A stretch of DNA of 64,000 bases from Paramesorhizobium deserti. Lineage in GTDB: Bacteria > Pseudomonadota > Alphaproteobacteria > Rhizobiales > Rhizobiaceae. The notes beneath the pieces were generated by a model. The model made no database searches. It was not told the origin of the DNA and saw nothing but the letters and a program-made list of their open reading frames with translations. Of the stretch, positions 1 to 64,000 are shown one piece after another (the stretch's first letter is position 1; each line of letters opens with the position of its first letter). A program made the position numbers and the translations under genes. The stretch covers positions 62,001 through 126,000 of the forward strand of contig NZ_LNTU01000023.1 in the NCBI RefSeq assembly GCF_001558695.1, written 5' to 3'.

Positions 1-1026
1 GTCGATACCACAGCACCCTATGAGCTCGTCTCCAAGATGCGGGCAAGTTTCTGGGTGATCGGGCCACTCCTGGCGCGCATGGGCATGGCCAATGTCTCGC
101 TGCCCGGCGGCTGCGCCATCGGCACCCGTCCGGTTGATCTCTTCCTCGAAGCGCTTGCCGCGCTCGGCGCCGAGATCGATATCGAGAACGGCTATGTCAA
201 GGCAACCGCGAAGAAGGGTCTTGTCGGCACGCATTACACCTTCCCCAAGGTGTCGGTCGGCGCTACCCATGTGCTGATGATGGCCGCAACACTCGCCAAG
301 GGCGAGACGGTCATCTCCAATGCGGCGCGCGAGCCTGAGGTGGTCAACCTCGCCGACTGCCTCAACGCCATGGGCGCCAATATCATGGGTGCCGGCACCG
401 GCACGATCCGCATCGAGGGCGTGGACAGTCTCTCGGGCGCGCGCGTTCGGGTCATTCCGGACCGCATTGAGACCGGCACCTATGCCATGGCTGTGGCGAT
501 GGCTGGCGGTGATGTCGTGCTTGAAGGGGCGCAGGCGAGCCTGCTTTCTTCCGCGCTCGAAACGCTTTCGCAGGCAGGCGCTGAAATCACAGAGACCAAT
601 ACCGGCATCCGCGTGGTGCGCAACGGCCACGGCATTCATGCGGTCGATGTGCGCACCGATCCGTTCCCCGGCTTCCCGACCGACCTGCAGGCTCAGTTCA
701 TGGGACTGATGACCAAGGCCAAGGGCACTTCGCGCATTACCGAGACGATCTTCGAGAACCGCTTCATGCATGTGCAGGAGCTGGCGCGTCTCGGCGCGAA
801 AATTTCGCTTTCCGGCCAGGTGGCCACGGTCGAAGGCGTGGACCGGCTGAAGGGCGCCCCCGTCATGGCGACGGATCTTCGCGCCTCGGTGTCACTGGTG
901 ATCGCTGGCCTTGCAGCAGAGGGCGAGACGATGGTCAACCGCGTCTATCATCTGGACCGCGGTTTCGAGCGGCTCGAGGAAAAGCTTTCGCGCTGCGGAG
1001 CGGTTGTCGAGCGCGTCAGCGGATAA
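1..1026 (+). CDS. murA: UDP-N-acetylglucosamine 1-carboxyvinyltransferase, 5' truncated by window
   Basis: MurA makes the first committed step of peptidoglycan synthesis in the cytoplasm, adding enolpyruvate from PEP to UDP-GlcNAc. The frame is open from base 1, and the first residues ([19 protein letters not shown]) match the conserved MurA stretch ahead of the active-site loop, so the gene enters from outside the window. The catalytic Cys is visible in [11 protein letters not shown] (Cys codon at 112-114). About 341 residues are present of a usual ~430, so roughly the first 90 are missing. The C-terminal EPSP-synthase-like fold looks complete to the stop at 1024-1026. It is the first of a same-strand series running to yacG. 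Confidence 0.96.
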
Positions 1027-1059
1027 CAAACATCTCTCCTTGTCGGTTGCGCTGAGCCT

Positions 1060-1090
1060 GCGGACGTCCTAACAGAGGGCGTCCGCTGTT
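1060..1090 (+). terminator. Hairpin after murA, probable terminator
   Basis: GCGGACG (1060-1066) pairs with CGTCCGC (1080-1086), extended inside by CCT/AGG, and is followed by TGTTT. It sits 34 bases after the murA stop and just before the DUF2948 start. The T-run is weak, so it may attenuate rather than fully stop transcription. Confidence 0.45.
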
Positions 1091-1097
1091 TCATGGA

Positions 1098-1547
1098 ATG
1101 AAGTCAATGGAAATGCTGAAGCTTGTGGCGCTCGACGACGAGGATATGCAGATCATCTCGGCCTATCTGCAGGATGCGGTGCTGAAAGTAGGCGATCTCG
1201 ATTATCTGCAGCAGGAGAAGCGCTTCGTTGGGGTTACCAATCGTTTTGTTTGGGAACGCGCCGCATCCGGCCGTTTCGGTAAGCGCACGTTCGAGCGACG
1301 TCGTTCCGTGTTGCATTTCGATCGCGTCACCGCCGTCAAGGTTCATGGTATTGATCGAAGCCGCAAGGATGATGTGCTTTCGCTTCTGGCGGTTCGCTTT
1401 CTGCCCGGTGATGCGCCGGCCGGCGTCGTGGAACTCACCTTTTCCGGCGATGCCGCCATCAGGCTTGATGTCGAATGCATCGAGGCCAAGCTGACCGATC
1501 TCGGTCCGGCTTGGGAAGCGCACGGCAAACCCGAGCATGATGCCTGA
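1098..1547 (+). CDS. DUF2948 family protein
   Basis: A 149-residue soluble protein of unknown function. The opening LKLVALDDEDMQIISAYLQD and the following DYLQQEKRFVG are hallmarks of the DUF2948 family, which in Hyphomicrobiales commonly sits between murA and hisD, as here. No signal peptide or membrane segment is visible. Start could be the ATG at 1098 or the in-frame ATG at 1107; 1098 is used because it is the first. No biochemical role can be assigned from sequence. Confidence 0.85.
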   Translation: MKSMEMLKLVALDDEDMQIISAYLQDAVLKVGDLDYLQQEKRFVGVTNRFVWERAASGRFGKRTFERRRSVLHFDRVTAVKVHGIDRSRKDDVLSLLAVRFLPGDAPAGVVELTFSGDAAIRLDVECIEAKLTDLGPAWEAHGKPEHDA

Positions 1548-1578
1548 GTAGTAGAATTTGTAGTTGAGGATTTGCCGC

Positions 1579-2871
1579 GTGGCACTGACGCTCAGACAAA
1601 GCGATACTGATTTCGAGGCGAAGTTCGCCGCTTTCCTCGCAGGCAAACGCGAGGTTTCGGAAGATGTCGACCGCGCGGCGCGCGAGATCATCGCCGGTGT
1701 GCGCGAGGGTGGCGACAAGGCGCTGATCGATTATTCACGCCGCTTCGACCGCATTGACCTGGAAAAGCTCGGGATCGCCGTCACGGAAGCCGAAATCGAT
1801 GCGGCGGTTGCCGCCGCGCCCAAAGCGACCGTCGAGGCGCTGGAACTGGCGCGCGACCGCATCCGCGCGCACCACAGCCGGCAGTTGCCGAAAGACGATC
1901 GCTATACCGACGCACTCGGCGTCGAACTCGGCTCCCGCTGGACGGCGATCGAGTCCGTCGGTCTCTACGTACCGGGCGGTACGGCGAGTTACCCGAGCTC
2001 TGTGCTGATGAATGCGGTACCGGCGAAAGTCGCCGGGGTGGAGCGCATTGTCATGGTGGTGCCGGCGCCAGACGGCGTGCTCAACCCGCTGGTGCTTGCG
2101 GCGGCGCGTCTCGCAGGTGTTTCCGAAATCTATCGGATAGGCGGCGCGCAGGCGATCGCCGCTCTCGCCTATGGCACGGAGACGATCGCACCCGTGGTCA
2201 AGATCGTCGGGCCGGGCAATGCCTATGTCGCAGCTGCCAAGCGGCTGGTCTTCGGCACGGTCGGCATCGACATGATCGCCGGGCCATCGGAAGTTCTGGT
2301 CGTTGCCGACAGGGATAATGATCCAGACTGGATCGCCGCCGATCTCCTCGCGCAGGCGGAGCACGACACTGCCGCCCAATCGATCCTGATGACGGATGAC
2401 GAGGATTTCGCGCGGGCCGTCGAGGAAGCGGTCGAACGGCAACTGAGCACGCTGCCCCGCGCTGCGACGGCTTCGGCAAGCTGGCGGGACTTCGGCGCGG
2501 TGATCCTGGTGAAGGATTTCGAGACGGCTGTGCCGCTGATCAACCGCATTGCGGCGGAGCATCTGGAGCTGGCGGTTGCCGATCCGGAAGCCTTGCTGCC
2601 CGATATACGCAATGCGGGTGCGATCTTCCTGGGCAAATATACGCCGGAGGTAATCGGCGATTATGTCGGCGGATCGAACCATGTCCTGCCGACCGCACGC
2701 TCGGCGCGCTTCTCGTCCGGCCTGTCAGTGCTCGACTATGTCAAGCGCACCTCGATCCTGAAGCTCGGGCCGGATCAGCTTCGCGCACTTGGCCCGGCGG
2801 CCATCGAGCTTGCACGCGTCGAGGGATTGGACGCGCATGGCCGTTCGGTGGCTATCAGATTGAACTTGTAG
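1579..2871 (+). CDS. hisD: Histidinol dehydrogenase
   Basis: HisD is a zinc enzyme that oxidises L-histidinol to L-histidine in two NAD-dependent steps, the end of histidine synthesis. The protein (430 residues, normal length) shows the family signature AGPSEVLVVAD, the QAEHD stretch (Gln and His), AAEHLEL, GGSNHVLPT and GLDAHGRSV, which hold the expected Zn and catalytic residues. I chose GTG at 1579 because TTGAGGA ends nine bases upstream and gives MALTLRQSDTDF; an upstream TTG (1564) would place the start inside that ribosome site. It lies 31 bases after DUF2948 and 6 before UPF0262, so a transcription unit is likely. Confidence 0.96.
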   Translation: MALTLRQSDTDFEAKFAAFLAGKREVSEDVDRAAREIIAGVREGGDKALIDYSRRFDRIDLEKLGIAVTEAEIDAAVAAAPKATVEALELARDRIRAHHSRQLPKDDRYTDALGVELGSRWTAIESVGLYVPGGTASYPSSVLMNAVPAKVAGVERIVMVVPAPDGVLNPLVLAAARLAGVSEIYRIGGAQAIAALAYGTETIAPVVKIVGPGNAYVAAAKRLVFGTVGIDMIAGPSEVLVVADRDNDPDWIAADLLAQAEHDTAAQSILMTDDEDFARAVEEAVERQLSTLPRAATASASWRDFGAVILVKDFETAVPLINRIAAEHLELAVADPEALLPDIRNAGAIFLGKYTPEVIGDYVGGSNHVLPTARSARFSSGLSVLDYVKRTSILKLGPDQLRALGPAAIELARVEGLDAHGRSVAIRLNL

Positions 2872-2877
2872 GGCAAT

Positions 2878-3363
2878 ATGGCATCCGGCGGCGACAAGAA
2901 GGCCCGGCTGATCGACGTCGAACTGGACGAATCCATCGGACGCTCCACGCCGGATGTCGAGCACGAACGCGCTGTCGCCATTTTCGACCTCATCGAGGAG
3001 AACAGCTTCTATCCCGTGGGCGATGCGGTCGGTGGGCCCTACAGGCTGAAGCTTTCACTTGTCGAATCGCGGCTGGTTTTTGCGATCACGCGCGAAAACG
3101 GCGAGGAAGTCGCCATCCATATCCTTTCGCTTGCCCCATTTCGGCGGGTGGTGAAGGATTATTTCATGATCTGCGAAAGCTATTATCAGGCCATCCGCTC
3201 GGCGACGCCCAGCAAGATCGAGGCGATCGACATGGGCCGGCGCGGGCTGCATAATGAGGGTTCCCAGACGTTGAAGGAGCGGCTCGGCGGCAAGATCGAG
3301 GTGGATTTCGACACGGCACGCCGGCTTTTTACGCTTGTCTGCGTGCTGCATTGGCGGGGCTGA
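2878..3363 (+). CDS. UPF0262 family protein
   Basis: A 161-residue cytoplasmic protein of unknown function, recognised by its very conserved stretches such as [40 protein letters not shown] and the C-terminal [10 protein letters not shown]. It is largely confined to alphaproteobacteria and is usually found directly after hisD, as here (6-base gap). The 3' end overlaps the start region of the phosphatase gene by 13 bases, suggesting translational coupling. Length is normal for the family and nothing looks broken. Confidence 0.92.
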
Positions 3364-3860
3364 AGACGGCTTTGACAGGGCGCGAGGCTGAAAAAGCGGA
3401 TGATATAGGCGCAGGGACGGCGCTGCCGAGCGCTTCCGCGGCACCTTCATCCATCCTGTTCGTCTGCGGCATGAATGCGATCCGCTCGCCGATGGCCGAA
3501 TGTCTCGCCCGGCAAATAGTTCCGGGAAAGGTTTATCTCGCTTCGGCAGGGGTAAAACGGGGCGAGCGCGATCCCTTCGTCGATGCGGTGCTGGCGGAGG
3601 AGGGCCTTTCGCTCGCCGAGCGCCAGCCGAAGGAACTGGAAGAGCTTGGGGACGGCTATTTCGACCTGGTGGTGACGCTCACGCCACTCGCCCATCACAC
3701 CGTTCTGGAACGCATGCGCGGCTTTTCCGTTGATGTGGAATATTGGCCGATGCCAGATCCGACGCTGGTTCGCGGGACCCGGGAACAGATACTCGATGCC
3801 TATCGGGACGTGCGCGAACGTCTCAAACGCCGTATCGCTGAGCGCTTCGGCAGAGAATAA
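3351..3860 (+). CDS. Low-molecular-weight protein-tyrosine phosphatase family protein
   Basis: Belongs to the LMW phosphatase/arsenate-reductase fold. The P-loop CX5R(S) reads CGMNAIRSP (C-GMNAI-RS), preceded by the beta strand SSILFV, as in the family; a C-terminal acidic region with MPDPT provides a candidate general acid Asp. The first ~35 residues before the fold are variable and low in conservation. The start is uncertain: TTG at 3351, overlapping the previous stop, is the choice here; no ATG lies before the P-loop in this frame. Protein-tyrosine phosphatase activity is likely but arsenate reduction cannot be excluded from sequence. Confidence 0.85.
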
Positions 3861-3976
3861 CCGCGAATCTACGCCAATTTACGTTGTTCACAAATGAACT
3901 TTAATCATATAGGTTCCGCGCAATTCAGCCCGTCCGCATATGAACTGGTCGGCCAAGAGAAGAAAACAGGATACGT

Positions 3977-4195
3977 ATGGCGAAAGAAGAAGTCCTCGAA
4001 TTTCCCGGCGTCGTGACGGAGCTGCTGCCCAACGCGATGTTTCGGGTGAAGCTCGAAAACGAACACGAAATCATTGCCCACACAGCCGGCCGCATGCGCA
4101 AGAACCGCATCCGCGTTCTGGCCGGCGACAAGGTGCTCGTCGAGATGACCCCTTACGATCTGACGAAGGGTCGTATCACCTACCGTTTCAAATAG
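3977..4195 (+). CDS. infA: Translation initiation factor IF-1
   Basis: A 72-residue OB-fold protein with the standard IF-1 sequence ([19 protein letters not shown], then [13 protein letters not shown] and [15 protein letters not shown]). It binds the A site of the 30S subunit during initiation. Length and sequence are normal. There is a 116-base gap after the phosphatase gene with AT-rich stretches (3895-3910) that probably carry its own promoter. Confidence 0.98.
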
Positions 4196-4232
4196 TCCGT
4201 TTTCCGTTCGTTCCCGAAGGGACGCTATTTTC

Positions 4233-4859
4233 ATGAGCGCTCAGCAAAAGCTTGTTCTTGCTTCCGGCTCGCCGCGCCGGATCGAGCTTTTGGGGCAGGC
4301 GGGGATCGAACCGGATCACCTTCATCCGACCGATATCGATGAAACGCCGCTTCGCGCCGAGCACCCGCGTTCGCTGGCGCGCCGCCTGTCGCGCGAGAAG
4401 GCGGAAAAAGCCGCCGAAAGCCTGAAGACGGATGATAAATTCGCCGGCAGCTATGTGCTTGCGGCCGATACGGTCGTCGCTGTCGGACGGCGCATCCTGC
4501 CGAAAGCCGAGATCCAGGACGAGGCGAGGGAATGCCTGCGTCTTCTCTCGGGCCGCTCGCACAAGGTCTTTACCGGGATCTGCCTTGTCACGCCGAAAGG
4601 CCGTGTACGGCAGACGCTGGTCGAAAGCCGGGTGCGCTTCGAGCGGTTGACCAGGGAACAAATTGACAGTTACCTTGCTTCCGGCGAATGGCGCGGCAAG
4701 GCCGGTGGCTATGCCATCCAGGGTTTTGCCGGGAGCTTCGTCGTCAAGCTCGTCGGTTCCTATACGAATGTCGTCGGGCTTCCCCTTAATGAGACGGTCA
4801 GCCTTTTGACTGGCGAGGGATACAAGGTCTACGGAACCTGGACCACGGGCAAGCATTAG
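4233..4859 (+). CDS. maf: Maf-like nucleoside triphosphate pyrophosphatase
   Basis: Maf proteins hydrolyse nucleotides (dTTP/UTP or modified/non-canonical ones) to the monophosphate and PPi. The 208-residue protein has the N-terminal motif [12 protein letters not shown], the SREKAEKA helix, the catalytic ADTVVAVG segment and [10 protein letters not shown], all in the normal order. The start at 4233 follows a gap of 37 bases from infA; yacG begins 6 bases after its stop, so the pair is probably co-transcribed. Substrate preference cannot be settled from sequence. Confidence 0.94.
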
Positions 4860-4865
4860 CGGGAT

Positions 4866-5093
4866 ATGAGCGGCAAGAAAGACATATCGGCAGCACCCGG
4901 CGCGAAGGTGACGCCCCTGCGTCCCACCCGGCCATGCCCGGAATGCGGCAAGCCGTCGAGCCGAGAGGACTATCCGTTCTGCTCGCGGCGCTGCCGCAAT
5001 ATCGATCTCAATCGCTGGCTCTCGGGGTCCTATGTCATCCCGGCCGTGGAATCGGCCGATGACAGCGACGATACGGACGAAGGCGAGCGCTGA
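4866..5093 (+). CDS. yacG: DNA gyrase inhibitor YacG (zinc-binding)
   Basis: A 75-residue zinc-ribbon protein. The four zinc ligands are visible as CPECG and CSRRC, followed by [14 protein letters not shown], the conserved YacG ending. In Escherichia coli the family binds GyrB and blocks DNA binding by gyrase. An acidic C-terminal tail ([10 protein letters not shown]) is present here. It follows maf by 6 bases, the usual pairing in Hyphomicrobiales. Confidence 0.94.
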
Positions 5094-5184
5094 GCTTTTT
5101 CACGCTTCATTCACCCAGACCTGGCTAAATGCTTGCAAGGAATAGAGGCCGGTGGGAAGACCTCTCCTTGAGGGGGATGACATC

Positions 5185-6354
5185 ATGAAGATCGCCATCA
5201 TCGGCACCGGGTTTGTCGCCGATTACTACATGACGACCCTGCCGAACCACCCTTCCCTGAAACTCGCCGGCGTTTATGACCGCGACCCTGAAAGGCTGAA
5301 ACAGTTCTGCGCCTTTTACGATATGCGTGCCTATGCTGGCATCGATGAGATCCTGAACGATCCGGAAATTGCAATCGTTGTCAATCTGACGACGCCGGAA
5401 AGCCATTACGCGATATCGAAACGAGCGCTGGAAGCCGGCAAGCATGTCTATTGCGAGAAGCCCTTGGCGATGCGCTTCGAGGACGCGCAGGAACTGGTGG
5501 AGCTGGCGGCAAAACGCGGCCTGACGCTCGCCTCCGCGCCCGCCAATGCGCTGAGCGATGCCAGCCGGCTGGTACGCAAGGCGCTGAGCGACCGGGCGAT
5601 AGGCGTGCCTCGTCTCGTCTATGCGCAAATGGAAGACGGTCCGGTCTTCAGGGGGAAATGGAAGACCTGGCGGTCGCGGTCCGGCGCGCGCTGGCCGGGC
5701 TTGCACGAATTCGAGATCGGCTGCACGCTGGAGCATGCGGGATACGCGCTTTCCTGGCTGGTTTTGCTGTTCGGTCCGGCGACCGGCGTCACCGCTTTTT
5801 CCGCCGTCTCCTTTCCCGACAAGGGGCCTGGGACCGAAGGGATCACCATGGCGCCGGATTTCTCGGTCGGTTGCATCACCTTTCGTTCCGGCGTCGTGGC
5901 CCGGCTGACCAGCGGCCTTGCCGCGCCACGGGATCGCTCGCTCACAGTTCTGGGCGATGGCGGGTCGATGACGGTTCGCGATCTCTGGGACAATCGCTCC
6001 GCTGTCCATCTGGAGCGGCTTTCGGAAGGAAAGCAGTTGAAGATGCGGATGGCCGACTGGCTCGAGAGCAAGGTAAAACGCGCCCTGCCATGGAAGCCGA
6101 CACCAGGACGGCGCCTGTCTTACAAGGGTTTCGGCGCGGAAGGCGCTCTGCCGGCCTTTCCCTCGCGCATCGATTTTGCCGCCGGGATCGCCGCCCAGGC
6201 GCGATCGATCGGGAGTGGCATTCCGGCCTTCTTCTCAGGCAATGTCGCGCTGCATGTGACCGAGCTGGCGCTGGCGCTCAACAACGCACACGATCTGCCC
6301 CAGCCTTATCTGCTGCGCAGCACCTTCACGCGGCCGGGATCTTTTCAGACATAG
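5185..6354 (+). CDS. Gfo/Idh/MocA family NAD(P)-dependent oxidoreductase
   Basis: A 389-residue oxidoreductase with an N-terminal Rossmann fold (MKIAIIGTGFVADYY) and the family Lys in HVYCEKPLAM, which serves in hydride transfer and substrate binding. The C-terminal alpha/beta domain follows. Start ATG 5185 is chosen over an in-frame upstream GTG (5152) because AGGGGG ends nine bases before it and the Rossmann fold begins at once. Its 3' end overlaps the 3' end of the opposing gene by 29 bases. The sugar or cyclitol substrate cannot be named. Confidence 0.85.
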   Translation: MKIAIIGTGFVADYYMTTLPNHPSLKLAGVYDRDPERLKQFCAFYDMRAYAGIDEILNDPEIAIVVNLTTPESHYAISKRALEAGKHVYCEKPLAMRFEDAQELVELAAKRGLTLASAPANALSDASRLVRKALSDRAIGVPRLVYAQMEDGPVFRGKWKTWRSRSGARWPGLHEFEIGCTLEHAGYALSWLVLLFGPATGVTAFSAVSFPDKGPGTEGITMAPDFSVGCITFRSGVVARLTSGLAAPRDRSLTVLGDGGSMTVRDLWDNRSAVHLERLSEGKQLKMRMADWLESKVKRALPWKPTPGRRLSYKGFGAEGALPAFPSRIDFAAGIAAQARSIGSGIPAFFSGNVALHVTELALALNNAHDLPQPYLLRSTFTRPGSFQT

Positions 6355-7402
6355 GGGAGCGCGAAAGCACGATCCCGATGGCGCGCAGCACCGCGACGCT
6401 TTCCTGCAGCGGCATGATCTGAGATCGCGTCTCGCCGGCGCGCAGCGCATCCATGACGGCGATCGCCTGGAATTGCAGCCCATTGCCCTCAAAGGGATGG
6501 TGCTCGATCTGGCAGCCCCAGAGCCGCGTCAACGGGGAGGGCAGGCGGGAGATGAGCTTCGCCGCCAGGCGATCGCCCTGCGGAGACGGTGCGATAAGCG
6601 GCGATTTCATCGCAGCGGGCGAATAGAGCGTGAGACGCTGGGCTTTAAGGAAAGGTGCATCCAGCCGCAGCGCGCCGGTGCTGCCCTCGATGAGGAAATG
6701 ATTCGCGCCGTTACGATCAAAACCGCAGGAGAGCTCCGCATCGGCCGAGGCGTAGTGCAGGGTGATTTCGGTGCGCATGTCGACACCGTTTTTCGCGCTG
6801 AACCAGCGGCCCGAAACTTTTTCCGGTTCGCCGAGAAAATGCATCGCCAGCGAGACAGGATAGACGCCGAGATCAAGCGCCGCGCCGCCGCCGAGCGCCC
6901 GCGAAAAGAACCGGCTTTCGGGATCATAGGGCCGGAAATAAGAGAGATCGGCGCGAATCTTGCGGATTTCGCCGATGGCGCCGGCTTTGATTCGTACCTT
7001 TGCTGCCTTGATGGCCGGGAGAAACCGCGTCCACATCGCCTCCATGGCGAAGGTCTTCTGCCGCAAGGCCTCGCGTTCAATCACCTCGGCCTCGGGATAG
7101 GAGGGGGCGATGGGTTTTTCCGTGAGCACCGCCTTGCGGTTTCTCAGCGCCCGCAGGGTCTGCGCCAGATGCAGCGAATTCGGCGTGGCGATATAGACGG
7201 CTTCGACTTTCGGGTCCGACATGAAGGCGTCAATGTCGTGATAAGCCTTCTGCGCGCCTGTTTCAGTGCGGAAATTCTCGGCGTTATCGGGATTGCGCGA
7301 GTGAACGGCGTGCAGCACCGCACCGGGCGCGAGCGCCAGATCGGAGGCGAAGCGTCGCGCAACTTCACCCGTTCCGACAATACCCCATCCTACCGTCTTC
7401 AC
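6326..7402 (-). CDS. Gfo/Idh/MocA family oxidoreductase
   Basis: A 358-residue enzyme of the same superfamily as its convergent neighbour but not a close copy. It opens with GWGIVGTGEVARRFASDL (NAD(P)-binding) and has AVLTEKPIAP with the family Lys, then the dimerisation/substrate domain (ALGGGAALDLGVYPVSLAMH, which carries the Asp and Tyr typical of trans-1,2-dihydrobenzene-1,2-diol or glucose-fructose oxidoreductase-like members). Substrate is unknown. It ends inside the 3' end of the plus-strand gene (29-base overlap). Confidence 0.85.
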   Translation of the reverse strand: MKTVGWGIVGTGEVARRFASDLALAPGAVLHAVHSRNPDNAENFRTETGAQKAYHDIDAFMSDPKVEAVYIATPNSLHLAQTLRALRNRKAVLTEKPIAPSYPEAEVIEREALRQKTFAMEAMWTRFLPAIKAAKVRIKAGAIGEIRKIRADLSYFRPYDPESRFFSRALGGGAALDLGVYPVSLAMHFLGEPEKVSGRWFSAKNGVDMRTEITLHYASADAELSCGFDRNGANHFLIEGSTGALRLDAPFLKAQRLTLYSPAAMKSPLIAPSPQGDRLAAKLISRLPSPLTRLWGCQIEHHPFEGNGLQFQAIAVMDALRAGETRSQIMPLQESVAVLRAIGIVLSRSPMSEKIPAA

Positions 7403-7599
7403 CGCTGTTCTTCCCCCTCCATATTCTTGCTTTTCAATTACGGAGATTGAGAATGGAAATGGGGTGAAAATACCGTGGTTTGGACAAATTTGCTGTGTTT
7501 TCCACCAGATTTATCGGGTGCCGTCGCGACGGCGGGTTCTTTAACCAGCTTTGTTCGGCATTGCCGGAAAAAGCTCTGAAAAATTTCGCATTCCGGTGC

Positions 7600-7627
7600 T
7601 GGACAGCCCCGAATTTAGTGCTATAAC
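7600..7627 (+). promoter_or_regulatory. Probable promoter of tRNA-Phe
   Basis: TGGACA (7600-7605), a 16-base spacer and TATAAC (7622-7627) lie 70 bases before the tRNA. This resembles a housekeeping sigma-factor promoter; it is assigned by eye only. Confidence 0.4.
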
Positions 7628-7696
7628 CCACGCGCTTCCGGCGGATTGCCAACCCCGCCGCTTTGTCCGATCCGGACAGATGCCGTGGAGTAGGAT

Positions 7697-7772
7697 GCCC
7701 AGGTAGCTCAGTTGGTAGAGCAGCGGATTGAAAATCCGCGTGTCGGTGGTTCGATTCCGCCCCTGGGCACCA
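7697..7772 (+). tRNA. tRNA-Phe (anticodon GAA)
   Basis: A 76-base cloverleaf with the acceptor stem GCCCAGG pairing with CCTGGGC, the D-arm TAGCTCAGTTGGTAGAGC, the anticodon loop TTGAAAA (GAA, Phe), the T-arm GGTTCGATTCC, discriminator A and an encoded CCA (7770-7772). The sequence downstream is accessory in character, and tRNA 3' ends are frequent integration sites, but I did not find a second copy of the tRNA 3' end within the window. Confidence 0.97.
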
Positions 7773-7778
7773 TAAAAA

Positions 7779-8108
7779 TCAAGCACTTAGCGGATATCTA
7801 CGGTTGAAACGTGTTGCAACACGTTGCGGAAAAAAGCCAATGATTTCAATGGTGGTCGCGTGTTGCAATTTATTCCATGCAACACATCTGCAACACGAAA
7901 AACCCCGCTTCGTGCGGGCTTTCCGACCACTAATCCCTTGAAGGGTTTTCAGCCCTTCGCACCGAAGCTGTTCGCTCCCGGATTGATATCGGCGTAGATT
8001 CCCGCCCCGCATGTTTTTGTGACGGGAACACATTCCATTCGCCTTATGCGGTTTGCACAGCAAGCAACCGGCTCGACCCGATTTCGGCCGTTTCCGTTTG
8101 TGATGCAT
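7779..8108 (-). CDS. Small basic CxxC protein, possibly altered 3' end
   Basis: The ATG at 8108 has a strong ribosome site (GGAGG five bases upstream). The product starts very basic and has a CxxC motif in RAGCLLCKPHKANG, a pattern I associate with short conserved hypothetical proteins of proteobacteria of about 50-70 residues. Read as is, the frame runs 109 codons, through a rho-independent-type terminator (7898-7923), to within 7 bases of tRNA-Phe. That is odd. A one-base shift would end the protein at a TGA at 7949-7951 just before the terminator, so the last ~55 codons may not be native. Function unknown; possibly nucleic-acid binding (inference only). Confidence 0.5.
   Translation of the reverse strand: MHHKRKRPKSGRAGCLLCKPHKANGMCSRHKNMRGGNLRRYQSGSEQLRCEGLKTLQGISGRKARTKRGFSCCRCVAWNKLQHATTIEIIGFFPQRVATRFNRRYPLSA
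7898..7923 (-). terminator. Rho-independent-type terminator (minus strand)
   Basis: On the minus strand CCCGC-ACGAA-GCGGG is followed by GTTTTT. On the plus strand the same hairpin is followed by CTTT. It probably ends the small CxxC transcript and may also stop read-through from tRNA-Phe. Confidence 0.6.
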
Positions 8109-8303
8109 ATTTGCCTCCGAGCACTGTCGGTGCGCCCCAATGGCGCACGCGCATCTTCGGAGGTTCGTTAAGTCTGCTCATGCTCGTGATGTAATGCGCA
8201 CCTGCGGAAATGAAAACCCCTCCCGCCATTCGACGGAAGGGGCACACGCGGCGGGTGTTCCACGGTTTTCGCATGGCGATTGGCCGCGCGATTCGAAACT
8301 TTG

Positions 8304-8543
8304 TTAGTGTGAAGCCTGCAGTTTTCGACCCGCAATCTGCGCATCGTCGACGGCATTATCAAGCGCATCCATATACCGGGCTGTCTTTTCGATCGCGTCC
8401 GCAGCGCTGAGCCCCATGTCGGCGCACGCCTTCAATTCATCGCGAAAGGTCGCCCAGAGAATGTCCACTACAAAGGTGTTGCGGGCAAAGTCGCAAATTT
8501 GCCGTTCTGATATAGATGGTGCGGACGAAACGTGGATATTCAT
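8304..8543 (-). CDS. Hypothetical small protein
   Basis: A 79-residue mostly helical soluble protein with an N-terminal hydrophobic/aromatic stretch (FVVDILWATFRDELKACADM) and a C-terminal amphipathic helix. ATG at 8543 is chosen because GAGAGGAAG ends six bases upstream; a longer frame to 8621 has no comparable site. I do not recognise a family. The plus-strand neighbour region is empty, and the AT-rich sequence at 8600-8700 may hold its promoter. Confidence 0.55.
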   Translation of the reverse strand: MNIHVSSAPSISERQICDFARNTFVVDILWATFRDELKACADMGLSAADAIEKTARYMDALDNAVDDAQIAGRKLQASH

Positions 8544-8966
8544 AACAACTTCCTCTCTCATGGAATCACGCCCCCACGGCATGAATAGAGAAAAGAAAGC
8601 GCGAAACACATTTAAGGTCAATCAAAATATTTTGGAAATTTATATTATGCGGATTCGCCTATTAAACTTTAAAATATAAGCGAGTTCGCATTTTTACATT
8701 CAAGAAGTTTCATGCTACTTTGAATTTTGCGGCCTCTGTGCTGCCTGGCCGGCGCCCCTCTCTTGTACGCCCCCACGTGCGAAAGGACGCGCCGGCCTGC
8801 TTCGTTCCAGAGAGATGAGCAGGTGGTTAGGTGGATCGAACTCACGGAGGAAAAGGGGGACGGCCCAAGGAGGGCATAAACGCGGCAGCTCGTGGAATTA
8901 GGAATCTTTTTGGATAACGTTTAAGAACCGCTCGACAGGCTCTGTGGGCCAGAGCATGCTTCTCCA
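8544..8966. other. Gene-free AT-rich to mixed stretch
   Basis: About 420 bases without a credible gene. The left part (8600-8720) is strongly AT-rich, unlike the flanking chromosome, and likely holds promoters for the minus-strand gene ending at 8304. The right part is GC-rich with CCGGCGC/GCGCCGG-type inverted pieces (8748-8797). No RNA or mobile element is recognised. Confidence 0.5.
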
Positions 8967-9374
8967 ATGGGGCGGATATTCAACCTTGTATGTTGGTTCT
9001 TCATGTGCCTGTTCGCGGCGCACATCATTTGGTTAATTTCAATCGACACGCAGGCATATCATGGCAGTAAAGCCGATGTGCTATTGGCCGGCTATGCCGC
9101 GCTCTTCCGCTTTCATTGGATCTATCATTATCAGACCCTCATTACCGGCATCTTTGCTATCGGCGCGGCACTGATCGGCGCCAGCGCAATTAACGGACAG
9201 ATTCAGTCGGCAGAGCGACAGGAACGTGAAAGGCGCGATGCTAGACACGCCGCGGCTCGCGCGACACTACCTCTGGCTTTGAGTGCGATCACCCAATACG
9301 CGGTTGGGTGCTCACGCTATGTGAATGCCCCCACCATGAGCATGGGTTTGCTGTGTCTCTTATATGCTGCTTGA
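8967..9374 (+). CDS. Small membrane protein, probably cut at its 3' end
   Basis: A 135-residue product with two hydrophobic segments (residues about 3-25, and about 58-76 around TLITGIFAIGAALIGASAI) followed by a charged Gln/Glu/Arg-rich helix (IQSAERQERERRDARHAAA) and LPLALSAITQYAVGC. That arrangement resembles rhizobial two-TM proteins that normally continue well beyond this point. The last ~20 residues (from about 9310) look unrelated and coincide with the 3' end of an opposing small frame, so a deletion junction near 9290-9330 is suspected. Function unknown. Confidence 0.5.
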   Translation: MGRIFNLVCWFFMCLFAAHIIWLISIDTQAYHGSKADVLLAGYAALFRFHWIYHYQTLITGIFAIGAALIGASAINGQIQSAERQERERRDARHAAARATLPLALSAITQYAVGCSRYVNAPTMSMGLLCLLYAA

Positions 9375-9462
9375 TTTCAGCGATTAGAGCATCGCTTGGC
9401 TCCTCTTCAAACTGGTCGATGTTGCGTAGATTCGCGTCCGGAACGTCAATCCATTTAGTCAA
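9289..9462 (-). CDS. Small acidic/His-containing ORF, possibly a gene fragment
   Basis: A 57-codon frame starting at TTG (9462) with GAGG eight bases upstream. The product begins MTKWIDVPDANLRNIDQFEE and continues with a helix and a segment CSWWGHSHSV. The composition looks coding rather than random. It runs head-on into the plus-strand membrane protein gene, overlapping its 3' end. Either a short gene or a fragment joined there by a deletion; no family recognised. Confidence 0.35.
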   Translation of the reverse strand: MTKWIDVPDANLRNIDQFEEEPSDALIAEIKQHIRDTANPCSWWGHSHSVSTQPRIG

Positions 9463-9475
9463 TCGAATCGCCTCA

Positions 9476-9521
9476 GTTGATCGGAAACAGGAGTTTCCGT
9501 TCCTGCATTGTTCCGATCAAC
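9476..9521. repeat. Perfect 11-bp inverted repeat with inner stem
   Basis: GTTGATCGGAA (9476-9486) pairs perfectly with TTCCGATCAAC (9511-9521). Inside the 24-base loop CAGGA (9488-9492) can pair with TCCTG (9501-9505). It has no T-run. It lies just upstream of the minus-strand small frame, so it could be a regulatory site, an RNA hairpin or the scar of a mobile element. Confidence 0.55.
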
Positions 9522-9726
9522 CTATACGAGGTCACATCTGCCACGATGCATGTCCTGATCTCAATCACGCATCTAACTATTAACTGCGTGCAGGATGATG
9601 GAATAAAGTCCGTTGGACGTCATCGAATATTATTGCAGCTGTTCCCATATTCTGGAGAGTGAGATTGCGCAAATCATAGTGCCAGAAGGCAGGCCGACAA
9701 TTCCAGTTGGCATGCTTGCGCGGAGA

Positions 9727-9749
9727 CGGACACGACTGTTTCGTGTCCG
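9727..9749. repeat. Perfect 9-bp inverted repeat
   Basis: CGGACACGA (9727-9735) and TCGTGTCCG (9741-9749) with a five-base loop. No T-run follows, so a classical terminator is unlikely. Confidence 0.5.
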
Positions 9750-9952
9750 CTAGGCAGCCATTACATTTATCATTGCGATTGACTTCCCCCTGTGCTTAAT
9801 CAGCGCAGCATTGGGCTGGGGATTTTTCCGTAAAGCGCGATAACATTCAGGTTTTGTAGACGAGCCGTGCTGCAATGATCGCTGCTTTCCGGACTAATCT
9901 GCGGACTTCTCCAAGCGATTCGCTATATGTTCAACGCGCAGCAGTTACCTAG

Positions 9953-11359
9953 ATGGTATTTTCAGATCAAGGATTTATCTTTTTCTTTCTGCCTATTACG
10001 CTTGCTGTATGCCTGACGCTGCGCGGAACGCGTGCATTCAATCCGGCTATCTTGGTCGCCAGCCTTATATTCTTCTACTGGGAATCGGGAGTGCTCACTC
10101 TCATTCTGCTTTTCAGTATCGTTTTAAATTACATCGGCGGATTAATCATTTGCCGTAGTCGCAAGAAAGCGGTGTTGGTGGTGTTTCTGCTAGCGAATTT
10201 TGCTATCCTTGCCTATTTCAAGTACACAGGATTCCTGCTTGGTAACTTTGATTTCTTCGGAAATTCCTCAATCAGAGATTTTGCCGGCGGTATAATTTTG
10301 CCAATAGGAATTTCGTTCTACACCTTTCAGGGGGTCTCTTACCTGATCGACGTTTGGCGAAGCGATGTGGAGCCCGAGCCGAATCTGGTTCTCTATGCGG
10401 CGTATCAGTCGTTCTTTCCACAGATAATTGCTGGACCTATCGTTCGTTACGGTGACGTATATAAATGCTTCCGCCATCCGGATGTATCAGCAGATCATTT
10501 TGCGGGCGGCGCAGCACGATTTCTACACGGGCTAGCAAAGAAAGTCTTGATCGCGGACACCGTTTCCGTCGTGGCAAATGCTGCCTTTTTCAGTGGTGGA
10601 GACATGACGTTTGCCTCTGCCTGGCTTGGTGCCCTGGCATTCACCGTTCAGATCTACTTCGACTTCTCGGGCTATTCAGATATGGCAATTGGCCTTGCGT
10701 TGATGTTCGGTGTCAGATTCAACGAGAATTTTAATCATCCCTATGCTGCCTCGACCATTACTGAGTTTTGGCGCCGCTGGCATATTTCCCTATCGACTTG
10801 GTTTCGTGAGTACCTGTATATCCCGCTGGGTGGAAACCGCGTCAATCATACGAGAATTTACTTTAATTTATTTATAGTATTCCTTGCGACTGGCATCTGG
10901 CACGGAGCGGCATGGCCTTTTTTGCTATGGGGGCTCTACCATGGCGGCTTCCTTATTGTTGAGCGCGTGCTCGGCATCGGAGGAAGCACCAATCCAGTAC
11001 TACGTTTTGTTTACTTTCTGCCGGCCACCATTGTTGGCTGGGCGCTTTTCCAAGCCCCTGATCTAGCTACTTTCGGCCGGTTCATTGCAGGTATGTTTGC
11101 ACCTTTCTCTCCGGGTGCATTCAATCTTAGCGATGAAATGCTCCTAGCTTTCACGCCCCAAGCGGCGCTCGCCTTTGGAATCGGCATAATCGCCATTCTT
11201 GCTCAAGGTAAAGTCCCTCCGCTTGGGCCAATCCTCCACAAACCCGGTTCCATTACTCAAAAAGCGGGACGCCTTGCGTTTATTGCTGTGACTGCTGCAG
11301 TTACATCGATTTTTGTCTTTCCTCAGGGCTTTTCTCCTTTCCTCTATTTTCGATTCTGA
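9953..11359 (+). CDS. MBOAT family O-acyltransferase (AlgI-like)
   Basis: A 468-residue polytopic inner-membrane protein of the MBOAT family that moves acyl (usually acetyl) groups across the membrane to a polysaccharide or other envelope acceptor. It shows the AlgI/DltB signature blocks: IILPIGISFYTFQGVSYLID, FPQIIAGPIVRY, FDFSGYSDMAIGLALMFG, FWRRWHISLSTWFREYLYIP and the catalytic His in TGIWHGAAW. Around ten or more membrane segments are visible. The gene is noticeably more AT-rich than the flanking chromosome. It is followed with one base between stop and start by an AlgX/AlgJ-like gene, a typical acetylation pair. The acceptor is unknown. Confidence 0.92.
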   Translation: MVFSDQGFIFFFLPITLAVCLTLRGTRAFNPAILVASLIFFYWESGVLTLILLFSIVLNYIGGLIICRSRKKAVLVVFLLANFAILAYFKYTGFLLGNFDFFGNSSIRDFAGGIILPIGISFYTFQGVSYLIDVWRSDVEPEPNLVLYAAYQSFFPQIIAGPIVRYGDVYKCFRHPDVSADHFAGGAARFLHGLAKKVLIADTVSVVANAAFFSGGDMTFASAWLGALAFTVQIYFDFSGYSDMAIGLALMFGVRFNENFNHPYAASTITEFWRRWHISLSTWFREYLYIPLGGNRVNHTRIYFNLFIVFLATGIWHGAAWPFLLWGLYHGGFLIVERVLGIGGSTNPVLRFVYFLPATIVGWALFQAPDLATFGRFIAGMFAPFSPGAFNLSDEMLLAFTPQAALAFGIGIIAILAQGKVPPLGPILHKPGSITQKAGRLAFIAVTAAVTSIFVFPQGFSPFLYFRF

Positions 11360-11360
11360 C

Positions 11361-12842
11361 ATGCGACGGGTAATCGATATAGCCGCTACTATTTTATTCT
11401 CAACTTTTCTCGTGGTCCCGGTTTTGGGACTCGTGATTTTTGGATACTCCAGCAGAGCCGAGAACCCACCGGGATTGAAATCCATCCGCTATTCCAAATT
11501 GGTAGCGCCTGAAAAGACATATCGCCGAGACACGCTGGCAAAGATGTTGGTGAATTCACCTGCTGGGATTGCTGCGGTGCAGGTGAAATCGTTTCTTGAT
11601 TACAACGTATTTGGTTTTGTAAACACACACAGGGTGATTTCGGGCAACGATGGATGGCTGTTCTACAAGCCGCAATTTGCTGAAGACCTTTGCAATGAAA
11701 AGCTCGCAATGAAGGCTGTCGATAACGTCAACGCAATGAGCGATATCGCCGAAGGCGCAAATATCAACCTAATCGTTGCCGTTTCTCCGGACAAGTCGTC
11801 GGTTTACCCTGAACGTCTTGGTCTTCGTGCCGGTATTGCTTCCAAATGCAAGACCAGGGCAACCGCTTTTTGGAGGAAATACGCCCTTCAAGTTCATTCC
11901 AAAATCATCGACCATCTGGCGGCAATGCTGGCTGTGGGCGATGACTTGTTAAAATATTACAAAGAAGATACCCATTGGAATGACTATGGTCGAGCTATTG
12001 CGCTACGCCAACTCACTCAAAAGGTGACGGGAACAGATCCCGGCCTTCCCACGATAAATGCGGGCGTTTTGGAGCATCGAAACGGCGATCTCGCCAGAAT
12101 GCTGAGAGTTTCAGCTAAGGAATCAGCCTTAACCTTCCCCGATTATTGGAATCAGCAGTTTCGAAAAGCTGTAGGTCGCGGCATTCCAAATACAGTCATA
12201 TTGCATGACTCATTCTATGAAGGTGCTGCGACACAGTTGAAGATGCTTTTTCCTGGTACCGAGATGGTCCATCTTGACCGGGACATCCAAAAGCACGTTG
12301 CTGCACTCGCAAAAAAACCGCCAACTATCATAGTCAACTCCGTGGAACGGAGTTTCTTCAACCGAGTGACGACATCCACCCTGAGTTGGAGTTCGCCGCT
12401 GGCTAAACATGTTGTGGAAAGGAATGCGAATGCGGCTCGCCACTGTATTTATCGCCAGGTTGCTACCGATCAGCTTTTATTGAGAGATCTCGAGCTCAAG
12501 CAGAGCGAGTGGCGAGGTATGCGTGACGCCCAAATATTTATTCCCATGGAGAAGTATGGCGGTCGAGTTTGCATGCGAATCCGTTTTAAGACCAATTCGG
12601 AATCGGTGTCAGTTCTGTATCTGCCGCGCGAAATGGCCAACCGTTCGTCCTACTCTGAAGGGTATTCAGTACGCTTTCCAGCTCTTGGAAATGATCGTGA
12701 AATCGAGGTCGTTCTGCCAAGCAAATTTGCTGGACATAAGCTACGCTTCGATCCATTTGGAGGCGAAGGAGATCTAACCAACCTGTCAGTTGAAGTTGGT
12801 ACATTTGCTGATCATCCTGCGAACGTCTCCAGCATGCAGTAA
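11361..12842 (+). CDS. AlgX/AlgJ-like SGNH acetyltransferase-type protein
   Basis: A 493-residue protein with one N-terminal membrane anchor (residues about 5-28) and a periplasmic SGNH-hydrolase-like domain. Diagnostic pieces are NDGWLFYKPQ, VAVSPDKSSVYPERL and the catalytic-type DTHWNDYGRA. In the alginate system such partners complete O-acetylation in the periplasm. A C-terminal beta-rich part (from about residue 370) resembles a carbohydrate-binding tail. Start ATG 11361 directly follows the MBOAT stop; an upstream in-frame ATG (11313) lies inside the MBOAT gene and is not used. Codon use is AT-leaning like its partner, suggesting joint transfer. Confidence 0.85.
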   Translation: MRRVIDIAATILFSTFLVVPVLGLVIFGYSSRAENPPGLKSIRYSKLVAPEKTYRRDTLAKMLVNSPAGIAAVQVKSFLDYNVFGFVNTHRVISGNDGWLFYKPQFAEDLCNEKLAMKAVDNVNAMSDIAEGANINLIVAVSPDKSSVYPERLGLRAGIASKCKTRATAFWRKYALQVHSKIIDHLAAMLAVGDDLLKYYKEDTHWNDYGRAIALRQLTQKVTGTDPGLPTINAGVLEHRNGDLARMLRVSAKESALTFPDYWNQQFRKAVGRGIPNTVILHDSFYEGAATQLKMLFPGTEMVHLDRDIQKHVAALAKKPPTIIVNSVERSFFNRVTTSTLSWSSPLAKHVVERNANAARHCIYRQVATDQLLLRDLELKQSEWRGMRDAQIFIPMEKYGGRVCMRIRFKTNSESVSVLYLPREMANRSSYSEGYSVRFPALGNDREIEVVLPSKFAGHKLRFDPFGGEGDLTNLSVEVGTFADHPANVSSMQ

Positions 12843-12960
12843 GCCGGCGCCGATCTGGATAGGATAACAGGCCGCCATGATCAGGCTTTTTCGTTAATTA
12901 AGATTATCAAGGTAAACCGCTTCAAAAAAGAAGCGAGAGCGTTTTAGGCACGCTCAGCAG

Positions 12961-13254
12961 GTGAAACATTCTCGAATTCAAATTGGGCGGCAGCACGAGC
13001 TTGAAGCAGCCATTCTGCCGATCTTTACAGAGGATTTTGCAGGTCGCGTTTTGCCGTTTGATCGCGATGCGGCGGATGTTTATGCGAAAATCGCCATCCA
13101 CCGATGCAAAGCCGGCAGACCAATCAGCCAATTTGATGCCCAAATTGCCGCCATTGCCCTTTCCCGCGGAGCGGCGCTGGCAACCCGTAACGTCGCTGAT
13201 TTCGAAGGAATCGAGCTGGAAATCATCAATCCGTGGGCTGTTCGCCAAACCTGA
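12961..13254 (+). pseudogene. VapC-type PIN-domain toxin remnant, 5' part missing
   Basis: The 97 codons match the C-terminal two thirds of a VapC ribonuclease: FTEDFAGRVLPFDRDAADVY, then AGRPISQFDAQIAAIALSRG and the closing ATRNVADFEGIELEIINPW. The acidic residues of the second half are present, but the N-terminal segment that supplies the first catalytic Asp (usually MxxLDTNVxS) is absent. There is no vapB-like antitoxin upstream and no good ribosome site before the GTG at 12961. It is most likely a decayed toxin gene. Confidence 0.7.
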
Positions 13255-13318
13255 TCGAGAGCTAAGTTCAAAAAGTTTTTTGTGGGGAATTGCATGGAAG
13301 TGCCCAAGGGCCGATCGC

Positions 13319-13546
13319 TCAGCGTCGCCGCAACCTCACGCCTGGGCCACCGCCGTTCTCAGGGATAAATTCAATTCCCGCAGCCTCAAATGCCTTGCGT
13401 ATCGCTTCCAGAGTGGAAGCATGTGCTGATTTGCCAGCTTCAATACGTGTAATGGTAGCAGCAGTCACATGAGCTTCACGTGCTAAATCTCGTACGCCCC
13501 ATTTCAGTGCAGCACGCGCCATTCGTATTTGTTCTTCTGTTATCAA
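13319..13546 (-). CDS. XRE-family helix-turn-helix regulator
   Basis: A 75-residue protein, nearly all of it the HTH_3/XRE domain (EEQIRMARAALKWGVRDLAR, then AATITRIEAGKSAHASTLEA), ending in the conserved AAGIEFIPENGGGPGVRL. That ending is standard for short XRE regulators that begin MITxEQ. TTG at 13546 gives exactly that start and has AAGG eight bases upstream; ATG at 13573 is the alternative. Two copies of TTGACATAATTT flank a TATAAT-like box just upstream, suggesting autoregulation. It may once have regulated a neighbouring toxin or phage-type gene. Confidence 0.75.
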   Translation of the reverse strand: MITEEQIRMARAALKWGVRDLAREAHVTAATITRIEAGKSAHASTLEAIRKAFEAAGIEFIPENGGGPGVRLRRR

Positions 13547-13556
13547 AATTAATACC

Positions 13557-13603
13557 TTGACATAATTTATCATGTCTACCAGATTATATCTTTGACATAA
13601 TTT
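13557..13603 (-). promoter_or_regulatory. Duplicated operator-like box upstream of the XRE gene
   Basis: TTGACATAATTT occurs at 13557-13568 and again at 13592-13603, 35 bases apart on the same strand. The left copy is also part of a GACAT-N8-ATGTC dyad (13559-13576). On the minus strand TATAAT lies between them (13589-13584). The layout fits an autorepressed promoter; the binding protein is inferred. Confidence 0.5.
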
Positions 13604-13681
13604 TGCGTATGCAGCGCGGCTGAGCGAAGTGCGGCAACACCTCACTCAGCCTAACCACAACCAAGCTGATAGGAGCTCGGA

Positions 13682-14375
13682 ATGGCTGATTCTGAGATTA
13701 GCAGAAGTTTGTCCGCCGTCACCCGTAGGAAAATGCTGATGAGCACCTCCTTGGCGACCATGGCGCAATCAATCCACATGAATTCGTCTTTTGCAGCGCC
13801 TTTGATGCTGTCGGAAGGCAATGCCGCTGATCCACTATTTGATCTGTGGCGGGAGTGGCTGGCAGTGCATGCAGAGACGCTGCGGTGCTGTAAACGCCAG
13901 CAGCAGCTCGAAGCACAGCTAATGGCGGAGGCGGAGATTCCACGTGTCGAGATTATCCTGCCCGAAAGGCCCAAGCGCTTCGGTATTCGTGGCGGAGGAT
14001 TTCGACTTCTGGCTCAGCCAATATCCTGAAATCGCTGATATATGCACCGAGAAGAAAGCCGAACTCACGGCATTGCAAGCACGCTGGGACGAGGCCGATC
14101 GCCGCATCGGTCACAGTCGCGCCGCACAAGCGGAAGCTGTTGCCGCAAAACGCGAGGAACGGTTGCTGAGGGCATTGTGGGTCGAGCCAGCGCAATCACT
14201 CGCCGGCGTTGCCCTTAAGCTCGATGTTGCCCTTTGTCATGGCGAATGGTGCGACGATTGTGGTGAATTTCCCTGGCCGCAAATCCGCTCAGTACTGGAG
14301 GACCTCATACGCATTGGCGAACTTGAGCAGTTTGCTATGGAAGCGATGGCGCGAAATGATCTTGCTGGAAGCTAA
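13682..14375 (+). pseudogene. Tat-signal-like hypothetical protein gene with a +1 frameshift
   Basis: Two overlapping frames appear to be one gene. The first (from ATG 13682) encodes an N-terminus with a twin-Arg motif (SLSAVTRRKMLMSTSLATMA) and a helical part ending PRVEIILPE. The second frame continues with SASVFVAEDFDFWLSQYPEI and a long charged helix to a stop at 14375, ending around a CGEFPWPQIRSVLEDLIRIG segment. The total span (694 bases) is one base over a multiple of three, so a single inserted base near 13955-13985 (CCCGAAAGGCCC region) explains it. This could be decay, programmed shifting or a sequence error. Function unknown. Confidence 0.65.
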
Positions 14376-14640
14376 TTTGATTCCATTTACCTGCTTTGGG
14401 AAGCAGATTGCCGTGCGTACCGTGCTCGAGCCGGCGAGTTTCCGCCACGCCGGTCTGCCGCTAAGCTTCCTTCTGCAACTGTTTTTTTGAAGCCCGTAGC
14501 TGTTTCGAGCACAAGCATGTGACAATTTGTGTGCCGCGGTGCGGGATCATTCTTCCGCCACAAGCGTTGCCCATCACTACCCGGCCGGTTCGACAGAATC
14601 ACAAATAGCCGGGCCGGGATATATTTGAAGGAGTACAGGG

Positions 14641-15168
14641 ATGAAAAAGATTGTTGCCACGGCGCTTGCCGCCCTTCCGGTTCTGACTAGCGCCGGAACC
14701 GCCATTGCGGCCGATGTGATTTCACGACGGGCCCCCGTCTACCAGGAGCCGGACGAGCGCGGCGGCGTGCGCATCGGCTATCTCGACTGCGCGATCGGTG
14801 GCGGCGTCGGCTATGTGCTGGGGTCGGCGAAGGAGGCCGATTGCGTCTTCACTTCGTCCATCGGCAGCAAGCCGCGTGACCATTACACCGCCACTATCCG
14901 CAAGATGGGTATTGATCTCGGCTTCACAACCCGCTCGCGCTTGATCTGGGCGGTCTTCGCCCCGACTGCCGGTTATCATCAGGGGTCGCTCGGCGGCCTT
15001 TATCAGGGTGCCACGGTGGAAGCCACCGTCGGTGCGGGCATCGGCGCCAATATTCTCGTCGGCGGCACGTCCGGCTCCATCCATCTGCAGACGGTGAGCG
15101 TCACCGGCCAGCTCGGCCTCAACCTTGCCGCGACCGGCACTTCCGTAACGCTTACGCCCGCAAGCTGA
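14641..15168 (+). CDS. DUF992 family secreted protein
   Basis: A 175-residue protein with a clear signal peptide (MKKIVATALAALPVLTSAGT to AIAA, cleavage about residue 24). The mature part has the DUF992 pattern: GYLDCAIGGGVGYVLGSAKE, ADCVFTS, HYTATIRKMGIDLGFTT and a Gly-rich C-terminal half. DUF992 proteins are small periplasmic or outer-membrane-associated proteins of alphaproteobacteria with no known function. A possible ribosome site (GAAGGAG) ends about eight bases upstream. A strong hairpin follows the gene. Confidence 0.85.
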   Translation: MKKIVATALAALPVLTSAGTAIAADVISRRAPVYQEPDERGGVRIGYLDCAIGGGVGYVLGSAKEADCVFTSSIGSKPRDHYTATIRKMGIDLGFTTRSRLIWAVFAPTAGYHQGSLGGLYQGATVEATVGAGIGANILVGGTSGSIHLQTVSVTGQLGLNLAATGTSVTLTPAS

Positions 15169-15183
15169 GTCTGATCTCAATTT

Positions 15184-15212
15184 CCCCTATGAGTCGAAAG
15201 GACTCATAGGGG
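15184..15212 (+). terminator. Strong 12-bp hairpin after the DUF992 gene
   Basis: CCCCTATGAGTC (15184-15195), loop GAAAG, GACTCATAGGGG (15201-15212), perfect stem. Only ATTT follows, so termination may be weak on the plus strand; AAATT precedes it, giving AATTT on the minus strand. It separates the DUF992 gene from the converging urease operon. Confidence 0.55.
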
Positions 15213-15286
15213 ATTTCGTCAGTCATACAGCGTCCAATGGGATGGCTTTTCTGAAAAAAGGGAGCAAATCCTAAAACGCCGACGGG

Positions 15287-16297
15287 CTATTTGCCGGTCA
15301 TGATGCCATCGCTGACTGGCTCGTGACCATGCGGTTTCAGGTTCAATTTCGGCAGCAGGAACAGCCAGGTCACGAAGACGAAGGCTGCCGTGAATGTTGG
15401 GACGCCCAGGGGTGCGATCGCCGCATCGAGCGCGCCTTGCACGATCACCGCTACGACGGTTCCGAGCAGCGCAAACAGCGCCACGCGCCAGGATGGTTCG
15501 AAGAACACGCAGCCCAGCGCGATTGCCGTCAATACCGGGCTGAAGCCGTAGAGGCCGGCGCTCATATCGGCCGGATTTGCGCCAAGGAATGAAGCGACGG
15601 CAACGGCGACCATGGCACCCGCCACGGCAAAGGCGGCGGCGTAGACGGAACTCGCCAGAAGCGCCACGATGAAGATGATACCGGTCACCGCGTTGTTGAT
15701 CAGGAAAACCTGCGAGATGCTCTTGAGGCAGGCATTGAGAAATGACGCAGCCGACAGATCGGCCGGTTCAGCAAAAGGCGAGGGCAGGGCAGGCGGCCCC
15801 ATGCCGGCGATCGGCAGATGGCCGAATGAGTAGGCCGCCAGCACCAGGAACCAGGTCGTCAGCACAAAGGGAAAGGTGAGGGCGGGAACGCCCCACAGCT
15901 TGGTCACGTGGCTGATCGCAAGCATAGCGATGGTCGAGAAGGCCGCGCCGATAATGAGCAGAAACCATGTCTCCGGCCCCATGACGAGAAACGTCGGTAC
16001 CGCGACACCCACCAGAATACCGTTAAACCCGAACAGACCCTGATCGATCGAAGTTTCGTCGGAGCCGAGCAGGATGGCAGTCATGGTCGCCACAACGAGC
16101 CCGACAATGGCGCCGATGGCGACGGCGGCAGCGCCTTCAACCGATACACTCCAAAAGATACCGAGGAGGAATAGAAACCCCGTCACAGGGTTGTTTTGCA
16201 GCATCACCTGGCCGGCGCCGCGCAGGCAGATATCGACCAGCCTGAGCGCGTGGTTCTGCCCGACGGTCTTCCCCCACCATGACAACAGCTCGTCCAT
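15287..16297 (-). CDS. ureT: Urea transporter (UT family)
   Basis: A 336-residue membrane protein of the urea transporter family, with the two-fold repeat typical of the fold: LFGFNGILVGVAVPTFL in the first half and SAGLYGFSPVLTAIALG in the second, and repeated QVxLxNNxVTG stretches (residues about 30-39 and 190-200). It brings urea into the cytoplasm for the urease encoded upstream. It is the last gene of the minus-strand operon, 10 bases after ureD, the position held by ureT in the second Brucella urease cluster. No nickel-transport genes follow it here. Confidence 0.9.
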   Translation of the reverse strand: MDELLSWWGKTVGQNHALRLVDICLRGAGQVMLQNNPVTGFLFLLGIFWSVSVEGAAAVAIGAIVGLVVATMTAILLGSDETSIDQGLFGFNGILVGVAVPTFLVMGPETWFLLIIGAAFSTIAMLAISHVTKLWGVPALTFPFVLTTWFLVLAAYSFGHLPIAGMGPPALPSPFAEPADLSAASFLNACLKSISQVFLINNAVTGIIFIVALLASSVYAAAFAVAGAMVAVAVASFLGANPADMSAGLYGFSPVLTAIALGCVFFEPSWRVALFALLGTVVAVIVQGALDAAIAPLGVPTFTAAFVFVTWLFLLPKLNLKPHGHEPVSDGIMTGK

Positions 16298-16307
16298 CTT
16301 CCTTCTC

Positions 16308-17306
16308 CTATTCCCAAAGAAACTCTTCAGGGATTGGGACGCCCTTCACCTCGCGCCGTACGCGCGACCAGAATTCGCGGACCTTGGCGCGAACAAGCTG
16401 CGTTTCCATGCCAAGCACCTTGAAGATCAATCCGGCATCGCCGGGGAGGCGACTGATCCCGGCCGCCCACCCCTGTTTTGGATCGAATACCGGATCGATC
16501 TGCTCGAACAGGCGGTCGGTATGAGCTTTCGGGGTCAACAGCAGGACATTGGCAAAGACATCGAAACCGGCCATGACGGCTATATTCCGGATATCGGCGC
16601 TCCGTGGCTCGATGACGAATTTCTCGGCGAACAAGGCTTTTCCATCAGGACGTTCGGCCTGGACCGCGACTGAGAGAAGATCATAGGCGAAGAGCTCGCC
16701 ATTCGCATAATGCTTGCGGCCTGGCATAAGGATTTCCGAATAGAGCAGCGTCGCGGTGGGGTCGATCCTGATGCGCGTGTGACTGACGAAGCGGCAGTTC
16801 TTGTGCGGGATCACGGGAAGCGGCAGATATTCGAGATAGGCGCCGGCGGCGAGCGTGATGTCCTGGGTCTGGGTGGCGAAGTTTGCATCCATCTCGTGGA
16901 TCTTGGTGGCCGCCTGTGTGGTAACATGCGCCTCCGCGCCCTCCGCGAGATCGATTCCGATGGCGTAGCGGTCGCCCTGGAGAATGCCGCCGGCATTGCT
17001 GATGATGGAGACGCAGGGCAGCCCCGGCATCTCCTCGTCCCAGTAAAGCGCTTGCTGCACGAGGAGCGGGGCGCGGCGGTCGAGCTTGATGAGTGCCGTT
17101 CGATCCCCCCGGCGTTCGAAGCCGAGCTGCAGGGACGCGTTCTTGCCAAGGCCGCCGCTGCGCAGCTGTCTCGGCTCATCGCTATAGCGCGACAATTCCT
17201 TGTTTTGACACAAGTCCGCTGGAAAAGCAGTTCCTGCTTTTTCCGGGAAAGCCGCTTCGCGCTTTTCCTGGACCTGCTCCAGCCCCGGTGCATGGATCTG
17301 CAGCAC
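16308..17306 (-). CDS. ureD: Urease accessory protein UreD
   Basis: UreD joins UreF and UreG in loading nickel into apo-urease. The 332-residue protein has the family pattern QLGFERRGDRTALIKLDRRA, SNAGGILQGDRY, HVTTQAATKIHEMD and EYLPLPVIPHKNC. It starts at a GTG (17306) 7 bases after ureG; the first ~50 residues are poorly conserved and make it longer than usual (about 280-300), so an internal start is possible. Cytoplasmic. Confidence 0.92.
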   Translation of the reverse strand: MLQIHAPGLEQVQEKREAAFPEKAGTAFPADLCQNKELSRYSDEPRQLRSGGLGKNASLQLGFERRGDRTALIKLDRRAPLLVQQALYWDEEMPGLPCVSIISNAGGILQGDRYAIGIDLAEGAEAHVTTQAATKIHEMDANFATQTQDITLAAGAYLEYLPLPVIPHKNCRFVSHTRIRIDPTATLLYSEILMPGRKHYANGELFAYDLLSVAVQAERPDGKALFAEKFVIEPRSADIRNIAVMAGFDVFANVLLLTPKAHTDRLFEQIDPVFDPKQGWAAGISRLPGDAGLIFKVLGMETQLVRAKVREFWSRVRREVKGVPIPEEFLWE

Positions 17307-17313
17307 AGCCGAC

Positions 17314-17952
17314 CTATTCCGCCGGCACGGCGAGATCGAAAAGCACGTTCTCGCGGATCAGATGAACAAGTTCGTGAATGCCTTCACCGGTCTTGCAATT
17401 GGTGAAGATGAAGGGCTTGTCGCCGCGCATCAGGCGAGAATCACGGTCCATCACTTCGAGGCTCGCGTCGACATAGGGCGCGAGATCCGTCTTATTGATC
17501 ACCAGAATATCGGACTGCGATATCCCCGGTCCGTTCTTGCGCGGGATCTTGTCGCCGGCCGCTACGTCGATGACGTAGATGAAGAAATCAATGAGCGCGG
17601 GGCTGAATGTCAGGGTCAGATTGTCGCCGCCGCTCTCGATCAGGACGAGATCGGTATCGGGAAAGCGCGCCTCCATCTCCTCCACGGCTGCCAGATTCAT
17701 GCTCGGATCCTCGCGCACCGCGGTATGTGGGCATCCACCGGTTTCCACACCGATGATGCGCTCTTCGATCAGCGTGCCCTTCAGCGTGCGTTGCACATGC
17801 TTGGCGTCCTCCGTCGTCACGATGTCGTTGGTGACGATGAGGATCTTGATGCCCATCTTGATGAGCAGCGGGGTTATCGCCTCGACGATGGCGGTCTTGC
17901 CGGAGCCGACCGGGCCACCCACGCCAATCCGGGTAATCTTCTTCATCATCAT
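17314..17952 (-). CDS. ureG: Urease accessory GTPase UreG
   Basis: A 212-residue SIMIBI GTPase that couples GTP hydrolysis to nickel delivery. Walker A is [16 protein letters not shown] (GPVGSGKT), the metal-binding CPH motif lies in [13 protein letters not shown], and [11 protein letters not shown] is the guanine-specificity motif. Three ATG codons are possible at the start (17952, 17949, 17946). It lies 4 bases after ureF. Confidence 0.96.
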
Positions 17953-17956
17953 ATCC

Positions 17957-18646
17957 TCAGTTCATGAACATGCGCAGATGCGCCTTCAGGTGCACCGCGG
18001 CCAGAATGTCGGCGACTGGCGCAAAACTTCTCATGTCGTCCAGCGTATCGGTGTGAATCTCCTCGTAGATTTCCTCGATGGCTGCGTTCACCTCCAACAG
18101 GATCGCCTGCGTTTCGAGAAAGGTGATACGCATCAGCCGGAGCGCCGCGCCGAGGATCATGGATGCGACGCCATATTGATGGGCTGCGAAGGCCTGGCGG
18201 GCGTCGATGCCAAACCCGCTCGTCACCAACGCGAAGCCGATAGGGAAAGTGCCAGGCGTGGCGCCGCTGCGGATCATCGCGTTCCAGTCAGCCAGCAGGC
18301 CTGTCCCGACAAGATGTTCGCCGAGTTCGCCGAGCTTTTTGCCCATGCGAACCGTCATCGTTCGCATCTCTTCATTGAGCCTTCGCTGATAAGCAGCGTG
18401 ATCCGTGGCGACGATCGACCGAACGTCCGCTGCCTGGGCGGCCCGATGCGCCGTCAGAAGCGCGATACCGTCCAGGGTGGCTGCCTGCCTGACCGCCGTG
18501 AAAACGAATTCCCGCAGCGAGGCGGCATCATGGACAGCGCCCTTCTGGATCGCCGATTCAAGCCCGTTGGAAAAGGTGAAGGCACCGACAGGCAATGCCG
18601 AGTCGGAAAACTGGAGGAGCTGCAGCAACCTGGTGAGATCGCTCAT
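17957..18646 (-). CDS. ureF: Urease accessory protein UreF
   Basis: A 229-residue all-helical protein that acts as GTPase regulator of UreG in the activation complex. It begins [20 protein letters not shown] and has [10 protein letters not shown], as expected. ATG 18646 is chosen: it gives the conserved N-terminus and follows the ureE stop by 4 bases, while a longer frame to 18829 would overlap ureE and encode low-complexity sequence antisense to its His-rich tail. Confidence 0.94.
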
Positions 18647-18650
18647 GGCG

Positions 18651-19259
18651 CTAACTATGACTGTGGCTGTGGCCGTGGCCGTGGGCGCGGGTATGCATAT
18701 GGCCGTGATCGGCGTGGGCGTGGGAAGCCGGTTCGGCCCCGCCGAACAGCCGACGTGACTCGTGCGGTGCAAGATAGGGGATGACATCCTCACCGGGCAC
18801 GAATTCAAACGTGATGCCCGAGAAATCATGGGTCCGCATGACCGAGCTCATGACCTTCTGGTCGATTGTCAGCGGAACAAAAACCTTGCTGCCCTTGACC
18901 ACTGCCGGCCAGTGCTGGTTTCCGAGCGCATGGCCGAGCTCGAAGCATGTGCGAAGGATGATTTCCGGTGATTGCGTCGCGACATTGCCGAGATCGATCA
19001 CCATGACCGACTTCAGCTCCGTTTTAACGACGACGGCGCATGATCCGGCCTCGTCCCATATCAGAATATCGCCGTCATGCAGGTGCGTATTGCGGTCAAG
19101 CGAAATCGCAACCTCGAGATCGCCACTCGTGCGTTTGCGCAGGCGGTTCTTCTGGGCTTCCCATTGATCGAGAACGAGCCAGTCGATGCGAGCTGAATCC
19201 AGCTTCTGTTTCCAGAGAACCTCTTTGGTATTGCCGAGAACCTGTTCTATCAGGATCAT
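18651..19259 (-). CDS. ureE: Urease accessory metallochaperone UreE
   Basis: A 202-residue nickel chaperone. The N-terminal peptide-binding and central metal domains are present (IDLGNVATQ, then LGHALGNQHWPAV with the conserved interface His, and FVPLTIDQKVM). The C-terminus is a His-rich tail (HAHADHGHMHTRAHGHGHSH), expected to bind several nickel ions. It starts 11 bases after ureC. Confidence 0.95.
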   Translation of the reverse strand: MILIEQVLGNTKEVLWKQKLDSARIDWLVLDQWEAQKNRLRKRTSGDLEVAISLDRNTHLHDGDILIWDEAGSCAVVVKTELKSVMVIDLGNVATQSPEIILRTCFELGHALGNQHWPAVVKGSKVFVPLTIDQKVMSSVMRTHDFSGITFEFVPGEDVIPYLAPHESRRLFGGAEPASHAHADHGHMHTRAHGHGHSHSHS

Positions 19260-19270
19260 TCATCACCCCA

Positions 19271-20992
19271 TCAGCTGAAGAAATACAATTGGTTGAGCGC
19301 AATGGTCTTTGGCGGATCGACCGTGGCGTGGACGCCGTCCACGGTGACGGCGAAGGTCTGCGGATTGACGTCGATCTTTGGCAGGTAAGCGTTGCGCACC
19401 ATGTGCTCCTTACCAAGCACCCGCGTGTTTTCGACCGGAATGACCATGCGGTTGAGCTCGTACTTCTCCTTCACGCCGGCATCATATGCGGCGCGGGAGA
19501 CAAAGCTGATGCAGGTCTTCGGCAGGGCCGTTCCGTATGCGCCGAACATCGGGCGATAGTACATGGGCTGCGGAGTGGGCAGCGAGGCATTGGGATCGCC
19601 CATATTGGCCCAGACGATCATGCCGCCCTTGATCACCATCTTCGGTTTGGCGCCGAAGAAGGCCGGCGACCAAAGGACGAGATCGGCCACTTTTCCGGGC
19701 TCGATGGAACCGATCACATGCGAAAGTCCGGCTGTGATCGCCGGATTGATCGTTACCTTGGCCAGATAGCGCAGCACACGGAAATTGTCGTTGCCGGGTG
19801 CGTCCTCCGGGAGCTTGCCCCGGGCACGCTTCATCGCGTCGGCGGTCTGAAAGGCGCGGAGGAAATTCTCTCCGATACGGCCCATGGCCTGCGAGTCGCT
19901 GCCGATGATGGAAATCGCCCCCATATCATGGAGAACGCTTTCGGCAACAATCGTCTCGCCGCGGACGCGGCTTTCGGCAAAAGCCACATCGGAAGGGATC
20001 TTCGGATTGAGGTTATGACAGACCATGATCATGTCGAAAAGTTCCGCCACGGAATTGACGCCGGCCGGCAGCGTCGGGTTCGTCGAACTGGGCAGGACGT
20101 TCCTCTGGCCGACGACCTTCAGAAGATCTGGCGCATGGCCACCGCCGGCGCCCTCGCTGTGGAATGTATGGATGGTCCGCCCGTCGAAAGCCGCGATCGT
20201 ATCTTCGACGTAACCGGCCTCGTTGAGCGTATCCGTATGAATGGCGACGGAGACGTCGTATTCATCGGCGATGGTGAGGCAGGAGCGGATCGTAGCCGGG
20301 GTGGTTCCGTAATCCTCGTGGACCTTGAAGCCGGCGGCGCCCGCCTTCAGCTGCTCGACGAGTGGTGCGGTGCCCGTCGAATTGCCCTTGCCGCAGAAGC
20401 CGACATTGATGGGGATATTCTCGATGGCCCGCAGCATCATCTCCATGTTCCACGGACCATTGACCGAGGTCACGCCGTTCGAGCCGTCGGCGGGACCGAT
20501 CCCGCCGCCCCAAAGCGTTGTGATACCGTTGCTGAGAGCCGCATAGGTTTGCTGCGGGGAAATGAAGTGGACATGGGTATCCATGCCGCCCGCCGTCAGG
20601 ATCAGATGCTCACCGGAAATGGCGTCGGTGGATCCGCCCGTCGTCAGACCAGGGGTAACACCATCCATGGTGCTGGGATTGCCGGCTTTTCCGATGCCGA
20701 CGATGCGGCCGTTCCTGATACCGACATCGGCCTTCACCACACCCAGCATAGGTTCGAGGATCGTCACATTGGTGATGACGAGGTCGAGGCAGCCAGCCTC
20801 CTGGGTCAGGAGGCTGTCGGAGCCCATGCCGTCGCGCAGGGTCTTGCCGCCGCCATATTGCAGCTCGTCACCATAGACGGCTCGCAGATCCTGCTCGATC
20901 TCGACATAGAGATCGGTATCGGCCAGGCGAATCTTGTCGCCCACCGTGGGGCCGTAGAGATCAGCATATTGGCGGCGGGATATCTGGGTCAT
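19271..20992 (-). CDS. ureC: Urease subunit alpha (catalytic)
   Basis: The catalytic subunit, 573 residues, hydrolysing urea to ammonia and carbamate at a dinickel site. All active-site residues are visible at the Klebsiella positions plus six: His140 and His142 (THVHF), the carbamylated Lys223 ([10 protein letters not shown]), His252 ([10 protein letters not shown]), His278 ([10 protein letters not shown]), Asp366 (GSDSQAMG), and the flap Cys325-His326 (MVCHNLN). Nothing suggests inactivation. It lies 47 bases after ureB. Confidence 0.98.
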
Positions 20993-21039
20993 TGCTTCTC
21001 GTCCTCACGTTTGGCATGGCGATCCACACCCGGCACAAT

Positions 21040-21531
21040 TCATGACGTGGTCTTGAAGCCTCGCTTGCGTGCGAGCTCCACGGCGCTGGCGAAATTCGGC
21101 CGGTAGTTCGGCTCGGAGCCTTCGCCGGTCCAGCCGTCGACGAGATTGTTGAAGCCATAGGCGAAGCGCTTGCCTCCGAATGGTACAACGGTGACGTCTT
21201 TCTCGTCCCCCGGTTCGAAGCGGATTGCCGTGTTGGCGGGAATGTCGAGCCGCATGCCGAAGGCGGCGCTCCGGTCGAAGGAAAGATATCTGTTGACCTC
21301 AAAGAAATGGAAATGCGAGCCGACCTGTATCGGCCGGTCGCCCGTGTTGCGGACCTTGAGGGTGACGCGCGGCCGGCCGGCATTGATCTCGATGGGGCTA
21401 TCCGCGAGATCATAGCCACCGACCGGTATGGATTGGGCCTGCTGCTGAGCTCGGCTCGATTTAGACGCTTTTTTCTGTGCGGACGCCGGTTTGGCGGTGG
21501 TGGAACGCTTGGATTTATCTGATCCGGCCAT
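21040..21531 (-). CDS. ureB: Urease subunit beta, with basic N-terminal extension
   Basis: The beta subunit; its core ([20 protein letters not shown] onward, with [15 protein letters not shown] and [12 protein letters not shown]) is normal. It is preceded by about 34 residues rich in Lys, Ser, Ala and Gln ([20 protein letters not shown] and on) that most UreB proteins of 101-120 residues lack; total length here is 163. A longer UreB is also known in the second Brucella urease. The 10-base gap to ureA supports co-transcription. Confidence 0.95.
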
Positions 21532-21541
21532 ACCTTTGCTC

Positions 21542-21844
21542 CTATTGGATTGGCTGGTGAAGGGTCACAAGCCGGCTGCCGTCGGTGAAGACGGCCTCGA
21601 TTTGGATCATCGGGATAAGGTCGGCGACGCCGGGCATCACGTCGTCGATGGTCAAGACGGAGCGCGCGCCGCTCATCACATCTTCGACGGAGCGCCCCTC
21701 TCGGGCCCCATCGAGAACATAGGCGGACAGCACGGCCACGGTTTCGGGATGATTGAGCTTGATGCCCTTGGCCTTCCGCTTCAGCGCGATATCGGCCACG
21801 GTATAGGTCAGAACCTTGTCGAGTTCTCTTGGAGTGAGGTGCAT
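21542..21844 (-). CDS. ureA: Urease subunit gamma
   Basis: A 100-residue structural subunit with the standard sequence [40 protein letters not shown] and [20 protein letters not shown]. It assembles with UreB and UreC into the urease trimer. It is the first structural gene, 70 bases downstream of the HupE/UreJ-type gene on the same strand. Confidence 0.97.
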
Positions 21845-21881
21845 TGACGAAGCCCCTTCAAGATTTCAATCCATGGGATCG

Positions 21882-21902
21882 GCCAGGCGCTTTGCGCCTG
21901 GC
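21882..21902 (-). repeat. Hairpin between hupE/ureJ and ureA
   Basis: GCCAGGCGC-TTT-GCGCCTGGC, a perfect 9-bp stem with a 3-base loop in the 70-base gap. It has no T-run on either strand. It may be an mRNA processing or stability element that sets different levels for the nickel protein and the urease genes. Confidence 0.5.
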
Positions 21903-21914
21903 TTGAAAGCAAGA

Positions 21915-22520
21915 TCAGAGCACGCCGCCGAGAACGCCCAGTCCCGCGACGGTCATCAGCCCGCCGGCAGCGCGAACCAGAGCCGGTTCGTGACGCGCGC
22001 CGATCCGACCGATCAGCATGCCTATGCCGATGCCGGCCAGGTGCAGGAGCGCCGTCGAGCTGACGAAGCCGAGCGCATATCCAAGAGCGCTTGTGCTTGC
22101 CGGCATTTCGGCACCATGCGCATGACCATGGAAAACCGCGAAGATACCCACGATTGCCATGGTCACGAGAAGCGGCGCGGCAATGCCGAACGCGATGGCA
22201 GCTCCGAGAATGACGACCGAAAGAGCAATGCCCAATTCAACGTGGGGCATGTCGACACCCGTGGCGCCCAGAGTGCCGCCGACGACCATGAACAGCAGAA
22301 AGCTCAAGGGAACGAACCAGAGCGCGCGGCCGCCGATCTGATAGGCGAGAATACCCACGGCGATCATGGCGAGCATATGATCGGCACCTGTAAGCGGATG
22401 AAGAAAGCCGTGAGAAAAATCAGCCGCTGCGCCGGTTCCAGCATGAGCCCAGGCAACGGATGGGGTGAATGCTGCGGCGATTGAAGCAATCGACCGGATT
22501 GCCAATGATCTCAATTTCAT
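21915..22520 (-). CDS. hupE: HupE/UreJ family protein, probable nickel permease
   Basis: A 201-residue membrane protein with a signal peptide (cleavage after AWA) and then HAGTG, a typical HupE/UreJ mature start. The nickel-binding-type motif HPLTGADHMLAMIAVG is present, with a second His cluster FHGHAHGAEMP and five to six more membrane segments. The family supplies nickel to hydrogenases and ureases. ATG 22520 is used (AGGGGGC upstream). Its position ahead of ureA suggests it feeds nickel to this urease. Confidence 0.87.
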   Translation of the reverse strand: MKLRSLAIRSIASIAAAFTPSVAWAHAGTGAAADFSHGFLHPLTGADHMLAMIAVGILAYQIGGRALWFVPLSFLLFMVVGGTLGATGVDMPHVELGIALSVVILGAAIAFGIAAPLLVTMAIVGIFAVFHGHAHGAEMPASTSALGYALGFVSSTALLHLAGIGIGMLIGRIGARHEPALVRAAGGLMTVAGLGVLGGVL

Positions 22521-22913
22521 GGAGAGCCCCCTGAATGATGATCTTGCGTGAATTGGCAGGCGATACAGAATTAACACTACCTAATATAATATCTTATTTC
22601 ACATAGCATGTGATTCGTCAGTTAACTTGCGCTTAAAATCATAGAATTGCTTTGCTTCATTATGTCAACTTAAGAAAATACTGAATACGAGGTGTCAGCG
22701 CAGAGAATTTCCAGTTTCTTCCGTGATATCCCGAGCCTGGCTGCCGGCATGCTCATCGCTTCGCCAAAGCAGCGCCCGTGTTCTGGTTCTTCATGTATGT
22801 GAGAGAGGAGGGCCGCGGTAAGGCTTTTTGCCTTTGCCGCCAGTGCGTGGCCATCCTGACACTGCCGATTACCGCGGATTACACCACACGCAAGTAGCCG
22901 GGGCAGATGGCAA
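22521..22913. other. Gene-free stretch upstream of the urease operon
   Basis: About 390 bases. The part next to hupE is AT-rich (22575-22680, with CTAATATAATATCTTATTT) and should hold the operon promoter. The left-over part to 22913 is GC-rich; one short plus-strand frame ending at 22897 contains CLCRQC but has no convincing start, so I do not call it. No terminator for the acyltransferase gene is evident. Confidence 0.5.
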
Positions 22914-24095
22914 TCATTGTATTGCTTCGCCGGCCAACCAAGGTCTTTTCCTGGCGATCAGATACTTGGCTAAACGCTGACCGGGTTTTTCGACCGCTAG
23001 GAAAGTCACACAGGCGGCCGCGTAGACGAGGGGTATCAGGATGACGGTCACCGCCATAAAGCGCGCGGGCGGCGCGAGCGTGTCGCCAAAGGCGGCGATG
23101 AAATAGGCGGCAATAGGCTGCAAGAAGATGAAATGCCAGAGATAGGCGCCAAAGGACAACTCCCCCAGCCAATGGAAAAAGCGGTTTCCGAGGAAGGAGG
23201 AAAGCGCCTCGAGCCTGGCGGCCAGGTTTCCGCCCAGCAGGCGATGATAAAGCAAGGCGAAAAAGACCGTGACCAGGAGAACCCGCATCAGCATTTTTGC
23301 CATCGTCATGTCGCCACCGATCGGCAGCAAGGCAAGTGCCGTTGCTGCCATGCCGTGGAGAACAGCCTTCGTTCTATTGGCCTGAAGGGAAAGCGCCAAC
23401 AGCATCCCACAGAGGAACATATGCATTTTCAACGGCAGGAACGCCGGCATGGGAAAGCGGATTCCGGTGAGCTTGAGCATCAACCAGATCGCGGCTGCAA
23501 TGAGAGCCGTGAGCAGGGCGCCCTTCAACCAGCCGGTTTTCCGCAGCAAAGGCATGATGAAGGGAAAGGCTGCATAAAACTGCATCTCGAGCCCGATGCT
23601 CCAGTCCGGCAGCGGCGTCCGATAGGCATAGTCCGGCGAGAGGCCGAAAAGGAAGCTGAGATGCATCAGCCCGTTTGTCAGGCTGTGGTCGAGGAAGCGG
23701 TATGGCGCCTGCGGAATCCTGCCGAGAAAATGATCGATGACCATTCTGGCTTCGAACAGCCAGGGGCCAAGAGCGAGGGCAATGGCCAGGAGGAGATAAT
23801 AGAGCGGGGCAATCCTGAAGTAACGACGAATCCAGAAGCGTCTCCAGGTGGAAGTTAGCTCCCATGGTTCCTTGCTGGCACGCAACTGATAGTGAAACAC
23901 CATCAGGAAGCCGGAGAGCATGATGAAGAGATCGACGCCGAGATCAGGCTCCGACAGAACCGGCAAGCGCCAGCCCGTCAGCAGGAGCGCATGACCGATC
24001 ATCACCCAGAGGGATGCCAATCCCCGCAGCCCGTCTAGACATTCGATGCGGGTCTGGTGGCCAATGCTGATTTCTCGGGGATCATGCTCTGTCAT
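22914..24095 (-). CDS. Acyltransferase 3 family (OafA/NodX-like) membrane protein
   Basis: A 393-residue inner-membrane acyltransferase. The family opening is clear: IECLDGLRGLASLWVMIGH (catalytic His at the end of the first membrane helix), then LGVDLFIMLSGFLMVFHY and RRFWIRRYFRIAPLYYLLL. About ten membrane helices follow; no periplasmic SGNH domain is attached. ATG 24095 is used (GAGGG eleven bases upstream). Such enzymes O-acetylate or otherwise acylate O-antigen, Nod factor or other envelope glycans. Next to the polysaccharide export genes it probably decorates that glycan. Confidence 0.87.
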   Translation of the reverse strand: MTEHDPREISIGHQTRIECLDGLRGLASLWVMIGHALLLTGWRLPVLSEPDLGVDLFIMLSGFLMVFHYQLRASKEPWELTSTWRRFWIRRYFRIAPLYYLLLAIALALGPWLFEARMVIDHFLGRIPQAPYRFLDHSLTNGLMHLSFLFGLSPDYAYRTPLPDWSIGLEMQFYAAFPFIMPLLRKTGWLKGALLTALIAAAIWLMLKLTGIRFPMPAFLPLKMHMFLCGMLLALSLQANRTKAVLHGMAATALALLPIGGDMTMAKMLMRVLLVTVFFALLYHRLLGGNLAARLEALSSFLGNRFFHWLGELSFGAYLWHFIFLQPIAAYFIAAFGDTLAPPARFMAVTVILIPLVYAAACVTFLAVEKPGQRLAKYLIARKRPWLAGEAIQ

Positions 24096-24429
24096 CGGCA
24101 ACCCTCGTCCTACTGGTCCAATTCCAATATTTGCGTCTCGTTGGGACAGGCTTTCGAACAAATGCTGAACTCGAAAGACAACCAGCCAAATATTTGAATC
24201 GAGTGGAGCCAGCAGCTTAACGTCGCGATGCTGCAATGCACAAGAGCCCCGCATGAGGACGATCAAGGCTGGAGCGGGCCATCATATGGCGGCCGTGTCC
24301 GTCAATGGCAGGGTTTCGGGGAATTTTTGGGATGATACAGTTGTTTTCGGACGTGCTCTCCGTCCGCCGTTCAAATTTGATATCCGGCGGTTACCGGGCG
24401 TGGAACGGCAAAGGTTCGGGTGTGAAGGG
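24096..24429. other. Gene-free stretch
   Basis: About 330 bases upstream of the acyltransferase gene and downstream of the secreted-protein gene, both on the minus strand. No credible frame or strong hairpin is seen; it presumably contains the acyltransferase promoter. Confidence 0.45.
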
Positions 24430-24942
24430 TCAGCGGCGCACCAGCGTCAGATCCGTTGTCTGGCGGGTTGGTCCTCGCGCGCCGATGCGGTCTGTCACGA
24501 GGATTTTCAGCCTGTTCCGGTCGAGGCTGACGATCCGCATATTGGCGGTCGTATCCCCATAGAGCGGCTTTGGCCATTTGACGGTCATCTCAACAGCTCC
24601 GCCGCGCATCCTACCGGAAAGCCGCGCCGTGCCGACACGAGCGCCACTATATGTGCCGGTCACGCGACCCGAGCGGCCGCTGAGGGCGAGATCGGCGCTG
24701 ATCGTTCGCGTGAAGACCAGATAGGCGCTGCATGTCCCTCGCAAGGCGATGCGGTTTGCGCCCGATGGCTCAACCACAAAGTTGCACCGCGCCCGATGAG
24801 CGGTGGCTTTTGGGCCTTCAACGACCGTCCCCGAAGCACGAAAAGAGCCGGTGAAGCGATCGAGCGGTGCCGCTGCGGCCGGTCCCGACCAGCCGAGCCA
24901 TGCCAATTGCATCAACAGCACTGCAGCGATATGCCTGCTCAT
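24430..24942 (-). CDS. Secreted hypothetical protein
   Basis: A 170-residue protein with a signal peptide (MSRHIAAVLLMQLAWLGWSG, cleavage after AAA near residue 25). The mature part is beta-rich with Gly/Arg repeats such as SGRSGRVTGTYSGARVGTA and SGRMRGGAVEM, and one Cys pair (RARCN and RGTCSA). I do not recognise a named family. ATG 24942 is used (GGAAGG upstream); an in-frame ATG at 24966 would add MWKGRRSY. Envelope location is likely. Confidence 0.65.
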   Translation of the reverse strand: MSRHIAAVLLMQLAWLGWSGPAAAAPLDRFTGSFRASGTVVEGPKATAHRARCNFVVEPSGANRIALRGTCSAYLVFTRTISADLALSGRSGRVTGTYSGARVGTARLSGRMRGGAVEMTVKWPKPLYGDTTANMRIVSLDRNRLKILVTDRIGARGPTRQTTDLTLVRR

Positions 24943-25152
24943 GTACGAACGCCTTCCTTTCCACATAGAAAGTGAAACCGTGGCATAATTGTTCCCAAAT
25001 GCCGGCTGGCGTCGTGCGGGAAATGCCTGGATGCGCGCATATGGCCTCGCCAATCCGGAAGAAGCATTCGCTTTGCAAGGCGGTTCTGGCCCTTCGTCTT
25101 TGCATTTAAGCCTCGATGTGTTAACTCCGCGCGACTTCAAAAAGAGGACGTA

Positions 25153-25938
25153 ATGGGCCGCACGATCAGCGCCGCGATAGACGATATCCTCACCGGTCTC
25201 AGGATGAGGCGGGTGTGGATCGCACTTGCCAGCGAGGATATTGGCGACCAGCACCGGCGCACCGCGCTGGGGCCGCTCTGGCTGCTGCTCAACTATCTCA
25301 TCTATGTCGGCACATTTGTCCTCATCTTCGGGTTGAACTCGACCGAGCACAATTTCCCGGCCTACGTCTCCATCGGAATGCTCGTCTGGCTTTTCCTTCA
25401 GGAGGTCGTGATCCTGGGCGTCACGCTCTTCAACCGCGAAGAGAGTTTCCTCCAGGGAACGACATTGCCATTGTCGGTCTATGTGCTTCGGCTGACGATG
25501 CAATCGCTGATCCGCACGGGATATGCGGCGCTCGGCTGCCTGGCGATCCTGCTCATCACCGGAACCATGCCGACTACAATCTGGCTCTGGTCGCTTCTCG
25601 GTATCGTGCAGATCATCCTCACCATTCCCGCGGCGATCATCGTCTGCGCCGTTGCGGGCGCCTTCTTTCCCGACCTGCAGTTCATCGTCTCCAATCTCAT
25701 GCGGGTCGGCATGTTCCTGACGCCGATCTTCTGGGTGCATGCGGGCAACGACATTCGCGGCAAGCTTTATCACTGGAACCCATTCACGCATTTCATCGAA
25801 ACCGTGCGGCTGCCGATCACGGAAGGTCAGGTTCCGGTCCACTCATTCGTCATCTGCCTTTTCATCGCTGCGGCACTTTGGGTCGCAGCTATCTTTTTGC
25901 TTGGCAAATTTCGAAAACAAATCGTATTCGTGCTTTAA
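25153..25938 (+). CDS. wzm: Polysaccharide ABC exporter, permease (Wzm-like)
   Basis: A 261-residue ABC-2 type permease with six predicted membrane helices. The N-terminal cytoplasmic segment with RTALGPLWLLLNYLIYVGTF and the later GAFFPDLQFIVSNLMRVGMF plus LTPIFWV are typical of O-antigen/teichoic-acid exporters. It would move a lipid-linked glycan across the inner membrane with its ATPase partner, whose ATG overlaps this gene's stop by one base (TAATG). Confidence 0.9.
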   Translation: MGRTISAAIDDILTGLRMRRVWIALASEDIGDQHRRTALGPLWLLLNYLIYVGTFVLIFGLNSTEHNFPAYVSIGMLVWLFLQEVVILGVTLFNREESFLQGTTLPLSVYVLRLTMQSLIRTGYAALGCLAILLITGTMPTTIWLWSLLGIVQIILTIPAAIIVCAVAGAFFPDLQFIVSNLMRVGMFLTPIFWVHAGNDIRGKLYHWNPFTHFIETVRLPITEGQVPVHSFVICLFIAAALWVAAIFLLGKFRKQIVFVL

Positions 25939-26681
25939 TGATTTCGATCCGTGCCGAACATCTGGGCCTGACCTACAGGCTGCGACAGAAGCTGACGCTT
26001 GCGCCGCGGGACAATCGTGTGCCGACAGGCGGTCATATCGATGGCGGGCGACGGGCTCGCTTCGTCACGGCGCTGGACGACGTGAATTTCTCATTGGAGG
26101 CGGGCGACCGGCTGGGGTTGGTAGGAACCAACGGCGCCGGCAAGACGACGCTCCTCAAGGTGCTGTACGGCATCTACGAGCCAACGAAGGGGCACGCCGT
26201 CATAGAAGGTCGCGTGGATGCCCTGTTCAACATCAATCTCGGCTTCCGCCGCGAGGCCACGGGCCGGCGTAATATCATGCTGCGCGGGCTGATCAACGGC
26301 TGGAGCCAGGCCGAGATCGAGAAGCGGATGGATGAGATCATCGAATTCAGCGAGCTCGGTGATTTCATCGACATCCCCTTCAAGGCCTATAGCCAGGGCA
26401 TGGCCGCGCGGCTCGCCTTTTCCGTCGCGACGAGCCTGGAACCCGAAATCCTCCTGATGGACGAGTGGATCGGCGCGGGCGACCCCAATTTCCAGGACAA
26501 GGCCAAAAAGCGGATGAACGAACTGGCCGAAAAGGCCGGCATCATCGTGCTCGCCAGCCACAATCATGCTCTGCTTAAACGCACCTGCAACAAGATTCTC
26601 GAACTGGAGAAAGGCCGGGTGAAAGCGTTTCAACCGGCCGAGGAGTGGTTTGGGAGGAAAGCGGAGAAGGAAGTTTCCTGA
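25938..26681 (+). CDS. wzt: Polysaccharide ABC exporter, ATPase (Wzt-like, short form)
   Basis: A 247-residue ATP-binding protein. Walker A is GTNGAGKTTLLK, the signature YSQGMAARLAFS, Walker B ILLMDEWIGAGD, and the H-loop Asn/His region VLASHNHALL. It stops right after the nucleotide domain, so it lacks the C-terminal glycan-recognising domain of the Wzt proteins that sense chain-end modification; it is more like KpsT-type or short Wzt. The start is the overlapping ATG 25938, giving MISIRAEHLGLTYRL. Confidence 0.92.
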   Translation: MISIRAEHLGLTYRLRQKLTLAPRDNRVPTGGHIDGGRRARFVTALDDVNFSLEAGDRLGLVGTNGAGKTTLLKVLYGIYEPTKGHAVIEGRVDALFNINLGFRREATGRRNIMLRGLINGWSQAEIEKRMDEIIEFSELGDFIDIPFKAYSQGMAARLAFSVATSLEPEILLMDEWIGAGDPNFQDKAKKRMNELAEKAGIIVLASHNHALLKRTCNKILELEKGRVKAFQPAEEWFGRKAEKEVS

Positions 26682-26719
26682 ACTGAAAGCAACAGATGGT
26701 AAATCGCTGGTTCTGCTGA

Positions 26720-27370
26720 TTACTTAGCTTCGAGAACGCGTCTTCTTAGACGGGACATAAACACGAGATCAATTTCATCGATTTTGTGTTCCGTTTTCTC
26801 GCCCCAAAAAAAGCATCCGCTATATAAGCGAAGTATTTTTGCAGAACCAGAGTAGTCTTCGACGAGATTTTCTAAATTAGCAATGGAAGTTTCAGAAATT
26901 TTGCTAATTGTGCTTTCATTCTGCATTGTCTTGGCAATATTGCGTATTTCACGTGAGGCATTAGCCGTTATGCCGGCGCCATGTTGCTTGAAACGATACA
27001 TGTCCCAAGCCAGCCCTTGGACGGTCCAGCGTCGGAAATCATGTGGGTGGGCGTGATAGAACTGATTAAACGGCACTTCGACCCAGATAAAGCCGCCCAC
27101 TTTTAGGGTTCGATACATTTCGAAGATTGCGAGCTGTGGCTCGAATACGTGTTCCAAAACCGCATTACACACATAACAATCAACCGAACAGTCGTCGTAT
27201 GGGAGGTCATGAAGATCGACGTTTTCATCGATCAGTGGCCCGGTATCGAATTTGTCAATGGCAATCCAATCAGGGCCGTTCTTTCTTCCTCGCGCTCCAA
27301 CCTGTATTTTACGCCGGAGCTTCTCGACTCTATCACCGAATCTTCTTCTCTCGATGTCGCGAATGCTCAT
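26720..27370 (-). CDS. Class I SAM-dependent methyltransferase
   Basis: A 216-residue protein of the small methyltransferase type found in polysaccharide clusters. Recognisable are DENVDLHDLPYDDCSVDCYV (acidic loop and post-motif I region), CNAVLEHVFEPQLAIFEMYR (motif II/III with the His typical of methyltransf_11 proteins), TLKVGGFIWVEVPF and HPHDFRRWT. The usual Gly-rich motif I is atypical. ATG 27370 has GAGGGG nine bases upstream. The sequence is AT-rich compared with flanks. It may methylate a sugar or chain end; the target is unknown. Confidence 0.75.
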   Translation of the reverse strand: MSIRDIERRRFGDRVEKLRRKIQVGARGRKNGPDWIAIDKFDTGPLIDENVDLHDLPYDDCSVDCYVCNAVLEHVFEPQLAIFEMYRTLKVGGFIWVEVPFNQFYHAHPHDFRRWTVQGLAWDMYRFKQHGAGITANASREIRNIAKTMQNESTISKISETSIANLENLVEDYSGSAKILRLYSGCFFWGEKTEHKIDEIDLVFMSRLRRRVLEAK

Positions 27371-27495
27371 ATCGGTACCCCTCGTTGAAAAACTAGCTAG
27401 CCGTATTATCAAAGTGGGTAGGGATTCCTTTCAAGAGACGGGGGCTTTTGTACGATTATCCTTGTCGAAAGGTATGGAGCGCAGTTTGATTGAGT

Positions 27496-29118
27496 TCAAG
27501 TCAACGATTGCCGCCAAAGGAGTTCGCGGAAGAGTTTTTCGTGTTCGATAGCCCACCCACTCCAGTTGAGGCCCCTCATCCGAGACGACAGGAAGTGCCG
27601 CTGTAAGACGTGCTGATCAGCCAACTCTATCAATACCTTTTTGAGCGCTGTCACGTCACCAACAGGATAGGACACGTGCGGGAATTGTGGGATGACGCCA
27701 ATCTCAGGCGCAATTGACATTGTTCCGCATGCAAGCGCCTCCATAAATGGGACCGGGCCTCCTTCGAGACGACTTGGTACCAGCAAGTAGTTCACAGCCC
27801 GATAAAAATCGGCGGACTCCAGATTCCAGACCGGCACGTTCCAGCCTTCTTTCGTCGCAACGATCCTTACCTTTTCCGTTATGTCAGGATCTTCAAGGAG
27901 CGCTTGGACGATATCTTCGCCCTTACGACCCCCAGGGTAAGTTCGTCCAACGAGACCTACTGTAAGCATGGGGCGGAAGTGAGTATCTGCGCCCGTTACA
28001 ATCATGGTTATCTTGCTGTCGGGAACATCGAAACTGCGGAGGATATCCGCTGTAGCTTCCGATATAGCAACACAGTGGTCTACCTCGTGAGCTGTTTGAA
28101 TAAATTTATCTGCAAGATGATCAGGGTCATAGTGGGTAAAATTCGCCACTGTAGTGCCAGTTTTCGGTTTAGCATTGAAGTAACCATAATTGATATAATA
28201 ATTAATCTCTGCATCTGGCCAATCTTCATTTATACGGACATTTTGTGCCCCCATGTGCTTAGAAATTTCATCAGCCATGCGGTGCATGATCCATCCCGGC
28301 TTTTCGGTGATAATGCGTACACGCGGACGGCGCACCTCAGTAAGGGGTCGACCATTGTGCAGGCGCTTGGAATAAGTCAGGATACGCTCTAGGTCCTCTC
28401 GAGGCGTTCTGGTTTCTCCAGTCTTCTTGCGTGTGGCATTCTCTATATGCAACGCTGTAGCGCTGGAAACATAAAGTATTTCTCTGTCGAACTTCTCACG
28501 ATAGGAAAGATTGAGCGCTATATCCTCGCCGCAAACGTTAAACTTTTCATCGAATCGCAAGGCATCGAATTCCACCTTTCGCATCAAAATGAACGCGCCA
28601 GTGACACTTGGGACAAACATATCGGTTGAAAGTCGTGGGTCGTCCCATTTTACTTGGTGCTTTAGGCGGTGATAAGGAGAGCCATCCTCATTAAAAAAAA
28701 CCCCCGCATGTTGCAGCTTTTCATTGAGATAACGAAGGTTGATACCAACCATCCCAACAGCTGGACTAGCGATTTCCGCCAGCGCTCGATGAATCGCTCC
28801 ACGATCGGGTATCACATCATCGTTTAGAAACAATACATATTCACCTCGCGCAAATCGGGCTAATGCATTATTATTACGTGCAAAGTTGTAAGGTCTCTGC
28901 TCTACCAGATGAAAACCGAGACCGTCTGGACATTCGATCTTTTTGGTATCGGCGGTTTCACCGTTCCACGAACAAAGAACTTCATAGGAAGCGCCAATTC
29001 CGTTCTCTGCGACGGCCTTTAGGAGGCGTGTCATGTTCTCTGCGGTTCGAGAAATCACAAGAATGGATAACTGCGGGTTCGCAACGGCATTGCTAGGATT
29101 TCGGAATGTTAGGGTCAT
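27496..29118 (-). CDS. Two-domain glycosyltransferase (GT2 plus GT4-like)
   Basis: A 540-residue protein. Residues about 15-230 form a GT2/GT-A domain (PQLSILVISR; the metal-binding DxD equivalent in VLFLNDDVIPD; later NVCGEDIALNLSYREKF). Residues about 260-540 resemble a GT-B/GT4 domain (VGLVGRTYPGGRKGEDIVQA, then LLVPSRLEGGPVPFMEALAC with the Glu of the EX7E-type motif). It probably adds two different sugars, or has one inactive half. The C-terminal part and coding bias are AT-richer than the chromosome. It follows the next upstream GT gene by 15 bases. Confidence 0.82.
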   Translation of the reverse strand: MTLTFRNPSNAVANPQLSILVISRTAENMTRLLKAVAENGIGASYEVLCSWNGETADTKKIECPDGLGFHLVEQRPYNFARNNNALARFARGEYVLFLNDDVIPDRGAIHRALAEIASPAVGMVGINLRYLNEKLQHAGVFFNEDGSPYHRLKHQVKWDDPRLSTDMFVPSVTGAFILMRKVEFDALRFDEKFNVCGEDIALNLSYREKFDREILYVSSATALHIENATRKKTGETRTPREDLERILTYSKRLHNGRPLTEVRRPRVRIITEKPGWIMHRMADEISKHMGAQNVRINEDWPDAEINYYINYGYFNAKPKTGTTVANFTHYDPDHLADKFIQTAHEVDHCVAISEATADILRSFDVPDSKITMIVTGADTHFRPMLTVGLVGRTYPGGRKGEDIVQALLEDPDITEKVRIVATKEGWNVPVWNLESADFYRAVNYLLVPSRLEGGPVPFMEALACGTMSIAPEIGVIPQFPHVSYPVGDVTALKKVLIELADQHVLQRHFLSSRMRGLNWSGWAIEHEKLFRELLWRQSLT

Positions 29119-29133
29119 ATCAGGCGCTTTTCA

Positions 29134-30639
29134 TCAGGAATTGGCTTGGTGGGCTGCTAATATGCGTTCGTAGAGGGCTTCATATGCCTCGAGCATCTGA
29201 TCATAGGAGTTCAAGCTAGACAAACGCTTTCGCGCTGCTAATCCAAGCCTGCGCCTCTCTTCTGGCTTGTTGCAAAGAAGGCGGAGATGGTCGTGAAGTT
29301 TTTCGATGTCACCCTCATCATAAAACAAGCCACTTTCTTTATCCACGAGTTGTTCCTTCACGCCGAAACAAGGCGTTGAAATAATAGCTAGCCCAAACTC
29401 CATCGCTTCCAAAATCACTCTTGGATAGCTTTCGATCCGTGAATTCATTACAAAAACATCTGCGGCCAAGTATAGCTCAGCAATTTTCCGCCGTTCAGCC
29501 TCCGATGCCGATTCTTGGACAGAAATTACCCGTAAGCCTTGTTTTGACAAATCGTCAAGTTGCTCGCGGATATTGCGAGAATATTGGCTTTCATTCATGC
29601 CGGCTATTGCTAAAACGGTTCTCTGTTTTGTTGTTTCATCAATGTGCTTAAGAGAATCTATTAAATCTTGTTGCCCTTTTCTTGGGCTAACAGTACCAAC
29701 ACTTAGCAGCAACACATCATCTTCACTTATACCTAGCGAGGCTCGCAACGAAGGTCGATTCGTGCCGTAGACGAAGCGCATCAAGCGCGTGATATCAATG
29801 CCGTTCAATACTGTCAGGTTCTCTACAACATTATCTAGGCGCGATCGCCATTTGCTACGAGTTGCTTCTGCAACGAATACAACAGCGCTTGCTTTAGAGA
29901 AACATGAGTATGCAATCTGTCGAAGATCCCTAGGCAAGTAATCGTAATAGGTTTCTGGATCTTCACTTTCACGGATATTCCATATTGATGGAATTCCGGC
30001 TTTGTGTGCGGCTAAAATACAATGAAAGTTTTGCAAAGTATTAACATGCGCAAGTGTTCCACCTGAGTTTTTATAATGGTTTGCTAAATTACTTATCCAT
30101 TTGTCGCGTTCTGCCGGACTGGTTAGCCGAAATTGCGATATTTTATGTTCTAGACACTCTATATTATTGTGTCGATAGGCTTCGGCCAGCGGTCCCATTT
30201 GGGGTGCCATTGAGATGGGATGAAATTTTCCGCGTTTCTTTATGCCGTACGCAATTTCAAACAAGCTATTGGGTGCGCCTTGGAGTTTTAAATTATGGCT
30301 TTCATAAATGATTATTCTCGCATTTGAGGGATTTGCTATTCGAGCAGTTGCCTTCTCCGGTATAGGAGCGAACGCACGATTTTCGCGGCGACCCCACTTT
30401 ACGTAGTGTAAAAGTGGATTAATACCTGCAGCCGCAACGTCAGAGTGGATCTTGAAGTAAGTAATAGCATCGAATTTTTGAGAAGGATTTCGTTTCAGTC
30501 TCCAACCCAACCAAAGGTAATGCTTAATCGGATCTATACCTAAGGCTTTTACGTCAGGATATTCTTTGAGATACCAATCGGCATCAAAAAGGCCAGATGC
30601 GTGAATTAATTCAACATCCTTGTTGTTAACGCTCGTCAT
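29134..30639 (-). CDS. GT4-type glycosyltransferase with N-terminal WYL/PDV modules
   Basis: A 501-residue protein. Residues about 17-53 and 55-90 are two copies of a short module: FDADWYLKEYPDVKALGIDP followed by HY, and the weaker FDAITYFKIHSDVAAAGINP followed by HY. The remainder is a GT-B fold enzyme with LSVGTVSPRKGQQDLIDSL and the C-terminal MNSRIESYPRVILEAMEFGL (GT4 donor-site motif), then ISTPCFGVKEQLVD. The same module closes the sulfotransferase-like protein encoded just upstream. The gene is clearly AT-rich. The sugar added is unknown. Confidence 0.82.
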   Translation of the reverse strand: MTSVNNKDVELIHASGLFDADWYLKEYPDVKALGIDPIKHYLWLGWRLKRNPSQKFDAITYFKIHSDVAAAGINPLLHYVKWGRRENRAFAPIPEKATARIANPSNARIIIYESHNLKLQGAPNSLFEIAYGIKKRGKFHPISMAPQMGPLAEAYRHNNIECLEHKISQFRLTSPAERDKWISNLANHYKNSGGTLAHVNTLQNFHCILAAHKAGIPSIWNIRESEDPETYYDYLPRDLRQIAYSCFSKASAVVFVAEATRSKWRSRLDNVVENLTVLNGIDITRLMRFVYGTNRPSLRASLGISEDDVLLLSVGTVSPRKGQQDLIDSLKHIDETTKQRTVLAIAGMNESQYSRNIREQLDDLSKQGLRVISVQESASEAERRKIAELYLAADVFVMNSRIESYPRVILEAMEFGLAIISTPCFGVKEQLVDKESGLFYDEGDIEKLHDHLRLLCNKPEERRRLGLAARKRLSSLNSYDQMLEAYEALYERILAAHQANS

Positions 30640-30664
30640 TCAAAGCCCCCAAATCAAATGTTTA

Positions 30665-32428
30665 TCATGCAAGCTGACCGGGTGCCGCTGTCGCGCTCGG
30701 TTGGCGGCCCTCCGCAGCACCAAAGCGGATATAATGTAGCGCCGGGTCTACACCTCTAGCGGAGACGTCCGGATTTTCCGACAGATACCAGTTTTCATCG
30801 AAAATACCGGAGCGTTCTAGGCGTCCGAGTGCGCCGGCATAGCGGATGCGGTGCCAGAGATTGGCCCAATGGCGCCGCTTTCCGGCTGCCCTTACAATTC
30901 GACGTGTGGTGCCGGGCAATTGTCGAATTTGGCTAAAGCGGTTTGTTCTCTGCTCGTGCTGCTGCAATAGGCGCGTCAACGTGGTGATCTCTTCGAAACG
31001 CTCCTTCAGCCGCGTTTGTAATTTGTCACGCTCGGCTTTTGCGCGCTCAATCTCGGCTTTGAGTTTGCGGATTTCATTATCGTTTTCGTTGCGTATCTTT
31101 GCCGTTTCACGCGTCATGCGTTCAATTTCCTGGGCGTGGCTTTGACGCTGCGCGGCCAGATCCTTCCGCAGGGCGTCGACTGACGACTGGGCTTCCGTTG
31201 CCTGCGTTCGTGTAAGCACCAGCGCCTCTGTTGCCTCTGCCATCTGCTTCTGCACAATAAGAAGCGCCTCTTCCCTGTCCTTCAATTGGAGATGGCTTGC
31301 ATTCTCCAACTTGCGCCTCTCCCGGAGATCGGCAAGAAGGAGTTCGGTGTGTTCCTTGAAACCCTCGGCAAGTTTTTCCATTTCGCCTCTGTGGACTGTT
31401 ATGCGATTCAGCTCCTCGCGGGCGGATGTTAGCTCCGCCGTCGCTCGTTTCGTCTCGTAGCGATGTTGCTCTAAAGAGTTTTCCATCTGCGAAAGCTGGG
31501 CATTTGCTTCGGCTAGCTTTCTGGTCTTGAGATCGGCCTCCCGCCCTCGAGCAATCAGATCAGCGAAAGCCGGCGCGGCAGCATTCAGCTCGCCGCGCAG
31601 CTGGTCGAGCGCAGCAAAATCTTCTGGTTGTTCGCGGCTTCGCGCCCATCTATCGAAGATCGTAAAGGTTTCGCGGAGCCATGTTGAAAGGGCCGGATTT
31701 TCAAGGACACGCTCGGGCGTTTCCTTGTGATGCCGGTATCTCTCTGAAAGAAAGGCATCGATTTCCATGCTCGCTTCACCGGACATACGTGGCCAGGAAA
31801 TCTCAAGAGTGCTCTCTGCGTCTTTGAGGACCGCGCTCCACACAGTCAGCAGCCGGTCGTAACTGGTAAAATAGCGCGACACTCCACGCGAAGTGAATTC
31901 GGCATCCAGCATATGGCGCAACCACAGGAGATGGCCATAGGAAGGGTCAAAGCCGTTGCGCTTTTGTAGCGAAGCCGCGACTTCGAGCGGATTGCGTACA
32001 GGCGTTATGACCAGCGGACGGATGCCGGCGTGCTGAAGGGTCTCGATCCAGAATGGTGCGAGACGGCAGATGCGGGGTTCCTTGAGGACGAACAGGCGCG
32101 AATCCCCGAATTCCTGTTCGAGCGTTGCGATGGCTTCTTCGCGGAACCTGTCTATTTGAGAAGAATTGAGCTGGTGAGAAGTGAACTCCAGCCAATCATC
32201 CCACTTGGTGCCTGCGGAAGTGAGGATCCGATCATTTAGCTGGGCGATCGGGGTGGGTTCCCAGTGCCCCGTTTCATTCGTGGGATGTGCCGGCATCACG
32301 GTTTTGGGCAGATCGCAACCAACGAGGTTCAACACCCGGGTCAACGCGCTCGTGCCGGAACGGTGCATGCCTAGAACGAGAACACAAATGCGCTGCTGCG
32401 GATCGATTGCTTTAGCTGCTTTCTTCAC
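30665..32428 (-). CDS. Sulfotransferase-like protein with coiled coil and C-terminal WYL/PDV module
   Basis: A 587-residue three-part protein. The N-terminal ~270 residues form a sulfotransferase P-loop fold: VLVLGMHRSGTSALTR is the 5'-phosphosulfate-binding loop and TPVRNPLEVAASLQKRNG the 3'-phosphate-type region. Residues about 275-490 are a long charged coiled coil (for example EIRKLKAEIERAKAERDKLQ). The last ~50 residues hold FDENWYLSENPDVSARGVDP and HYIRFGAAEGRQPS, the module also found twice in the adjacent glycosyltransferase. It may sulfate the glycan; the coiled coil could measure length or scaffold partners (inference). The start is ATG 32428. Confidence 0.8.
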   Translation of the reverse strand: MKKAAKAIDPQQRICVLVLGMHRSGTSALTRVLNLVGCDLPKTVMPAHPTNETGHWEPTPIAQLNDRILTSAGTKWDDWLEFTSHQLNSSQIDRFREEAIATLEQEFGDSRLFVLKEPRICRLAPFWIETLQHAGIRPLVITPVRNPLEVAASLQKRNGFDPSYGHLLWLRHMLDAEFTSRGVSRYFTSYDRLLTVWSAVLKDAESTLEISWPRMSGEASMEIDAFLSERYRHHKETPERVLENPALSTWLRETFTIFDRWARSREQPEDFAALDQLRGELNAAAPAFADLIARGREADLKTRKLAEANAQLSQMENSLEQHRYETKRATAELTSAREELNRITVHRGEMEKLAEGFKEHTELLLADLRERRKLENASHLQLKDREEALLIVQKQMAEATEALVLTRTQATEAQSSVDALRKDLAAQRQSHAQEIERMTRETAKIRNENDNEIRKLKAEIERAKAERDKLQTRLKERFEEITTLTRLLQQHEQRTNRFSQIRQLPGTTRRIVRAAGKRRHWANLWHRIRYAGALGRLERSGIFDENWYLSENPDVSARGVDPALHYIRFGAAEGRQPSATAAPGQLA

Positions 32429-32627
32429 AGGTGAAACATCCCACTCGTTTCTACTGAGCCCCCACCCACTCGCGATGTCCGATACCGGCGCTTGAGCGCC
32501 ACAACAATCTTCCGCGCCCTCGATTCGTTATTTCTTTTCATAGCGGCAGAGGGAAGGCAAGCGTTGAAGGTTTTATACAAAGGTTGGGCATTTATTTCCA
32601 CGTTCCTGTTCGTTCCGGCCATAAGTA

Positions 32628-35162
32628 TCATGCAGCCGATTTCGATATCTGGCGCATCACGTTGAGAATCTCATTCAGGATTTCGCTGGGCTGGTCCGGA
32701 AGAGCTTTCAGGACATGGCCGTTTTCCGATCTGGCGACAGCTGCGGCCTGTGCGCCGAGCGAGAAGCAGAAGACCGGAAGGCCGGTCGCCAGCATTTCGT
32801 GGATGGAATAGGAGAAGGTCTCGGGCCAGATCGACGGCATCAGCCAGCATCCGATCTGCTGCTGTGCGGCGATGCTGGTGAGGTCTTCGAGTTGATACTG
32901 GCCATAGACGTTGATCGCGGAATGATGAAAGCGGTAATCGAAATTCCCGATGACGGAGATACGGACGCTTCGGTCCTTCGGAAGAGCGGCCGCCAGTTCC
33001 CTCACCGCAGACGCGCCTTTCTGATAGCCGATATTGCCCAGGATTCCGATCGTCAGGACGCGGGCGTTGGGCGGCGTTACGGGTGAGGGGAGGGCACGAA
33101 GGCGGTGTGGCTTAACCGTGATCTTGGGTGCAATCGTCGGATAGGCTCTGGAAACGATCTCCCGGCTGCTTTCGGAAAAGACCTCGATTTGCTCAGCAGC
33201 GGTCATCATGTCGCCCCACACCTTCCGCCATTCGCGGATATCGGCATCGGCCACCGCGCTGTTGGGGTTGCCGGCCCCGAGGCAGACCGTGCAGACTTCA
33301 ATTGTCGGGATTCCGCAATATTTCCCGTTGTTGTCCAGGAGCGTATAGGACGGGCAGAGCGGAAAATAATCGTGGATGAGGACCGAGAGACAATCCCGGG
33401 GACGGCGAAGCTCCGTCATCAAGGCGGCGAGCTTGAGCGGATCGCGTGATCCGACGATGCAGGAATAGACCAGATCGAGCTGATCGGCGGTATGGAGGAG
33501 GTCACGCAGGTTCCCGGGATTATCGGTGTGAACCCTGGTTCTGCCCGCGGCGGAATGGATTTCCATCTCGTAGAGTCCGGCGCCCGTGCGCTCGCGCACG
33601 GTGACTGCGCCCTGGCCGAGCGTTTCGATTTCCGATTTGATGCGGTTTTGCAGATAAGCCTCGGCGCCACCGCCCATATCGTGGCCGAAATAGACCGGCA
33701 GGGGCCTGGCCGGCCTCTTGATTGCTGCAATGGCCAGTAGAATCCGGGCAGATAGAAGCGGATCCGTTGCAATGAAATTCTGAACATCCCCGTCATAATC
33801 GGGATATCGCCGTGAGATGATCGCGCCGTTCGAGCGCACCAGACGGGTTTTCGCCTCCAGGCCGAATGAACTGCCGCCACGGTGTTCCACGAACAGATTC
33901 GGCACCGCTACATGACGCCCGCCGAGCGCCCGCGTTTTCTGGCACCAGTCGACCTCTTCGCCGTAGCCTTTCCCAAAGGCCTGGTCGAACGCCGGAATGC
34001 GGCCGAGGAACGTCTTGTTCATCGCCATGCAGAAGCCCACGCCGGTCGGTGCTTCAAGCGAGAGAACCGCCGCGTCAATATTGCGCGCGACGGAATCGAT
34101 CTCGTCCACCTGACCGGGTTGCAGGTCGGCCTTCCGACATATCACCGGCACGGAGAAAATCTCGGCGTCATTGGACATCGGCGTGGCCGAGGCTACCGTC
34201 TCATCGGCGATGATCGGCGCCATGAGCCGGGAGAGCCACCCTTCGGGCACAAAGGCATCGGAGTTCAGGAGAACGACGTGATGCCCTTCCGCGGCTGCCA
34301 GTCCTTTGTTGACCGCCTGTATGAAGCCGAGATTGTGTTCATTCTCGATCAGAAGAACTCTCGACTGACGACCGGCAACCCAATTCCGCAGCCAGGGGCG
34401 CACACGCTCGTCCGTGGAACAGTCCTCCACGATGATGAGGCGGAATGGTCCTTCGGTGAAACGATCGACGCGGTCCAGCACTTCGGGTAAAAGTTCATAC
34501 CCGTTATAAATGGGAAGAATGATGAATACCTCCTCATCGAGCACCAGCTGCGGCGAACTCTGGGTCAGAATGCCGGTGGCCAGATCCACCTCAGGCTTGC
34601 GCTCGAAAGTGAAGTACTGATCTTTCAGCCGACTTGCGGCAAGGGGATCGCGCAGGACGAAATATCGAAACAGAAGAGGGATGTTTCTGACGCCCACCCA
34701 TGCGAGATGGAAGAAGATCGAGCCAGTGGAATATGCGCGCTCCATACGCGTCATCGCGGTGAACGCATAGGCCCGGGGACCGTCTATTCCGTCAAATTCA
34801 ACACACAGGTCATCGTCGCGAAAAGGAAAATTGATGTTGAAGCCGGTGCGCGTATCAAGCCGTAAACCCAGAGCATCATTGATATCGTGACGGGCCTGGT
34901 CTGGAGCGATCGAACGACGGACGGATCCCGAGATCAGCCGGAGAGCGGGTTTTATCGTCCACCCCTTCAGGTGTACCATGCCGCGTTCGACCTTGATCTC
35001 TTCGAAACGGCCGACGATTTCGCCCTTTCCGTCCTGGAGGTCGAACCCAGGCCGTGCGTTGCGGCGGGTTTCCAGAAGGATACGATTATAGACGAGTTTC
35101 AGCTTTCGCAGTTCTGCAGCGAACTGACCCCAAAGCTCGGCCGGGCGATTAATTGTTAACAT
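32628..35162 (-). CDS. Large glycosyltransferase with GT2 and GT4-like domains
   Basis: An 844-residue protein. The N-terminal ~140 residues are a non-catalytic beta-rich domain (GRFEEIKVERGMVHLKGWTI). Residues about 210-460 are a GT2 domain (VFIILPIYNGYELLPEVLDR; IVEDCSTDERVRPWL; VLLNSDAFVPEGWL with the metal site; GYGEEVDWCQKTRALG). Residues about 480-840 are a GT4-like domain (IGILGNIGYQKGASAVRELA; WLMPSIWPETFSYSIHEMLA, the donor-site Glu region). It likely transfers two sugars. It starts at ATG 35162, 70 bases after rfbD, with base composition like the chromosome, unlike the two AT-rich GT genes downstream. Confidence 0.85.
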   Translation of the reverse strand: MLTINRPAELWGQFAAELRKLKLVYNRILLETRRNARPGFDLQDGKGEIVGRFEEIKVERGMVHLKGWTIKPALRLISGSVRRSIAPDQARHDINDALGLRLDTRTGFNINFPFRDDDLCVEFDGIDGPRAYAFTAMTRMERAYSTGSIFFHLAWVGVRNIPLLFRYFVLRDPLAASRLKDQYFTFERKPEVDLATGILTQSSPQLVLDEEVFIILPIYNGYELLPEVLDRVDRFTEGPFRLIIVEDCSTDERVRPWLRNWVAGRQSRVLLIENEHNLGFIQAVNKGLAAAEGHHVVLLNSDAFVPEGWLSRLMAPIIADETVASATPMSNDAEIFSVPVICRKADLQPGQVDEIDSVARNIDAAVLSLEAPTGVGFCMAMNKTFLGRIPAFDQAFGKGYGEEVDWCQKTRALGGRHVAVPNLFVEHRGGSSFGLEAKTRLVRSNGAIISRRYPDYDGDVQNFIATDPLLSARILLAIAAIKRPARPLPVYFGHDMGGGAEAYLQNRIKSEIETLGQGAVTVRERTGAGLYEMEIHSAAGRTRVHTDNPGNLRDLLHTADQLDLVYSCIVGSRDPLKLAALMTELRRPRDCLSVLIHDYFPLCPSYTLLDNNGKYCGIPTIEVCTVCLGAGNPNSAVADADIREWRKVWGDMMTAAEQIEVFSESSREIVSRAYPTIAPKITVKPHRLRALPSPVTPPNARVLTIGILGNIGYQKGASAVRELAAALPKDRSVRISVIGNFDYRFHHSAINVYGQYQLEDLTSIAAQQQIGCWLMPSIWPETFSYSIHEMLATGLPVFCFSLGAQAAAVARSENGHVLKALPDQPSEILNEILNVMRQISKSAA

Positions 35163-35232
35163 AGCGTTTTATATCAGCCGAGTACGCAACGGGTATCCCG
35201 TTTCCGTTCATCCGGCATCGAAGATCCCGATT

Positions 35233-36117
35233 TCACCCGACAAGTATCCTTTTTGAGACCTCACCGAGAGAAGTTTGCCATCGCGGCGCCTTCCAGCCAT
35301 AGGCTGCTTTGAGCTTTTCGGTCGCCAATCGCGAGTTGGCGGGTCGTTTGGCCTTGGTCGGGTAGTCGCTAGTGCTGATTGGTCGAATTACAGCCGTCGG
35401 GCCTCCATGGACCGGGCTGGTCTTCATGATTTCGTCCGCAAAACCGCTCCAGTTTGTTTCACCCGTACCCGTCAGGTGGAAAAGGCCATAAGGCGCATTT
35501 CTGTCGTCGGAAAGAATCCGCTCGGCTATGTGAATGATACCGTCCGCGATATCCAGCGCAGATGTGGGGTTTCCCCATTGATCCGAAACGACGGATATTT
35601 CATCCCGTTCGGCCGCCAGCCTCATCATCGTTTTGACGAAATTCTTGCCGTAAGGGCTGTATACCCAAGCCGTGCGCAGGATGACATGTTGCGGGTTGGC
35701 GGACGCCACCGCCAATTCCCCCGCAAGTTTTGTCCGTCCGTAGACACATTGCGGATCCGTAGCGTCCTCTTCCGTATAGAGCGCGTTCGACGTTCCCGAA
35801 AAGACATAGTCGGTCGACAGGTGTATTACCGGAATATTGCGGGTGGCGGCCGCGCTGGCAACAGCGTGCGCTCCGGTCACATTTACCGCATGCGCCAGTT
35901 CTGGCTCGTCTTCAGCCTGATCGACGGCCGTATAGGCGGCGGCGGACACCACAATATCGACGTTGGCATCACCGATGGCATGTTGGATCGAAATCGGATC
36001 CGCGAGGTCCATTTCAGGTCGACCTACGGTGATTACCGTCACGTCGTGGAGCCCGGACGCCCTTTCGACAAGGCTACGCGCGACCTGTCCTTCCTTGCCG
36101 GTTACCAGCAGCTTCAT
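35233..36117 (-). CDS. rfbD: dTDP-4-dehydrorhamnose reductase
   Basis: RmlD/RfbD reduces dTDP-4-keto-L-rhamnose to dTDP-L-rhamnose, the last step of the pathway. The 294-residue SDR protein has [18 protein letters not shown] (NADPH loop), the Ser/Thr of [10 protein letters not shown] and the catalytic YGRTKLAGE (YxxxK). Its ATG overlaps the rfbB stop by four bases (ATGA), showing translational coupling. Confidence 0.95.
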
Positions 36118-37187
36118 GCCGCGCCCTTCATAGCTGAACCCAGGCGTTCGCCGGCGTAGGTCGTTTCCCTAATGGGCCGCCACCACCAGGAATTTTCCAG
36201 ATACCAGGTGACGGTGCGCGCCAGGCCGGTCTCAAACGTTTCGCGAGGCTTCCAATCCAGCTCCCGTTCGATTTTGGAGGCGTCTATGGCATAGCGCCGG
36301 TCATGGCCCGGCCTGTCGGTCACGAAAGTAATCAGTTCACGATGGGACCTGCCGGATTTTCGCGGCTTCTTCTTGTCGAGAATATCGCAAATCGCTTCCA
36401 CAACGCTCAAATTGGTGCGCTCGGCGCGGCCACCGATATTGTAGCGCTCGCCTGGCCCGCCTTTGGTGATGACGCAAGCGAGCGCTTGAGCATGATCTTC
36501 GACATAAAGCCAATCCCGGATGTTGGCTCCCGCGCCATATACAGTGAGGGGCTTTTCGTCGAGCGCGTTCAGAATCGCGAGCGGAATGAGCTTTTCGGGG
36601 AAGTGATACGGCCCATAATTATTGGAGCAGTTGGATAACACCACCGGCAAGCCGTAAGTCTCGTGCCAGGCTGATACAAGATGGTCCGATGCCGCCTTGG
36701 ATGCGGAGTAGGGAGACGACGGAGCATAAGGTGTTTCTTCGGTGAAGATGCCGCTGTCGAATGGAAGATCGCCGAACACCTCGTCGGTGGAAACGTGGTG
36801 AAAGCGGAATGCCTCCTTTTTTTCGGACGGCAGGTCTCGCCAGTAGGTCAGCGTTGCGTTCAACAGGCGATAGGTACCGACGATGTTCGTCTCGATGAAT
36901 GCGCCGGGGCCGTCGATCGAACGATCGACATGGCTCTCCGCAGCGAGATGCATAATCGCATCGATCTTCTCTGCCCGGAGAATATCGAGCATTTTGACGT
37001 CGTCGCATATATCGACCTGATGGAATCGATAATTCGGGTGATTTTCGATCTGGCGCAGCGAGGCGAGATTGCCTGCATAGGTAAGCTTGTCGACATTGAC
37101 GACATTGATTTCGGGATTGCTTGCCAGATAACGGCAAACGGCCGACCCGATAAAGCCCGCTCCTCCGGTTACCAGTATGTTCTTCAT
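36114..37187 (-). CDS. rfbB: dTDP-glucose 4,6-dehydratase
   Basis: RmlB/RfbB converts dTDP-glucose to dTDP-4-keto-6-deoxyglucose. The 357-residue extended SDR begins [20 protein letters not shown], has [11 protein letters not shown] with the Thr-Asp-Glu triad and [12 protein letters not shown] (YxxxK). ATG 37187 is used because it gives the conserved start; upstream in-frame sequence overlaps rfbC. It is 14 bases after rfbC and overlaps rfbD by four bases. Confidence 0.96.
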
Positions 37188-37201
37188 CGGTATCCCATCC
37201 C

Positions 37202-37756
37202 TTAGCCAAAAACTTCCGCCGCGGAGAGCAGCGGCGCATTCCGGTCTTTGTCCGACAACTGTATTTCGGTTGCTGCAATCGGCCATTCTATTCCGATGGC
37301 CGGATCGTCGTAGCGGATGGATCGATCGTGTTCTGGCGAATAGACGTCCGTTACCTTGTAGACCACCTCGGTATCGTCTTCGAGCGTAACGAAACCATGG
37401 GCAAAGCCTTTTGGAACGAGAATCTGGTTCCACTTCTCCGCTGAAACGACAAGAGAAACCCACTTGCCGAAATCGGGCGATTCCCGTCTGATGTCGACCG
37501 CCACATCCAATATCGAGCCGCGGACAACCCGTACGAGTTTGTCCTGCGCGCGCGGGCTGAGCTGATAGTGCAGCCCGCGCAAAACGCCCTTTGCGGCGGA
37601 GTAGGAATGGTTGTCCTGAACAAACTCAAGATCGATCCCAGCTTCTGTGAAGCTCGATTTGTTGTAGGTCTCGGAGAAAAAACCACGAGCGTCGCCGAAT
37701 TTTCGCGGCGTGATTTCGAGAACGCCATCGAGGCCTAGCGGGTTGATATTGATCAT
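37202..37756 (-). CDS. rfbC: dTDP-4-dehydrorhamnose 3,5-epimerase
   Basis: RmlC/RfbC epimerises dTDP-4-keto-6-deoxyglucose at C3 and C5. The 184-residue cupin shows [28 protein letters not shown] with the catalytic His, and [17 protein letters not shown]. Its ATG overlaps the rfbA stop by four bases. Confidence 0.96.
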
Positions 37757-38634
37757 TGTTCGAAAAATTCCGCTACACGACGGCGCAGATAGGCGCCGTA
37801 TTCTGTTTTTCCGAGCTTCTCCGCACGACGCATCACCTGCTCGGCGTTGAGCCAGCCCATCTCCATTCCGATCTCTTCAGGGCAGGCGATCTTGATGCCT
37901 TGCCGGTGCTCTATCGTGCGGACAAAGGACGAGGCTTCATGCAGGCTGTCATGGGTTCCGGTGTCGAGCCACGCATATCCTCGGCCCAATTGCTGCACAT
38001 GAAGCGCGCCGCGTTCGAGATAGATGTTGTTGACCGTCGTGATCTCCAGTTCCCCACGGGCGGACGGCTTAATCGATGAGGCGATCTCGACGACGTCATT
38101 GTCGTAGAAATAAAGGCCGGTAACCGCCCAGTTGGATTTGGGCTTTGCGGGCTTTTCCTCAATTGAAAGGGCCTGGCCTGTAACCTTGTCGAAGGTGACG
38201 ACACCATAACGTTCGGGGTCCTCGACATGATACGCAAAAACGGAAGCGCCGGATGTCCGCTTCGCCGCCCATTGGCACAGATTGGAAAGGCCATCGCCGT
38301 AATAAATATTGTCTCCGAGAATCATCGCGACATTGTCGTCTCCGATGAATTCGCGACCGATTATGAAAGCTTCGGCAAGTCCGTTCGGATGGGGCTGCTC
38401 GGCATAGGAAACGGCGATGCCGAATTCGCTTCCGTCACCCAGCAATGATTTGAACGCCACGAGATCGCGCGGTGTCGAAATCACCAGTATTTCTCGGATC
38501 CCCGCCAGCATCAGAACGCTCAGGGGATAGAAAATCATCGGCTTGTCGTAGACCGGGAGAATTTGTTTCGAGATCGTTAAAGTCAGCGGGTACAGACGTG
38601 TGCCACTACCACCCGCCAGAATTATTCCCTTCAA
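37753..38634 (-). CDS. rfbA: Glucose-1-phosphate thymidylyltransferase
   Basis: RmlA/RfbA makes dTDP-glucose from glucose-1-phosphate and dTTP, opening the rhamnose pathway. The 293-residue protein has [16 protein letters not shown] (nucleotide loop), [31 protein letters not shown] and [17 protein letters not shown] at 38634 is chosen: GGGGGAG lies just upstream and it yields the standard MKGIILAGG start, while the next upstream in-frame ATG (38694) adds 20 unconserved residues. It is the first gene of rfbA-C-B-D. Confidence 0.95.
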
Positions 38635-38792
38635 CGTGCTCCCCCTTTTTGAAAGCTGATCCACGTTGTTGGTAAACCATTTTTGTGAGCGCAATTCAAC
38701 ACAGGGAAGTCCGTTTTCCTGTGTTTGGCGCGGTTCTTATTTTGGCCGAAGGCCACCCCGCCGGTATCTCTGAATTTGCGCTATTGACCGCT

Positions 38793-39755
38793 CTACAACT
38801 TGCCCATCATGCCGGCTGAAAAGAGGGCGGCGTTATCGATGAGGGTCTGCCTGCGGATGCCGGATCTCATGAGTTCCGATAGCGCCGTGAACGCAATCAG
38901 GCGGCGAATATGCTTGAATTCCTCAAACACTTTCCTGGAATCGGCATCGAGTAAATCCTCGCATCGTTCGAGGCTATCGATGTTGCGCTGGTTCCATACC
39001 GCGAATTCCCCCGCGAGTAGACGGCGAAGCCTGTCGATGCGGGCGCCTATGCTTGCGTTATCGCCAACCAGGTTCTTCTCATGGCGACGATAGCCGGTCC
39101 TGGGTGTCGGATCATAGATGACTTGCCCTCCAGCGCCGCTTACAAGCAGATATGACCACCAGTCGTGGCTGACGAAACCGGTTCGCCGTGCACCTTCCCG
39201 GATAATGCTCCAGGCGCGGCGATTGACGAGCATGGTATTTCCGCCACCGATATTCTGGACGATGGCGTTACGGAAACTCGGCTCTTTCCTGAATAGTGGG
39301 GAAACGCCGACCGGATTACCGCTTGCATCGATGATGCGGGTTCTCGATGCATAAAGCCCCGCCTGGTCAGCACAGCTTTGCGAAAGTTGCGCCACGGCTA
39401 TTTCCAGCTTGTCCTCGTCCCAGATGTCGTCCTGGTCACAGAAAGCGAAGAAATCAGCCTCGATATCGCTGCGCATCATCAAGCTGCGGAAGTTTTCAGC
39501 AAAACCTCTTTGCGGACCAGCCAGAATTTGGAAATGCCCTTTTTTCCAACGCGCCTGCCACTGCTTCAGAAGGGCGAGTGAACCGTCGGACGAACCGTCA
39601 TCGCTCGCCCATATGTCGATGGTGGGAATAGTTTGCGCTTCCAGCGACCTGAACTGATCATCCAGGAATTTTTCACCGTTGAGCACGGCCATCAAAATGG
39701 CGACGCGTGCCTCGCTTTCACTTTCAAGGGGCAGCATACGTTCAGGGGACAGCAT
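38793..39755 (-). CDS. GT2 family glycosyltransferase, rhamnosyltransferase-like
   Basis: A GT-A enzyme of about 320 residues. It has VAILMAVLNGEKFLDDQFRS, WASDDGSSDGSLALL, the metal-binding FAFCDQDDIWDEDKLEIA and GGGNTMLVNRRA, a set typical of alpha-L-rhamnosyltransferase-like WcaA/RfbF proteins. ATG 39755 is chosen (AGGTGATC upstream); ATG 39794 and 39737 are alternatives. It is 158 bases upstream of rfbA on the same strand and would use the dTDP-rhamnose that operon makes (inference). Confidence 0.85.
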   Translation of the reverse strand: MLSPERMLPLESESEARVAILMAVLNGEKFLDDQFRSLEAQTIPTIDIWASDDGSSDGSLALLKQWQARWKKGHFQILAGPQRGFAENFRSLMMRSDIEADFFAFCDQDDIWDEDKLEIAVAQLSQSCADQAGLYASRTRIIDASGNPVGVSPLFRKEPSFRNAIVQNIGGGNTMLVNRRAWSIIREGARRTGFVSHDWWSYLLVSGAGGQVIYDPTPRTGYRRHEKNLVGDNASIGARIDRLRRLLAGEFAVWNQRNIDSLERCEDLLDADSRKVFEEFKHIRRLIAFTALSELMRSGIRRQTLIDNAALFSAGMMGKL

Positions 39756-40418
39756 GCGATCACCTGACCGGTATGTGGCCCTTGGGCCTGCCAATCAACT
39801 GGGCGCCCGGAATAACAGACTCAAGGTGATCAACGCCGATCCTCTCGAACTTAGGGCTCCGCGTTCGAGAGCTGTTTGCCGGATATGAAGATGTCGGCAA
39901 GTATCCGTGACTGTTGCACTGGATCATCTCTGTCCACCTTTGGCTGCCAGATTGCTTTCCCTTAGTTGGAACAACGATGCTTGAACATTGATACGCTCAT
40001 GACGAGGGATAGGAAATAGAAAACTTTATGCAGATTCGAACAGAGGTCCACTTCGAAATTCCGAGGGGAGGCTGTAACGCGGTCTCCACTAAACGGCAAC
40101 AGCGCTGTGATCAAGGTAATGTGAGGCAGGAAAGAAAAAGTGTACCGGCGCGTTTGGGCATTCTCTTGTCCCATCGTTGCCAGGTCATCGGATGCTCGGT
40201 TGAGGGAGGGGTAAGAGAAGCGCTACCATAGGTAGTGACTTGCGCATGATTGTCCGGGTTGGCGCTTGTTCTTTCGTCTCGAATTGAGGTTTGGAAGGAA
40301 ATTCATGGACGCCAGTCTCTTCATTCAGTCTACGGCGATGCTGAATCAGGCGGGGGGTGCGGATAGAGCCGTGTTAACGGAGCGCTGTGCGCAATCGGGT
40401 TCGCGACGGGGCGTTGCT
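39756..40418. other. Gene-free stretch at the end of the polysaccharide locus
   Basis: About 660 bases. It contains an 8-bp inverted repeat TCTCGAAC/GTTCGAGA (39843-39850, 39863-39870) and an ATG at 40305 preceded by GGAAGGA, which opens a plus-strand frame (MDASLFIQSTAMLNQAGG) that soon runs antisense through the protease gene, so I do not call it. No tRNA, IS or integrase piece is recognised at this probable locus boundary. Confidence 0.45.
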
Positions 40419-41549
40419 TCACATCTGCGGGGAATGCGGCTGGCCGTGGTGCGGTCGGCCGAAGCGGAAGCGGTCCGACGTCGCGGCGCGGACCATCATC
40501 ATTTCGCCGATCGTCTCATGCGTCATCAGGCCGATCAGTCGGTCCGCGCCGTCTACGACGGCAATAGCCGGCACATTCGCCTCCTGCATAAGCCGAAGGC
40601 TCTCCCGGAGGTGCTTGCGATAATGGACCTTCGGAATATCGGTGCGCATTGCGCTGACGACGGGCGTTCCGGCGCCTCTTTCCTTCAACGCACGGATCAT
40701 GTCGTCGCGCGTCAGCAGGCCTTCCAAATGGCCCGAGGCATCGACCACCGGAAACTCGCGCTGCGTGGTCGCAAGCAGCATCTCGATGGCATCGGCGATA
40801 TTGGCTCCATGCTGGAGCCTCGCGAACTCGGTGATCATCACGTCGCCGACCAGCACGCTGCCGGCGACGTCGCGGATCTGGGCATTCTGCGCCTCGGCCG
40901 CCGCCGCGAGATAGACAAAGATGGCGATGAAGATCAGCAGCGGATTGTAGAACAGGCCGATGAAGCCGAATACGAAGGCAAGACCCTGCCCGATGGAGGC
41001 TGCGACCTGCGTCGCGCGCGACCAGCTAAGGCGTGAGGCGAGGGCGGCGCGCAGCACGCGGCCGCCGTCCATCGGAAAAGCCGGGATCATATTGAAGACA
41101 ACGAGGAAGATGTTGACGCCGGCGAGCCTGGCGAGGAAGCTCAGGCGGGGATCCTCGATATCGGCCGTCGCCTCCATTCCCGTCGAGCCATGCAGCACGA
41201 GGAAGATGATGGCCGCAATCGCCACATTGACCAACGGCCCGGCAATGGCGATCACGAATTCCTGCCCTGGTTCCTCCGGCATGCGCTCGAGACGAGCCAG
41301 CCCGCCGATCGGCAGCAGCGTGATGTCGGGTGTCCTGATCCCGAAATAACGTGCGGCGGCGATATGACCGAATTCATGCAGCACCACGCAGGCGAAGACG
41401 GCGATGATGAACGCGACACCTTCCCAGGCCGCCGGCGCGCCACCGATCCGGTAATGCATCAGCCATATCCAGACGAGCAGAAGCGCGAAGGTGATGTGGA
41501 CACGCAGTGCGGTGCCCGCAATCGTTCCAATCTTGAAGGACCAGGCCAT
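40419..41549 (-). CDS. M50-family intramembrane metalloprotease with CBS domains
   Basis: A 376-residue site-2-protease-like membrane protein. The zinc motif is VVLHEFGHIAAARYFG (His58, Glu59, His62) and the third ligand Asp161 is in NMIPAFPMDGGRVLR. Six or so membrane segments occupy residues 10-220. Two CBS domains follow (about 235-290, with EFPVVDASGHLEGLLTRDDM, and about 300-360, with VPAIAVVDGADRLIGLMTHE), expected to bind an adenine nucleotide and gate activity. This architecture matches the Rip3/SpoIVFB-like group. Its substrate, perhaps an anti-sigma factor, is unknown. Confidence 0.9.
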   Translation of the reverse strand: MAWSFKIGTIAGTALRVHITFALLLVWIWLMHYRIGGAPAAWEGVAFIIAVFACVVLHEFGHIAAARYFGIRTPDITLLPIGGLARLERMPEEPGQEFVIAIAGPLVNVAIAAIIFLVLHGSTGMEATADIEDPRLSFLARLAGVNIFLVVFNMIPAFPMDGGRVLRAALASRLSWSRATQVAASIGQGLAFVFGFIGLFYNPLLIFIAIFVYLAAAAEAQNAQIRDVAGSVLVGDVMITEFARLQHGANIADAIEMLLATTQREFPVVDASGHLEGLLTRDDMIRALKERGAGTPVVSAMRTDIPKVHYRKHLRESLRLMQEANVPAIAVVDGADRLIGLMTHETIGEMMMVRAATSDRFRFGRPHHGQPHSPQM

Positions 41550-41709
41550 GGCTTCCAGCCTTTTGAGACGCTGCCGCTTCCCGTTATCTAGTAAGCCATG
41601 GCGAAGATGACCAGTGGAACGAATTTGACATTCGATATCCGCTCGATGTCAGCCTCAAGATCGAATGCCAAGTTCAAAAGTTCCCCAGGTCCTGACCCTG
41701 GTACTCCGG

Positions 41710-42531
41710 CTATTGCGCTGCTGCCGTTGCGGCGGTCAGGCAGCGCGTCGGACAAGAGGGCGCGCGGCGGAGTATCTCCGTCAGGGCGCCGGCATTCTTG
41801 GCGTTACAGACATAGCTGAGATATTCCCGGTCATTCGTGCCGAAATCGCGTATTCCGCAGGATGCCGCCATGGTCTTTTCAGCCTGCTTCCAAAGTGTTT
41901 GAACGACCTTGGCGGTCTGCGGCGCTTTCAGTCCTTCCCAGGTCTCGGGGTGGTTCTTGCGCGCTTCGGCGGCATAACCCATCATGAATGCCATCATTGC
42001 GGCCAACCCATCGCGGTGATCAACCTGGGTGTCGCCCGGGCGCATCGGGGTGAGCTTGGTGGCCGAGCTCAGATCATGGCTATAGGCATTGAACTCATCC
42101 AGGAGATACATGAAATTATCTGCCGAAGAGGCTGAGCCCGGCTTGAGATAGGACTGGATGAACAGCGTATCATTGAAGTTGCGCCCCATCTGTCTGGCGA
42201 TCAGCTTCGGTGCGAAGAACGTTTCGGTCTGGTGCGGGCGGGCGATATTGCCGCCTCCAATCAGCGGGAAGGAGTCGCGCTCCTCCGTGAGGTTGTGAAC
42301 GGATTCATGCACGGCGGTCGCCAGGCCCAGCTGAAGATCATCACAGGTGATCCATGTCGTGAACTGGCTTTTGTCCTTCATTGCCCGGTAAACCTGATAA
42401 CCGTGCGGTGAAAGTTGCTGCAGACTGTTAATGGCCTTGCTCTGGCATCCAGTATTCGGCGCGGCGCTGGCAGTTTCGGAAAGGCCGAAAAAGGCCAAAG
42501 CTATAATGGCTCCCTGAAGAATCCCACGCAT
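41710..42531 (-). CDS. Secreted protein with HExxH motif, putative metallopeptidase
   Basis: A 273-residue protein with a signal peptide (cleavage after ASA, residue 23). The mature part contains ATAVHESVHNLTEE (His75-Glu76-x-x-His79), a canonical zinc-protease helix, and 66 residues later LLDEFNAYSHD with Glu146, a candidate third ligand as in gluzincins. Two Cys pairs may form disulfides (GCQ/ITCDD and ASCGI/YVCNA). I do not recognise a named peptidase family; activity is inferred from the motif. No neighbour indicates a role. Confidence 0.65.
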   Translation of the reverse strand: MRGILQGAIIALAFFGLSETASAAPNTGCQSKAINSLQQLSPHGYQVYRAMKDKSQFTTWITCDDLQLGLATAVHESVHNLTEERDSFPLIGGGNIARPHQTETFFAPKLIARQMGRNFNDTLFIQSYLKPGSASSADNFMYLLDEFNAYSHDLSSATKLTPMRPGDTQVDHRDGLAAMMAFMMGYAAEARKNHPETWEGLKAPQTAKVVQTLWKQAEKTMAASCGIRDFGTNDREYLSYVCNAKNAGALTEILRRAPSCPTRCLTAATAAAQ

Positions 42532-42823
42532 CTTCTATCCTTTACAAATTACTAATTTTGGAGAGATGGCGGGCAATAAGCCGCAGGAATTTGTCCGGAG
42601 AATGGCTGAGTAAAAAAATATTAAAAAACCAGCTTATTCAAGAATAAATAAAAATCATTTTATCTGCTTAAAGCAGAATAAGTTCTGTTTTTCTTTTGAT
42701 GATACAGAATTGATGATGATCGATTAGAGTAATTCAGGTTAGGTCGTTTCGGTCGAGGGGGCGGCTGATGGGCTTAGTACCGTGCATGTGTAATTCTCTA
42801 TTTGAACCCAGGAGAGTATAGTC

Positions 42824-43516
42824 ATGATGAAGTCCTTTAAGGCGCTCTTTGCCATTGCCGCTCTGGCAAGTGCATCGATGGTAGCGATTTCGGTTTCGGC
42901 GGAAGCCGCCGAACGGAATAAGCGTCCGATCGCCACCACGAAGGTCAGCACGACCTATCAGCAGGGAAATACCGTTCGCAAGGTTCGCAACGTTACCCGG
43001 TATCGGGACGTCGAGCGTCCGCGCACCGTGACGCACACGAGGCGTATCGTGAACGTCACGCGTGTCCAGCCGGTTACGCGCGTCAACACGGTCACCCGCG
43101 TCCATAACAGGACCGCGGTGATCCGCGAAAACCGTTATGGTTCGCAGACGAACGTCCTTCCCACCCGCCATATCCGGACGGGCAAGACGGTCGTCAATCG
43201 CGCTAACGTGCGTCCGACCTCCGAGACAGTCTACCGTTACAAGACCGTTCGGAAGGTGAACAACGTCACCCGTTACCGCGATGTCAACAACACCCGCTAT
43301 GTGCGTCACGTCAACCGCATCGTGAAGGTCAATCGCGTTCAGCCGGTCGTGCGTGAGAATGTTGTCACGCGCATTCACGAGCGTCCCCGTGTCGTCACCC
43401 GCAACCAGTACGTCAACCGCGTGGAATATCTGCCGGAGCGTACGATCCGTACCGCAAAGACGATCCGGGTCAATGACGGCGTCCGTCGCAATAAGCGCGC
43501 TTACAGCGACTACTAA
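42824..43516 (+). CDS. Secreted Val/Arg-rich protein with internal duplication
   Basis: A 230-residue protein with a signal peptide (cleavage around AEA, residue 29). The mature chain is extremely basic and full of alternating V-x-R steps (NVTRYRDV, RIVNVTRVQPVTRV). Residues 50-123 and 141-214 are two ungapped 74-residue repeats, each starting TVRKV.NVTRYRDV and ending LP..(T/H)IRT.KT. The alternating pattern suggests beta strands or a fibrous, surface- or nucleic-acid-binding role (inference). The ribosome site AGGAGAG is well placed. A strong terminator follows. No family recognised. Confidence 0.75.
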   Translation: MMKSFKALFAIAALASASMVAISVSAEAAERNKRPIATTKVSTTYQQGNTVRKVRNVTRYRDVERPRTVTHTRRIVNVTRVQPVTRVNTVTRVHNRTAVIRENRYGSQTNVLPTRHIRTGKTVVNRANVRPTSETVYRYKTVRKVNNVTRYRDVNNTRYVRHVNRIVKVNRVQPVVRENVVTRIHERPRVVTRNQYVNRVEYLPERTIRTAKTIRVNDGVRRNKRAYSDY

Positions 43517-43553
43517 GTCTGTCTATTCCGCAATGGAATAGTCGGTTTGAATT

Positions 43554-43588
43554 GACGGCGGGTCGTTCTCGACCCGCCGTCATCTTTT
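43554..43588 (+). terminator. Rho-independent terminator after the repeat protein gene
   Basis: GACGGCGGGTCG (43554-43565), loop TTCT, CGACCCGCCGTC (43570-43581), followed by ATCTTTT. A perfect 12-bp stem. Confidence 0.8.
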
Positions 43589-43611
43589 GCTGAGAGCCGG
43601 AATCCGTTCCA

Positions 43612-43725
43612 TTACATCGAGGTGCCGCGCAGAAAATTGAATGCAAGAGCGATCGCCACGAATATCATGGCGTAGATCAGCCAAAGCAATGTGTCTTTCA
43701 ATGCGCGGCGGTTCGTCTCTTTCAC
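43612..43725 (-). CDS. 37-residue single-span membrane protein, paralogue 1
   Basis: A short gene starting at GTG 43725 with GGGGG seven bases upstream. The product starts MKETNRRALKDTLLWLIYAM and ends LRGTSM, with one membrane helix (residues about 12-31) and a short basic N-terminus. It is a clear paralogue of the 37-residue protein encoded at 48616-48729: 21 of 37 positions are identical without gaps, including ETN, LLWL, YA, FV and LRG. TTGACT lies 55 bases before the start in both. Function unknown; proteins of this size often modulate larger membrane complexes (general inference). Confidence 0.75.
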   Translation of the reverse strand: MKETNRRALKDTLLWLIYAMIFVAIALAFNFLRGTSM

Positions 43726-43772
43726 TATCGGCCCCCAGATGAATTGTGGGCACAAGATTGTATGTCGATTAA

Positions 43773-43781
43773 AAAGTCAAC
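43773..43781 (-). promoter_or_regulatory. GTTGACTTT motif upstream of small membrane protein 1
   Basis: On the minus strand GTTGACTTT, with the TTGACT beginning at 43780, 55 bases before the GTG start; TACAAT follows after 12 bases. The same motif and the same 55-base distance occur upstream of paralogue 2. Could be a -35 element or an activator site. Confidence 0.45.
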
Positions 43782-43925
43782 TGCGGGTAGCGATTCCGCG
43801 AGAAATTCGTTAATGCGCCGTCGGTTATCTTTTATCCATACGCATGACAGAGCCGCCGTTATTCATAACAGGCGAAGTGCTGCAATCATCGCGCGAAAGC
43901 TGAAATTAGATGTGAGGGAAAGGAA

Positions 43926-43968
43926 GAGGCCCGACCTGGATGATGGTTGCGGGTGGGGGTCGGGCCTC
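43926..43968. repeat. GC-rich hairpin with G-rich loop, copy 1
   Basis: GAGGCCCGACC (43926-43936) and GGTCGGGCCTC (43958-43968) form a perfect 11-bp stem around a 21-base loop containing GCGGGTGGG. A related hairpin is at 49082-49122. No T-run follows. Both lie 200-350 bases upstream of the paralogous small membrane proteins. Confidence 0.55.
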
Positions 43969-44062
43969 AGTGCCGATGGAACATCCGGCTTGCAATTTGT
44001 GCGCTAAATATTGGGTGAGTCGCAACCCTAACAAATGGGGAGAACATTTGTTACTGGCGCTG

Positions 44063-44097
44063 CTCAAAAATACGCAACTGAATGGTTGCTTTTTGAG
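44063..44097 (+). promoter_or_regulatory. Nested palindrome, probable ArsR-type operator 1
   Basis: CTCAAAAA (44063-44070) pairs with TTTTTGAG (44090-44097), and inside it GCAAC (44074-44078) with GTTGC (44085-44089). The GCAAC/GTTGC half-sites recur in operator 2 at the ribosome site of the next gene. Confidence 0.55.
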
Positions 44098-44118
44098 TCG
44101 ATAGTCTTCATGATATAG

Positions 44119-44134
44119 GCAACCAGGAGGTTGC
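44119..44134 (+). promoter_or_regulatory. Palindrome overlapping the ribosome site, probable operator 2
   Basis: GCAACC-AGGA-GGTTGC (44119-44134). The centre contains the ribosome site AGGAGG (44125-44130) of the AHSA1-type gene at 44138, so a protein bound here, or the RNA hairpin itself, would block translation or transcription. Confidence 0.55.
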
Positions 44135-44137
44135 ATC

Positions 44138-44584
44138 ATGACTGATCGTATCGAGAAGAGCATTGATCTGAACGCACCTATCGAGCGGGTTTGGCGGGCA
44201 TTGACCGACCATGAGGAATTCGGTGCATGGTTCCGGGTGCGGTTGAACGGACCCTTCGTGCCGGGAGAAATCTCGCGTGGTCACATCCTATATCCCGGTT
44301 ATGAGCATCTGAACTGGGAAGCGGCCATCAAGCGGATGGACCCGCCGCACTATTTCTCATTCACATGGCATCCTTATGCCATCGATCCGGATGTCGATTA
44401 TTCGCGAGAAGAGCCTACGCTTGTCGAGTTCCGGCTGGAGCCGATATCGACGGGAACGCGTTTGACGGTGATCGAATCCGGTTTCGACTCGCTCCCGAGC
44501 CACCGTCGGCCTGATGCGTTGCGTATGAATGAGGGGGGCTGGGCAGAGCAGATGAAGAATATCGAAGCCCATGTCGACGCATAG
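44138..44584 (+). CDS. SRPBCC/AHSA1 domain protein
   Basis: A 148-residue START/Bet v1-fold protein of the AHSA1 (activator of Hsp90 ATPase-like) group: KSIDLNAPIERVWRALTDHE, FGAWFRVRLNGPFVPGE, YFSFTWHPYAIDPDVDYSRE and GGWAEQMKNIEAHV. The fold makes a hydrophobic ligand cavity; the ligand is unknown. It overlaps the following ArsR gene by 14 bases. This pairing is common in proteobacteria, often tied to response to small molecules. Confidence 0.88.
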   Translation: MTDRIEKSIDLNAPIERVWRALTDHEEFGAWFRVRLNGPFVPGEISRGHILYPGYEHLNWEAAIKRMDPPHYFSFTWHPYAIDPDVDYSREEPTLVEFRLEPISTGTRLTVIESGFDSLPSHRRPDALRMNEGGWAEQMKNIEAHVDA

Positions 44585-44909
44585 CATCCAGACGCGCGAT
44601 CCGGACCCCGCGCCCATATTCGCGGCTTTGGGAGACCGGACCCGCCTCTCGCTGGTGATGAAGTTGAGCGACGGGCAGACGCGCTCGATTGCCAAGCTTT
44701 CAGCGGATACGGAGATCACCCGGCAAGCCGTCACCAAGCATCTTCGCGTACTGGAGAATGCGGGGTTGGTGAGCAGCAGCCGGGTGGGTCGTGAAAGCCA
44801 GTTCGCTTTGCGGCCCGAACCGATCGCGGAGATCAGATCTTATCTCGACGAGGTTTCCCGACAATGGGATGATGCCTTGTCGCGGCTCCGCTCTTTCATC
44901 GAGCAGTGA
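44571..44909 (+). CDS. ArsR-family winged-helix regulator
   Basis: A 112-residue HTH_20/ArsR regulator: IFAALGDRTRLSLVMKLSDG, SIAKLSADTEITRQAVTKHL (recognition helix) and RVLENAGLVSSSRVGRESQF. No metal-binding CxC is present in the usual ELCVCDL position, so it likely senses something other than metal or protein partners. It overlaps the AHSA1-like gene and probably represses the operon through the two GCAAC/GTTGC palindromes upstream (inference). Confidence 0.88.
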   Translation: MSTHSIQTRDPDPAPIFAALGDRTRLSLVMKLSDGQTRSIAKLSADTEITRQAVTKHLRVLENAGLVSSSRVGRESQFALRPEPIAEIRSYLDEVSRQWDDALSRLRSFIEQ

Positions 44910-45041
44910 TCGTCGCGGGCCTTCAGCCGGCTTTAACGGGAGCGTTAATGCGCAGATGTTGGATGTGAAGCCTCGTGGCCTTCCCTGGCGATGATGCCCG
45001 GGATAGGCGTCGCGGAGCATGAGCGAGCTGCCGTTGAGCAT

Positions 45042-45299
45042 TCAGACGGAGGCGGGACTTCTTTTGTCCTGTTCTCTGCGATTATTCTCGATATTCGCTG
45101 CCGCGAAGGCTAAGGCTTCGATATCCCGATAGCCGAGGTTGTAGAGGCGCATTATCTCCCTGGCGAGCCGATCCGTATCCTTGCTTCCGTCCGCCTGCCC
45201 CAGAAGAGCAGCCGATTTATGATAGGCGGCCTGCATGATGCGCCAGTCTTCGCTTGTATAGGCGGATTCGGGGCCAGGATAGCCACCTCTTATCGGCAT
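45042..45299 (-). CDS. Hypothetical small protein
   Basis: An 85-residue soluble protein, starting MPIRGGYPGPESAYTSEDWR, with a helical middle (RLAREIMRLYNLGYRDIEAL) and a polar tail. Not recognised as a named family, but the regular heptad-like helices and coding bias suggest a real gene. Upstream (45300-45550) no obvious operon partner lies on the same strand. Confidence 0.6.
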   Translation of the reverse strand: MPIRGGYPGPESAYTSEDWRIMQAAYHKSAALLGQADGSKDTDRLAREIMRLYNLGYRDIEALAFAAANIENNRREQDKRSPASV

Positions 45300-45551
45300 G
45301 TTGCTCTCCGTTCAACTGGGCTGGACTCTGGGTAAATGCTGCCATGAATGGAGTTGCCTGAGAAAAAAGTGTGGGCCGCACATCGGCAAGAGTCAAACGA
45401 TTTCAGATATTATCGGCGTTTCAGATGTTTGCAATAATAATATAAATAGGCGTGCAACTCGGCGCCACAAAATTGCTGACGCTGAAGTTCTTCTTTAGCC
45501 TTTCTGTTATCATGCAAAACCACCTGGGCTGACAGAAAAAGGCGGTTCCAA

Positions 45552-45718
45552 TTATTTTGGCTGCCGCTTGGCTGTTTCCAGCTCGACTTGCTCCCGCTTC
45601 AGATATTTGCGCGTCACCTCGTCGGCATGATCGGCGAGCCATGCGGCCATGGCTTCCTCCTCATGACAGATTTCCTCGCACGTAGCCACTGATTCAGCCA
45701 ATCATCCATGGTCGCCAT
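45552..45718 (-). pseudogene. Small gene with a probable single-base frameshift
   Basis: The ATG at 45718 has AGGAG seven bases upstream and opens MATMDDWLNQW, but this frame soon becomes implausible. A second frame over the same DNA reads ATCEEICHEEEAMAAWLADH and continues DEVTRKYLKREQVELETAKR to a stop at 45552. The span is 167 bases, one short of a multiple of three, so one lost base near 45690-45702 would restore a protein of about 55 residues. Alternatively a 32-residue protein starts at ATG 45650 (GAGGAGG upstream). Function unknown. Confidence 0.45.
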
Positions 45719-45895
45719 TTTGGGGCTCCTTCTTTCCGGGCGGTGCAGACGCCGCTGTTCAGTCGTGGATTATCTGAACCGGCAGCCTTGCTTCAGGTCC
45801 CGGTCACCAAACAGTGCACGGCGTTAAACTTCCCGGATATGCATTGTTCCGGGTGGCTGGTTCGGGTTTGGATTATTTCGAATGGCGCTGGACTT

Positions 45896-46366
45896 CTACC
45901 AGATCGCCGGTCGGGTAATCATCAGCCAGAAAATGGCGAGGACAGCGCCAAAGGCAGGAAAGCCGAAGGCGAACCAGAGCCGGAAGAGCCTGTGGTAGCG
46001 CGCGGGCAGAACGGCGTTTTTTGCCGCGGCCTCAGTCGCCAGACGCCGCATTTCCATCTGCATCCAGACTACGGGAAGCCAGAAGGCGCCGGTTAGGAGA
46101 TAGAGCAGGATCGACAGGACGATCCAGCCTTCAGTGAGTGGATAACCAAGATGCCACGCAAGCGCGATACCTGTGATGGGCTGTGCGGCGACCGCGGTGG
46201 CCGTGAAAAGAAAGTCTGCAATCACGACCATACGCGCAACGGCGGCAATGATTGCGGCATTGCCCGTCCGGTGCGCCAAAAGCATGAAAAATGCTATGCC
46301 TGCACCGGTACCCAGCAGCACTGCGGCGCCGATCACATGCAGGTATTTGAGAATGAAATAGATCAT
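45896..46366 (-). CDS. DUF2269 family integral membrane protein
   Basis: A 156-residue protein with four membrane helices. The family start MIYFILKYLHVIGAAVLLGT and the LLTGAFWLPVVWMQMEMRRL segment are characteristic of DUF2269, with a conserved His in the first helix. Function unknown. It starts 27 bases after the SDR/DoxX-like gene and is probably in its operon. Confidence 0.85.
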   Translation of the reverse strand: MIYFILKYLHVIGAAVLLGTGAGIAFFMLLAHRTGNAAIIAAVARMVVIADFLFTATAVAAQPITGIALAWHLGYPLTEGWIVLSILLYLLTGAFWLPVVWMQMEMRRLATEAAAKNAVLPARYHRLFRLWFAFGFPAFGAVLAIFWLMITRPAIW

Positions 46367-46393
46367 TGAAGCGGTTCCCGCTTTCCAGGCTCT

Positions 46394-47683
46394 CTAACGC
46401 TCATCCAAAATGGCGAGGGCCACGAAATGTAGCGCCAATATGGGCCAAATCTTCATTAGCGGCCCGAGGGGTTCGTTCCAGAGTTCGGGGAGCAGGATCG
46501 TGCCCGCCACGATATAAAAGAGCGACAGGATGATCGCGGCGTATAGACCCTGCCGGGTGGTCCGGCGATAGGCGATCGCCAGTGCAACGAGAATATCGGC
46601 GATCGCTCCCGCCACCACGCCCGGAGCGGCCAATCCCCCGGTTCGCGCCTGGACCATCAGGTCGACGCCGGTATGAAAGCCACTGGTGAGCGATACAATT
46701 CCGGTGGCGATCCAGAACAACACCAGCACGGCAAGGATCAGAGGTTTGAGGAAATAGAGCTTTGCGAACCAGCGGTCCTGCACCATCACAGGTTTTGCCG
46801 CCAGTGCGGCATCGAGGGATTGGGGGCTGATGCCTGTCAGCCGGTTCCAGTGCGTCGCGTCGCCGATCGCACCGCGGCCAATCTCCTTTGCCGCGGTGGT
46901 TCGCATCGGTGATCGCCACCCGAGAGCCCCGACAAGATCGCCAGCCCGGTAGAGAAGTGCCGAAAGCGGGCGAGGCGCATCGAACTCATGAGCCGGACGC
47001 CATCCCAGCCATCGCCGATAGCTTGCCACGACCCCGCTCATGGTCAGCCTCTGCGGTCCGACCAGCTCGACCGCCACACGTGTGGGAGCGGACGCTTTCA
47101 GGAAGAAAGCGACGGTAGCGGTCACGTCATCGAGCTGAACGACCTGCAAGTCGCCTGTATCCTTCGTGACCGGTAAGACAGGAAGGGCGGCCAAGCCACG
47201 AAAGAGCGCGCTGGCCCCGAAAACAGCTTGGCCCAGCACCACCGCGGGGCGCAGGATAACCCAGTCAAGGTCACGTTCCATCAGAGCCATATCGCCGCGC
47301 AATTTGGTTTCCGAGAAAGCTGATACGTGGCCGCGGTCCACGCCGATCGCGGAAAACTGGATCACTCGCCGAATGCTCAGCTCCTCGCAGGCAAGGAACA
47401 GCGCCGATGCTCCGCTGACGTGGACTCCTTCCGTGTCCTCACGCGGGCTGTTCTGCAGAACACCGACACAATTGACCACCGCCTCGATCCCATGGAGGTG
47501 GGGAATCCAGTCCCGGGGATGCGTGGCCTTTGCCATGTCAAGCGGGATCATGCGCTTAACGGAAACGGGTACGGGGGTGCTACCCGGCCGTATTGCCGCG
47601 GCCACCTCGTGTCCTTCGGCGAAAAGGCGAGCGCATATCGCAGATCCGATCAGACCGGTCGCGCCGGTGACGAGAACTTTCAT
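46394..47683 (-). CDS. SDR-type NAD(P)-binding protein fused to a DoxX-like membrane domain
   Basis: A 429-residue fusion. The N-terminal ~290 residues form an atypical SDR/NmrA-like domain (MKVLVTGATGLIGSAICARL; AVVNCVGVLQNSPRE; VIQFSAIGVDRGHVSAFSET) without a clear YxxxK. The C-terminal ~130 residues hold four membrane helices of DoxX-like type (LKPLILAVLVLFWIATGIVS and on). It is followed by the DUF2269 membrane protein. A membrane-bound redox or quinone-linked role is possible but not shown. Confidence 0.85.
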   Translation of the reverse strand: MKVLVTGATGLIGSAICARLFAEGHEVAAAIRPGSTPVPVSVKRMIPLDMAKATHPRDWIPHLHGIEAVVNCVGVLQNSPREDTEGVHVSGASALFLACEELSIRRVIQFSAIGVDRGHVSAFSETKLRGDMALMERDLDWVILRPAVVLGQAVFGASALFRGLAALPVLPVTKDTGDLQVVQLDDVTATVAFFLKASAPTRVAVELVGPQRLTMSGVVASYRRWLGWRPAHEFDAPRPLSALLYRAGDLVGALGWRSPMRTTAAKEIGRGAIGDATHWNRLTGISPQSLDAALAAKPVMVQDRWFAKLYFLKPLILAVLVLFWIATGIVSLTSGFHTGVDLMVQARTGGLAAPGVVAGAIADILVALAIAYRRTTRQGLYAAIILSLFYIVAGTILLPELWNEPLGPLMKIWPILALHFVALAILDER

Positions 47684-47784
47684 GCCTGCACTCCCTGCCG
47701 CGGTTTCTCTATCGCTTCTTCCTCAATCGGAAAGGAAATCGACTTGTCTCACACTAAAGATAGGGTGAAATCACAACAAAGTAG

Positions 47785-48246
47785 TCACCGCTCGTATACG
47801 CCGACCAGTTCGGCTTCCTCGATCAGGTGTTTTCGCGCCTCCCGCCAGATCTGCTGCGCACCGGCCTTGGCGGGAATATTGAGGTTCGGCACGTCGAGCG
47901 CGGCCAAACGGAAATGATAGTGGTGCGGACCATGCCCCACTGGTGGTTCCGGGCCATCATAGCGGCCATTGCCGAAATCATTCCGGGCATAGCTCAGCGC
48001 ATTGTCATGGCTTGTATCGATGCTTTGAGGCAGCCCCTCGCGGTCAGGTGGGATGTTGTATATCGCGCAATGATAGAAGGTCCCCCTTGGGGCATCGGGG
48101 TCTTCCACAATCAGGACGAAGCTCTGCGTGCCTTCGGGGATTCCCGTCCATTTCAGCGGCGGCATCAGATTTTCGCCATCGCGCACATGTTTGACGGGAA
48201 TGGTTTCGCCTTCGGCAAAGGTCGGACAGGTCAAGGTAAGCGGCAT
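47785..48246 (-). CDS. YbhB/YbcL family (PEBP-like) protein
   Basis: A 153-residue phosphatidylethanolamine-binding-protein fold. It shows the family signature IVEDPDAPRGTFYHCAIYNI (DPDxP plus H) and GPEPPVGHGPHHYHFRLAAL. No signal peptide is present, so it is cytoplasmic. Bacterial members are of unknown function, with suggested kinase-inhibitor or ligand-binding roles. Confidence 0.93.
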   Translation of the reverse strand: MPLTLTCPTFAEGETIPVKHVRDGENLMPPLKWTGIPEGTQSFVLIVEDPDAPRGTFYHCAIYNIPPDREGLPQSIDTSHDNALSYARNDFGNGRYDGPEPPVGHGPHHYHFRLAALDVPNLNIPAKAGAQQIWREARKHLIEEAELVGVYER

Positions 48247-48615
48247 CGGGGTTCCTCTTGAAATTGCGTGAATACGCTTCCGCCGGAACCTTTTCGGCGT
48301 GCCTTGGTTCCCATCAACTGCAGTTTCTGAACCGTTGATGATCCGCTACATGCCTGAGAGGCAACCAAAGAGCCGCTACAAAAGGATGATCAAGAGGGCC
48401 GTCGCGGGCGCAGGGCGAAACCAGAGGCGGCTTATGACACCAAGCCCGCCGGTCGCGAACATGTCGACACGGTAAGCGGGCCGAGCATAACGAAGTCGCG
48501 GCATTCCGTGACGCCGCTTCCAAAGGATGATGAGATTAAGGGGGATGGCGGGAGCCGAATTTCCGATTCTACCAGTACGGGAAACGCCAAAGCCACGCTG
48601 TCTGCGGCGTCTGTT

Positions 48616-48729
48616 TCAGACGATCACACCACGCAGTTCATTGATCGCGATGAAAATCACCACGAAAGCGCAGGCATAGCTCAGCCACAACAACACATCT
48701 CTCAATCCGCGATCGTTTGTTTCCGGCAT
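48616..48729 (-). CDS. 37-residue single-span membrane protein, paralogue 2
   Basis: Starts at ATG 48729 with GGGGG eight to nine bases upstream. The product begins MPETNDRGLRDVLLWLSYAC and ends ELRGVIV, one membrane helix with a short polar N-terminus. It has exactly the same length as the protein at 43612-43725 and 21 identical positions. The upstream GTTGACTTT motif is also at the same distance (TTGACT 55 bases before the start). Two conserved copies with matched promoters strongly argue that both are expressed genes. Confidence 0.75.
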   Translation of the reverse strand: MPETNDRGLRDVLLWLSYACAFVVIFIAINELRGVIV

Positions 48730-48776
48730 TGTTGTGCCCCCAAAAAGTTGTGAGAGATAAATAGTATTATTAACAG

Positions 48777-48785
48777 AAAGTCAAC
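48777..48785 (-). promoter_or_regulatory. GTTGACTTT motif upstream of small membrane protein 2
   Basis: On the minus strand GTTGACTTT with TTGACT beginning at 48784, 55 bases before the ATG; TACTAT follows after 12 bases. Matches copy 1 in motif and spacing. Confidence 0.45.
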
Positions 48786-49081
48786 AGCGTATTCATCTTT
48801 TTATCGCGTTTTAATTGTGGAATTTGCGATATTCTAGATTGTGGACCCGGAGACAATGGGAGGGATGACCATTGCCGCCAAGTCCGGTGAGAGGCAAGAT
48901 AGTAGCCGAACAAGCCTCTCTGCCGGCCAGGCTGGCATGCCGGCACCGGCGTGGTTGCCTGGCAGGCTATTCGCCCGCCACCGGCGTCGTCGTAACCTGT
49001 TGGGCACGACTTTGTTCCTCAGGGATTTCGAAGGGGCGTTGCCGTGACGCCGGAACCGTTTAGGCGCCCGCAATAAAGTGA

Positions 49082-49122
49082 CGAGGCCCGGTTATATTTG
49101 GGGGCGGGGGCACCGGGCCTCG
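49082..49122. repeat. GC-rich hairpin with G-rich loop, copy 2
   Basis: CGAGGCCCGGT (49082-49092) and ACCGGGCCTCG (49112-49122) form a perfect 11-bp stem around a 19-base loop (TATATTTGGGGGCGGGGGC). The stem shares GAGGCCCG/CGGGCCTC with copy 1 at 43926-43968. The loop could form a G-quadruplex with flanking G runs. Confidence 0.55.
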
Positions 49123-49253
49123 GCTGTCAAGCAACAGCTTCGGCAATGTGACGAAAGATCGGAAGCGAGGAAATATCCACATATTGCGTAAGCTCGGTCG
49201 AACGGCTTAATGCACCCTGCATTCTCCTGATATGGAGAGCCACTCTGTTTGTC

Positions 49254-50297
49254 TCACGCAAGTCCGGATGGTGAGCCAGGCCGGTCGCTTTCACCGGATA
49301 CCAGTTGCATCGGCCAGATCAATTCGACCGTTTCCCTCGGATACTGGCCTTCGAATGCCGGCAGGGCCGAAAGCATGGCTTCGGCCAGTTTGATGCCGAG
49401 GTCGCGCAGCGAAATCCGGAAGCACGTCAATGTCGGCGAGAGAAACCGGCTCTGGGTACTCTCTCGAAAGCCGATGACGGCTATGTCGCGGCCCGGCTGG
49501 AGTCCCGCTTCGTAGAGGCGCCGATAGAGACCGACCGCCATGTTCTCGTTGACGAGAATGATCGCGGTCGGCATGGGCTCCTGCGCGAGAAGTCTGCACG
49601 CCACCTGATAACCGCCTTCTTCATTTCCATTGGCAGGCAGGATGAGGCTAGGGTCGAAGCCAATGCCGTTGGCTGCAAGCGCGCGCTTATAGCCATCAAG
49701 AAAGACATAGCCGAGATTGAGGTCACTGGCCGGCGTGCCGATCGCAATGCGCCGGTGGCCGAAGCCGGCGAGGCGGGTGACCGCCGTCGCGGCGACTCCT
49801 TCGAAGTCGAGATCGATCCAGGAATAGTCTCCCCTGGTGGCGCTGCGGCCCAGGGCGACGAAGGGAATCTTGCGTTCCAGCAGGAAATCGATGCGCGGAT
49901 CGTGACGCATCGTCGCCGAAATGATCAGCCCGTCGACGAACCGGCGCCCGACCACCCGGTTCAAATAGGAGGCGGGGTCCTCATCCGTTCCACAGAGCAG
50001 CGCGACGAGATCGAGATGATGGCGGCGAAACACCGACTGCACGCCTTCGAACACCGGCATGAAGAAACTGCCGCCTGCATCGGCGGTCTCGATGGTGGAC
50101 TCGATCATGAAGCCGATTGTATTCGTCGTTCCCTGCCTGAGGCTGCGTCCTGACTGGTTCGGCACATAGCCAAGCCGCTTGGCTGCCTCAAGCACCCGCT
50201 CGCGCGTTTCAGGGTTGACGTCCGCCTTGCCGTTCAAGGCACGCGAGACGGTTCCAATCGAGATGTCGAGATGGCGGGCAAGATCCCGAATGCTCAC
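49254..50297 (-). CDS. LacI-family transcriptional regulator
   Basis: A 347-residue repressor: N-terminal LacI HTH (MSIRDLARHLDISIGTVSRA and hinge LGYVPNQSGRSLR), then a periplasmic-binding-protein-like ligand domain (FGHRRIAIGTPASDLNLGYV; AIILVNENMAVGLYRRLYEA; VIGFRESTQSRFLSPTLTC). It is divergent from the oxidoreductase/ABC importer operon, with a palindromic LacI-type operator between. The effector is probably the sugar or cyclitol that operon handles. Confidence 0.93.
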   Translation of the reverse strand: MSIRDLARHLDISIGTVSRALNGKADVNPETRERVLEAAKRLGYVPNQSGRSLRQGTTNTIGFMIESTIETADAGGSFFMPVFEGVQSVFRRHHLDLVALLCGTDEDPASYLNRVVGRRFVDGLIISATMRHDPRIDFLLERKIPFVALGRSATRGDYSWIDLDFEGVAATAVTRLAGFGHRRIAIGTPASDLNLGYVFLDGYKRALAANGIGFDPSLILPANGNEEGGYQVACRLLAQEPMPTAIILVNENMAVGLYRRLYEAGLQPGRDIAVIGFRESTQSRFLSPTLTCFRISLRDLGIKLAEAMLSALPAFEGQYPRETVELIWPMQLVSGESDRPGSPSGLA

Positions 50298-50397
50298 AGT
50301 TTTCTCCCTTCGCGTTTCAGGGGGTGCTGATATTCAACTGAATCTCAAACACTCCGACCACGAACCCCTTTCCGTCATAAAACACCGAAAAGAGGGA

Positions 50398-50440
50398 TTG
50401 ACAAAACCAAAATGGTATTATGAAATCGTAAACGTTTACG
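50398..50440 (+). promoter_or_regulatory. Promoter with LacI-type operator
   Basis: TTGACA at 50398-50403 is a likely -35 box, with an AT-rich -10 region about 50415-50426. CGTAAACGTTTACG (50427-50440) is a perfect 14-base palindrome with the central CG typical of LacI-family sites, placed just after the -10 region, where a bound repressor would block the operon. Confidence 0.7.
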
Positions 50441-50497
50441 GAAGTCATTTTAAGCCGCCTAAATCGGTTTAATAATGAATTCCTGGGAGGAGATTGG

Positions 50498-51520
50498 ATG
50501 CAGCGTGTCGTTCTAGTCGGCTGCGGAGCCATGAGCAAAGCATGGTTCGAGGCAAGCCGGGCCATTGGCGATATCGACATTGTCGGCATCATCGATATTG
50601 ATACCGAGAGGGCCGAGGCGCGTGCCCGGGAATACGGCCTTGATCAGTCGATTATCTCCGACGATCTTCCAAGTGTACTCAAGAAAACCCAACCGGAACT
50701 TCTTTTCGACATCGTGATTCCGCAGGCGCGCCATGCGACCGTATCCGCCGGGCTCGACGCCGGCTGCCATGTGCTCTCGGAGAAACCGATGGCTGAAACG
50801 CTGGATGAAGCGCGCGATCTGATCGGGCGGGCGAAGAGGGCAGGGCGCATCCACGCCGTGGTTCAAAATCGGCGGTATGTTCCGCAGATCCGGCGCATCT
50901 GCCGGCTAATCCGTTCAGGCGCGATCGGCGAAGTGACGAGCCTCCACTGCGATTTTTTCCTCGCGCCCCATTTCGGCGGATTTCGCGAGGAAATGCGGCA
51001 TGTGCTGCTGCATGACATGGCCATACACACCTTCGACGCCGCACGTCTATTTGCCGGGGTAGCCCCAAGCGCCGTTTATGCGCGGGAGTGGGAACCCGAC
51101 AATTCTTGGTATGCCCAGGGCTCGTCCGCGGCGGCGATCTTCGAGTTTTCCAACGGAGCGGTCTTCACCTATCGCGGCAGCTGGTGCGCTGATGGCATGC
51201 GGACGAGCTGGGAAAGTGCCTGGCGCATCGTCGGCAGCCGGGGATCGCTCGTCTGGGACGGGCATGACGATATACAGGCCGAAGCCGTCACCTCCGGCAG
51301 AGACGGCCTGTTCTCCGAGGTGGCCGCCGTCGAGATACCTCCCCTCGATCGCTCCGACCGCACGGGCGGCCACCTCGGAGTGATGCAGGATTTCATTGCC
51401 GCGACGCGCGGTGGTCCGGCGCCCGAAACGGTGGGAGCGGAGAATATCAGGAGCCTTGCCATGGTGTTCGGCGCGATCGACAGCGCCGAAGCCGGACAGC
51501 GGGTAGAAATAACGATCTGA
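50498..51520 (+). CDS. Gfo/Idh/MocA family oxidoreductase
   Basis: A 340-residue NAD(P)-dependent enzyme: MQRVVLVGCGAMSKAWFEAS (Rossmann fold), HVLSEKPMAETLDEA with the family Lys, and HDMAIHTFDAARLFAG, with the His/Asp that often bind substrate. The sequence AGGAGG ends about ten bases before the ATG. It heads the operon of isomerase and ABC importer genes, so it probably oxidises the imported sugar or cyclitol; the exact substrate is unknown. Confidence 0.88.
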   Translation: MQRVVLVGCGAMSKAWFEASRAIGDIDIVGIIDIDTERAEARAREYGLDQSIISDDLPSVLKKTQPELLFDIVIPQARHATVSAGLDAGCHVLSEKPMAETLDEARDLIGRAKRAGRIHAVVQNRRYVPQIRRICRLIRSGAIGEVTSLHCDFFLAPHFGGFREEMRHVLLHDMAIHTFDAARLFAGVAPSAVYAREWEPDNSWYAQGSSAAAIFEFSNGAVFTYRGSWCADGMRTSWESAWRIVGSRGSLVWDGHDDIQAEAVTSGRDGLFSEVAAVEIPPLDRSDRTGGHLGVMQDFIAATRGGPAPETVGAENIRSLAMVFGAIDSAEAGQRVEITI

Positions 51521-51530
51521 GGAGTTCCAA

Positions 51531-52427
51531 TTGAGCGATCCGGCGAAATCCATCCGCATCGGCACGATGATCAAGGCCAATGCGCCCGATCCCGCCGCTT
51601 ACGTGAAAAGTATCCTGCCCCATGGGTTCGAAAGCATCGAGCCGTTCTTCTGGCAGGTGATGAACAAAGATCTGCCGACGCTGGCGGCACAATTGAAGGA
51701 GGCGATCGGCGACGCGGATGTCAACATCTCGACGCTCGGTATGTTCGGCAACCCGCTGGAGGATACCGAGATTGACCGGGAGACACGACAAGGCTGGGAG
51801 GCGCTGATCGATCACGCGCATCTTTTCGGTGCAACGACGATCGCCGGATTTACCGGCCGGGTGCGTGGCAAGCCCATCGAAGAGAGCCTGCCGCGCTTCA
51901 AAAAGGTCTGGACCGAGCTTTCAAAGCGCGCTGCGGACAAGGGCGTGCGGCTCGCCTTCGAGAATTGCGCCATGGACGGCAACTGGGCAAGCGGCGACTG
52001 GAATATCGCCCACAACCCGGACGCCTGGGAGATGATCTTCAACGAAGTGCCCGCAGACAATCTGGGGCTCGAATGGGAACCCTGCCATCAGATGGTCTAT
52101 CTGATCGATCCCATGCCGCAGATCCGCAAATGGGTGGGGAAGATTTTCCACGTTCATGGCAAGGACGCCACCATCCGCTGGGATGTTATCCGCGAGCACG
52201 GGATTTTCGGCAAGGAGAAGTTCGTGTTCATGCGCTCGCCGGGCTTCGGCGACACCAACTGGACCGATGTGATCTCCGAATTGCGCCTCGCCGGCTGGTC
52301 CGGATCGGTCGATATCGAGGGCTGGCACGATCCAGTCTATCGCGACGATCTGGAAATGACCGGTCAGGTCCATTCTCTTAATTATCTGAAGAAATGCCGT
52401 GGCGGCGGTTTCGTCGCCAATCCGTGA
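51531..52427 (+). CDS. Xylose-isomerase-like TIM-barrel sugar isomerase/epimerase
   Basis: A 298-residue AP-endonuclease-2-type TIM barrel. Metal-ligand regions are visible: LAFENCAMDGNWASGDWNIA (Glu), GLEWEPCHQM (Glu and His), HVHGKDATIRWDVIREHG (His), and VDIEGWHDPVY (Glu). It starts at TTG 51531 with GAGGAG about seven bases upstream, 10 bases after the oxidoreductase gene. It would isomerise the keto product of its partner, as in inositol or sugar-acid catabolism (inference). Confidence 0.87.
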   Translation: MSDPAKSIRIGTMIKANAPDPAAYVKSILPHGFESIEPFFWQVMNKDLPTLAAQLKEAIGDADVNISTLGMFGNPLEDTEIDRETRQGWEALIDHAHLFGATTIAGFTGRVRGKPIEESLPRFKKVWTELSKRAADKGVRLAFENCAMDGNWASGDWNIAHNPDAWEMIFNEVPADNLGLEWEPCHQMVYLIDPMPQIRKWVGKIFHVHGKDATIRWDVIREHGIFGKEKFVFMRSPGFGDTNWTDVISELRLAGWSGSVDIEGWHDPVYRDDLEMTGQVHSLNYLKKCRGGGFVANP

Positions 52428-52536
52428 TTTGAGATCGGTATGGAATACGTCCGGCTATGGGGAGGGCCGGGCGGATAGGGGAGAAAGGCAAGCCCGCACT
52501 ATGCGACTGCCTTGAATTTCAGGAGGAGGAAAAGGC

Positions 52537-53748
52537 ATGAAACGCATCGCATCATGGATCGCAGGCGCGGCGGCGCTATTTTCCGCCGCAACGGCACAGG
52601 CCGAGCCGGTAACGCTGGAAATCTGGACCATCGACCGGCCGGATCAGTACATCTATCTCGTCAAGGACGAGTTCGAGAAAGAGCATCCCGACATCAAGCT
52701 CAATCTGAAGACCGTGCAGTTCCGCGATATGGTCAATGATCTGGCGCGGGCCATGGCGACGGGCGAGGGGCCCGATGTCACTTATATCGACAATCCTGAA
52801 GTGGCGCTCTTCGCCTCGCGCGGGCTGCTGCTCGATCTGACGCCGATGATCGAGGAATCGAAGATCATCAAGAAGGAGGATATCTTCCCCGGGCCGCTCG
52901 CCTCGGTGACCTGGGACGACAAGATCTACGGCATTCCACGCGGCGCCAACACCATCGCGCTTTATTACAATGCCGATATGTTCAAGGCGAAGGGCCTTGA
53001 TCCCGACAAACCGCCGCGCACATGGGACGAACTCTATGATGCGGCGAAAAAGCTCACCGATCCCGCCAAGAACGTTTACGGCCTTGCCTTTTCCGCCGTG
53101 GCAACGGAGGAGGGCACGTTCCAGTTCCTGCCCTGGCTGCAGATGACCGGCGGCGACTATAACAAGGTCGATACCGATGGCGGCGTGAAGGTACTGGAGT
53201 TCTGGGGCAAGCTCATAGACGAGAAGCTGGCCTCGCCCGACACGCTGATCCGCAGCCAGTATGATTCCACCGCCACCTTCAACGCCGGCAATGCAGCCAT
53301 GGCGATTTCGGGTCCCTGGGAAATGCCGCGCATGGCACGAGAGGCGAAATTCGAATATCGCGCAGCGCTGCTGCCGATTCCGCAGGAAGGTGCTGCGCGG
53401 GCATCGGCGCTGGGCGAAGGCGACAACGTCATCCTCGCCAACTCGAAGCATCCGAAGGAGGCCTTCGTCCTGATCGAATGGCTCTATTCCAAGATGCCTG
53501 AGGTCTGGAACCGCTTTGGCTTTCTGCCTGCCTCGAAGGTGAAGGTGGACAATCCGCAATGGCCGGAAATCTACGCCGTGTTCGAGGAGAGCATGAAATA
53601 CGCCCGCAACCGCGGTCCGCATCCGGAGTGGCCGAAGATTTCCAAGGCGGTCTATACGGCCATCCAGTCGTCGCTGACGCACCGGAGTGAGCCGAAGGCG
53701 GCGCTGGGGGCGGCGCAAAAGCAGATCGACGGGGTGCTGGGGAGGTAG
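52537..53748 (+). CDS. Extracellular sugar-binding protein of an ABC importer
   Basis: A 403-residue family-1 solute-binding protein with a signal peptide (MKRIASWIAGAAALFSAATA, cleavage after AQA about residue 22). The mature chain has the carbohydrate-binding pattern: VTLEIWTIDRPDQYIYLVKD, MATGEGPDVTYIDNPEVALF, GIPRGANTIALYYNADMFKA and TFNAGNAAMAISGPWEMPR. It captures the substrate in the periplasm for the two permeases that follow. AGGAGG sits well before ATG 52537. Confidence 0.93.
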   Translation: MKRIASWIAGAAALFSAATAQAEPVTLEIWTIDRPDQYIYLVKDEFEKEHPDIKLNLKTVQFRDMVNDLARAMATGEGPDVTYIDNPEVALFASRGLLLDLTPMIEESKIIKKEDIFPGPLASVTWDDKIYGIPRGANTIALYYNADMFKAKGLDPDKPPRTWDELYDAAKKLTDPAKNVYGLAFSAVATEEGTFQFLPWLQMTGGDYNKVDTDGGVKVLEFWGKLIDEKLASPDTLIRSQYDSTATFNAGNAAMAISGPWEMPRMAREAKFEYRAALLPIPQEGAARASALGEGDNVILANSKHPKEAFVLIEWLYSKMPEVWNRFGFLPASKVKVDNPQWPEIYAVFEESMKYARNRGPHPEWPKISKAVYTAIQSSLTHRSEPKAALGAAQKQIDGVLGR

Positions 53749-53813
53749 GGCTATTTAGAGCAGAGGGGGGTTACTGTCCCGCCAACGTTAAAAGTAAAAA
53801 GGGAGGGGACCAT

Positions 53814-54716
53814 ATGCAATCCATCATCCGGACGATCCGGGACGGCAGCGGGTTTGATATTCTGCTGCTGGGGTTCGCCCTTGTCTATCTCGTGACGTTT
53901 TCGGCCTTCCCGATCATCTACAACATCGTCATGTCGCTGCAGACGGTCGACATGTTCACGATCGCCTCGTTCAGCCGTCCCTTCGTCGGTCTCCAGAATT
54001 ATTATAATATCCTCTCGCAGCCGATCGCTTCACTCGTCTTCTGGAACACGGTGAAGTTTGTCGTGCTCTCCATTGTATTCCAACTGTCGATTGGCTTCGG
54101 CCTCGCCCTGTTCTTCAACCAGGATTTTCCCGGCGCGACATACCTGCGCGGCCTGTTCCTCGCGGGGTGGATCATGCCGGCGCTGGTCGTCGGTGCCATC
54201 TGGAAATGGCTGCTCGCGGGCGATTTCGGCGTGATCAATCATATCCTGATGTCGCTGGGGATAACCGAAGGGCGGATCTTTTGGCTCTCCGATCCCGATA
54301 TCGCGCTCTATGCCGTCATCATCGCCAATGTCTGGCTCGGTATCCCATTCAATATGATCCTGCTCTCGGTCGGGCTCGCTAGCATCCCGCGCGATGTCTA
54401 TGAGGCGGCGGAGCTGGACGGGGCGGGGCCGTTCGAGCGGTTCCGTTCGATCACGCTGCCCCTGATGCGCGCGCAGCTTGGCGCGGTCATCTCGCTCGGC
54501 ATCATCTTCACGCTGCAGCAATTCGACCTGATCGCGGCGCTGACGCAGGGCGGCCCGGCGGATAGCTCGAACGTGGCGCAATACTGGTCCTGGCAGCTCT
54601 CGTTCCAGACTTATGAGATATCGCTCGGCAGCGCCGTCTCTGTGATGATGATCCTGTTCGTCATCGTGGTCGCGGCCATCTATGTCCGCTCCACCCGTCA
54701 CGAACACAGCTACTGA
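53814..54716 (+). CDS. Sugar ABC importer permease 1 (MalF/UgpA-type)
   Basis: A 300-residue permease with six membrane helices and the EAA loop EAAELDGAGPFERFRSITLP, which docks to the ATPase. The opening DILLLGFALVYLVTFSAFPI is typical of the first permease of sugar importers. The second permease gene starts 13 bases after its stop. Confidence 0.93.
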   Translation: MQSIIRTIRDGSGFDILLLGFALVYLVTFSAFPIIYNIVMSLQTVDMFTIASFSRPFVGLQNYYNILSQPIASLVFWNTVKFVVLSIVFQLSIGFGLALFFNQDFPGATYLRGLFLAGWIMPALVVGAIWKWLLAGDFGVINHILMSLGITEGRIFWLSDPDIALYAVIIANVWLGIPFNMILLSVGLASIPRDVYEAAELDGAGPFERFRSITLPLMRAQLGAVISLGIIFTLQQFDLIAALTQGGPADSSNVAQYWSWQLSFQTYEISLGSAVSVMMILFVIVVAAIYVRSTRHEHSY

Positions 54717-54729
54717 GGGGCCCGGGCAG

Positions 54730-55542
54730 ATGAAACGCTATGTTCTCTTTCTCATCGGCCTCACCATCACGGCGGTCTATCTCTTCCCGCTCTACTGGAT
54801 GTATCTGACGGCCTTCAAGGGAAGCTCGGAAATCTTCCAGTATCCGCCGAGCTTCTGGCCCAGCGACCCGCAATGGAACTTCCTCCAGGTGTGGAAGGAG
54901 CGGGACATGGGACGATATATCTGGAATTCGCTGCTGATCGCCGTCGGCGTCACCGTCCTTGTGACACTGCTTGGGACCGGATGCGCCTATGTGCTGGCGC
55001 GGGTGCGCAATATCTGGATGGACATGGCGCTCTTCGCCATCCTCATGATGCAGGTGCTGCCATCCTCGCTGATGGTGACGCCAATCTTCGTCGCGTTCAA
55101 TCAGCTCGGCCTGCTGGCAAGCCCGCGCCTTGCGGTCATCCTGGCGCAGACGGCAAAGGTGCTGCCGCTTTATATCGTGCTCTGCCGCGCCACCTTCGTG
55201 CAGGTGCCGCGCGAGCTGGAGGATGCGGCGCTCGTGGACGGCTCCTCGCGCGTCGGGGCGTTCTTCAACATCATGCTGCCGCTTGCGAGGAACGGCATCC
55301 TCGTCACTTCGGTGCTGATCTTCCTGCAGTCCTTCGGCGAATATGTCTATGCGCGCTCGCTGATCGCGAAAAACGAGCTGCAGACGGCGACGGTTGGCCT
55401 GCAGACCTTCATGGGACCCAACGCCAATGACTGGAACGGCATCATGACCTATGCCGCTATCTATGTGACGCCCATCCTTATTGTTTTCATGCTGCTGCAA
55501 CGGCGCATCGTCAGCGGCCTGACCGCCGGCGCGCTGAAATGA
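54730..55542 (+). CDS. Sugar ABC importer permease 2 (MalG/UgpE-type)
   Basis: A 270-residue permease with six membrane helices. The EAA-type loop reads ELEDAALVDGSSRVGAFFNI, with the family opening YLFPLYWMYLTAFKGSSEIF. ATG 54730 is used: GAGGGG lies upstream and the first helix follows at once; an in-frame ATG at 54682 falls inside permease 1. Confidence 0.93.
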   Translation: MKRYVLFLIGLTITAVYLFPLYWMYLTAFKGSSEIFQYPPSFWPSDPQWNFLQVWKERDMGRYIWNSLLIAVGVTVLVTLLGTGCAYVLARVRNIWMDMALFAILMMQVLPSSLMVTPIFVAFNQLGLLASPRLAVILAQTAKVLPLYIVLCRATFVQVPRELEDAALVDGSSRVGAFFNIMLPLARNGILVTSVLIFLQSFGEYVYARSLIAKNELQTATVGLQTFMGPNANDWNGIMTYAAIYVTPILIVFMLLQRRIVSGLTAGALK

Positions 55543-55552
55543 GGTGATCTCC

Positions 55553-56629
55553 ATGCTTCAGATCGAAATCGACCGTCTCAACAAGCATTATGCCGGATTT
55601 CACGCGCTGAAGGATATCAATATCGCCATTCCGCGAGGTTCGTTCGTTGCGCTTGTCGGCCCGTCCGGCTGTGGCAAGTCGACATTGCTGCGCACGCTGG
55701 CGGGGCTGGAGAAGACGAGCTCCGGCGATATCCGCATCGCGGGGACAAGCGTCATAGGCAAGCCGCCGCGTGAGCGCGACGTCGCCATGGTGTTCCAGTC
55801 TTATGCGCTCTATCCGCATATGGATGTGGAGCATAACATGAACTATTCGATGCGGCTCAAACGCCGACCCAAGCCGGAGATCGCCGAGCGGACGCGAGCG
55901 GCGGCCGAGACGCTGGGTCTTGGCAGCCTGCTCGACCGTCTGCCGAAGGCGCTTTCGGGCGGCCAGCGGCAGCGCGTCGCCATGGGACGCGCTATCGTGC
56001 GCAACCCCAAGGTGTTCCTGTTCGACGAACCGCTCTCCAATCTCGATGCGGCGCTACGGGTCCATATGCGCTCGGAGATCCGTAAGCTGCATGAGCGGCT
56101 GAAGGCGACTTCGGTCTATGTCACGCACGATCAGGTCGAGGCGATGACGATGGCCGATCATATCGTGGTCATGCGCGCCGGCGTGGTAGAGCAGCAGGGA
56201 AGTCCGCTCGACCTCTACGACAAGCCGGCCAACAAATTCGTCGCCGGCTTCATCGGCTCGCCCGCCATGAACTTTATTCCCGCCATTGTCAGTCCGGACG
56301 GCCATTCGCTCACGATCGAAGGCGATGCGGCGACGATGCTCGTGCTCGATCGCAAGCTCGCTCCCGGAGCGCGCTTGTGGGCAGGTCTCAGGCCCGAGCA
56401 TTTGTCACTAACACCTGTTGCGGGGAGTCTCGCTATCGATGCGGTGGTTGCAAGCGTCGAATCCACCGGCAGCATGACTTTCATCATGGTGGCTGTCGGT
56501 GCACAGCAACTGGTGGTGGCGCATAGTGGCAGGCCCGGCGTGGAAAAGGGAGGGGCCGTCCGTCTCCATATCTCTCCCCGGAATATTCATCTGTTCGACC
56601 GCGAAACGGAACTTGCCGTCTCTGGCTGA
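55553..56629 (+). CDS. Sugar ABC importer ATPase (MalK/UgpC-type)
   Basis: A 358-residue ATPase: Walker A LVGPSGCGKSTLLRTLAG, Q-loop VFQSYALYPHM, signature ALSGGQRQRVAMGRAI, Walker B VFLFDEPLSNLDA and H-loop YVTHDQVEAM. The C-terminal ~120 residues form the TOBE/regulatory domain of the CUT1 type. ATG 55553 is chosen (GAGGTG seven bases upstream); an earlier in-frame GTG (55544) overlaps the ribosome site. It completes the importer. Confidence 0.95.
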   Translation: MLQIEIDRLNKHYAGFHALKDINIAIPRGSFVALVGPSGCGKSTLLRTLAGLEKTSSGDIRIAGTSVIGKPPRERDVAMVFQSYALYPHMDVEHNMNYSMRLKRRPKPEIAERTRAAAETLGLGSLLDRLPKALSGGQRQRVAMGRAIVRNPKVFLFDEPLSNLDAALRVHMRSEIRKLHERLKATSVYVTHDQVEAMTMADHIVVMRAGVVEQQGSPLDLYDKPANKFVAGFIGSPAMNFIPAIVSPDGHSLTIEGDAATMLVLDRKLAPGARLWAGLRPEHLSLTPVAGSLAIDAVVASVESTGSMTFIMVAVGAQQLVVAHSGRPGVEKGGAVRLHISPRNIHLFDRETELAVSG

Positions 56630-56854
56630 GCAGATCTTGGCCTGATTCCGCTGGTGCAGGCAAGGCAGATCCGATAGCTTGACTTGATATGTTATTACGT
56701 TACAAGACGAGATGTTGAAGGTCGAGATGGTTCGGTTACGGGCCGTTTCGTCGGAGTGAATTCAAGGGGAGCCCAGGCGGGTATTCGGATGAGGTGAAAT
56801 CGTGCCGTCCCTTCATCTTGACGGCAGGCTTCTGACGGGCCTAAAACGTGGGTG

Positions 56855-57073
56855 ACGGTTCCCCGAGGAAGGACTTCCAGGGGATTAATAGGGAACACGG
56901 TGCGGACGACCCAATAGGGACCAAGACCGTGGCTGCCCCCGCAACTGTGAGCGGATTGCCGAGCGTCCTCGTGACGTCCTTCTCCTAGAGGATGTCATGC
57001 CACTGTCGGGTTCATTCCCGACGGGAAGGCAGATGTGAAGCAGATATCCGCAAGCCAGGAGACCTGCCGTCGA
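56855..57073 (+). promoter_or_regulatory. Cobalamin (B12) riboswitch
   Basis: All conserved parts are present in order: the P1/P3 start GACGGTTCCCCG, AATAGGGAAC-ACGGTG, GGCTGCCCCCGCAACTGTGA (the CCCGCAACTGT core), GCCACTG, GGGAAGGC, and the B12 box GCCAGGAGACCTGCC (57054-57068). It binds adenosylcobalamin and turns off the downstream genes when B12 is plentiful. It lies ahead of a 29-codon ORF and an ABC-importer gene pair. Confidence 0.96.
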
Positions 57074-57121
57074 AGTCGAAAAATCCAATTCACGGGCGGG
57101 GTTGCCCGTAGAGGAGACATC

Positions 57122-57211
57122 ATGGCAAAGCCTTTCAGCCGGTCTGCCGGCTTTATCAACTCGTTTTCCCTCCGCTTGATCGGTCATCGCCGATATCGGC
57201 CTGAAGCATAA
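57122..57211 (+). CDS. 29-residue ORF between riboswitch and importer
   Basis: ATG 57122 is preceded by a strong ribosome site (AGAGGAGACATC) and opens a 29-codon frame, MAKPFSRSAGFINSFSLRL and on, ending at TAA 57209-57211, 35 bases before the importer gene. The product is basic and has no membrane helix. It may be a leader peptide coupling translation to the riboswitch, or a small protein of its own. No family recognised. Confidence 0.45.
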   Translation: MAKPFSRSAGFINSFSLRLIGHRRYRPEA

Positions 57212-57246
57212 GTTCCGCACGGCCTGGATCATCAAAGGGGAAAACC

Positions 57247-58293
57247 ATGCAAAATTCCAATCCACGGCGCCTCCGGGGGGGCGCTTTCGCTATTGCCAGC
57301 CTTTTCGGCCTCATTGCCAGCGTTTCAACAGGCGATGCCGCCGAACAAACGAAATATCCGCTGACGCTTCAGAATTGCGGCGTCCCGGTCACCTTCAACA
57401 AGGCGCCGGAGAGGGCGGTCACCATCGGCCAGAGCAGCACCGAAATCCTGCTGTCGCTCGGCCTCGCCGACAAGATGGTGGGTACCGCCGTGTGGGTCGG
57501 CCCTGTTCTTAAAGGGTTCGAAAGCCAGAATGAAAAGATCAGGCGGCTTGCCGACAACAGCCCGAGCTTCGAATCGGTGGTCGGACAGGAGCCGGATCTG
57601 GTCGCCGTCCAGTTCGAGTGGGATGTCGGCCCGAATGGTGCGGTCGGCACGCGCGAGCAGTTCTCCGAGCTTGATATCCCGACCTATGTCTCGCCTGCGG
57701 ATTGCGTTGCCAAGGACAATTCCGGCGGGGGCGACGGCGTCCGCAAGGTGCCGTTCACGATGGAGCTTGTCTATCAGGAGATCCGCGAACTGGCGGGGAT
57801 ATTCGATGTCCAGGAGCGCGGCGAGCAGCTCGTGGCCGATCTGAAAAAACGCGAGGCGGAAGCCATCGCCTCGGTCGCCGGGACCAAGGCGGCGGGGCTG
57901 CCCATCGTGTTCTGGTTCTCCAGCAAGGACCTCAAGGGTGATGCCTTCATCGCCGGCAAGAACGGTGCGCCTGCCTATATCCTGCAGGCGCTCGGCGCGA
58001 AGAATGTGATCGATACGGAAGAGGAATGGCCGCTCGTCAGCTGGGAGACCATCGTCGGCAAGGATCCGGCAGTGATCGTTATCGCGGAGATGGATCGGCG
58101 CCGCTATGCCGCCGACGATCCGGCAGTGAAGATCGGGTTTCTTGAATCCGATCCTGTCACCGGTCAGCTCGACACCGTCCGGAAGAAGCACTTCGTCATG
58201 ATGGATGCGCAATCGATGAACCCGACGATCCGCACGATCGACGGGATCGAGGCGCTCGCCGACGGCATCAGGCAATTCGGGCTGACGAATTGA
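57247..58293 (+). CDS. Periplasmic binding protein of a B12/metal-chelate ABC importer
   Basis: A 348-residue BtuF/FecB-type binding protein with a signal peptide (cleavage near GDAAEQ, residue ~30; no lipobox Cys). Family features are NKAPERAVTIGQSSTEILLS, LGLADKMVGTAVWVGPVLKG, FESVVGQEPDLVAVQFE and KDPAVIVIAEMDR. Control by the B12 riboswitch suggests cobalamin, cobinamide or cobalt uptake. It overlaps the permease gene by four bases. Confidence 0.88.
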   Translation: MQNSNPRRLRGGAFAIASLFGLIASVSTGDAAEQTKYPLTLQNCGVPVTFNKAPERAVTIGQSSTEILLSLGLADKMVGTAVWVGPVLKGFESQNEKIRRLADNSPSFESVVGQEPDLVAVQFEWDVGPNGAVGTREQFSELDIPTYVSPADCVAKDNSGGGDGVRKVPFTMELVYQEIRELAGIFDVQERGEQLVADLKKREAEAIASVAGTKAAGLPIVFWFSSKDLKGDAFIAGKNGAPAYILQALGAKNVIDTEEEWPLVSWETIVGKDPAVIVIAEMDRRRYAADDPAVKIGFLESDPVTGQLDTVRKKHFVMMDAQSMNPTIRTIDGIEALADGIRQFGLTN

Positions 58294-59330
58294 GCATCCA
58301 TCCCATGCAGCGGGGCAGGCGGGGCATGTATGCCTCGTTTGCCGTTCTTTCGATCGCGGCACTTATCGTCTCCATCGCCATGGCGGTTTCCCTCGGCGAG
58401 ATGGCGATTCCTCCCGCGACGACTTTCAAGGCCATCGCCAATCGGCTGTTCGGCACGGAATTTGTGCTGAGCGGCATTCATGAGGGCATCATCTGGAATT
58501 ATCGGTTGAGCCGCGCGCTGGTTGCCGCCTGCTGCGGAGCGGCGCTGGCGCTTTCCGGTGTCATCCTGCAGGCCCTGTTGCGCAATCCGCTGGCCGAGCC
58601 CTATGTGCTCGGCATTTCCGCCGGTGCTTCGACAGGCGCGGTGGCGGTGATGATCCTGGGCTTCGGTCATGGCATGCTCACCCTGTCGAGCGGGGCTTTC
58701 ATCGGGGCAATCGGTGCATTTGGCTTGGTATCCATTCTTGCCGCCGGTTCCGGCGGCGGTCATGATCGGATCATCCTGGCGGGGGTCGCCGGCTCGCAGC
58801 TCTTCAACGCCCTCACATCCTATATCGTCACCACATCGGCCAATGCCGAACAGGCGCGCGGCGTGATGTTCTGGCTGCTCGGCAGTCTCGGCGGCGTCCG
58901 CTGGCCGGATGTCTATCTCGCCGCGCCAGTGGCGATCGGCGGCTTCGCCGTCTGCCTGCTCCATGCGCGGGCGCTCGACGCCTTCACTTTCGGATCGGAT
59001 GGAGCGGCGGCACTGGGCGTCCCGGTCGCCCGGGTGCGGATCGTCCTCTTGGGGCTCACCTCTCTCATGACGGCCGCCATGGTCAGCATCGTCGGTTCGA
59101 TCGGCTTCGTCGGTCTCGTCATCCCGCACGCCGCTCGCTTCATCGTCGGCCCGATGCATCTGCGTCTCATCCCGGCGGCGGTGATCTCGGGGGCGATCTT
59201 CATGGTGCTGGCGGACGTCCTCTCTAGGATCATCGTCCCGCAGCAGATTTTGCCGATCGGCGTGGTGACGGCGCTGTTCGGTGCGCCGGCTTTCGCGATC
59301 ATCCTCTATCGCGCGAGAAGGACAGTCTGA
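58290..59330 (+). CDS. FecCD/BtuC-family ABC importer permease
   Basis: A 346-residue permease with about ten membrane helices and the family blocks RLSRALVAACCGAALALSGV, NPLAEPYVLGISAGASTGAV and SIGFVGLVIPHAARFIVGPM. It starts at TTG 58290 overlapping the previous stop (TTGA); ATG 58305 is an alternative. Normally an ATPase gene (BtuD/FecE) follows, but here the next gene is on the other strand, so the ATPase must be encoded elsewhere. Confidence 0.9.
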   Translation: MSIHPMQRGRRGMYASFAVLSIAALIVSIAMAVSLGEMAIPPATTFKAIANRLFGTEFVLSGIHEGIIWNYRLSRALVAACCGAALALSGVILQALLRNPLAEPYVLGISAGASTGAVAVMILGFGHGMLTLSSGAFIGAIGAFGLVSILAAGSGGGHDRIILAGVAGSQLFNALTSYIVTTSANAEQARGVMFWLLGSLGGVRWPDVYLAAPVAIGGFAVCLLHARALDAFTFGSDGAAALGVPVARVRIVLLGLTSLMTAAMVSIVGSIGFVGLVIPHAARFIVGPMHLRLIPAAVISGAIFMVLADVLSRIIVPQQILPIGVVTALFGAPAFAIILYRARRTV

Positions 59331-59333
59331 GCG

Positions 59334-59720
59334 TCACCGGAGTTGAGCACAGGGATCGAGCAACAGCGTCGTGGCGCCGGCCCATGCGATGCCGAAGAGC
59401 GAGAGCACGCCCAATATCCGCATGACCGATATAACGAAAGAACGGTCGCCGTCGGAAGCGGCGTTAAAGCGGAAGAGCCGCGCCATTCGGCGTGGACGCC
59501 AAAGGGTGAGCCCGACCGCCGCCATTGCAATCACGGTCACGCCGGCCACCAGCACCGATATCAGCCATGGATCTACCGCCGCCGTGCCGGTGATCCGGAA
59601 GGCGCAGAGGGCGGATTGCGGTCCGTAGACCAGCAGGAGATGAGCCGCCCAGACGATCGGCCCGATCAGCAGGTAGAGGATTGCCCCGGCGACCGGACCG
59701 GCATCGTTTCCAGCTTTCAT
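59334..59720 (-). CDS. Small membrane protein of the oxidase operon
   Basis: A 128-residue protein with three membrane helices: GAILYLLIGPIVWAAHLLLV, WLISVLVAGVTVIAMAAVGL and RILGVLSLFGIAWAGATTLL. ATG 59720 (MKAGNDAGPVAG) is chosen over 59759, which lies within the oxidase gene. It begins 14 bases after the subunit I+III stop and is the last gene of that minus-strand operon. It may be an assembly factor or a small subunit (inference); no named family recognised. Its 3' end is only 3 bases from the end of the converging permease gene. Confidence 0.75.
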   Translation of the reverse strand: MKAGNDAGPVAGAILYLLIGPIVWAAHLLLVYGPQSALCAFRITGTAAVDPWLISVLVAGVTVIAMAAVGLTLWRPRRMARLFRFNAASDGDRSFVISVMRILGVLSLFGIAWAGATTLLLDPCAQLR

Positions 59721-59733
59721 CTCTTCGCCTTTC

Positions 59734-62274
59734 TCAATTGACGAGCCGGGGGAAGCCATGGATCAGCATCAGGCCGAACAGGGATTGCGCGGCTGTGTAG
59801 TAATAGAGCAGCCGCATGTTATCGAAGGTAACGCGCCGCTCCCGGTCAAGTTTTCCGGCGACATATCGTGCGATGGTGTATCCGCCGAAGATGACCAATG
59901 TGAACACCATCTGTCCAAACAGCGCGGCCGCCATATAGACCATGGCGCCATAGGAATTGGCGGTGGGTGCCAGGCCTGTTCGCAAATGGCCTGCGAGTTC
60001 GACGCCCAGCGATCCGACGAGGCAGGCCACGGCGAGAAAAATCGCGACGGGCACCGCTACCCGCCCTTTCCCGGGCTGCGGAAGCAGACGATCGGCAAGG
60101 AAGATCAGCGCCGAACCCGCCAATAGAAGAAGCGCTGACGCTGCCGGCCATGGCAATCCAGGGAGCGCGGGTGAGCCGGTAGGTGACCACACCTCCGGTG
60201 ATACGGTCCACAGGAAAAGATAGGAAAAGACATAGGAGAGATAGAGCGAGCCTGCGACGAACATCAGCACGACCATTGCCCACCAGGAATGCGACGTCGG
60301 GCCGGACATGTAGGTGGGCAGGCTGATGCCGCCGCCGATATCGACCGGCCCCCTGGACGGCCCGTGATCGAGGGGCCATGTCCAGACGAGGCAGAAGGCG
60401 ATGGCAAGCACACCGCAGACGAGGGCGATCGTAACGAATTTGACGGTCAGAAGCAGGAAGAAGGCGGCCGTGAAGATCGCCGCCAGAAAGGGTGACCATG
60501 CCGAACCCGGCATCCGGATCACATATTGCGGTTTTGCGTCGATCGGAGACGTGACGATCGTCTCGCGTCCGCCGGTCGGCGCGTTCGGCAGATAATAGCG
60601 TCCCTCCCGCACATCATCGGCGAGGTTCGGCTGGTCCCAAATCGGCTCGCGGCTGGTGACCAGCGGAATACTGCGCGTCGAATAGACATCATTCGGCAGC
60701 CATTCGAGCGTCCCTGCCTGCCATGGGTTCTCAGGACCGCCCCGGCCGGGGCGGAAGCGCCGGATCAGGTCGATGACGAACAGCAGCACGCCTGCGCCGA
60801 GGATATAGGAGCCGATCGTCGAGATCATATTCAGCGTGTCCCAGCCGAGTTCCCCCGGATAGGTCCAGACGCGTCTCGGCATGCCGAGGAGCCCTGTCAG
60901 GTGCATGGGAAAAAAGGCGATGTTGAAGCCTGCGAACATCAGCCAGAACACCCATCGTCCAAGGCGCTCCGACAGCATGTTCCTGCTCGCCATCGGCATC
61001 CAGTAATAGAAGGTGGCAAATAGCGGGAACACCATTCCACCGACCAGCACATAGTGGAAATGGGCGACGACAAAATAGGTGTCGTGAACCTGGAAATCGA
61101 ACGGCACCATGGCGACCATCACGCCGGTGAGGCCGCCAATGGTGAAGATGAACAGGAATCCCAGAATGAACAGCGATGGCGTCGTGATGCGGAATTTCTC
61201 GCGGCTGGCGGCGATGGTGGCGATCCAGGAGAAGACCTGGATGCCGGAGGGAATGGCGACCGCCATGCTCGCTGCGGAAAAGAAGGCGAGGCTCAGCGCG
61301 GGAATGCCTGTCGTGAACATGTGGTGCACCCACAGGCCGAAGGAGAAAAAGCCGGTGGCGATCAGGGCTATGACGATCAGGCGATAGCCGACGAGCGGGG
61401 TACGCGCCATGGTCGGCACCATCATCGAGACCAGGCCGGCGGCCGGCAGGAAGATGATATAGACTTCCGGGTGGCCGAAGAACCAGAAGAGGTGCTGCCA
61501 GAGAAGGGAATCGCCTCCCTTGGCCGCGGTGAAGAAGGGCCAGCCGAAGGAGCGTTCGATTTCCAGCATCATGGTCGCGAGGATGACCGCCGGGAAGGCG
61601 AACATGATCATGCTGGCGAAGATCAGCATCGACCAGGCGAAGATCGGCATTTTCGCAAGCGTCATGCCGGGTGGGCGGGTGCGCAGCGCGCCGACAACGA
61701 TCTCGACCGCGCCGGCGATCGCCGATATCTCGATGAAGCCGATGCCAAGCAGCCAGAAATCGGCGTTATCGCCGGGGGAATATTCCTTCAGCGTCAGCGG
61801 CGGATACATGAACCAGCCGCCGGCGGGCGCCAGATCGTAGAGGATCGTCGAGAAGAAGACGAGGCCGCCGATCACATAGGCCCAGATGGCGAATGCGCTG
61901 AGTCGGGGAAAGGGGAGATCGCGTGCGGCCAGCATCTGCGGCAGCAGCATGACGCCGAGCGCCTCGACAGCGGGCACGGCGAAAAGGAACATCATCGTCG
62001 TGCCGTGGACCGTGAACATCTGATTATAGAGTTCCTGGCCTATGAAATCGTTGTCGCTTGTTGCAAGCTGCGTCCGCATGAGAAGCGCCAGAACGCCGGC
62101 CATCAGGAAGAACAGGAAGGCGATGCCGATATAGAGGAGGCCGATCTCGGTGTTGTTCACCGTCGTCACGATGCGCCATCCACGTGGTGTCGCCCATACA
62201 CGCTCGAGCTCTTCGAGCTCGCCCTCAGGGCGGGGCGTCTGGTTCGGCAGGTCGAGGCGTCTTTCGTTTTCCAT
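59734..62274 (-). CDS. Cytochrome c oxidase, fused subunits I and III
   Basis: An 846-residue fusion. Residues about 30-560 are subunit I: His90 (VHGTTMMF, haem ligand), His268-Pro-Glu270-Val-Tyr272 (FWFFGHPEVYIIF; CuB, the A1-type Glu and the cross-linked Tyr), His317-His318 (VHHMF) and HFHYVLVGG (haem ligands). Where canonical A-type oxidases have the K-channel Lys (GIKVFSW), this protein has Gln345 (PSGIQVFSWIATI). Residues about 600-846 are the subunit III helix bundle. It should reduce O2 in the inner membrane. It lies 6 bases after the exchanger gene. Confidence 0.93.
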   Translation of the reverse strand: MENERRLDLPNQTPRPEGELEELERVWATPRGWRIVTTVNNTEIGLLYIGIAFLFFLMAGVLALLMRTQLATSDNDFIGQELYNQMFTVHGTTMMFLFAVPAVEALGVMLLPQMLAARDLPFPRLSAFAIWAYVIGGLVFFSTILYDLAPAGGWFMYPPLTLKEYSPGDNADFWLLGIGFIEISAIAGAVEIVVGALRTRPPGMTLAKMPIFAWSMLIFASMIMFAFPAVILATMMLEIERSFGWPFFTAAKGGDSLLWQHLFWFFGHPEVYIIFLPAAGLVSMMVPTMARTPLVGYRLIVIALIATGFFSFGLWVHHMFTTGIPALSLAFFSAASMAVAIPSGIQVFSWIATIAASREKFRITTPSLFILGFLFIFTIGGLTGVMVAMVPFDFQVHDTYFVVAHFHYVLVGGMVFPLFATFYYWMPMASRNMLSERLGRWVFWLMFAGFNIAFFPMHLTGLLGMPRRVWTYPGELGWDTLNMISTIGSYILGAGVLLFVIDLIRRFRPGRGGPENPWQAGTLEWLPNDVYSTRSIPLVTSREPIWDQPNLADDVREGRYYLPNAPTGGRETIVTSPIDAKPQYVIRMPGSAWSPFLAAIFTAAFFLLLTVKFVTIALVCGVLAIAFCLVWTWPLDHGPSRGPVDIGGGISLPTYMSGPTSHSWWAMVVLMFVAGSLYLSYVFSYLFLWTVSPEVWSPTGSPALPGLPWPAASALLLLAGSALIFLADRLLPQPGKGRVAVPVAIFLAVACLVGSLGVELAGHLRTGLAPTANSYGAMVYMAAALFGQMVFTLVIFGGYTIARYVAGKLDRERRVTFDNMRLLYYYTAAQSLFGLMLIHGFPRLVN

Positions 62275-62280
62275 TACCGT

Positions 62281-63339
62281 TCACCGCAATTGATAGAGCA
62301 GGACAAGGCCGCCGAGATAGACGATGGTGACAATCGCTGAATCGAGCCCGATGCGGGCGATGGTGGTGTCGCGGCGCTCGGCGAGCCCGCCGAGGAAAAG
62401 GGCCGTGACAATGATGCCGAGCAGGGCGCCGAAAATCGAGAAGCTGCCGACGGTGTTGAGGACCGGCTGGCCGGAGGAGGCCGCATCGATGACGAAAACC
62501 AGCCCTACATTGATGAGATTGGTGCCCAATATGTCGGAGATCGCCAGGGTGAACAGGCCGCGTCGGGCTGCCGTCAGTGCCGTGCTCAGCTCGGGAAGCG
62601 AGGTGGAGATGGCGACAAGGACAAACCCGACAAAGCTCGCCCCCAGTCCGGTCTGTCGGGCTATCGCATCGCCCGTCTGTGACAGGAGATAACCCGCCAC
62701 GAGGATGACCAGGGCAAGCGCGGTCGTGCGCCAGATGAGGCCGGAAAGAGAGAGATCTTCCGCACCGTCTTCGCTTTCTTTCGCTTGCCCTTCTTCAAGG
62801 AGATGCTGTTCGACCTTGCCTTTACGTGCGGCGAGCCACGGCCGACGATCCTGTTCGCGCGACAATAGCCAAATGCTGGCGATGTAGAGACCGAGACATC
62901 CCCAGGCCCAAAGACCTATTCCGAAAAATCCGACATCGTTGACCACCATGCCGGCGGCGACGAAGGCGAGAAGGATGATGTTCAATACGCCCTGCAACAT
63001 CACGCGCGGCTCGGGAACGACCGCCGTCAGTGCCCGGTGGCCGATCGTGAAATCGACGAGCGCCAGAACCGTGACCTGCATTGCTATGCTGCCGAAGAGA
63101 TTGTTGATGGCCAGACTCGAATTGCCGCTGAGCGATGCGGTGAGGGTGACGCCGATCTCCGGCAGCGAGGTGACGCCGGCGAGCAGGATCATGCCGATGG
63201 CAGCATGGCCGATCCCTGTTTTTCTGCTGATGGTCTCGGCATGGCCGGTGATTCTGACACCGGCAAACCAGACGCTTGCTGCCGCGCCGGCAAAGATTGC
63301 GATGTTGAGCCAGAGACTGATGCTGGTGAAATCAGGCAT
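62281..63339 (-). CDS. Sodium/calcium exchanger family protein (CaCA)
   Basis: A 352-residue cation antiporter with two homologous halves of about five helices. The ion-binding alpha repeats are GVTSLPEIGVTLTASLSGNS with INNLFGS, and VAISTSLPELSTALTAARRG with ISDILGTNLINV; the acidic and polar residues are intact. A charged cytoplasmic loop (EEGQAKESEDGAEDL) joins the halves. ATG 63339 is chosen; it begins 5 bases after the subunit II stop and ends 6 bases before subunit I+III, so it is embedded in the oxidase operon. Which ion it moves (Ca2+, Na+, K+ or H+) cannot be told. Confidence 0.9.
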   Translation of the reverse strand: MPDFTSISLWLNIAIFAGAAASVWFAGVRITGHAETISRKTGIGHAAIGMILLAGVTSLPEIGVTLTASLSGNSSLAINNLFGSIAMQVTVLALVDFTIGHRALTAVVPEPRVMLQGVLNIILLAFVAAGMVVNDVGFFGIGLWAWGCLGLYIASIWLLSREQDRRPWLAARKGKVEQHLLEEGQAKESEDGAEDLSLSGLIWRTTALALVILVAGYLLSQTGDAIARQTGLGASFVGFVLVAISTSLPELSTALTAARRGLFTLAISDILGTNLINVGLVFVIDAASSGQPVLNTVGSFSIFGALLGIIVTALFLGGLAERRDTTIARIGLDSAIVTIVYLGGLVLLYQLR

Positions 63340-63344
63340 GGCGG

Positions 63345-64000
63345 TCACCGCAAGTGCGCGAGATAGGACGAGAGGCTGGCCAGCTCCTCGTCGGTGAAGA
63401 TGCGGTAGGCCGGCATCAAATTTTCCGGCTTGATGTGCTGGCCGTCGCGGATCCAGCGGGCGAAGGCATCCGCATTGTTGGGCAATGTGGCGGCGGCGAG
63501 CGAATGCCTGCTGCCGACATGGGTCAGGTCGGGGCCGATGGTGCCGTTTGCGGTAGTGCCCCGTACTGTGTGGCAGGCACCACAACCGCTCGCCAGAAAG
63601 AGCTCGCGTCCTCTAGTCTCCGGGTTTCCCATCGGTTCCTTCGCCTGTTTCGCTTCATTGGCGAGCCAGGCTGAGAAATCTTCTTCGGGCATTGCGATGA
63701 CGAAGAACGACATCAGCGCGTGGGGACCACCGCAATATTCCGCGCATTGTCCCCGGCTGACGCCAGGCTGGTGGACATTAAGGGTCAGCGTGTTGACGCG
63801 TCCGGGGATCATGTCGAGTTTTCCCGCGAGCTTCGGCACCCAGAAGGAGTGGATCACATCCGCCGAGGTGAGATCGATCCGGACAGGCCGGCCTACGGGA
63901 AGGCGCAACTCGTTGGCGTTTTCCACGCGGTGGCCGTTTTCATCGTGGTAGATGACGCGCCACCACCAGCGTTCGCCAACGACCGATATGCGCAAGCTGC
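63345..64000 (-). CDS. Cytochrome c oxidase subunit II with C-terminal c-type haem, 5' truncated
   Basis: The frame is open at the window's right end, so the N-terminal membrane helices are outside. Visible are WWWRVIYHDE, the SADVIHSFWVPKLAGKLDMI segment (first CuA His), the CuA loop GQCAEYCGGPHALMSF with both Cys, His and Met, and then a fused cytochrome c domain with CGACH (haem attachment) and the distal Met in ENLMPAYR. This caa3-type layout accepts electrons through its own haem. It heads the visible part of the operon. Confidence 0.94.
   Translation of the reverse strand, partial: SLRISVVGERWWWRVIYHDENGHRVENANELRLPVGRPVRIDLTSADVIHSFWVPKLAGKLDMIPGRVNTLTLNVHQPGVSRGQCAEYCGGPHALMSFFVIAMPEEDFSAWLANEAKQAKEPMGNPETRGRELFLASGCGACHTVRGTTANGTIGPDLTHVGSRHSLAAATLPNNADAFARWIRDGQHIKPENLMPAYRIFTDEELASLSSYLAHLR

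Follow-up and report, generated by a model that had tools for sequence, protein, structure and literature searches.

KdpF, a protein of about 50 amino acids or fewer with one membrane span, modulates a larger protein. AcrZ and CydX are modulators of larger proteins too. AcrZ, CydX and YohP likewise have about 50 residues or fewer and one predicted span in the excerpts available to us, where YohP stands as a stress-linked example among small single-span bacterial membrane proteins. For S. meliloti, the sections of the published work on which we draw describe 48 novel SEPs, seven of which are predicted to reside in the cytoplasmic membrane; SEP6 and SEP16 carry a predicted transmembrane helix and are found mainly in the membrane (P100) fraction (PMC10117765). 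Given these findings, unannotated small membrane proteins are to be expected in the order. Below we describe a 37-residue family that resembles AcrZ, CydX and YohP in its small size and in having one predicted span.

The window analysed, a stretch of 64,000 nucleotides from Paramesorhizobium deserti, carries two minus-strand frames, copies a and b (Table 1), that a sequence-only reading had proposed as a micro-protein family. Their coordinates, strands and equal length of 37 residues proved to be correct, and upstream of both copies there are indeed GGGGG runs resembling ribosome sites, as well as a TTGACT element that begins at -55. The identity given earlier, 21 of 37 residues, holds if both initiators are read as Met, but the count is 20 of 37 for the peptides as printed. 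Each peptide, used as the query against its own genome, retrieves the other (E values of 1.1e-7 and 2.9e-7). Because of this reciprocal retrieval, and because the composite upstream motif occurs in this genome only at these two genes, the combined features of the two copies are beyond chance. Copies a and b are paralogous genes, and both are probably translated.

Table 1. Coordinates of the paired micro-protein genes and of other features in the window
Feature	Position	Strand	Remarks
Copy a, 37-aa single-span protein	43612..43725	-	GTG start, stop included
Copy b, 37-aa single-span protein	48616..48729	-	ATG start, stop included
GGGGG ribosome-site-like run, copy a	43732..43736	-	begins at -11
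GGGGG ribosome-site-like run, copy b	48737..48741	-	begins at -12
TTGACT element, copy a	43775..43780	-	begins at -55
TACAAT element, copy a	43757..43762	-	18 bases after TTGAC start
TTGACT element, copy b	48779..48784	-	begins at -55
Putative promoter/leader block TACTATTTATCTCTCACAACTT, copy b	48745..48766	-	holds TACTAT element, 48761-48766
85-aa ORF, no Pfam match	45042..45299	-	downstream of copy b, same strand, 6/6 genomes
230-aa protein, no Pfam match	42824-43516	+	convergent with copy a; repeats, apparent signal peptide
Strong hairpin	43553..43582		between copy a and convergent gene 42824-43516
Cobalamin riboswitch	56839-57085	+	110.1 bits
Rfam 5' ureB small RNA match	20539-20839	+	79.8 bits

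Homologues outside the strain, whose absence had been named in advance as evidence against the proposal, were found. A profile search of the genus recovered nine copies in all six genomes, with copy b in each and copy a in three (G000, which is the genome of the window, G002 and G005), where the two copies lie about 4.9, 6.1 and 13.5 kb apart by coordinates, respectively. A scan of named-species genomes, which is not exhaustive in that it missed copy b of G002, located six loci, which we take to be among these nine: two in Phyllobacterium salinisoli and one each in P. phragmitis, P. leguminum, Brucella endophytica and Mesorhizobium sp. RMAD-H1. In a search of 41 genomes with each peptide, covering 40 relatives besides the own genome, E values below 1e-3 were obtained in the own genus only. 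No full-length homologue turned up in the 388 other genomes among 394 searched in the family, the six genus genomes all being positive, or in 384 of 385 genomes of the class, where the own genome alone matched. The profile used on the genus and the family was built from eight copies, lacking that of G001 and with two rows that start one codon early, whereas all nine copies went into the profile for the class and the viral contigs. A profile search of viral contigs and a search of plasmids and phages with copy b as the sole query gave no match, and with a query so short strongly diverged relatives could escape detection. Weaker matches (E up to 0.01) in six of the 388 family genomes and six of the 384 class genomes were set aside as chance. 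These are partial stretches of 12-25 residues, of which 11 of 12 lie inside frames of 185-543 residues and one in a 31-residue frame; those in the family genomes fall inside frames of 445-543 residues. Judged from the sequence sets searched, a single small group of Phyllobacterium-like bacteria accounts for all members of the family found to date.

Comparison of the nine copies indicates selection on the encoded protein. The mean pN/pS is 0.273, compared with 0.892 for permuted columns (sd 0.194, minimum 0.526), and none of 200 permutations was as low as the observed value; a dN/dS near 1, which had been named as a second finding adverse to the proposal, was therefore not what we found. Omega lies between 0.10 and 0.37 in all 18 within-copy pairs, and synonymous sites vary freely (pS 0.25-0.71). 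Among the six copies b, 15, 9 and 30 of 36 columns vary at the first, second and third codon position, respectively, and 8, 4 and 15 vary among the three copies a. All copies a start with GTG and all copies b with ATG. Twelve columns are invariant in the nine rows (M1, D11, L13, W15, L16, Y18, A19, F22, V23, N30, L32 and R33), eight of them within residues 12-30.

This conservation ends where the frame ends. Identity per 15 bases, counted in four of the six copies b, is 0.71-0.87 over +1 to +120 and then 0.23-0.36. The three copies a give values of 0.73-0.96 as far as +105, 0.53 over the stop itself and 0.22-0.49 beyond, such that both groups fall to background just past the stop codon. It could be argued that the frame is incidental and that a regulatory or RNA role maintains the DNA, in keeping with a copy b upstream block whose conservation equals or exceeds that of the frame. 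However, we consider this explanation highly improbable, given that changes favour third codon positions, that pN/pS lies below all permutations and that conservation stops with the frame. There is also no Rfam match at copy b, and no excess of RNA structure was seen: over -25 to +60, none of the nine copies is clearly more stable than shuffled sequences that keep base composition only. On this comparative sequence evidence, we judge that copies a and b are real genes under protein-level selection.

In a tree of the nine sequences, copies a make up one side of a branch with support of 100/100, and we therefore interpret the likeness of the paralogues as common descent kept by selection rather than as two independent finds. 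The tree is unrooted, and the duplication may either predate the whole genus, three species having since lost copy a, or be more recent. If vertical descent is assumed, it would have occurred no later than the common ancestor of copies a in G000, G002 and G005. The duplicated unit would span approximately 175 bp and comprise a promoter-like block, a short leader and the ORF.

The 22-base copy b block, TACTATTTATCTCTCACAACTT, is identical in five of the six genomes and differs by one base in G000, and a search of both strands allowing up to three mismatches finds one site per genome in all six. Across the nine copies, TTGAC-N13-TACWAT maintains a constant 18 bases from start to start, whereas the distance from TTGAC to the start codon varies between 53 and 56 bases; the constant motif distance proposed earlier is therefore a property of the two elements and not of motif and start codon. 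From TTGAC to the G-rich site the distance is 43-45 bases, and among copies a this site reads GGGGG in two of three and GAGGG in G002. Identity among copies a is 0.44 or less before -75, 0.64 from -75 to -60 and 0.89 from -60 to -45. For copies b the ungapped count is spoiled by a one-base shift in two rows, and the block is visible in the alignment. Within G000, copies a and b match at 13 of 40 positions above TTGAC and at 24 of 40 from TTGAC on.

A strict pattern, TTGACNNTN10TACWATYT, is found nine times in the six genomes, in each case at one of the nine genes, which match by construction given that the pattern was derived from them; its reversed control has one site, in G004. In the own genome there are two strict sites, both at copies a and b. 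Because strict sites occur only at the nine genes, the block appears to be a promoter or operator that is both conserved and private. Searches for a wider regulon gave no candidate that we retained. A loose form including GGGG yielded one further site (G001) and one control site (G002) while missing copy a of G002, where GAGGG is found, and GTTGACTTT alone has 15 genome sites compared with 24 for its reversed control. Given that one duplication carried the block along, its match at the two genes is not independent evidence of a regulon. Thus, the matching promoter motif that had been offered in support of a regulated family stands as a conserved block of the family's own, but no third gene of the strict form exists in the own genome. 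More broadly, the earlier proposal of a real, regulated micro-protein family is borne out with respect to real genes, protein-level selection, related copies in five further species and conservation upstream of the frames, but not with respect to a regulon. The family amounts to a single duplicated gene with a promoter-like block that is conserved, unusually rigid and private to it.

A standard sigma-70 promoter does not account for this block. The gap between TTGACT and TACWAT is 12 nucleotides, compared with the 16-18 nucleotides that separate TTGACA-like and TATAAT-like hexamers in standard sigma-70 promoters, and hence the spacing does not fit; the S. meliloti promoter query CTTGAC(N17)CTATAT, as quoted in the excerpt to which we refer, has N17 (PMC2573895). 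A scan of both regions returned no sigma-70-like sites on either strand, and would miss a non-standard promoter. One possible alternative is that TTGAC serves as a -35 element and that, with the help of an activator, a degenerate -10 element lying further downstream is used. It is also conceivable, and in our judgement rather improbable, that a dedicated transcription or sigma factor of a non-standard kind acts at TTGAC-N13-TACWAT, and that its strict sites in this genus serve only the duplicated micro-protein gene. If so, the block would constitute a private switch for a genus-specific membrane peptide.

Given their small size, hydrophobicity and duplication, the copies could be type I toxins, in which a hydrophobic peptide able to depolarise the membrane is held in check by an antisense RNA. 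The zorO-orzO/zorP-orzP pair, as presented in the portion of the source that we cite, is a duplicated type I locus (PMC3919570), and the extreme conservation of the 22-base copy b block would also be compatible with such a system. However, that block, searched for copy b alone, is single-site in every genome, which leaves no second site able to encode a closely matching trans antitoxin, and the freedom of synonymous sites argues against long antisense constraint on the ORF. A structured or occluded leader was not found between -25 and +60, nor a sigma-70-like site on either strand from which an antisense RNA might start, within the limits of that scan for non-standard promoters. Although the family shares a short hydrophobic peptide and duplication with TisB and ZorO-type toxins, it appears to differ from them, in that no leader structure was found between -25 and +60 and the sequence scans gave no antitoxin RNA, and we regard a toxin function as quite unlikely.

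The surroundings of the genes were compared within 8 kb on each side of copy b (4.2 kb downstream in G001). Ten flanking ORFs were scanned, of which seven have Pfam matches (one DoxX-like) and three have none. Neighbours other than the two in Table 1 include AHSA1-like, ArsR, DUF2269, NAD-binding/DoxX-like, PEBP, LacI and M50/CBS proteins, and their order differs between species. The distance between the 85-residue ORF and copy b ranges from roughly 0.2 kb in G001 to roughly 4.6 kb in G002; the ORF has weak relatives (E of 1e-7 to 7e-5) in three of 148 other family genomes, one of which holds three copies. The gene convergent with copy a is seen in five of the six genomes; in G004 the 8 kb on either side of copy b do not contain it. 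Its 230-residue product is probably secreted, and matches at E values of 1e-4 or lower come only from three sampled genus genomes in a set of 151 family genomes. The hairpin between this gene and copy a has its T-rich tail on the plus strand, and thus fits the convergent gene better than copy a. Within 120 bases downstream, strong hairpins follow all three copies a (-27.6, -26.9 and -19.6 kcal/mol) and weaker ones follow all six copies b (-8.7 to -15.2 kcal/mol), these being energies with no shuffled control.

DUF2269 and DoxX-like membrane proteins are encoded between copy b and the 85-residue ORF in G000, G002 and G005. They are weak partner candidates, because the range compared around copy b showed neither of them in the remaining three genomes. 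Their presence in half of the genomes is nevertheless one reason to ask whether the family, instead of regulating, forms a structural part of a respiratory or transport complex much as CydX, CcoM or KdpF does. Its length resembles that of CydX (37 residues; PMC4325964) and CcoM (36 residues; PMC10433244), and a Trp near the span start is also named for CydZ, in each case according to the part of the source consulted. However, we find this assignment unlikely, given the three genomes in which the DUF2269 and DoxX-like genes were not seen within the range compared around copy b, the lack of any cytochrome oxidase, Kdp or efflux component among the seven of ten flanking ORFs with a Pfam match, and a one-genus restriction that would be odd for a universal complex. 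Among families of such subunits, only CcmD was matched, by one of eight members (E 0.22 and 2.1 across Pfam and NCBIfam), and this sole Pfam match was set aside as chance.

Other library matches were dismissed in the same way: five NCBIfam families matched by one member each (best E 0.017, a transporter), one of nine members in PHROGs (E 0.14), and PDB sequences with a best E of 0.15. Cytochrome bd subunit families gave no hit when eight members were compared with Pfam and NCBIfam at E values up to 5, and these libraries presumably contain a cytochrome bd subunit model. PADLOC found nothing for the two window copies and three neighbours, and a query of one literature library for Phyllobacterium and 'small membrane protein' returned no paper.

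We favour the interpretation, with a probability of roughly 55%, that the family is a small single-span accessory or modulator protein, presumably of the inner membrane. All nine copies have one hydrophobic span, with a best 19-residue Kyte-Doolittle mean of 1.99-2.52. Each copy would be transcribed from its own conserved upstream block and translated from its G-rich ribosome site, and the helix would then pack against a larger protein or complex of the membrane, in the way that AcrZ, KdpF and CydX do. Likely contact residues would be W15, L16, Y18, A19, F22, V23, N30, L32 and R33. A one-sided helix stripe of invariant residues is not significant (p = 0.71), and a single contact face is therefore not supported. 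Against an accessory or modulator role, gene order and flanking genes vary between species so that no partner gene emerges, there is no convincing match to a family, solved structure or RNA family, and the lineage restriction would also fit a young gene of dispensable function.

Regardless, these genes show that comparative evidence is able to confirm a gene of only 37 residues that was first read from raw sequence. The family offers two natural paralogues, twelve invariant residues and a compact upstream block, and is small enough for complete mutational dissection. The discovery of a partner would explain how a membrane system is tuned in a lineage-specific way in Phyllobacterium-like bacteria.

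Compared by description, the family is akin to SEP6 and SEP16 in that all are novel small proteins of a Hyphomicrobiales bacterium, but SEP6 and SEP16 are reported, in the sections cited, to be conserved in Hyphomicrobiales (PMC10117765), and the 37-residue family is not. It differs from AcrZ, KdpF, CydX and YohP in having no sequence-family match or linked partner gene and in its confinement, across the sets searched, to a single genus. With no match in the libraries searched, the family is a new, lineage-restricted instance of the small single-span membrane proteins.
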